Virus record (IMG/VR): IMGVR_UViG_3300025280_000244
Location: 1 to 20,122 of that record
Reading direction: 5' to 3' (one strand)
DNA length: 20,122 nt
Source: a virus
In this document: one piece after another, positions 1-20,122 of the stretch
How the letters are laid out: each line of letters begins with the position of its first letter
Numbering within the stretch: the stretch's first letter is position 1
Notes under the pieces: generated by a model
What the model was told of the DNA's origin: nothing
Databases searched by the model: none
The model's input: the letters and a program-made list of their open reading frames with translations, nothing else
Translations under genes and position numbers: made by a program

Positions 1-112
1 CCACAGCAGCATCAGCAGTTGTGTTTTCCTCAAGAGTTGAAATTGGAGACTCCCCAATAGAACTCAACATGGTATTAACGGCGTCAAGAACTGTAGTTAA
101 TACTAGGGCCAT
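1..112 (-). CDS. Tail tubular protein A (T7 gp11-like), N-terminal part only
   Basis: An open frame starts at the ATG at 112 and runs off the left edge, giving 37 complete codons. The N-terminus, with MALVLTTVLDAVNTMLSSIG followed by an ESPISTLEE segment, has the pattern typical of T7 gp11-family tail tubular protein A, where a short helix with 'AVN.ML..IGE.P' opens the protein. In T7 this protein forms a ring between the portal and the nozzle. Its position directly after the capsid gene and its terminator matches gene 11 following gene 10 in T7. The leader is A/T-rich with no Shine-Dalgarno sequence, but has ACCCC about 22 nt before the ATG. Only the N-terminus is visible, so the call rests on that pattern and on synteny. 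Confidence 0.85.
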   Translation of the reverse strand, partial: MALVLTTVLDAVNTMLSSIGESPISTLEENTTADAAV

Positions 113-154
113 AAAGTTATTTTTTTTAAAGTTAGGGGTTTTCTGTAACAAAAA

Positions 155-264
155 GAAAAAAAGAGAGGCGGTAGGCTCTCTAAACAACGCGGGAACAACA
201 ACAACAACACACACGTGGGTGTATTGAAGAAAGTATAGAGTCGTTAAGAAACCTACCGCCTCTC
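155..264 (-). terminator. Intrinsic terminator after the capsid gene, with two alternative stems (T-phi position)
   Basis: Read on the minus strand, GAGAGGCGGTAGG (264-252) is perfectly complementary to CCTACCGCCTCTC (175-163), which is followed by a T-rich tract (161-151). The two arms are 76 nt apart. A compact hairpin with arms AGAGAG (181-176) and CTCTCT (167-162) and an 8-nt loop uses the same 3' bases, so the two structures exclude each other. Both would end at the same T tract. The site between capsid and tail genes is that of the T7 T-phi terminator. The large loop contains a (GTT)5 run and an AACGACTCTATAC stretch. Confidence 0.8.
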
Positions 265-310
265 GGGGTAGAAGTAATCGCAATAAATAATCAGCGTTGC
301 TGACTTCTTG

Positions 311-1285
311 TTATGAAGCCTTGCTGATTTCCACGGCACTCTCCGGGCGGAGCGTCCCATGGCCCATTGCGTATTTTCCGACAAACAGCCAACCTTGACG
401 TTCAATCTGATAAGCAGATTCAACAGCCAAATCAAGCAGCTTCGTGGTGCCAACAGCAGATTTCTGAAAAACCGTAGCAACAGTGTCGCTAAAGTCAGCA
501 GTATAATCGTTGTTGTCACCAGTCACAGCAGCACTTAGATCCGTGGATGGAACGTGGTTGCTCTTGACCAGTTTAACACCGGCAATCCGCAGAACTTCAC
601 CGTCAGCATACGAACCGGCACCAGAGACATCACGATTGATGACCTTGGTCGATTCCTGCGCGAGCAGGTAGTAATACTTCGGGAGAAGCACGCAGTAGCG
701 GTCTTCTTCGGGCACGTCCTTTTCATCCAGGGTCTGGGCAGCTTCGAAAATCGCAGCCGCCAAAACGGTCGCCGTGGTTGCCACGGTAGCGCCTTTACTC
801 AGCTTTGATCCACCATTTCCACCGGTGATCGTCGCCGCCTCGCGGGCAGCCATTAGTACCTTTTGAATAAGGTTCTTATCAGCGGTATTGGATAAGGCTC
901 GACCCATCTGAGTGGAATACTCACCACGGACATCGTAGTGATTCATCGCCTCATCAAGGTTCGATACGAAGACAGGAGCCACAAGCAGATCATCGATATG
1001 GATGAGCCGCTCATTGTGCTTGACCTGGTTCAAATAGCCGTTGTCACCTTCAATAAGGGATTCGCCAGGAGTATGGTACGCAGCAGTAGCGGTGCCGACA
1101 GCGGGAAACGAAGCCGACTTACCTGATTTGATAGTCCGTACTCGGTGGAGGGGCATCATAACATTCACTTCCGCAAATGTTGCAAGAACCTCCCCGGCAA
1201 AAACTTTCAGGAAGAGCGTCTTCGCATCGCCAGAGGCGTTCACCTGGCCAATTCTAGAAGGAGCAGCATTGTTAGTAACAGCCAT
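311..1285 (-). CDS. Major capsid protein (T7 gp10-like)
   Basis: This 324-residue protein is close to the usual size of the T7 gp10A family (345 aa). It has the family's character: an N-terminal segment with GDAKTLFLKVFAGEVLATF, an E-loop-like stretch rich in S/G (about residues 54-75, GKSASFPAVGTA), 'HIDDLLVAPVFV..LDEAMNHYDVR' spanning about 96-120, and a P-domain segment VLLPKYYYLLAQ. It builds the icosahedral shell around the scaffold. It starts with ATG 11 nt after an ACCCC motif. A 208-bp spacer separates it from the upstream structural gene, and a strong terminator follows it, as for T7 gene 10. No frameshifted minor form (10B) is evident: the frame ends cleanly at 311, and the downstream 200 bp look regulatory. 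Confidence 0.93.
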   Translation of the reverse strand: MAVTNNAAPSRIGQVNASGDAKTLFLKVFAGEVLATFAEVNVMMPLHRVRTIKSGKSASFPAVGTATAAYHTPGESLIEGDNGYLNQVKHNERLIHIDDLLVAPVFVSNLDEAMNHYDVRGEYSTQMGRALSNTADKNLIQKVLMAAREAATITGGNGGSKLSKGATVATTATVLAAAIFEAAQTLDEKDVPEEDRYCVLLPKYYYLLAQESTKVINRDVSGAGSYADGEVLRIAGVKLVKSNHVPSTDLSAAVTGDNNDYTADFSDTVATVFQKSAVGTTKLLDLAVESAYQIERQGWLFVGKYAMGHGTLRPESAVEISKAS

Positions 1286-1332
1286 TGTAGTGTATAGGGG
1301 TTAAGGGTTTATATTGTCATTTGGTAACACAA

Positions 1333-1434
1333 TTACAACAAACCACCACGATAGACTGCTCGTATGAACCAAAGGTTAGCCTTGTTATCCGGCGCACCGG
1401 GCAAAGGTTGGTACATCGTCAGTGGTGTAATCAT
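1333..1434 (-). CDS. Possible 33-residue small protein in the capsid leader
   Basis: A short frame from ATG 1434 to TAA 1333 lies in the 208-bp gap upstream of the capsid gene. It would encode a peptide beginning MITPLTMYQPLPGAPDNKA and ending in a hydrophobic/basic stretch (LWFIRAVYRGGLL). ACCCC sits one base before its ATG, a motif shared with other leaders here, and an AAAGAGA purine run lies just before that. I do not recognise a family. At this length the frame may be chance, and the region may only be leader or promoter DNA. Confidence 0.3.
   Translation of the reverse strand: MITPLTMYQPLPGAPDNKANLWFIRAVYRGGLL
1344..1368 (-). promoter_or_regulatory. Weak candidate phage-RNA-polymerase promoter upstream of the capsid gene
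   Basis: On the minus strand, CATACGAGCAGTCTATCGTGG shares the blocks ATACGA and CTAT with the T7 promoter consensus, with spacing off by one or two bases. It lies about 60-80 nt before the capsid ATG, where T7 has phi10. A second partial match, AACGACTC followed by TATAC, occurs at 245-233. Two loose matches do not define a promoter family, so this is a hint only. Confidence 0.2.
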
Positions 1435-1493
1435 AGGGGTCTCTTTGTGATTACCGAGAGTTGAAAAAGAAAGAGAGAGAGATTGTATTAGAA

Positions 1494-2906
1494 TCAAGCG
1501 TTTTCAAGCGCACCCAGCCAGGCATCAATAGCCGTGGTGCCAGTAGCACTTGTAATCTCGAATCTAATTAGAGCTGTAGCCGCGACTTGAAAGTTCGCCT
1601 TGCCTTTAGCTGTAAAAGTTAAATCAGAATCATCAAACCACGTAGTTCCACCGTCGGGTGAAAACTGAATTTTGAGAGTAGCGGCGAATGTTCCTGATGC
1701 GAAAACCGAAAATATTTCTCCACTGGATTCAATGGATTCCGACTCAAAGGTAAGAGCACCTTGTTTAGTAATGGTGACTGTAAAGCCACTAGCCTGGGTT
1801 CCATCAGCACCATCCACTCGGACACCTTGCGATGCGTCAGTGATAGTAACCGTTGAATCTGAAGCCGTAGCACCGAATTTAGAATCCGCATTGACCACAG
1901 CGGCTAGTTTGGTGGCCACAGTTGATGCGGAATCTCCGGTGACAATCGTGGTTATTTCTACATCTCTATCCAGAGACGCCGATCCGGCTGGCTCCGAGGT
2001 GCCACTGTTGTCTACGTCGAACCAGAAGCCAACGGTCCCGGCATCATCACTCACCTTAAAGTAGGTGGCATTCAACGAGTCAGCATTGGCACCTGCTGTA
2101 GCCACAGCCACGGTAAACCCGGTATCCCCAGCGGCAATATTTGTGCGGGCACCGGCATCAGCATCAGTTACAGTCACAATCGAAAGAGCTGAAGTTGACG
2201 CATACTTAGAGTCTGCGTGAAGTTTGGTGGCAAGTACCCCGGCAACATCCTTTGCTGTCATACCCGAGGTTACCGTGGTGACCTCAATAGCCCTTGTTGC
2301 CGAAGAAGCACCAGATGGAATGGAGGTTCCAGAGTTATCAACATCGAACCAAACTCCCACTGATCCAGCGGTATCCTGAAGCAGAAAGTATTTGCCGTTC
2401 AGATCCCAGGAAGCAGTGCCCTGGGTGACCACGGTCATAAGGAAGCCGGAGTCTCCAGCAATGGCGTCCACACGGGTGCCGACACTTGCATCCGTAACAT
2501 ATAAATCAGCCCCGATATTGTAAGCGGTAAACTTAGAGTCAGCATGAAGTGTGGTCGCAATTGCTCCAGCCACAAGATGGGCACTCATGCCCGAGGTGAT
2601 AGTCGTGATTTCGATGGCTCGATCCAGGGAGGACGCCCCAGAAGGCACCGACGTGCCAGAATTTCCTACGTCAATCCAGACACCTGCGGACTGGGTATCA
2701 TCATTTATTCGGAAGTATTTGGCGTTGAGCGAACCGGCGACATCAGCCACACAGGTTATACGGGTCACCTCTTTGACACCGGCATAGGCTTGGTCTACAC
2801 AGGTGATAGTCGATACTTCAGAAATTGCCGCAACATCGCCGACACATTCTACAGAAGTTATCTCATGTTGGCCGTCTCTGGCCGATAAAACTTTTCCTAG
2901 GCTCAT
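1494..2906 (-). CDS. Triple-repeat beta-rich structural protein, candidate capsid decoration or head fibre
   Basis: This 470-residue protein has clear modular structure. Residues 1-59 contain three short repeats of about 16 residues with a 'T.(I/V).CV.D.A' core. Residues 60-168, 169-277 and 278-384 are three tandem copies of a domain of about 108 residues marked by LN.KYF, 'VWFDVDNSGTS.PSGASS', a 'R.IE(I/V)TT..SG' strand, '(A/L)HADSK(F/Y)', 'VTDA..G.R' and 'GD.GF.V.V'. The C-terminal part (about 385-470) has 'FSPDGGTTWFDDS' and 'AIDAWLGAL', like beta-sandwich domains of virion decoration proteins. Similar repeated 'YF..VWF(D/N)VD.SGT' domains occur in virion proteins of many environmental phages, to my recollection without an established function. 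It lies between scaffold and capsid genes, where T7 has nothing comparable. A virion-surface role is inference. Confidence 0.7.
   Translation of the reverse strand: MSLGKVLSARDGQHEITSVECVGDVAAISEVSTITCVDQAYAGVKEVTRITCVADVAGSLNAKYFRINDDTQSAGVWIDVGNSGTSVPSGASSLDRAIEITTITSGMSAHLVAGAIATTLHADSKFTAYNIGADLYVTDASVGTRVDAIAGDSGFLMTVVTQGTASWDLNGKYFLLQDTAGSVGVWFDVDNSGTSIPSGASSATRAIEVTTVTSGMTAKDVAGVLATKLHADSKYASTSALSIVTVTDADAGARTNIAAGDTGFTVAVATAGANADSLNATYFKVSDDAGTVGFWFDVDNSGTSEPAGSASLDRDVEITTIVTGDSASTVATKLAAVVNADSKFGATASDSTVTITDASQGVRVDGADGTQASGFTVTITKQGALTFESESIESSGEIFSVFASGTFAATLKIQFSPDGGTTWFDDSDLTFTAKGKANFQVAATALIRFEITSATGTTAIDAWLGALENA
1755..2729 (-). repeat. Three tandem protein-domain repeats of about 108 codons
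   Basis: The three repeats encode residues 60-168, 169-277 and 278-384 of the structural protein. The conserved core GVWIDVGNSGTS / GVWFDVDNSGTS / GFWFDVDNSGTS makes the register clear. The nucleotide sequences have diverged, so the duplications are old and probably under selection at the protein level. Copy 3 differs most: it lacks the SGM..(H/K) segment and is slightly shortened. Confidence 0.85.
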
Positions 2907-2921
2907 TATTTTTTATGGGGT

Positions 2922-3491
2922 TTATTCAGGATTAACAATAGTTTCTATGGCTACTTCGGCCACATCGGTAATGGGTAAAGCAGGGTTTGTTGCAGAGTCA
3001 ATTAATCGACTTGCGACAGATCCAACGGCATCGCCGATTGCGGTTACCCTGATTCCATCTGCAAGTCCTTGTTCACGAATTTGATCGGACCCTAAACCGG
3101 AAGCTACATCAGCACCGATTAGAATCATGGTTTTTTCGTTGTCGATAATGATTCGTCCACTGAACCCGGCTATGTTCGTGTCCTTCCGCATTTCCACAAT
3201 GACGGTAGACAACTGCTCACAGGCTTTAGGGTTGCCGCCCTCATGCTTTAGCTTCTGAAGACAATCCGGGTCGTTAACGTAACGTGAGGCGACATAAACT
3301 GAACCTCCAGCCTTCGCTCGAGTTGTGATTTGACGGGTGTTTGCGCCTTTACCTTGAAACAATCCAAACCTCGGTTGATCTGGATTGGACACCTCTTCGG
3401 ATTCACCGGCTCCAAATGCGGCGATAACCGAACAAACGGTAAATCCCAAAACGATTAAACCGATAGCTATAAAAGTATTACGTTGTTGCAT
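2922..3491 (-). CDS. Membrane-anchored protein of unknown function between scaffold and capsid genes
   Basis: This is a 189-residue product starting at the ATG at 3491, two bases after the scaffold stop. An upstream extension into the scaffold gene is open but is only a shadow. Residues about 7-28 (FIAIGLIVLGFTVCSVIAAF) form one hydrophobic segment after a short basic start, a signal-anchor or uncleaved signal peptide. There is no convincing lipobox. The rest is soluble-looking, with two Cys (in 'DPDCLQKL' and 'PKACEQL') that could form a disulphide outside the cytoplasm. It ends with alternating small and hydrophobic residues. I recognise no family. The position between scaffold and the repeat protein suggests late expression. 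Host-envelope or lysis-related functions are possible but unsupported. Confidence 0.7.
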   Translation of the reverse strand: MQQRNTFIAIGLIVLGFTVCSVIAAFGAGESEEVSNPDQPRFGLFQGKGANTRQITTRAKAGGSVYVASRYVNDPDCLQKLKHEGGNPKACEQLSTVIVEMRKDTNIAGFSGRIIIDNEKTMILIGADVASGLGSDQIREQGLADGIRVTAIGDAVGSVASRLIDSATNPALPITDVAEVAIETIVNPE

Positions 3492-3492
3492 G

Positions 3493-4254
3493 TTAAAGGA
3501 TATTAGGTGACACGGCGATCCGCTTTTGAATCCTATCTCTATAGGCTGAATCCGTTTTGTATTTCGGATCTCGGATAGCTTCAACGACTTGATCATTGGA
3601 TTCAAACGGTGCCAGTGCTGATGCTCCAGCAATGCTGCCCTGGAGTAACTGCGGATCAGAACCCGTAGCTTCTTGGTAACGATTTTTAAGTCCTTGAAGA
3701 ACCAGAACGGATTGTTCGGTATTTCCAGCAGCGAGCACATTGTTTATTTGGTCTACCTCAGTAGCCGGGAGATTTGTGTTCGCCCATTCAGATACCTCAT
3801 CAAAGCTTTCCTGTCCACCGATCGAAGCCAATAAAGTTCTGTCGTTCGCCTCTGAAGCGGTGCGCTGGTTGACAATGTAATGATCCACTACTTCCCGTGG
3901 TAACCCGTGGTTAGCCTCCAGAGCTTTGTAGGAGACTTCGGTCAACTGGCCGTCCCGCGCAAACTCATCGAAGAAGGGTTGCAATGCTGGTGTGTCTTGG
4001 GCAGCAGGTTGATCACCGCTTTCTTCGGATGGCTGATCCTCAATGCCGGGTGATTGCGCCAGTTTAGTTTCTAATTCACCGTAGGACTTCCCGAGAGCCT
4101 CGTAGTTGGCTTCACCTTTTTCGCTGTTCCAAAACTTTTCTGGAATGAATTCAGGTCGGGTGGGTTTTGTGTCGGAGTCCGTTGGTGGAGCGGGTGAGTT
4201 TGAAGTAACACCCTCATCAATTTGGACTGTCGCTACATCGGTTTCTTCAGCCAT
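3493..4254 (-). CDS. Capsid assembly scaffolding protein (T7 gp9-like)
   Basis: This 253-residue acidic protein has the scaffold layout: a disordered Pro/Ser/Thr/Asp N-terminus, then 'PEFIPEKFW' with 'YEALGKSYGELETKLAQ' (about 38-68), a signature of T7-like scaffolds. A low-complexity linker of about 70-95 leads to a helical C-terminal half. The C-terminus 'AIRDPKYKTDSAYRDRIQKRI' is the usual end of this family, where basic helices contact the capsid protein. The protein fills the procapsid during assembly and leaves before DNA packaging. The gene follows the portal gene by 12 bp, as in T7 (8 then 9), and the leader has no Shine-Dalgarno sequence. Confidence 0.9.
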   Translation of the reverse strand: MAEETDVATVQIDEGVTSNSPAPPTDSDTKPTRPEFIPEKFWNSEKGEANYEALGKSYGELETKLAQSPGIEDQPSEESGDQPAAQDTPALQPFFDEFARDGQLTEVSYKALEANHGLPREVVDHYIVNQRTASEANDRTLLASIGGQESFDEVSEWANTNLPATEVDQINNVLAAGNTEQSVLVLQGLKNRYQEATGSDPQLLQGSIAGASALAPFESNDQVVEAIRDPKYKTDSAYRDRIQKRIAVSPNIL

Positions 4255-4266
4255 GATTATTACTTA

Positions 4267-5886
4267 TTACGGTTGTGGTTCTGGTGGGGGTTGGCCTTGG
4301 ACTGGTCCTTGCCCCTGTTGTTGATTTTTTACACTCTCTTGAAGAATTCGGCCAATGGCCGCAGTAGCCTGTGGACCGGCATTCTGGATCATTTGTGCCA
4401 TCTGAGAGTTTTGATCCTCATCATCGACTTCCTCACCAGTCTTGATCAGACCCTCAGTATCCACCCCGGCGGCGGTCGCCCTTCTGAGTAGATAGTTTCC
4501 AATGTTCATCCATTTAAGCATTACCTCAGGTGATAGATCCTGTCCGGCACCCCGGATGAAGGCGTCAAGACGAGCTAAATCGTGGCCTCTACCGAGGGCA
4601 TCAATTCCGGTAACCACCGTTGGTTTTACAATCTTCTTGGGAAGCTTGGGAAGCCTCTTAGACTTCTCCATACGGTGCATCAGAGCGTTGACAAGGGGAA
4701 GCTGCAAGTCGGTGCTAAACAGCGAGAAAGCCCCGGCGAGCGTATCTTCCAATTCACGCGACACGAAATTCACTTCGCTCGCAGTAACGCGTTCGGCCTG
4801 GCGTTGTACCGAGGAATTCAGGAGAAAGGCGAAGGACAAACGATCTCTAATGTCCGCAATCATCCGAAAGACCACCTGGAAGTCGGCAAATTTTTGTTGT
4901 TGCAGCGTAGTTATATCGATCGCGTTGCCTTCGATGAAGTCACCATTCGCGGCGTTCTGGAGGTCTTGGAGCCGGGTGGTCGAATTAGGATTCACCAGAT
5001 GAATTAGTTTCGCCGCAGCCGCCGCACCTTCCACCATCGCTTGCATAAGCCCCTCAAGTGAAATCAAATCCCCCATGTAATGCTCGACAAAGCCACGTCC
5101 ATAATCCTCACCATCGATCTTGTAAAACCTTAGGGGAATCCACGGTGATTCATCGATCGGATACCATCCCCTGGTGTGTTCGAGTTGTATATCCTTAACC
5201 TCCTGGTGGATATTCCAGACTTTTTTGGATTTACCCCGAGTTCCCCGTTGAATCACGGTATAGAGGTCCAGGCTTTTCTCGTCGGACTCTCCAAACTGTT
5301 GACGAATATGATCAGGAATCGTGGACGGGCTTACTGATTCCTTAACAATAATTTTGAGAACATTGTCATTCGGATCGCGCTTAATAACGTATCGATCCAG
5401 CCTGAACATTCTTATTGCGCCTTCACGAGGGACGAACAAAAGAGCGTTACCAGCCACAATCTCCTGCTCAATGGCAGAGAAGACGCTGACCCGAACATCT
5501 GAAGTTTCAATCTCAGAAACAACAGCTCGCTCGACTTCACCCAACGCGGAGTTCAATTCGTTTATCAAATCCGTACCCTGCTGTTCAATCTTCTTCACCT
5601 CGAACCGGTCAAGAACCAGCTTAAAGAACGGTGTGTTCGGCGGGAACAGACTCAGAAGCAGCTTAGACGCCAGGTTGTTTACCCCTCGGGCCCCAATGGA
5701 TTGAAACGGATCTCTAAGCTTTTGATTTGCAATGTCACCCTCGGGCGGAACCAGAAATGGAATAGTTAACTCAGCCGCAGCCCGGGCACGATTCAGAAAC
5801 GTCTGCCGCTGGGTAGCAAGCTGTTCATACAGCCCCTGAGCCATCAATGGTTGATCCGTAGCGTCGTATCCTTGATCTTCGGGCAT
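4267..5886 (-). CDS. Head-to-tail connector / portal protein (T7 gp8-like)
   Basis: At 539 residues it matches the T7 gp8 length (536). The N-terminal segment 'LYEQLATQRQTFLNRARAAAELTIPFL', the 'RGVNNLASKLLLSLFPPNTPFFKL' region (spanning about 69-92), 'YGRGFVEHYMGDL' and 'ERVTASEVNFVSRELEDTL' are family signatures. The dodecameric ring forms the DNA entry and exit channel at one vertex and docks to tail tubular proteins. The C-terminal 35 residues are Gln/Pro-rich and probably disordered. The gene lies 7 bp after the small hydrophobic gene and 12 bp before the scaffold gene, so all are probably on one late transcript. Confidence 0.95.
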   Translation of the reverse strand: MPEDQGYDATDQPLMAQGLYEQLATQRQTFLNRARAAAELTIPFLVPPEGDIANQKLRDPFQSIGARGVNNLASKLLLSLFPPNTPFFKLVLDRFEVKKIEQQGTDLINELNSALGEVERAVVSEIETSDVRVSVFSAIEQEIVAGNALLFVPREGAIRMFRLDRYVIKRDPNDNVLKIIVKESVSPSTIPDHIRQQFGESDEKSLDLYTVIQRGTRGKSKKVWNIHQEVKDIQLEHTRGWYPIDESPWIPLRFYKIDGEDYGRGFVEHYMGDLISLEGLMQAMVEGAAAAAKLIHLVNPNSTTRLQDLQNAANGDFIEGNAIDITTLQQQKFADFQVVFRMIADIRDRLSFAFLLNSSVQRQAERVTASEVNFVSRELEDTLAGAFSLFSTDLQLPLVNALMHRMEKSKRLPKLPKKIVKPTVVTGIDALGRGHDLARLDAFIRGAGQDLSPEVMLKWMNIGNYLLRRATAAGVDTEGLIKTGEEVDDEDQNSQMAQMIQNAGPQATAAIGRILQESVKNQQQGQGPVQGQPPPEPQP

Positions 5887-5893
5887 GATTATA

Positions 5894-6118
5894 CTAACCG
5901 TCGTTCGTGTCAGATTTATTTATCCTGTTTTTCCAATTATGCAACTGAATAAGAAACGTGAAGAACGCACCCAAAGCCCCGAAGGCTACACCAATCAATC
6001 CAACAAATATTGTGACCTCGTTTAGCATACTTAATCCAGACAGCCCACCAAATCCAGCCGAACCGACATATCCAAGCAAGGGGTGGCTTCGAAGCAAGTA
6101 TACTATGCTGGGTTCCAT
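5894..6118 (-). CDS. Small membrane protein, possible class II holin
   Basis: This 74-residue protein has a strongly hydrophobic segment (about 33-58, NEVTIFVGLIGVAFGALGAF onwards) followed by a short charged tail (HNWKNRINKSDTNDG). A weaker Gly/Leu-rich hydrophobic stretch lies at about 12-31. Small size, one or two membrane segments and a hydrophilic C-terminus fit class II holins of T7-like phages. No endolysin or spanin is adjacent in this window, so the call is by shape only. It is the first gene after the 6134-6180 terminator and has ACCCC four bases before its ATG. Confidence 0.5.
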   Translation of the reverse strand: MEPSIVYLLRSHPLLGYVGSAGFGGLSGLSMLNEVTIFVGLIGVAFGALGAFFTFLIQLHNWKNRINKSDTNDG

Positions 6119-6133
6119 GTTCGGGGTTTTTTG

Positions 6134-6180
6134 AAAAAAAAGGCGTCCAGGGTTAAGAACTTAGCCTAACACTGGACGCC
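6134..6180 (-). terminator. Intrinsic terminator between replication and structural modules
   Basis: On the minus strand, GGCGTCCAG (6180-6172) pairs perfectly with CTGGACGCC (6150-6142). Further partial pairing of GTTAGG with the CTTAAC region occurs inside the loop. The stem is followed at once by eight T residues (6141-6134). This is a textbook rho-independent terminator. It lies 35 bp after the gp6.7/7.3-like gene and 15 bp before the holin-like gene. Confidence 0.9.
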
Positions 6181-6214
6181 GGTTGATGTATGTATGTATT
6201 GGGTACGAAATACG

Positions 6215-6460
6215 TTAGGGGGCATTCACACCAGAACCGATGCTTGCTACGTTAGTAGCACTGCGGTCTCTGCGGATTCGCAAACTGGACCGACCACGTT
6301 TACCTTTACCTTTGAGCCCACGACGTCTCCGAACCGATGCAGGTTCCAGGAGAAACGTAGCGGTTGAAATCGGGGCTGCGGCAGGTGGAGGTGCAGGAGC
6401 TGGTTGATAGCTGGGTGTTGCTGCGGGTCGACTAAAAGATGATCTTGGGGCAAAGCACAT
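6215..6460 (-). CDS. Small Pro/Ala-rich basic protein, T7 gp6.7/gp7.3-like
   Basis: This 81-residue protein begins MCFAPRS and continues with a Pro/Ala-rich stretch (about 12-33), a basic core (about 43-60: R/K/G-rich with RRRRGLKGKGKRGRSS) and a Gly/Asn-containing end (GSGVNAP). Small phage proteins between exonuclease and portal genes often share the layout 'Pro-rich, then RRR.LKG, then GRSSLRI, then GSG(V/L)N.P'. T7 gp7.3, which ends in a similar Ser/Gly-rich 'GGGINI', is a virion component needed for adsorption. Position and layout support a gp6.7/gp7.3-type role, but sequence identity to T7 is not evident. A second frame on the same strand inside this region (6247-6453) is a shadow. Confidence 0.65.
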   Translation of the reverse strand: MCFAPRSSFSRPAATPSYQPAPAPPPAAAPISTATFLLEPASVRRRRGLKGKGKRGRSSLRIRRDRSATNVASIGSGVNAP

Positions 6461-6488
6461 TGTCTGAAATTATAGGTTTAATAGTTAT

Positions 6489-6689
6489 TTATAGGACTTG
6501 ATTGTTGTTTTGTTCATCAAATTTGCTGCGTAGAAAAGCGATCAAACTCACCTTTCCCGCATAAATCCAAATCTCTCGATCTAAATCATTGATATCTGGA
6601 CACCTCGATGGGAACCTTGCCTCCAAATCTTTCAACAAAGCCTCCGAAATCGGCGGGCAAGATGTGAGAAGTTGACGCGCGTCCATCAT
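6489..6689 (-). CDS. Conserved small phage protein of unknown function
   Basis: This 66-residue protein is marked by LKDLEARFPSRCPDI followed by 'DREIWIYAGKVSLIAFLR'. The pattern 'LE.RFP..CP...D.(D/E)REIW..AG...V..FL' recurs in short uncharacterised proteins of T7-like and other phages near the exonuclease gene. No catalytic motif is visible, and the single Cys is part of the conserved block. It lies 14 bp after the DUF5664 gene and shares its direction. Two adjacent ATG codons open the frame, and the first is used here. Confidence 0.7.
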   Translation of the reverse strand: MMDARQLLTSCPPISEALLKDLEARFPSRCPDINDLDREIWIYAGKVSLIAFLRSKFDEQNNNQVL

Positions 6690-6703
6690 AATAGGAGTCC
6701 CTA

Positions 6704-7081
6704 TTAAACTTTCTTGTCCTTAAATTGCTCCAAAAGCCGGGCAGCGGCACCTGAAACAGGTCGATTATCAATCACATTATCGGTCTCAAAAGCGTCAAGC
6801 AATATAGCCAGCCCAGCAACAGCATGTCCAAGATGGTTAATCCCACTATCCACAGCGCAATCTTCGCCATCAATAAAAGCATAGATGTGTCGAATGGATG
6901 CGCCAAGATAAATCATAGACTGAACCTTCTGGTCACGCCAGTTAAAAGGTCCATACTTATCGGCACCATGCTTCATCGCCCTGGCACCATGAATCAAACC
7001 GGCTGCTGGAAATAGATCCAGAGGAACTTTGTATTGAGCAACAAGATCCTTTGGATTAGTCGGATCAGGAGTTACTTCCAT
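6704..7081 (-). CDS. DUF5664 family, dATP/dGTP diphosphohydrolase-like protein
   Basis: This 125-residue protein has the DUF5664 pattern: 'NPKDLVAQYKVPLDLFPAAG' at the start, then 'HGARAMKHGADKYGPFNWRDQKV', 'YLGASIRHIYAFIDGEDCAVDSG.NHLGHA'. The His/Asp/Glu set in the last segment resembles metal-binding residues of all-alpha (MazG-type) NTP pyrophosphohydrolases, and the Pfam family is named for dATP/dGTP diphosphohydrolase. Such an enzyme would trim or bias the dNTP pool during phage DNA synthesis. No PurZ-like adenylosuccinate synthetase is in the window, so there is no direct sign of 2-aminoadenine DNA. An alternative GTG start at 7096 would overlap the exonuclease by 25 nt. The ATG at 7081 (10-nt overlap) is preferred. 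Confidence 0.8.
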   Translation of the reverse strand: MEVTPDPTNPKDLVAQYKVPLDLFPAAGLIHGARAMKHGADKYGPFNWRDQKVQSMIYLGASIRHIYAFIDGEDCAVDSGINHLGHAVAGLAILLDAFETDNVIDNRPVSGAAARLLEQFKDKKV

Positions 7082-7860
7082 GAACTTGGTTGCCACAACT
7101 TAATCTGACCGGTTTCTTTGTTGTAATTTTTATGGCGCAAAATGTAAGCAAGCCGGGCCTGTTGTAAAGCATATGCTTCCGTGAGCCCGGCATTGTCGTA
7201 CTCCTCTGCAATTATCTCCCAAAACTCTGATGGGTTTTTACCGCTCAACAGCTTCTTAGCTGTCACCGGACCAACCCCCGGACATCCCTTGTAGCCATCC
7301 GCAGAGTCACCCGTCAGGGTTTGAAACGCATGAAACCAGGCGGCTGCATGTTCAGTTACCTCAACGACACCTTCTTCTTCCTTGTTCCAATTAAAGACAA
7401 ACCCTGGAACCCCAAAGAAGTCTTTGTCGATCGACAGTATAATCCGTTCTTCATCCAGATCCTCATCGAATGTATCCTTTGTATACGGCTCCGTTGACAA
7501 GATGCCCAGGATATCGTCGGCTTCAAGATTGTTTCGAAGAACCGCATTGTAGTTCTTCATGAGATAATCACGGATAGCCCCGTAAACCACCGGCTTGCGT
7601 CTACCAATACGGTTCTCTTTATAGGTTGAATCGACCTGTCTGCGAAAGACCGAATTTGAATGACACGACAGTGCGAGGATTACCCCATCGGCGTTCAGGA
7701 CTTCCTGCATATCATCGAGGAAGATGTCCACTCGTTGCTGCACCTCCCGGAAGTCACAGTGGAGCGTCCACAGGTCATCACCCCAGTGGATAGCGGATTC
7801 GACCGCCAGCGATTGCTGGTAGACCACCACATCCGCATCGATTAAAGCTATGGTTCGCAT
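7072..7860 (-). CDS. 5'-3' exonuclease (T7 gp6-like, FEN family)
   Basis: This 262-residue protein carries the FEN/5'-nuclease metal-binding residues. The N-terminal motif is 'ALIDADVVVYQ' (D8, D10). The second is 'EADDILGI' (E113, D115, D116). The third is 'SIDKDFFGVPG' (D145, D147). The fourth is 'TGDSADGYKGCPGVGPVTAK' with D185, D188 and the helix-three-turn-helix DNA clamp (about 192-205). The family removes RNA primers and degrades host DNA in T7 infection. It lies between the PP-loop gene and the DUF5664 gene with short gaps or overlap, so it belongs to the replication transcript. Confidence 0.93.
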   Translation of the reverse strand: MRTIALIDADVVVYQQSLAVESAIHWGDDLWTLHCDFREVQQRVDIFLDDMQEVLNADGVILALSCHSNSVFRRQVDSTYKENRIGRRKPVVYGAIRDYLMKNYNAVLRNNLEADDILGILSTEPYTKDTFDEDLDEERIILSIDKDFFGVPGFVFNWNKEEEGVVEVTEHAAAWFHAFQTLTGDSADGYKGCPGVGPVTAKKLLSGKNPSEFWEIIAEEYDNAGLTEAYALQQARLAYILRHKNYNKETGQIKLWQPSSWK

Positions 7861-7883
7861 AAATATAACGTCAAGAAGCCTGT

Positions 7884-8690
7884 TTATGTTGCTTCTTTTG
7901 GTTCCATTTCTTCATCGTCATCAAAGGTCGAAAAACAGCCACATCCGCCCCATTCAAAGAAGTCAATCTGCGAATCTTCTCTTTGTCTCAACTGTTTGAG
8001 GGTGAGTTTATGCTTTTTATTGTCTTTTTGGTAGGTCAAAATTGACACATCTTTATTCAAAAATTTCCTCATCTTTTCTTCCTCGCGCTCCCATTCTGCG
8101 TATACCTCTGGAAGAGCTTTCAAAAGGTGTCGGAAGTGGGCTTGTCCTGCTTTTATGCAACCACCTCCACAATTATTGTGCGGGAATCCTAAATCGTAAA
8201 GTCGTGGTTGTTTGATACCTTCCACGTTCAACAGTTCAATCATCCGATCCTTCATCAGATAAGGTGGATCAAGCAATGTCGCTTTGACTTCGTAGGGCTT
8301 CCAGAATTCCTTTGACCTTTTGTATCTGTGTTTCTCGTCCCAGTTCATTCCGATATAAAGCACAACAGATTCAGGATCTGGATAGTTTTCACGTACCCAC
8401 TTTGTTGCCATTTGGCGTTTCAGAATTCTTGAACACGGGTCCATTCTACTGTTGCCAAGTAATCTTTCATCCCTGAACACTTCCCAAGGTGTTCTACCGT
8501 CAGCGATCTTGATCAATTCACCGCCAACATTCAGAGCGGACTCATCTAGGAACCTATACAGATCAACATCTTCAATCAGCGTGTCCGTGAACAGCATTTT
8601 CAAATTCTTTGTTCCGTACTTTTCTGCAACTCGTTTTGCGGTAGCCCAGGATGAAATTCCCCCGGAATAAAATATAAGATGGTCAATCAT
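7884..8690 (-). CDS. PP-loop ATPase, phage PAPS-reductase-like / adenine nucleotide alpha hydrolase family
   Basis: The ATG at 8690 puts the PP-loop 'FYSGGISSW' (residues 7-15) right at the N-terminus, as is usual. A GTG-started extension to 8732 overlapping the polymerase is less likely. The protein is 268 residues long and has five notable cysteines: 'MDPCSRILKR' (C86), 'HNNCGGGCIKAGQ' (C174, C178) and 'WGGCGCF' (C250, C252). The fold activates a substrate by adenylation. Relatives include PAPS reductase, tRNA thiolases and the DndC phosphorothioation enzyme. The cysteines suggest sulphur transfer or an Fe-S or zinc site. It follows the DNA polymerase by 23 bp. Whether the substrate is sulphate, tRNA or DNA cannot be told. 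The gene looks AT-richer than its neighbours. Confidence 0.8.
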   Translation of the reverse strand: MIDHLIFYSGGISSWATAKRVAEKYGTKNLKMLFTDTLIEDVDLYRFLDESALNVGGELIKIADGRTPWEVFRDERLLGNSRMDPCSRILKRQMATKWVRENYPDPESVVLYIGMNWDEKHRYKRSKEFWKPYEVKATLLDPPYLMKDRMIELLNVEGIKQPRLYDLGFPHNNCGGGCIKAGQAHFRHLLKALPEVYAEWEREEEKMRKFLNKDVSILTYQKDNKKHKLTLKQLRQREDSQIDFFEWGGCGCFSTFDDDEEMEPKEAT

Positions 8691-8713
8691 TTTTAATAAA
8701 TCCCTAAAGTTTT

Positions 8714-10672
8714 TTAATGGGTAGCGGCCCACGAAGAACCAACTTTATATTCTCCATCGAGCGGGCATCGGAATTTGAACTCACGACCAGCAGATTTGAT
8801 CGCTTCGACCCCAGCTACACCGACTTTGTGGGCGAGTTTCGGAGAGGCTTCAAGCTGAATCTCATCGTGAATGTTGGCGATAAAAGCAAAGTCCTTGCCC
8901 CACACAAGTCCGGCCTTGATAAGGCTATCGTATTGAATCACCGCAGCCCTTTTCATGATGATCGCACCCGCTGATTGGAGAAGGGTGTTCAGGGCCGCGT
9001 GGGGGCTCCGTATGGTCAGTTTACGCCCGTCGATACCAATGAGATACCCACGGTTATCTGCGGTCCGTTCTACGACCTTCTTCAAGGTGAACAAAGCTGG
9101 AATTTTTTTCAAAAACTTTTCACGAAACTCCTTGCCCAACTTTGCATTCCTTCCTCGTCCAAGGATGTAGGCTAGGTGACCGTCGCCAGCCCCATAAAGG
9201 AACGCGTAGTTCCAAGTTTTCGCACAATCTCTGCCGGTGCCGTGGTTGGACGGAAACGAATACTTCTCCTTTGGTCCCAACCCAAGAGCATCGCAGGTAA
9301 CAAGGTGAACGTCGGCCTCCAGCAGAGTCTTTGCATAAACACCATTATCGTAAAGCGCGAGGTAATGGGCCAGGCACCTCAGTTCTAATCCAGACGCATC
9401 CCAACCCACCTGAACCTTACCTTTGGACGGCCCAAATAGACTGCGGCACTCTTTGCCATAAGGTGAATACACGGCTGGCACCTGAGCAATGTTAGGTCTA
9501 TTGTGTGTGCATCGACCAGTCACAGTGCCGTTGGAATTTACCGATCCATAAATGCGACCATTGCGTTGGAGCTGCAACCAGGCGGTATCCCCCTCAGCCA
9601 GCATACTGATTCGTTTTCCAACCATCAGATACTCGGCCAGTTTAGTGGACTCTGAATACTGCAATGATTTGAGAATTGTCTCCGTCAATTGCGGTTTACC
9701 ACCATCAGTAAAGATATCGGGTTTCCACCCGTACTTTTCAGTCAACCGTTCGGCAATCTGATCATGACTGGCGGGGTTGAAGGGGTGTTCTTTGGTCTTA
9801 AGTGGCCCTTTGATACACCGCTTTCCCGGAAGTTTGACTCCCCGATCCCTTAATACCTTTTCAAGATCACCCTTGGTCTTTGCCCGACACTCTTCCCCGG
9901 AGTCATCGACCGCAATCCAATACTGTGGACTCTTCATGATCTCCACTCGGGGTGGAAAAACCTGATGAAGTTCCTCTTCGATTTCAGCCCGACGCTTCGA
10001 AAGTTTTCCGTAAAACTGTTGACCGGCTTTGACATCAAACGCGAACCCGTAATTCTCCTGCCTGGCCATAAGAAATTTAAAATCGTGCTCCAGCTTAAGA
10101 CATGGCTGGCTGTACTTCTTAGCCTCGCAAACCTGCATGAGCTGCACCACGATTGCCACATCGGATACACACCGGTCCTCCATTTCAGAAGTCCACCGAC
10201 TCCAAATGGATATGTCCGCTCCGACCTTGTCGATGCCCAAGCGATACCCCCAGCACTCCACGCTTTGACTGCCGTATTTAGGGCCTCCATTGGGGTTCTT
10301 CGGGAAGTCTTTGGCGTTACGATAGACTTTGTAATCGGCGTCAAAAAGCTCGGTAAAAATCACAGACCCCATGGTCAGGGTGTCGAGAATATCGCCGCGA
10401 AAGTTCCATCCGGGATATATCTTTTTGATGGCCCAGTAATCGAACCCTATTGAGTTGTGGCCAACTATCTCCTTGGCGCGTTGGAGCATTTCCAAGCCGT
10501 CGGATATCGATCCAGATTTTGTGTCGACCCTTTGATTGTTGAATCGATAATACTTCTCCGCGACGGGATCGTAGATCACCACACAATGGAGCTTGGTTAT
10601 GCTATCAAGAAGACCATCGGTCTCGACATCAAAGAAGAGACGACGATACCGGAAGTAACGACTACTACTCAA
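8714..10672 (-). CDS. Family A DNA polymerase (T7 gp5-like)
   Basis: This 652-residue replicative polymerase has a 3'-5' exonuclease domain: Exo I 'FFDVETDG' (D15, E17), Exo II 'GHNSIGFDYW' (D78) and Exo III 'CVSDVAIV' (D171). The polymerase motifs follow: A 'VGWDASGLELR' (D425), B 'RDCAKTWNYAFLYGAG' (R481, K485, Y489) and C 'NIHDEIQLEA' (H602, D603, E604). All catalytic residues are present. The start is TTG, overlapping the stop of the previous gene in TTGA. No other start lies before Exo I, so TTG seems genuine and translation is probably coupled. The segment around 270-300, between Exo and palm, lies where T7 gp5 has its thioredoxin-binding loop, but I cannot confirm host thioredoxin use. 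Confidence 0.96.
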   Translation of the reverse strand: MSSSRYFRYRRLFFDVETDGLLDSITKLHCVVIYDPVAEKYYRFNNQRVDTKSGSISDGLEMLQRAKEIVGHNSIGFDYWAIKKIYPGWNFRGDILDTLTMGSVIFTELFDADYKVYRNAKDFPKNPNGGPKYGSQSVECWGYRLGIDKVGADISIWSRWTSEMEDRCVSDVAIVVQLMQVCEAKKYSQPCLKLEHDFKFLMARQENYGFAFDVKAGQQFYGKLSKRRAEIEEELHQVFPPRVEIMKSPQYWIAVDDSGEECRAKTKGDLEKVLRDRGVKLPGKRCIKGPLKTKEHPFNPASHDQIAERLTEKYGWKPDIFTDGGKPQLTETILKSLQYSESTKLAEYLMVGKRISMLAEGDTAWLQLQRNGRIYGSVNSNGTVTGRCTHNRPNIAQVPAVYSPYGKECRSLFGPSKGKVQVGWDASGLELRCLAHYLALYDNGVYAKTLLEADVHLVTCDALGLGPKEKYSFPSNHGTGRDCAKTWNYAFLYGAGDGHLAYILGRGRNAKLGKEFREKFLKKIPALFTLKKVVERTADNRGYLIGIDGRKLTIRSPHAALNTLLQSAGAIIMKRAAVIQYDSLIKAGLVWGKDFAFIANIHDEIQLEASPKLAHKVGVAGVEAIKSAGREFKFRCPLDGEYKVGSSWAATH

Positions 10673-10953
10673 TTTCCCATCCTCACAGGCCGAGTTGTTT
10701 CGAAAAGGTGATACATTCTTCCTTCAATCATCGCAGTCGCCAGATAAAGAGGCCGACGTATCTGACCGCTCATTTCCCCGGTCTCAAACCACTGAAAGTG
10801 GCGCACCATCATAAGCCCACGGTCCATAAATGCGGGGGTTACGACGGCCCACATGGAGGGATAATCAATGTGCACAATGTTTGATCTTTCGGGCATACTT
10901 AAACTCTGATTAAGAGAGTCAAACGTGTATTTCCAAACGGCTCGTGGTTCCAT
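10669..10953 (-). CDS. DUF7352-like small phage protein
   Basis: This 94-residue protein fits the pattern of a widespread small phage family, from memory DUF7352: 'VWKYTF' near the start, 'LSMPERSNIVHIDY' (a '.MP.gA.i.hv' strand), 'MWAVVTP' and a C-terminal 'ATAMIEGRMYHLFE'. Members are predicted small beta-rich proteins of unknown function found near replication genes. The stop overlaps the TTG start of the DNA polymerase, implying coupled translation. The leader is rich in AAC/AAT with no Shine-Dalgarno sequence. Confidence 0.7.
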   Translation of the reverse strand: MEPRAVWKYTFDSLNQSLSMPERSNIVHIDYPSMWAVVTPAFMDRGLMMVRHFQWFETGEMSGQIRRPLYLATAMIEGRMYHLFETTRPVRMGN

Positions 10954-10974
10954 AATTTGTTGTTGTGGTTATTA

Positions 10975-12639
10975 TTAAAACGGAGTCTCCGTTGTTGTTG
11001 TGTCGTGGGCTGAAAAGTAAGTTTCAAATTCCTGAAGCTTTTCCGTGAGTCTACCCGTGGTGGGGTCGTAGTCAAGGTAAGTCATTACCCCGGTTCCCTC
11101 ACCAGTGAATCGATCCTTGAGCCCGCGCACAAGCAACCTGTTTTTATTCGAGCGGGCTTGTTGGTCGCGTTCCAATCCAATAATTAGATCGGACAAGTGG
11201 CCTATGCTTCTCGATCCACGGAGCAAATTAAGTTTTGTCTTGCCACCCTCTTCCAACGGTTTACCCACAGCTTCCTTCAGGTGACTGACCAGGATGAGTC
11301 CGAACTGAAGGTTCTCCACCAACGACCTGAGCTTAGTCATAAGATTGTCGATCAATCGCCGCTCCTCACCGCCGTCCATGCCGCTAATAACGATCGAGAT
11401 ATGGTCCAGGATGAGCCAGCCACATCCGCAGCCCGCCACAAGGTATCGGATTCTATGAAGAAGGTTGTCGGCAGCCAGGCTGCCGAAGTGATCGTAGCTG
11501 TAGAATCTGCCGCTGCCAACAGTAGCCTCATATGCTTTTCTAAGAGTTTCTTCATCGATTCCTTCCCGAGTTAAATGGAGTGGTTGGTTTAGTTCGATGG
11601 ACATCAACCCAAGTGCTGACCTTCTGATAGATTCTTCAAGCGCGATGTAACCAATGGTTTGCTTCTGTTCAGTAATAAGCCAGTGGGCTATTTCTCGGCA
11701 TACCGCAGACTTCCCGATGCCGGTGCCAGCACAGATGGTTGTTATCTCACCCTTGCGGATACCACGGATCACTCGATTTAGACCTTCCCAGGGATACGGC
11801 ACTACGTTGCCCGGATCGTCCTCCTCGGACACAAGCGGCCACAGATCCCTACCGTCGACTATCTCATCTGGACGCCACTCCTTTGCACCCCACATGCAGT
11901 CGATAGCCTCGGCTCCCTTGCCAGCCATCACCATCTCCGATGGATCGTTGAGTGGCAATGTGGCGATCTTGGCCTTACCCGGGGACAGTAATGCCGCACA
12001 GGCCCTTGCAGCGTCCATACCGGGCTCATCCTGATCAAACATGAATACGACCGAATCAAATTTCTCAAGCCACTCTAAATTTTGGCAAACATCCCGGCGA
12101 GCAGCAGCGGCACCGTTGGGGACAGAAACGACCGGCCATTTCAAGCCATTAAGCTGACTCATGGTCAAACAGTCGAGTTCCCCCTCGGTCACGACGATCA
12201 TAGTGCCGCCGTCACGCCAGAGGTGCATCCCGTAAAGGCCGGGGTTTTTTTCTCCCAGCCAGGCAAACGACTTGTCCGGGAATCGCACTTTCTGCGCCAC
12301 AGGTTTACCCGCCGGGTCGCAATAGTTTGCTACATGAACTAACGCACCATCGAATGGATGTCCGATCCGGTGGAAGCGCACGACGTAATACTTCCACTTT
12401 CGGCAGGTGGCTTCCTTGAGGCGCCGCTTCCCGAGTTCCTTGGGCTTACCCCCGGTAATTAACGGACTACTCTTTTGGTTTTTTTGAGGCATAGCAGAAG
12501 TCGAGAGGGGGGGAAAGGGATTAAAGGTTCGGTTGCAGGAGAAACAATGCGCGTGACCGTCGTCGTATACCGACAGTGCGTCCCTGGAGCCGCAGTCCGG
12601 GTCAGGACACGGCTCATGCCGTAGGAAGTTGGATGGCAC
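10975..12639 (-). CDS. DNA primase/helicase (T7 gp4-like)
   Basis: This 554-residue bifunctional protein begins with a zinc-binding domain with C11, C16, C32 and C35 ('CPDPDC ... HCFSC'). The TOPRIM primase core follows, with 'VVTEGELDCLT' (E152) and 'FMFDQDEPGMDAA' (D202, D204). The hexameric RecA-like helicase has Walker A 'GTGIGKS' (305-311), Walker B 'LILDH' (409-413), 'SHLK' (H453) and the arginine-finger segment 'LLRGSRSIGHLSD' (472-484). The tail ends in Phe, as in T7 gp4, where the C-terminus contacts the polymerase. The start codon is GTG, which aligns the zinc motif as in T7. It lies 11 nt after the HAD gene stop. Confidence 0.95.
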   Translation of the reverse strand: MPSNFLRHEPCPDPDCGSRDALSVYDDGHAHCFSCNRTFNPFPPLSTSAMPQKNQKSSPLITGGKPKELGKRRLKEATCRKWKYYVVRFHRIGHPFDGALVHVANYCDPAGKPVAQKVRFPDKSFAWLGEKNPGLYGMHLWRDGGTMIVVTEGELDCLTMSQLNGLKWPVVSVPNGAAAARRDVCQNLEWLEKFDSVVFMFDQDEPGMDAARACAALLSPGKAKIATLPLNDPSEMVMAGKGAEAIDCMWGAKEWRPDEIVDGRDLWPLVSEEDDPGNVVPYPWEGLNRVIRGIRKGEITTICAGTGIGKSAVCREIAHWLITEQKQTIGYIALEESIRRSALGLMSIELNQPLHLTREGIDEETLRKAYEATVGSGRFYSYDHFGSLAADNLLHRIRYLVAGCGCGWLILDHISIVISGMDGGEERRLIDNLMTKLRSLVENLQFGLILVSHLKEAVGKPLEEGGKTKLNLLRGSRSIGHLSDLIIGLERDQQARSNKNRLLVRGLKDRFTGEGTGVMTYLDYDPTTGRLTEKLQEFETYFSAHDTTTTETPF

Positions 12640-12650
12640 GCGCTTCCGTC

Positions 12651-13097
12651 CTACTTTTCACCATCGGCCCGTAGGCCGGTGTTCGGGACTACCTGCACCA
12701 CCCGATCGTCCCACAGCTCGATCATGTCCTCATCTTTATTGGCGACGATCTGGAGGGACGGTAGATTACACCGAAGGCGTAGCCAGCGGTGGATTAGACG
12801 GCGTTGTATAGCTGGCTGCACTGAGTTCGGGGAGCCGACTCGTGCTGTGAGCACCTTTACGGTTATGCCCTCGTCCAGCCAATCGTGTACCCGCCGCACC
12901 ATGCGGTCGATAGGTTCACCTATGTGATCATAGCCTCGCCACCCCTCCGATCGCGCCAATGTGCCATCCAAATCCACCCCGATCCAGCGGTTAGCGTGCT
13001 GCCGTCGGGACTCAATCGCGTGTTTGCGCTGCTTCGTGAGCGGGTGCTCCTGCTGCATCAAGTATTGTTCCGGTACTATTTTTGTCGTTGCAGCCAT
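12651..13097 (-). CDS. HAD-superfamily phosphatase-like protein
   Basis: This is a 148-residue product from the ATG at 13097, which overlaps the endonuclease gene by 22 nt. A longer frame to 13148 lies wholly inside the endonuclease gene. HAD motif I is 'IGVDLDGTLA' (D42, D44), followed by 'HIGEPIDRMVRRVHDWLDEG' and motif II 'VKVLTARV' (T84). Near the end, 'VANKDEDMIELWDDR' supplies the motif III lysine and motif IV acidic pair. This compact form without a large cap occurs in many phages and hydrolyses phosphate esters such as nucleotides or DNA 3'-phosphates. The substrate here is unknown. Its position between endonuclease I and primase suggests nucleotide salvage or DNA-end repair. Confidence 0.8.
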   Translation of the reverse strand: MAATTKIVPEQYLMQQEHPLTKQRKHAIESRRQHANRWIGVDLDGTLARSEGWRGYDHIGEPIDRMVRRVHDWLDEGITVKVLTARVGSPNSVQPAIQRRLIHRWLRLRCNLPSLQIVANKDEDMIELWDDRVVQVVPNTGLRADGEK

Positions 13098-13510
13098 GCG
13101 TCTGGAATCAATCGGTGACACCACTTGATGTCGTGCTTGGTGCACCACTCACCGTAGGTGGTCCGTGATTTTTTGGAGATTTTTACCTCGGAATTCTGAA
13201 AAACGATTCGGATGTCCATCTCTGGATACTGCACTTTGATCGCAATATGTTTGGCTCGATCTCGCGGTGAGAAAACACCCTTCGCTTCCAGTATAATACC
13301 ACTCTCAAGAATGAAGTCGGGTAGATAAGTATGCTCAAGCTTATAGGGTATGGTCTTGTCCCGGGGCTCGAACTCGTGGGCGACCCTCCGAAGTTGGAGG
13401 GCCACCCTGGATTCCCATCGTGAACGATACTTACCCGTTCGAATTCCTCGAGAAGGCTTGGCAAGAGACCTCCGGCTGCCGGAGTTTCGTCTCGCGTCAG
13501 AAATCGCCAT
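13076..13510 (-). CDS. Endonuclease I, Holliday-junction resolvase (T7 gp3-like)
   Basis: This 144-residue protein comes from the ATG at 13510, which overlaps the SSB stop by 14 nt. A start six codons earlier is also open. The catalytic set is visible: E33 in 'SRWESRVALQL', D65 in 'TYLPDFIL', then E75 and K77 in 'IILEAKG'. The D-10-E-2-K spacing is the same as T7 D55, E65, K67. T7 endonuclease I resolves branched DNA during packaging and helps degrade host DNA. A basic N-terminal extension ('RRNSGSRRSLAKPSRGIR') precedes the core and may bind DNA. Confidence 0.93.
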   Translation of the reverse strand: MAISDARRNSGSRRSLAKPSRGIRTGKYRSRWESRVALQLRRVAHEFEPRDKTIPYKLEHTYLPDFILESGIILEAKGVFSPRDRAKHIAIKVQYPEMDIRIVFQNSEVKISKKSRTTYGEWCTKHDIKWCHRLIPDAWLQRQK

Positions 13511-14195
13511 CGGACTTACCCCCGGCAAAAATCAAATCGTCGGTCTCGGTCTCTGTCTCGCTTTCAAACCCATCACCAGAGTCGTCCGTTTCACCTTCAT
13601 CAGCACTCCCTTCGGGTTCCTCGTATTCATAACCCTCTTCGGCGTCGAACCCAAAAGCTCCTGCGTCGGGGCCCTGCCACTCCTCAAGCTTAATCACCTG
13701 CACGGCCCGCAACCGTAACGACAAGCCCGCACCCACTAACCCCGTATAGAAGCCGGAGGTCTCTGTACAGACTTTGATTAGGGAACCGCCCGAGATCCGA
13801 ACTTTAGTTGGATCGATGATGGAACCACGCGCGTCGAAGCACACTGGCCGCTGTTCAAACTCTGCGGTCTCAGTTTTCACGTGGGCTTTAAGCTTGAAGT
13901 TGAACTGGATGTTTCCCGTAAGCTCACCCTCGTCGTTCTCCTCGGCACTCCACGGTTTGTCCGCGAGCTTGAGCTTCTTCCTCTTATGGGTCTGGCACTG
14001 CGCTTTGTAATTTGCCTCGTAAATCTTCTCAAGTTTATCGAGAAACGGTTTGGCTTCCTCCTCGGGAATCAGCAGTTTGACAGTGTAAACACCGGCGGCG
14101 TCAAACTGTGTGTCAGGTACGTCCAATCTCGGCCAGAGGGCCACACCGACTGGCGAAACTATTCTATTTTTCTGTCGTTTGTTGTCGTTGTCCAT
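13497..14195 (-). CDS. Single-stranded DNA-binding protein (T7 gp2.5-like)
   Basis: This 232-residue protein matches the size of T7 gp2.5. The N-terminal OB-fold begins 'RIVSPVGVALWPRLDVPDTQ' and continues with 'GVYTVKLLIPEEEAKPFLDKL'. A later strand is 'ISGGSLIKVCTETSGFY'. The C-terminus is a long acidic tail (about 180-232, rich in D/E with E-T repeats) ending in 'SDGDF'. In T7 the acidic tail with terminal Phe recruits polymerase and primase-helicase and is regulated by competition with DNA. The gene overlaps both its neighbours, the 88-residue protein upstream and endonuclease downstream, suggesting coupled translation. Confidence 0.93.
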   Translation of the reverse strand: MDNDNKRQKNRIVSPVGVALWPRLDVPDTQFDAAGVYTVKLLIPEEEAKPFLDKLEKIYEANYKAQCQTHKRKKLKLADKPWSAEENDEGELTGNIQFNFKLKAHVKTETAEFEQRPVCFDARGSIIDPTKVRISGGSLIKVCTETSGFYTGLVGAGLSLRLRAVQVIKLEEWQGPDAGAFGFDAEEGYEYEEPEGSADEGETDDSGDGFESETETETDDLIFAGGKSDGDF

Positions 14196-14430
14196 CTTTA
14201 CTTCGGTTTATGTTGGTTGATGTTGGTTTACTCAAATAGTTATAAATCAGTCCGTTATTAAGAAGTGTTTGAAGAGTCTCTTTGTGCCAGTCGCTGGAGT
14301 GCTCAACAATCCCGTGGTCGAACAGGTATTGCCAGGCCTCAATAATATTCGATTCGTTCCACTCGTCGGCGTCTGAATTTACGATGTCCACCGCTAGATC
14401 GGCATCAAGTTCTACGTTTTTATATTTCAT
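14164..14430 (-). CDS. Conserved small phage protein, DUF7417-like pattern
   Basis: This 88-residue protein has 'MKYKNVELDADLAVDIVNSD' at the start and 'ESNIIEAWQYLFDHGIVEHS' followed by 'TLLNNGLIYNYL'. Short proteins with 'EAWQ.L.D.G.v..LqgWyg......LI..GLI' are common in early and middle regions of phages, from memory DUF7417. Function is unknown and no catalytic residues are visible. The last 30 residues (Asn/Thr/Lys/Gln-rich) extend over the SSB start by 32 nt. The gene follows the cloverleaf-like element, and ACCCC lies 11 nt before its ATG. Confidence 0.65.
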   Translation of the reverse strand: MKYKNVELDADLAVDIVNSDADEWNESNIIEAWQYLFDHGIVEHSSDWHKETLQTLLNNGLIYNYLSKPTSTNINRSKDGQRQQTTEK

Positions 14431-14445
14431 GGATTACTTTAGGGG

Positions 14446-14581
14446 TGGAGTGGGCCGGAATCGAACCGACATCTCTTCTTGTTATTTCGCCGACAAAACG
14501 AGTAAAAATCGGCGGTGCCCAAGAAGCGCATATTCCAAGTCGAAGTTCGCGCGAACCACGGCTCTCTCATGCTGCCACTCC
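14446..14581 (-). ncRNA. tRNA-like cloverleaf with enlarged D and anticodon loops (candidate)
   Basis: A 136-nt minus-strand segment can be drawn as a tRNA core. The acceptor GGAGTGG (1-7) pairs fully with CCACTCC (129-135), followed by A. A 4-bp D stem GCAT/ATGC (10-13 with 51-54) comes after two linker bases. One base then leads to an anticodon-type stem CTTCTTG/CAAGAAG (56-62 with 101-107). A 4-nt variable loop follows, then a canonical T arm GTCGG-TTCGATT-CCGGC (112-128). The D loop is 37 nt instead of about 8-11. The anticodon loop is 38 nt and holds a hairpin CGCCGA/TCGGCG. CCA is not encoded (ACC follows the acceptor). It overlaps a 33-codon frame, so it may instead be only a tRNA 3'-end remnant next to a small gene. 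Confidence 0.4.
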
Positions 14582-14583
14582 AT
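14482..14583 (-). CDS. Possible 33-residue small protein overlapping the cloverleaf-like element
   Basis: The ATG at 14583 lies 7 bases after the previous gene's stop, the tight spacing normal here, and the frame ends with TAA at 14482. It encodes a peptide beginning MEWQHERAVVRANFDLEYAL, alternating charged and aliphatic residues, and ending in FLLVLSAK. Codon choice looks ordinary for this genome. No family is recognised. It competes with the RNA interpretation of the same bases: if it is real, the upstream half of the cloverleaf is coincidence and only the T arm plus acceptor (14446-14470) needs explaining. Confidence 0.4.
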   Translation of the reverse strand: MEWQHERAVVRANFDLEYALLGHRRFLLVLSAK

Positions 14584-14590
14584 AAAAAGG

Positions 14591-14845
14591 CTAATTAACC
14601 CAACAGGTGTTGCCGTCGTCCTCCCGCTCGGGAGAATGGGCAAGATCGTTCTCGGCCACTTGAATTCCAAGGAACTCCCGACGGTTGGTCACCTCCGCGA
14701 AGTACTGGCCCGCCCCCATGTAGTAGAGAAGGGTCACATTCGTTCCGCTTTTGGTACGAGTCGGATAGTTCATTTTGTCCGGGTTGCGGCTGACATCATA
14801 TTTTCCGTCGTGTCCCTCCGCGCTGCTTGCTGCCGCTGTTACCAT
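14591..14845 (-). CDS. Small hypothetical early protein
   Basis: This 84-residue product comes from the ATG at 14845. It is preferred over the ATG at 14887 because an AGGGGGA Shine-Dalgarno-like sequence lies 6 nt before it and because the -10 box of a sigma-70 promoter (14883-14888) overlaps the longer start. The sequence is hydrophilic, with 'AASSAEGHDGKYDVSRNPDK', then 'YPTRTKSGTNVTLLYYMGAG' and 'RREFLGIQVAENDLAHSPERE'. The middle has a 'Y.t.tksgt.vtllyy' strand pattern suggestive of a small beta fold. I recognise no family. Placed just after the RNA polymerase gene under a probable host promoter, it resembles T7 gene 1.x proteins that act on the host early. That role is inference. Confidence 0.6.
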   Translation of the reverse strand: MVTAAASSAEGHDGKYDVSRNPDKMNYPTRTKSGTNVTLLYYMGAGQYFAEVTNRREFLGIQVAENDLAHSPEREDDGNTCWVN

Positions 14846-14882
14846 CGTTTTGTCCCCCTGGTTTGGTGTGAATAAAACCCCA

Positions 14883-14910
14883 ATCATACATTTTTTGCCG
14901 AGGTTGTCAA
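14883..14910 (-). promoter_or_regulatory. Sigma-70 promoter just downstream of the RNA polymerase gene
   Basis: The minus strand has a perfect -35 box TTGACA (14910-14905), a 16-bp spacer and TATGAT (14888-14883), five of six bases of the -10 consensus. Transcription would start near 14876, giving a leader of about 30 nt to the ATG at 14845 with its AGGGGGA ribosome binding site. It lies immediately after the RNA polymerase stop (14915). Confidence 0.75.
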
Positions 14911-14914
14911 CTGG

Positions 14915-17407
14915 TCATGAAAAAAAGAAGTCGCTTTCAAGGATGCTTCGGGCATCAAGGGTGCCATAGCTCGGAATGTCTGGCAGTAAAGTGTTGATCG
15001 GCAACTGCTTCTCGATCTCGGTCTTAAATCGGGCCAACAAATCCACCGTGAAAATATCGGTAAAAACACGTCGTGCGCTGGCCATTAACACATCGACATC
15101 GGGTGCCAGCGCGCCATAGCTATCATGGATCATCGCAAACTGATGGACTCCAGCAAAGACAGCTGTACATATGGTTTTGTGAAGAGCCGCCGCATCCAGT
15201 GAGTGGACAAAATTGGGGCTGATACCGTTCACCTGTCGGGTTCGATTCATGATGGTTGGTGACCACTCTCTGAGTTTGACCTTCTGGATTCGATCACCAA
15301 GAGCCGTCTTCACAGTTCGATGCGTCCACGATTTGTAATTTTGGGAAACCGGGAATCCGGTCGGCGTGGTCCACTTGACGGGCAGCCCAGATTTCGTGGT
15401 GATCTTTGCAACTTCCTGAAGCCACCTCATGGCCTCCCTGGGTCGCCCCACCACCACATGGATTGCATCCCACACCCGGCGGGCCAGAAACGTCCCCAAC
15501 GACCTTACTTTTGTAGCATCATCTTGCTCAAATAATTCGTCCATGGATCTGGCTCGAAGTTCGTCTTTGAACCACTCCTCTATGTATCCCATGCAACTAT
15601 AATAAGTACCGCCGTAGGGAAGTACCATAACTGGCCTTTTGACAGCCTTCCGGTTCACCCCGAAGTCGAGCCAGAACTGAGCCATGGATTTCCCGCCATC
15701 ATCATCGGTGAAACCCGTGGTGGCTTCCTCCTTAAGTTTAGTCATGACAACATCGGCAACATCCTGATACACATCAGAGGGTGTTGGACCTCCCGAACAG
15801 TTAGTAGCACGACCGCACACTTCATCGCGCATCAGAAGGGATAGAATCTGCAATCCGTTGTTGGAGGCATCCAGACAAACAGGTAGACTGGTTTGAAACC
15901 CATACCCCTCCCGTTGAAAGTCAGCCCACTCAAAGCACCAGGTCAAGAACTGCCAGGGGCTGTCAGCTTGGGACCACCATGATGAGGTGTTGATTGGATC
16001 TTTAGCTGCTTTCGATATATCACTCTCGTTGTCTTGTACCCACTTAACCCGCTCCTCAAAGGTTACCTTGTCATAGCCCCACAGGTTTGCCCCGTAGACT
16101 GCCAACCAGTCAGCTTCTGATTTGCGCCTGATGGGTTTCGCGTCGGAAAACTTCAGCAGTGCCCGAGAGAAGTCCGGTCCCTGAGGCTGAAGAAAGTAAG
16201 GTACACAATAGGTTCGCCCCCGAAAGTCCAACTGGTAGGGGAAGTAAAACTTCTTTTCATCACGAAATCTATCGGCTAACCAGAAGGTTTTCAGAACATG
16301 AATCCGTTGACTGCTGATCGACACATTGAGGTCGTAGACCCTGGACGCCTTACGCCGCCAATCTCTTCGGACATCGTAGTCAGTTTTTATATTGTCTGGT
16401 GTGGGTGGAAGCGGCAGGTTATCCTTGGGCGGTAGGCCCGCGAATTCATGTCCAATATCCCAAAAGTACTTCATAACATCCAGAGTCCTACCCTCGACCT
16501 TCCACCCGGTTCTCTGAAGCGTGTTCACCGCCTGATAAACCTCGGGCATGGCTTCGGGATCGAACGTAACATCGGTGATGTGTATGTCCCGCTTGACCAA
16601 ACCAAACGCCTGGAAGTCTTCTGGATCATACCCCCCACCATATGGTGTCACCCACTCGATCGGTGGTTCAACCGTTGGAAGCCAAAAGGGGTCCATCATT
16701 TCGGCCCAGAGGTGGAAGTTGGCAATCCAGCTTAAAGCGTCCGGGACTGCCATGAGATGGTTTGTGGCTTTCTTCCCCCCGGTGTTGTGCAGGTAGATGG
16801 TTGAAACCAGGCCAGTGACTTTTTGAAAGATATCAATAAGCACCATCCCAATTTTAACCTTGTCGGCTTGGGCCCACCGGTGAAAGGAGGCAGCTCCTGA
16901 GTGGTATCCACCCGCCAGCTTCTCCGTTCGGTTCATACTCAGGATTATAACCGTTCGCTTCCTGGCATAGGATGACGACTGATCAACCTGGGCCCGTAGT
17001 TTTCTCCACAGTTTTGGCTCGTTGAGTTTGAGGAACTGAAAGCGGACTTCATCTTCAACGAGGTTTCCTATCTTATTACAGATAGCGGCGTAGGGCTTCT
17101 TGATGGAGATCCCATCCATGATACCCTTTGAGGCGATGAATCCCAACAACTCCGGGTCAACCTGTACAATGAACCTGTGGGCACTGTGTGAAACCCCAGG
17201 CTTACCCCGGTTCTCTGCGGTTTTGATCCAATCTTTGATGCCTTCTACATAGGGTAATAGGATGTGGCTCATCAATTGACGTCCGTGGGATGCCGAGGTC
17301 TCAATTTCCCGATCTACAGCATCGTTCACTCGCTTCCAGTAACGGTGACGCCCCTTGGAGAGCATTTCTGCATTCAGCTCGTCCTGTTTATTGTTGTTCT
17401 TCGCCAT
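14915..17407 (-). CDS. Single-subunit phage DNA-directed RNA polymerase (T7 gp1-like)
   Basis: This 830-residue protein is shorter than T7 RNA polymerase (883). The core motifs are intact. 'YQLDFRGRTYCVPYF' (about 391-405) corresponds to the T7 DWRGR motif. 'LPVCLDASNNGLQ' (D513) matches T7 D537. 'NRKAVKRPVMVLPYGG' (K590, Y598) matches T7 K631 and Y639. 'GISPNFVHSLDAAALHKTI' (728-746) and 'FAMIHDSYGALAPD' (D762) match T7 D812. The C-terminus 'ILESDFFFS' parallels T7 'ILESDFAFA', whose terminal residues contribute to catalysis. The specificity-loop region (about 680-725) differs from T7, so its promoter differs too. The ATG at 17407 overlaps the upstream gene by 20 nt. This enzyme would transcribe the middle and late genes to its left. 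Confidence 0.97.
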   Translation of the reverse strand: MAKNNNKQDELNAEMLSKGRHRYWKRVNDAVDREIETSASHGRQLMSHILLPYVEGIKDWIKTAENRGKPGVSHSAHRFIVQVDPELLGFIASKGIMDGISIKKPYAAICNKIGNLVEDEVRFQFLKLNEPKLWRKLRAQVDQSSSYARKRTVIILSMNRTEKLAGGYHSGAASFHRWAQADKVKIGMVLIDIFQKVTGLVSTIYLHNTGGKKATNHLMAVPDALSWIANFHLWAEMMDPFWLPTVEPPIEWVTPYGGGYDPEDFQAFGLVKRDIHITDVTFDPEAMPEVYQAVNTLQRTGWKVEGRTLDVMKYFWDIGHEFAGLPPKDNLPLPPTPDNIKTDYDVRRDWRRKASRVYDLNVSISSQRIHVLKTFWLADRFRDEKKFYFPYQLDFRGRTYCVPYFLQPQGPDFSRALLKFSDAKPIRRKSEADWLAVYGANLWGYDKVTFEERVKWVQDNESDISKAAKDPINTSSWWSQADSPWQFLTWCFEWADFQREGYGFQTSLPVCLDASNNGLQILSLLMRDEVCGRATNCSGGPTPSDVYQDVADVVMTKLKEEATTGFTDDDGGKSMAQFWLDFGVNRKAVKRPVMVLPYGGTYYSCMGYIEEWFKDELRARSMDELFEQDDATKVRSLGTFLARRVWDAIHVVVGRPREAMRWLQEVAKITTKSGLPVKWTTPTGFPVSQNYKSWTHRTVKTALGDRIQKVKLREWSPTIMNRTRQVNGISPNFVHSLDAAALHKTICTAVFAGVHQFAMIHDSYGALAPDVDVLMASARRVFTDIFTVDLLARFKTEIEKQLPINTLLPDIPSYGTLDARSILESDFFFS

Positions 17408-17855
17408 AGGCAGGTCTGGAGAGTGCAGCTATTGCTTCATTCATTTCTGCCACGGTTACTCTACCCAACGTAGCCGAAGTAGATTTAGTCTGATTCGTGG
17501 CATCCCGAACCTGCTGGTATGCCCACACGCCCGCCCGTGGTTCCGCCCCAGCATTCACAAAGACCGGGATCAAAAACCTGTGGTAAGCCTGTTCTGCGGG
17601 TTTATTGTCCAGGAACGAATCCATTCTGGCTAATTCGTTGTCCGTTAGCACCAGGATCTTACCGCTTACAACGGTTTTGAGCAGGTTAGTCTCACGGAGA
17701 GATATCAGGCCGTTGAGGTATCTTACCCGATGGAATCCCTGGATCTCACCCAGCTCGCCATAGGCATCGATGCTTTCTGGTTTCTGTCCGTAGGCAAATA
17801 CCTGGTGGAATTCGTCGGAGTGGTCGGTCTTTCGAACTAGAATTATCGCGCTCAT
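17388..17855 (-). CDS. Small early protein, possibly gamma-glutamylcyclotransferase-like fold
   Basis: This is a 155-residue product from the ATG at 17855. The frame stays open 40 codons further upstream, but that part is only translated tandem repeats. The N-terminal region has 'FHQVFAYG' and 'LGEIQGFHRVRYLNGLISL'. The middle is 'SGKILVLTDNELARMDSFLD', then 'YHRFLIPVFV' and 'AGVWAYQQV'. This order (YG strand, G.V/I..L....L..LD, Y.R....V, W.Y) resembles GGCT/AIG2-like proteins. The glutamate expected shortly after the 'LD' position is not clear, so enzymatic activity is doubtful. It overlaps the RNA polymerase gene by 20 nt and is the first gene after the repeat region, a T7 early-gene position where host-takeover or anti-defence proteins are common. 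Confidence 0.55.
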   Translation of the reverse strand: MSAIILVRKTDHSDEFHQVFAYGQKPESIDAYGELGEIQGFHRVRYLNGLISLRETNLLKTVVSGKILVLTDNELARMDSFLDNKPAEQAYHRFLIPVFVNAGAEPRAGVWAYQQVRDATNQTKSTSATLGRVTVAEMNEAIAALSRPAYGEEQQ

Positions 17856-17867
17856 AAAACAAGGGGT

Positions 17868-17999
17868 ACTACGGAAACTACGGAAACTACGGAAACTACG
17901 GTGTACCTGTGGTGTACCTGTACAAACAACTACACCGGTAATATTAATGAGGTTTAAAACCACAGGTTTAACCACGGTGTAACTACAGGTTTAACTACA
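17868..17999 (+). repeat. Short tandem repeats upstream of the early operon (9-, 11- and ~12-bp units)
   Basis: On the plus strand, ACTACGGAA occurs three times plus a partial copy (17868-17901). GGTGTACCTGT occurs twice head to tail (17900-17921). After a 29-bp gap come four units of 11-14 bp with a GGTTTAACTACA core (17951-17964, 17965-17975, 17976-17987, 17988-17999). The units share an ACTAC element (GTAGT on the minus strand). They could be iterons, protein-binding arrays or slippage products. Confidence 0.9.
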
Positions 18000-18026
18000 G
18001 GTACACCTGTTGGAAACTTGTGTCAA
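17997..18026 (-). promoter_or_regulatory. -35 box with overlapping palindromic operator candidate
   Basis: The minus strand has a perfect TTGACA (18026-18021). Seventeen bases on, the -10 position (18003-17998) reads TACCTG, a poor match that lies within the palindrome ACAGGTACACCTGT (17997-18010, perfect 6-bp arms). The palindrome half ACAGGTACACC is the exact complement of the GGTGTACCTGT units at 17900-17921. A weak -10 covered by a palindrome fits a regulated promoter. The regulator is not in the window. Confidence 0.5.
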
Positions 18027-18116
18027 GCCTTAATTGTTTAAGGGTGATGTCGTCCATCTTCTCTCTAAGGGGAGTCCCCATTGGAAACCAAGGGGTGGTG
18101 GTGGTTCACAGAGCTG

Positions 18117-18243
18117 CGCTTACACGTATGCCCACGCTTACACGTATGCCCGTAGGTGTGCCCGTAGGTGTGCCCGCTAGAATCCCGTGGTGAATCCCGA
18201 GAGAATCCGTGGTGAAATCCCGTGGTGAAATCCCGTGGGAATC
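18117..18243 (+). repeat. Short tandem repeats after the methyltransferase stop (18-, 12- and ~13-bp units)
   Basis: On the plus strand, CGCTTACACGTATGCC occurs twice at 18-bp spacing (18117-18150). CCCGTAGGTGTG occurs twice (18149-18172). AATCCCGTGGTG-type units of 11-13 bp occur about four or five times (18181-18240). A related ATCCGTGG even reaches into the last codons of the methyltransferase. The units share a CCCGT(A/G)G core. Together with 17868-17999, tandem repeats make up most of this 388-bp gap. The part between (about 18030-18115) holds nothing else recognisable. Confidence 0.9.
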
Positions 18244-19806
18244 CTAATCCGTGGATGGTTTGCTTGGTTCCATTGGGCGAATTACTTTTTCGATATATTC
18301 GATTTCATCATCACTCAGACCATATTTTTCGTAGAGCATAGCATCAGTCCACTCGCGATCCCATTTCTGCATGGGAACCCATTTATACATCGGACGTAAT
18401 GCGTCCTGTGTAATTTTTCGTAAAGATACAAGATGTCTAAAAAACTTTGTGCAGTAATAAGATTGAATGCTTTTCGCTTCTTTTTCTGTGTCTGCCCAGA
18501 AGGCGAGAAATGACTGAGTAACTATAGAGGGGGACTTTGCTATCCAAGGTTTCCCGAGGACTGAATCTGGTATCTTTTGCCCACCATCGGAACCAGCTTT
18601 GGGTACTATTACCTTCCATTTATCAATTAGATGGGTATTTTTGCTAATTTGATCACGTGCCATGTAACCAATATCACGTTTACCCTTCTTGACATAGTAA
18701 AGCGCCACATTTCCCGTGCACTTCTTATTTTGAAATTCGTCGAAATTAGTTGCGATGCCAAATGGAGTATCGGCTGTTAGCATGTCGGTTATAGATGGTT
18801 CTTTGGCACCCATCACTTTGCGTAGTATTTGTGCTGATCTTGGGTCTCTGACGAACACATCAAATTCATCAAGTTGCCGATTTGCGGAAGACTCCTCCTT
18901 TCCTCGTATCACTGTCACATCGCAGTGGGCATTGTTCTCTTTCGACCAAAGAAAATAACATATACCTCCTTTGACCTCTACATTTGGGAAAACCTCTTTT
19001 GATACAGGGTAGTCAACTAGCTTAACTAGGTTCTGAGAACTCAACATCTGCCCTCGGAATTCTCCTAGTCCCCGGCCCCCAGCTAGCCACCTTGATGGAA
19101 TAACCATCGAAAGAAACTTAGGTTCCAGCTTTTGAGCCTGTTCAACAAAAAGCTGATAGATTGAAGAGTCACTTGTCCCGCCAGCACCACCTTTCATTTG
19201 GTAAGGAGGGTTTCCAATAATTACATCAAACTGCATAAGGTCAGCAAAAAGAGAGTCTTCTGCACTGAACATCGATGACAGTGTTAAGGTATCCAAACGG
19301 AAGTCCCGTCTCTGAAATTTGCCCTTACCCAAGTAGCCCCATTCTGCAAATGTGATATTTGCACCTTCACTTTTTTTGACGGTAATTGCATCCCCGTGGA
19401 TAAGATTCTCGGTGAGAACAAAAAAGGCTGCTTTGTAAAACTCGTTTTTTTCATCAATCCCTAGAAATTCGGTGAAGATTTCCAACAAATTATTACGACA
19501 TTCAACAATATTATCAGACAATAGTTCGATGCCGTAAATACACATTAATCCGAGTAATGCGAAATGCTGTTTCTCAAAATCCGACTTGCCATATTTTTGC
19601 TCTACTATTACCAGTTTTCGCTGTAAAATCTTAACCAGAAAATTACCACTGCCGCAGGCTGGTTCCAGAATACGGGAGTCAATCCGTTCTGTCTCGTCCT
19701 TTACAAGGTCGAGCATCGCCTCAACAAGCCATGATGGCGTAAATACCTCACCGTGATCAGCAACTCGCTGTTTTGAGACGACTAGTTTTTCTTGTTCAGC
19801 TTTCAT
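18244..19806 (-). CDS. Eco57I-like N6-adenine DNA methyltransferase, probable anti-restriction enzyme
   Basis: This 520-residue protein has the N-terminal signature 'QRVADHGEVFTPSWLVEAML' (13-32) of Eco57I-type methylase domains. The SAM-binding motif I is 'ILEPACGSGNFLV' and the catalytic motif IV is 'FDVIIGNPPYQMKG' with NPPY, the gamma-class adenine-N6 set. The C-terminal half, with 'SMVIPSRWLAGGRGLGEFRG' and later segments, should hold the target recognition domain. No nuclease motif or domain is visible and no restriction gene adjoins, so protection of phage DNA is the likely role. The gene is clearly AT-richer than the phage core, suggesting separate acquisition. Its stop runs straight into tandem repeats, and the leader lacks a Shine-Dalgarno sequence. 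Confidence 0.85.
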   Translation of the reverse strand: MKAEQEKLVVSKQRVADHGEVFTPSWLVEAMLDLVKDETERIDSRILEPACGSGNFLVKILQRKLVIVEQKYGKSDFEKQHFALLGLMCIYGIELLSDNIVECRNNLLEIFTEFLGIDEKNEFYKAAFFVLTENLIHGDAITVKKSEGANITFAEWGYLGKGKFQRRDFRLDTLTLSSMFSAEDSLFADLMQFDVIIGNPPYQMKGGAGGTSDSSIYQLFVEQAQKLEPKFLSMVIPSRWLAGGRGLGEFRGQMLSSQNLVKLVDYPVSKEVFPNVEVKGGICYFLWSKENNAHCDVTVIRGKEESSANRQLDEFDVFVRDPRSAQILRKVMGAKEPSITDMLTADTPFGIATNFDEFQNKKCTGNVALYYVKKGKRDIGYMARDQISKNTHLIDKWKVIVPKAGSDGGQKIPDSVLGKPWIAKSPSIVTQSFLAFWADTEKEAKSIQSYYCTKFFRHLVSLRKITQDALRPMYKWVPMQKWDREWTDAMLYEKYGLSDDEIEYIEKVIRPMEPSKPSTD

Positions 19807-19947
19807 TGCTCAAGATTGGGGGAAGGCAAGGTGGCTGTAACGGGCGTGATCGGGCAGGTAGAAGCCGCAAGTGGATATGGCGATCTCGTGAAGCGGCTTT
19901 TCTCGGCGAGTGCCCTTCAGTTGATCGACTCGTACCACCCAACACCT

Positions 19948-19977
19948 AAAAAAAGCCCACCCCGCAAAGGGCGTGGC
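19948..19977 (-). terminator. Weak terminator-like hairpin upstream of the methyltransferase
   Basis: On the minus strand, a GC-rich GCCACGCCC / GGGGTGGGC pair with a short TTTGC loop is followed by seven T residues (19954-19948). Pairing is interrupted by a bulge and a mismatch. It would end transcription arriving from the right, before the methyltransferase gene. Confidence 0.45.
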
Positions 19978-20110
19978 AGGTGGTGGTGAGGCCTGAGAAG
20001 TTCCATTGGGATTACGGTAACCCATAAAAAGTGTCGATGTCGATTCGAATTTTTGAAAGTGTGTGTGCAGAAATGAAAGGGAGCACATTAACCAAAGACG
20101 AAACAACCGA

Positions 20111-20122
20111 AGGAGATAAAAT
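20111..20122 (+). promoter_or_regulatory. Strong plus-strand ribosome binding site at the right edge
   Basis: AAGGAG followed by ATAAAAT ends the window. If the next base is G, an ATG begins at 20121, seven or so bases after a near-perfect Shine-Dalgarno sequence. This would be a divergent gene, unlike everything else in the window. Confidence 0.4.

What the first reader, a model, noticed from the sequence alone, without database searches (positions are those of the whole stretch)
14446..14581. Cloverleaf-capable RNA with a canonical tRNA end but giant D and anticodon loops
Seven of seven acceptor pairs, a textbook T arm, a D stem at exactly the right place, a one-base spacer and an anticodon-type stem all line up, yet both inner loops are about 30 nt too long, and the anticodon loop holds its own hairpin. 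No ordinary tRNA fits. It might be a tRNA mimic, a tmRNA-like RNA, a decoy for tRNA-targeting defences, or a tRNA with insertions.
Basis: partly seen in the sequence, partly recalled or inferred. Interest (0 to 1): 0.72.

Follow-up and report, generated by a model that had tools for sequence, protein, structure and literature searches.

The report
tRNA-mimicking RNA in a T7-like phage
A T7-like phage fragment from a metagenome carries, between two of its genes, a 136-base stretch that folds like a transfer RNA but has two oversized arms and no usable anticodon; it is probably a non-decoding tRNA look-alike of the sort known in phage T4, and nothing here shows yet what it does.

Summary
The element lies on the MINUS strand (14581 to 14446), in line with the genes of a T7-like phage, between a small gene downstream of the RNA polymerase and an 88-codon ORF before ssb. 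Acceptor (7/7 Watson-Crick), tRNA junction spacing, canonical T arm and A73-CC are present; the D and anticodon arms are enlarged by hairpins. The full descriptor occurred 0 times in 160 Mb of matched random sequence, and the minimum-energy fold is this cloverleaf. It is not a tRNA or tmRNA by Rfam or default ARAGORN, lacks an anticodon loop, and its 3' end matches no genome of 84,980 species. Only one near-identical relative is held, so covariation could not be tested. Best precedent: T4 RNAC (139 nt, expressed, function unknown), for which I found strong covariation for an acceptor/two-long-arms/T-arm fold; the two are not sequence relatives. Best reading: a non-decoding tRNA-like RNA or mRNA punctuation element cut out by host tRNA-processing enzymes (structure shown, processing inferred). 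New variant of a known kind; moderate interest. Side finding: other phages carry 109-134-nt tRNA genes with anticodon-region inserts sharing a GCAA motif, some beside DUF2828 proteins.

The parts
14446..14581 (-). whole tRNA-like element, 136 nt (RNA position p = window 14582-p)
   Evidence: sequence
14575..14581 (-). acceptor stem, 5' strand GGAGTGG (U at -1)
   Evidence: sequence
14447..14453 (-). acceptor stem, 3' strand CCACTCC; 7/7 Watson-Crick
   Evidence: sequence
14443..14446 (-). discriminator A73 followed by CCC (RCC present, CCA not encoded)
   Evidence: sequence
14568..14572 (-). D stem 5' strand (GCAT + G.U)
14528..14532 (-). D stem 3' strand
14537..14564 (-). imperfect hairpin that fills the D loop (GGTTC-GCGC-GAACT core)
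   Evidence: probability about 0.48
14520..14526 (-). anticodon-type stem 5' strand CTTCTTG
14475..14481 (-). anticodon-type stem 3' strand CAAGAAG; 7/7 Watson-Crick
14488..14514 (-). hairpin inside the anticodon loop (7-bp stem, 13-nt loop)
   Evidence: probability 0.99
14454..14470 (-). T arm GTCGG-TTCGATT-CCGGC
   Evidence: sequence; Rfam hit to this arm only
14482..14583 (-). overlapping 33-codon open frame, no Shine-Dalgarno
   Evidence: translation; coding score intermediate; no relatives
14439..14570 (-). overlapping 43-codon open frame, scores as non-coding
14883..14910 (-). sigma-70-like promoter TTGACA-16-TATGAT (11/12) upstream of the 98-codon ORF and the element
   Evidence: 0.18 expected per window
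14591..14887 (-). 98-codon ORF just upstream (coding by codon usage; true start may be 14846)
14164..14430 (-). 88-codon ORF just downstream, followed by ssb (13497-14195)
14915..17407 (-). T7-like RNA polymerase gene (context)
   Evidence: phrog_414 E 3e-224

Best explanation
A phage-encoded, non-decoding tRNA-like RNA. It is transcribed as part of the polycistronic mRNA that runs from the small gene behind the RNA polymerase into the ssb/replication genes. Its 12-bp acceptor/T stack with A73-C-C and U at -1 is what host RNase P and the 3'-end/CCA enzymes recognise, so they most likely cut it out: this punctuates the mRNA and leaves a stable RNA of about 136 nt. The enlarged D and anticodon arms replace the decoding end, so it cannot serve as an ordinary tRNA and would act as a structural mimic, comparable with RNAC of phage T4. 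Shown here: the fold, its rarity by chance, strand, place, lack of a normal anticodon loop. Inferred: transcription, RNase P cutting, CCA addition, stability, and any function in trans.
For: Complete tRNA junction geometry found 0 times in 160 Mb of random sequence; minimum-energy fold equals the cloverleaf and survives flanks. A73-CC lies at the right place although the descriptor did not ask for it. A covariance model made from the element alone has, apart from itself, only tRNA-sized genes as best hits in 0.94 Mb of phage DNA, at least three of them tRNA-Leu. It fills the gap between two coding ORFs, same strand, with an 11/12 sigma-70-like promoter about 300 nt upstream. Precedent: T4 RNAC (139 nt; annotated as a small stable RNA) has a canonical T arm, an acceptor stem and two long arms; 23 of 49 pairs show changes on both sides across 8 T4-like phages against 7.7 expected, and it is expressed, function unknown (PMC9697503; PMC3014915). 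RNase P is known to cut phage RNAs such as M3, C4 and T4 gene 32 mRNA (PMC11143913).
Against: No relative with variation in the element, hence no covariation evidence for this RNA. The D and T arms are only about half populated in the predicted ensemble. CCA is not encoded. The 33-codon frame could be a small gene. No expression data exist.
Confidence: 0.5

Rival explanations
1. A true tRNA gene whose anticodon loop (and perhaps D loop) is interrupted by a short insert or intron, as in the 109-134-nt phage tRNA genes found here in other contigs.
For: ARAGORN with introns allowed and threshold 97% calls tRNA-Thr(UGU) with a 53-nt insert exactly at 14443-14582. Giant tRNA genes with anticodon-region inserts exist in other phages (L159, L160, L161, L163, Synechococcus phage B23).
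Against: Those genes keep a normal D arm, and five of seven score 40-51 bits with Rfam tRNA; this element has neither. All seven carry a GCAA motif in the insert, this one does not. The intron fold is 14 kcal/mol worse. ARAGORN calls of this kind occur about 0.2 times per window by chance. Known bacterial tRNA introns are self-splicing group I introns (PMC3400036), which are much longer.
Confidence: 0.14
2. A decayed tRNA gene, or a tRNA-derived attachment site, left over from a temperate T7-like ancestor.
For: Related T7-like phages carry whole tRNA-Leu genes near the integrase or RNA polymerase (LUZ100, Mesorhizobium Lo5R7ANS, several IMG/VR contigs).
Against: All four stems are intact, which decay would not leave. 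No integrase was found beside the polymerase in this record. The 3' 25 nt, and a looser 22-nt form of it, match no genome of 84,980 species. The acceptor differs from the tRNA-Leu genes of the relatives.
Confidence: 0.12
3. A small protein gene (33 codons from 14583) whose DNA folds into a cloverleaf by accident.
For: The frame scores between genes and non-genes (28th percentile of true genes, top 9% of open non-coding frames) and starts just behind the upstream gene.
Against: No homologue in phage records; no Shine-Dalgarno; the frame stops inside the anticodon arm and leaves the T arm unexplained; the full cloverleaf is very unlikely by chance.
Confidence: 0.1
4. A decoy or regulator that acts in trans on tRNA-binding proteins, for example tRNA-targeting nucleases or modification enzymes.
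For: The mimic has tRNA ends but no anticodon loop to cut; phages are known to counter anticodon nucleases (T4 Pnkp and Rnl1, PMC3400036); the window holds a polynucleotide-kinase-like phosphatase ORF (12651-13148).
Against: No defence target, no partner protein and no expression data; TROVE and DUF2828 proteins are absent from the 20 kb held.
Confidence: 0.1

Closest known systems
RNAC (species 1 RNA) of phage T4 and relatives
   Same: Phage RNA of 139 nt with an acceptor stem formed by its own ends, a canonical T arm and two long arms in place of D and anticodon arms; not a decoding tRNA. Its structure covaries and it is expressed with unknown function.
   Different: No significant sequence or model match: the RNAC model gives 7.5 bits here, less than real tRNAs get. 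RNAC has two U.U mismatches in the acceptor in seven of eight phages (paired in the eighth) and other junction spacing, and lies in a tRNA array.
Phage tRNA genes with anticodon-region inserts (L159, L160, L161, L163, Synechococcus phage B23), some next to DUF2828 proteins
   Same: 109-134 nt, intact acceptor and T arm. Four share the GGAGTGG/CCACTCC acceptor, but only because the search pattern asked for it.
   Different: Normal D arm, five of seven over the Rfam tRNA threshold, GCAA motif in the insert, tRNA arrays and a DUF2828 protein nearby in several.
Bacterial Y RNAs of the YrlA type (tRNA mimics bound by Ro60); known to me from memory, the paper is not held
   Same: Non-decoding RNA with a tRNA-like domain, reported also in phages (from memory).
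   Different: No Rfam match and no TROVE or DUF2828 gene in the record; here the ends of the RNA form the acceptor stem.
tRNA-Other, a pseudo-tRNA of Bacillus cereus (PMC3399842)
   Same: tRNA-like element that does not decode and sits inside larger transcripts.
   Different: Chromosomal, flanks a genomic island; near-normal tRNA size as I recall it (not tested).
Phage RNase P substrates: M3 RNA, C4 antisense RNA, T4 gene 32 mRNA (PMC11143913)
   Same: Non-tRNA phage transcripts that RNase P cuts.
   Different: Cleavage is shown for those, only predicted here.

Membership tests
tRNA (Rfam RF00005 / ARAGORN) | covariance-model score over threshold; ARAGORN call at default | tested here: not met
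   no RF00005 match listed at E<=10; ARAGORN 0 genes
tRNA (Rfam RF00005 / ARAGORN) | 7-bp acceptor, canonical T arm, R73 | tested here: met
   sequence
tRNA (Rfam RF00005 / ARAGORN) | 7-nt anticodon loop with U33 | tested here: not met
   38-42-nt loop with its own hairpin; G at position 33 in the minimum-energy fold
tRNA (Rfam RF00005 / ARAGORN) | aminoacylation and decoding | not testable with these tools
   needs experiment
tmRNA (RF00023, RF04321) | model match beyond the T arm | tested here: not met
   9 bits, 17-nt T arm only; permuted model 11.2 bits, threshold 47
tmRNA (RF00023, RF04321) | G3.U70 alanine identity | tested here: not met
   position 3-70 is A-U (sequence)
T4 RNAC family | match to a covariance model of RNAC from 8 T4-like phages | tested here: not met
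   7.5 bits; ordinary tRNAs reach 11-16 bits
T4 RNAC family | acceptor + two long arms + canonical T arm, about 140 nt | tested here: met
T4 RNAC family | stable RNA seen in infected cells | not testable with these tools
   no expression data for this phage
Ro60/DUF2828-associated tRNA-like RNA | TROVE or DUF2828 gene nearby | tested here: not met
   none in the 20-kb record; the record is a fragment
Ro60/DUF2828-associated tRNA-like RNA | GCAA motif seen in the inserts of the others | tested here: not met
Prophage attachment site (attP) in a tRNA gene | exact match to a host tRNA 3' end | tested here: not met
   0 matches in 84,980 species; the true host may be missing
Prophage attachment site (attP) in a tRNA gene | integrase gene next to it | tested here: inconclusive
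   none among the proteins scanned around the polymerase; the record is a fragment
RNase P substrate | acceptor/T stack of 12 bp with RCC 3' of it | tested here: met
   sequence
RNase P substrate | cleavage at -1/+1 | not testable with these tools
   needs in vitro assay

The most novel reading that the evidence does not exclude
The RNA is the first example of a class of tRNA mimics in T7-like phages: a processed, CCA-tailed RNA of about 136 nt whose decoding end is rebuilt into two protein- or RNA-binding arms, and which titrates or redirects host tRNA enzymes or tRNA-targeting defences early in infection.
Probability: 0.15. Interest if true: 0.8.

Novelty: new variant of a known kind. Interest (0 to 1): 0.45.

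Why it matters
Non-decoding tRNA look-alikes of phages have been known since T4 RNAC, still without a function. A second, apparently unrelated example in a small T7-like genome, where space is costly, suggests that the design is useful to phages in general. It makes a direct test possible: whether phages use tRNA-shaped elements to cut their mRNAs or to occupy tRNA enzymes.

Tried and rejected
tmRNA and permuted tmRNA. tRNA by ARAGORN at default, and tRNA-Thr with a 53-nt intron. attP: exact and degenerate 3'-end searches in 84,980 genomes and in IMG/VR. Close relatives by polymerase, primase, 88-aa and 98-aa ORFs in IMG/VR: only IMGVR_UViG_3300009602_002702, 99.66% identical over 10.6 kb and without change in the element; no DNA similarity in phage records. 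A model of the element finds nothing but itself and ordinary tRNA genes in the phage loci held. Y-RNA reading: no TROVE or DUF2828 in the record. T4 RNAD as a comparator: no cloverleaf. Promoter- and terminator-like sites other than the one at 14910-14883 are at chance level.

Full report
What is there. The window is a 20,122-base viral record, with nearly all genes on the minus strand: capsid, scaffold, head-tail adaptor, exonuclease, DNA polymerase, primase/helicase, endonuclease, ssb (Gp2.5-like), T7-type RNA polymerase and an Eco57I-like methylase. The polymerase is 32-37% identical to those of pelagiphages, roseophages, Mesorhizobium phage Lo5R7ANS and Pseudomonas phage LUZ100. The element lies on the minus strand, 14581 to 14446, in the 160-base gap between a 98-codon ORF and an 88-codon ORF; by codon usage both flanking ORFs look coding.

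Anatomy. Acceptor GGAGTGG/CCACTCC pairs 7/7; two bases; D stem GCAT/ATGC; a 37-base D loop that folds into an imperfect hairpin; one base; a 7/7 anticodon-type stem CTTCTTG/CAAGAAG whose interior carries a further 7-bp hairpin; four bases; T arm GTCGG-TTCGATT-CCGGC; A73 and then CCCC. The 3' side of the D loop keeps GG next to the D stem, but C8, G14 and U21 depart from the usual tRNA tertiary set (read from the sequence). There is no 7-base anticodon loop and no U33.

Is it chance? A descriptor with tRNA junction spacing and free arm lengths finds this place only, and none in 160 Mb of trinucleotide-Markov sequence of the same composition (630 T arms, 10 perfect acceptors, 0 complete). That is fewer than about 1 in 1,300 windows at the 95% bound. 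Minimum-energy folding gives the cloverleaf unforced (-51.2 kcal/mol, z -2.7), and it persists with 10-120 bases of flanks; the acceptor, anticodon and inner hairpins are near certain, D and T arms about half. Across the genome only 1.2% of minus-strand windows of this size fold as stably. The descriptor was made after the fact, which weakens the number, but A73-CC was not part of it.

What it is not. Rfam lists no tRNA match; tmRNA models see only the T arm. ARAGORN finds nothing at default. With introns allowed and the threshold at 97% it calls tRNA-Thr(UGU) with a 53-base intron at exactly this place, but random sequence gives 12 such calls in 1.2 Mb at 95%, and the fold is 14 kcal/mol worse. 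The last 25 bases, and a degenerate 22-base form, match no genome of 84,980 species, so an attachment site is unlikely, although the host may be missing from that set. No integrase was found among the proteins scanned, whereas several relatives have it directly upstream of the polymerase, in LUZ100 together with a whole tRNA-Leu gene.

Relatives. Only one relative is held, IMGVR_UViG_3300009602_002702, 99.66% identical over 10.6 kb and identical in the element. It speaks against an assembly error but cannot show selection on pairs. This is the main gap.

The T4 comparison. RNAC of T4 (NC_000866.4 70908-71046, annotated 'small, stable RNA; species 1 RNA') is 139 nt. It folds into an acceptor with two U.U mismatches, a long arm, a second 10-bp arm and a canonical T arm (z -4.6). 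I aligned eight T4-like phages: 92% of cells pair, 23 of 49 pairs have changes on both sides against 7.7 in shuffles, and every slid version collapses. In Yersinia phage fHe-Yen9-01 the two acceptor mismatches become pairs. So RNAC is a tRNA-shaped RNA with giant arms. It is seen by Northern blot as a late RNA of unknown function (PMC9697503; see also PMC3014915). The window element resembles it in anatomy but is not a member of its sequence family: 7.5 bits against the RNAC model, less than real tRNAs.

Likely working. Established knowledge: bacterial RNase P uses the acceptor/T stack and the 3' RCC; both are present, with U at -1. RNase P cuts several non-tRNA phage RNAs (PMC11143913). A strong sigma-70-type promoter (TTGACA-16-TATGAT, 0.18 expected per window) stands about 300 bases upstream, and no terminator-like site lies between. 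I therefore infer that the element is cut out of a polycistronic mRNA, which separates the upstream small gene from the 88-codon ORF, ssb and replication genes, and leaves a stable RNA. Whether the RNA then does something in trans is open.

A related side finding. A last pattern scan of IMG/VR with the same acceptor at enlarged spacing brought four other contigs with a well-paired T arm and the acceptor at 118-134 bases. These are tRNA genes with a normal D arm and an insert of some 30-70 bases in the anticodon region, several above the Rfam tRNA threshold. In L159 and L163 they stand beside a DUF2828/DUF7788 protein, whose relatives in phage records are often called 'RNA-binding protein'; Synechococcus phage B23 has such a tRNA gene too, annotated 'tRNA-Undet'. 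All seven inserts hold a GCAA motif, the window element does not. They show that phages keep enlarged tRNA-like RNAs more often than annotation suggests; they look like a separate group.

Verdict. Observation confirmed; tRNA mimicry supported by structure; function inferred only. New variant of a known kind, interest 0.45.

Noticed in passing
L159:9483-9600 and 9703-9825 (-), L160:7842-7966 (+), L161:13907-14029 (+), L163:9598-9731 and 9737-9860 (+), L167 (Synechococcus phage B23):4869-4977 (+): Phage tRNA genes of 109-134 nt with inserts of some 30-70 nt in the anticodon region; all seven inserts contain GCAA. They may be short introns or Y-RNA-like binding modules; bacterial tRNA introns of this size are not known to me.
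   Followed up: partly
L163:9996-11537 (+), L159:9924-11402 (-), L165 (Listeria phage P100) 2992-4512 and 5771-7054: DUF2828+DUF7788 proteins (Ro60-like architecture is my inference) stand next to tRNA arrays, in P100 also near an annotated tRNA splicing ligase; 682 phage records encode a relative.
   Followed up: partly
L151:1409-1547 (T4 rnaC) and alignment A3: T4 RNAC shows strong covariation for a tRNA-like fold; its homologue in Enterobacter phage SonariX is annotated as tRNA-Met. Rfam has no matching family at threshold.
   Followed up: yes
window 17857-18151: Cluster of short direct repeats (AAACTACGG units, ACTACAGGT-like units, two tandem CGCTTACACGTATGCCC) around the start of the 195-codon ORF and before the methylase gene; possible binding or origin region.
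   Followed up: no
window 137-272 (-): Most significant local RNA fold of the window (z -4.9), near the capsid end; it may be a terminator-type hairpin (GAGAGGCGG...AGGCTCTC).
   Followed up: no
window 12651-13148 (-): ORF similar to polynucleotide kinase families (phrog_415, E 8e-7); a possible RNA-repair link.
   Followed up: no
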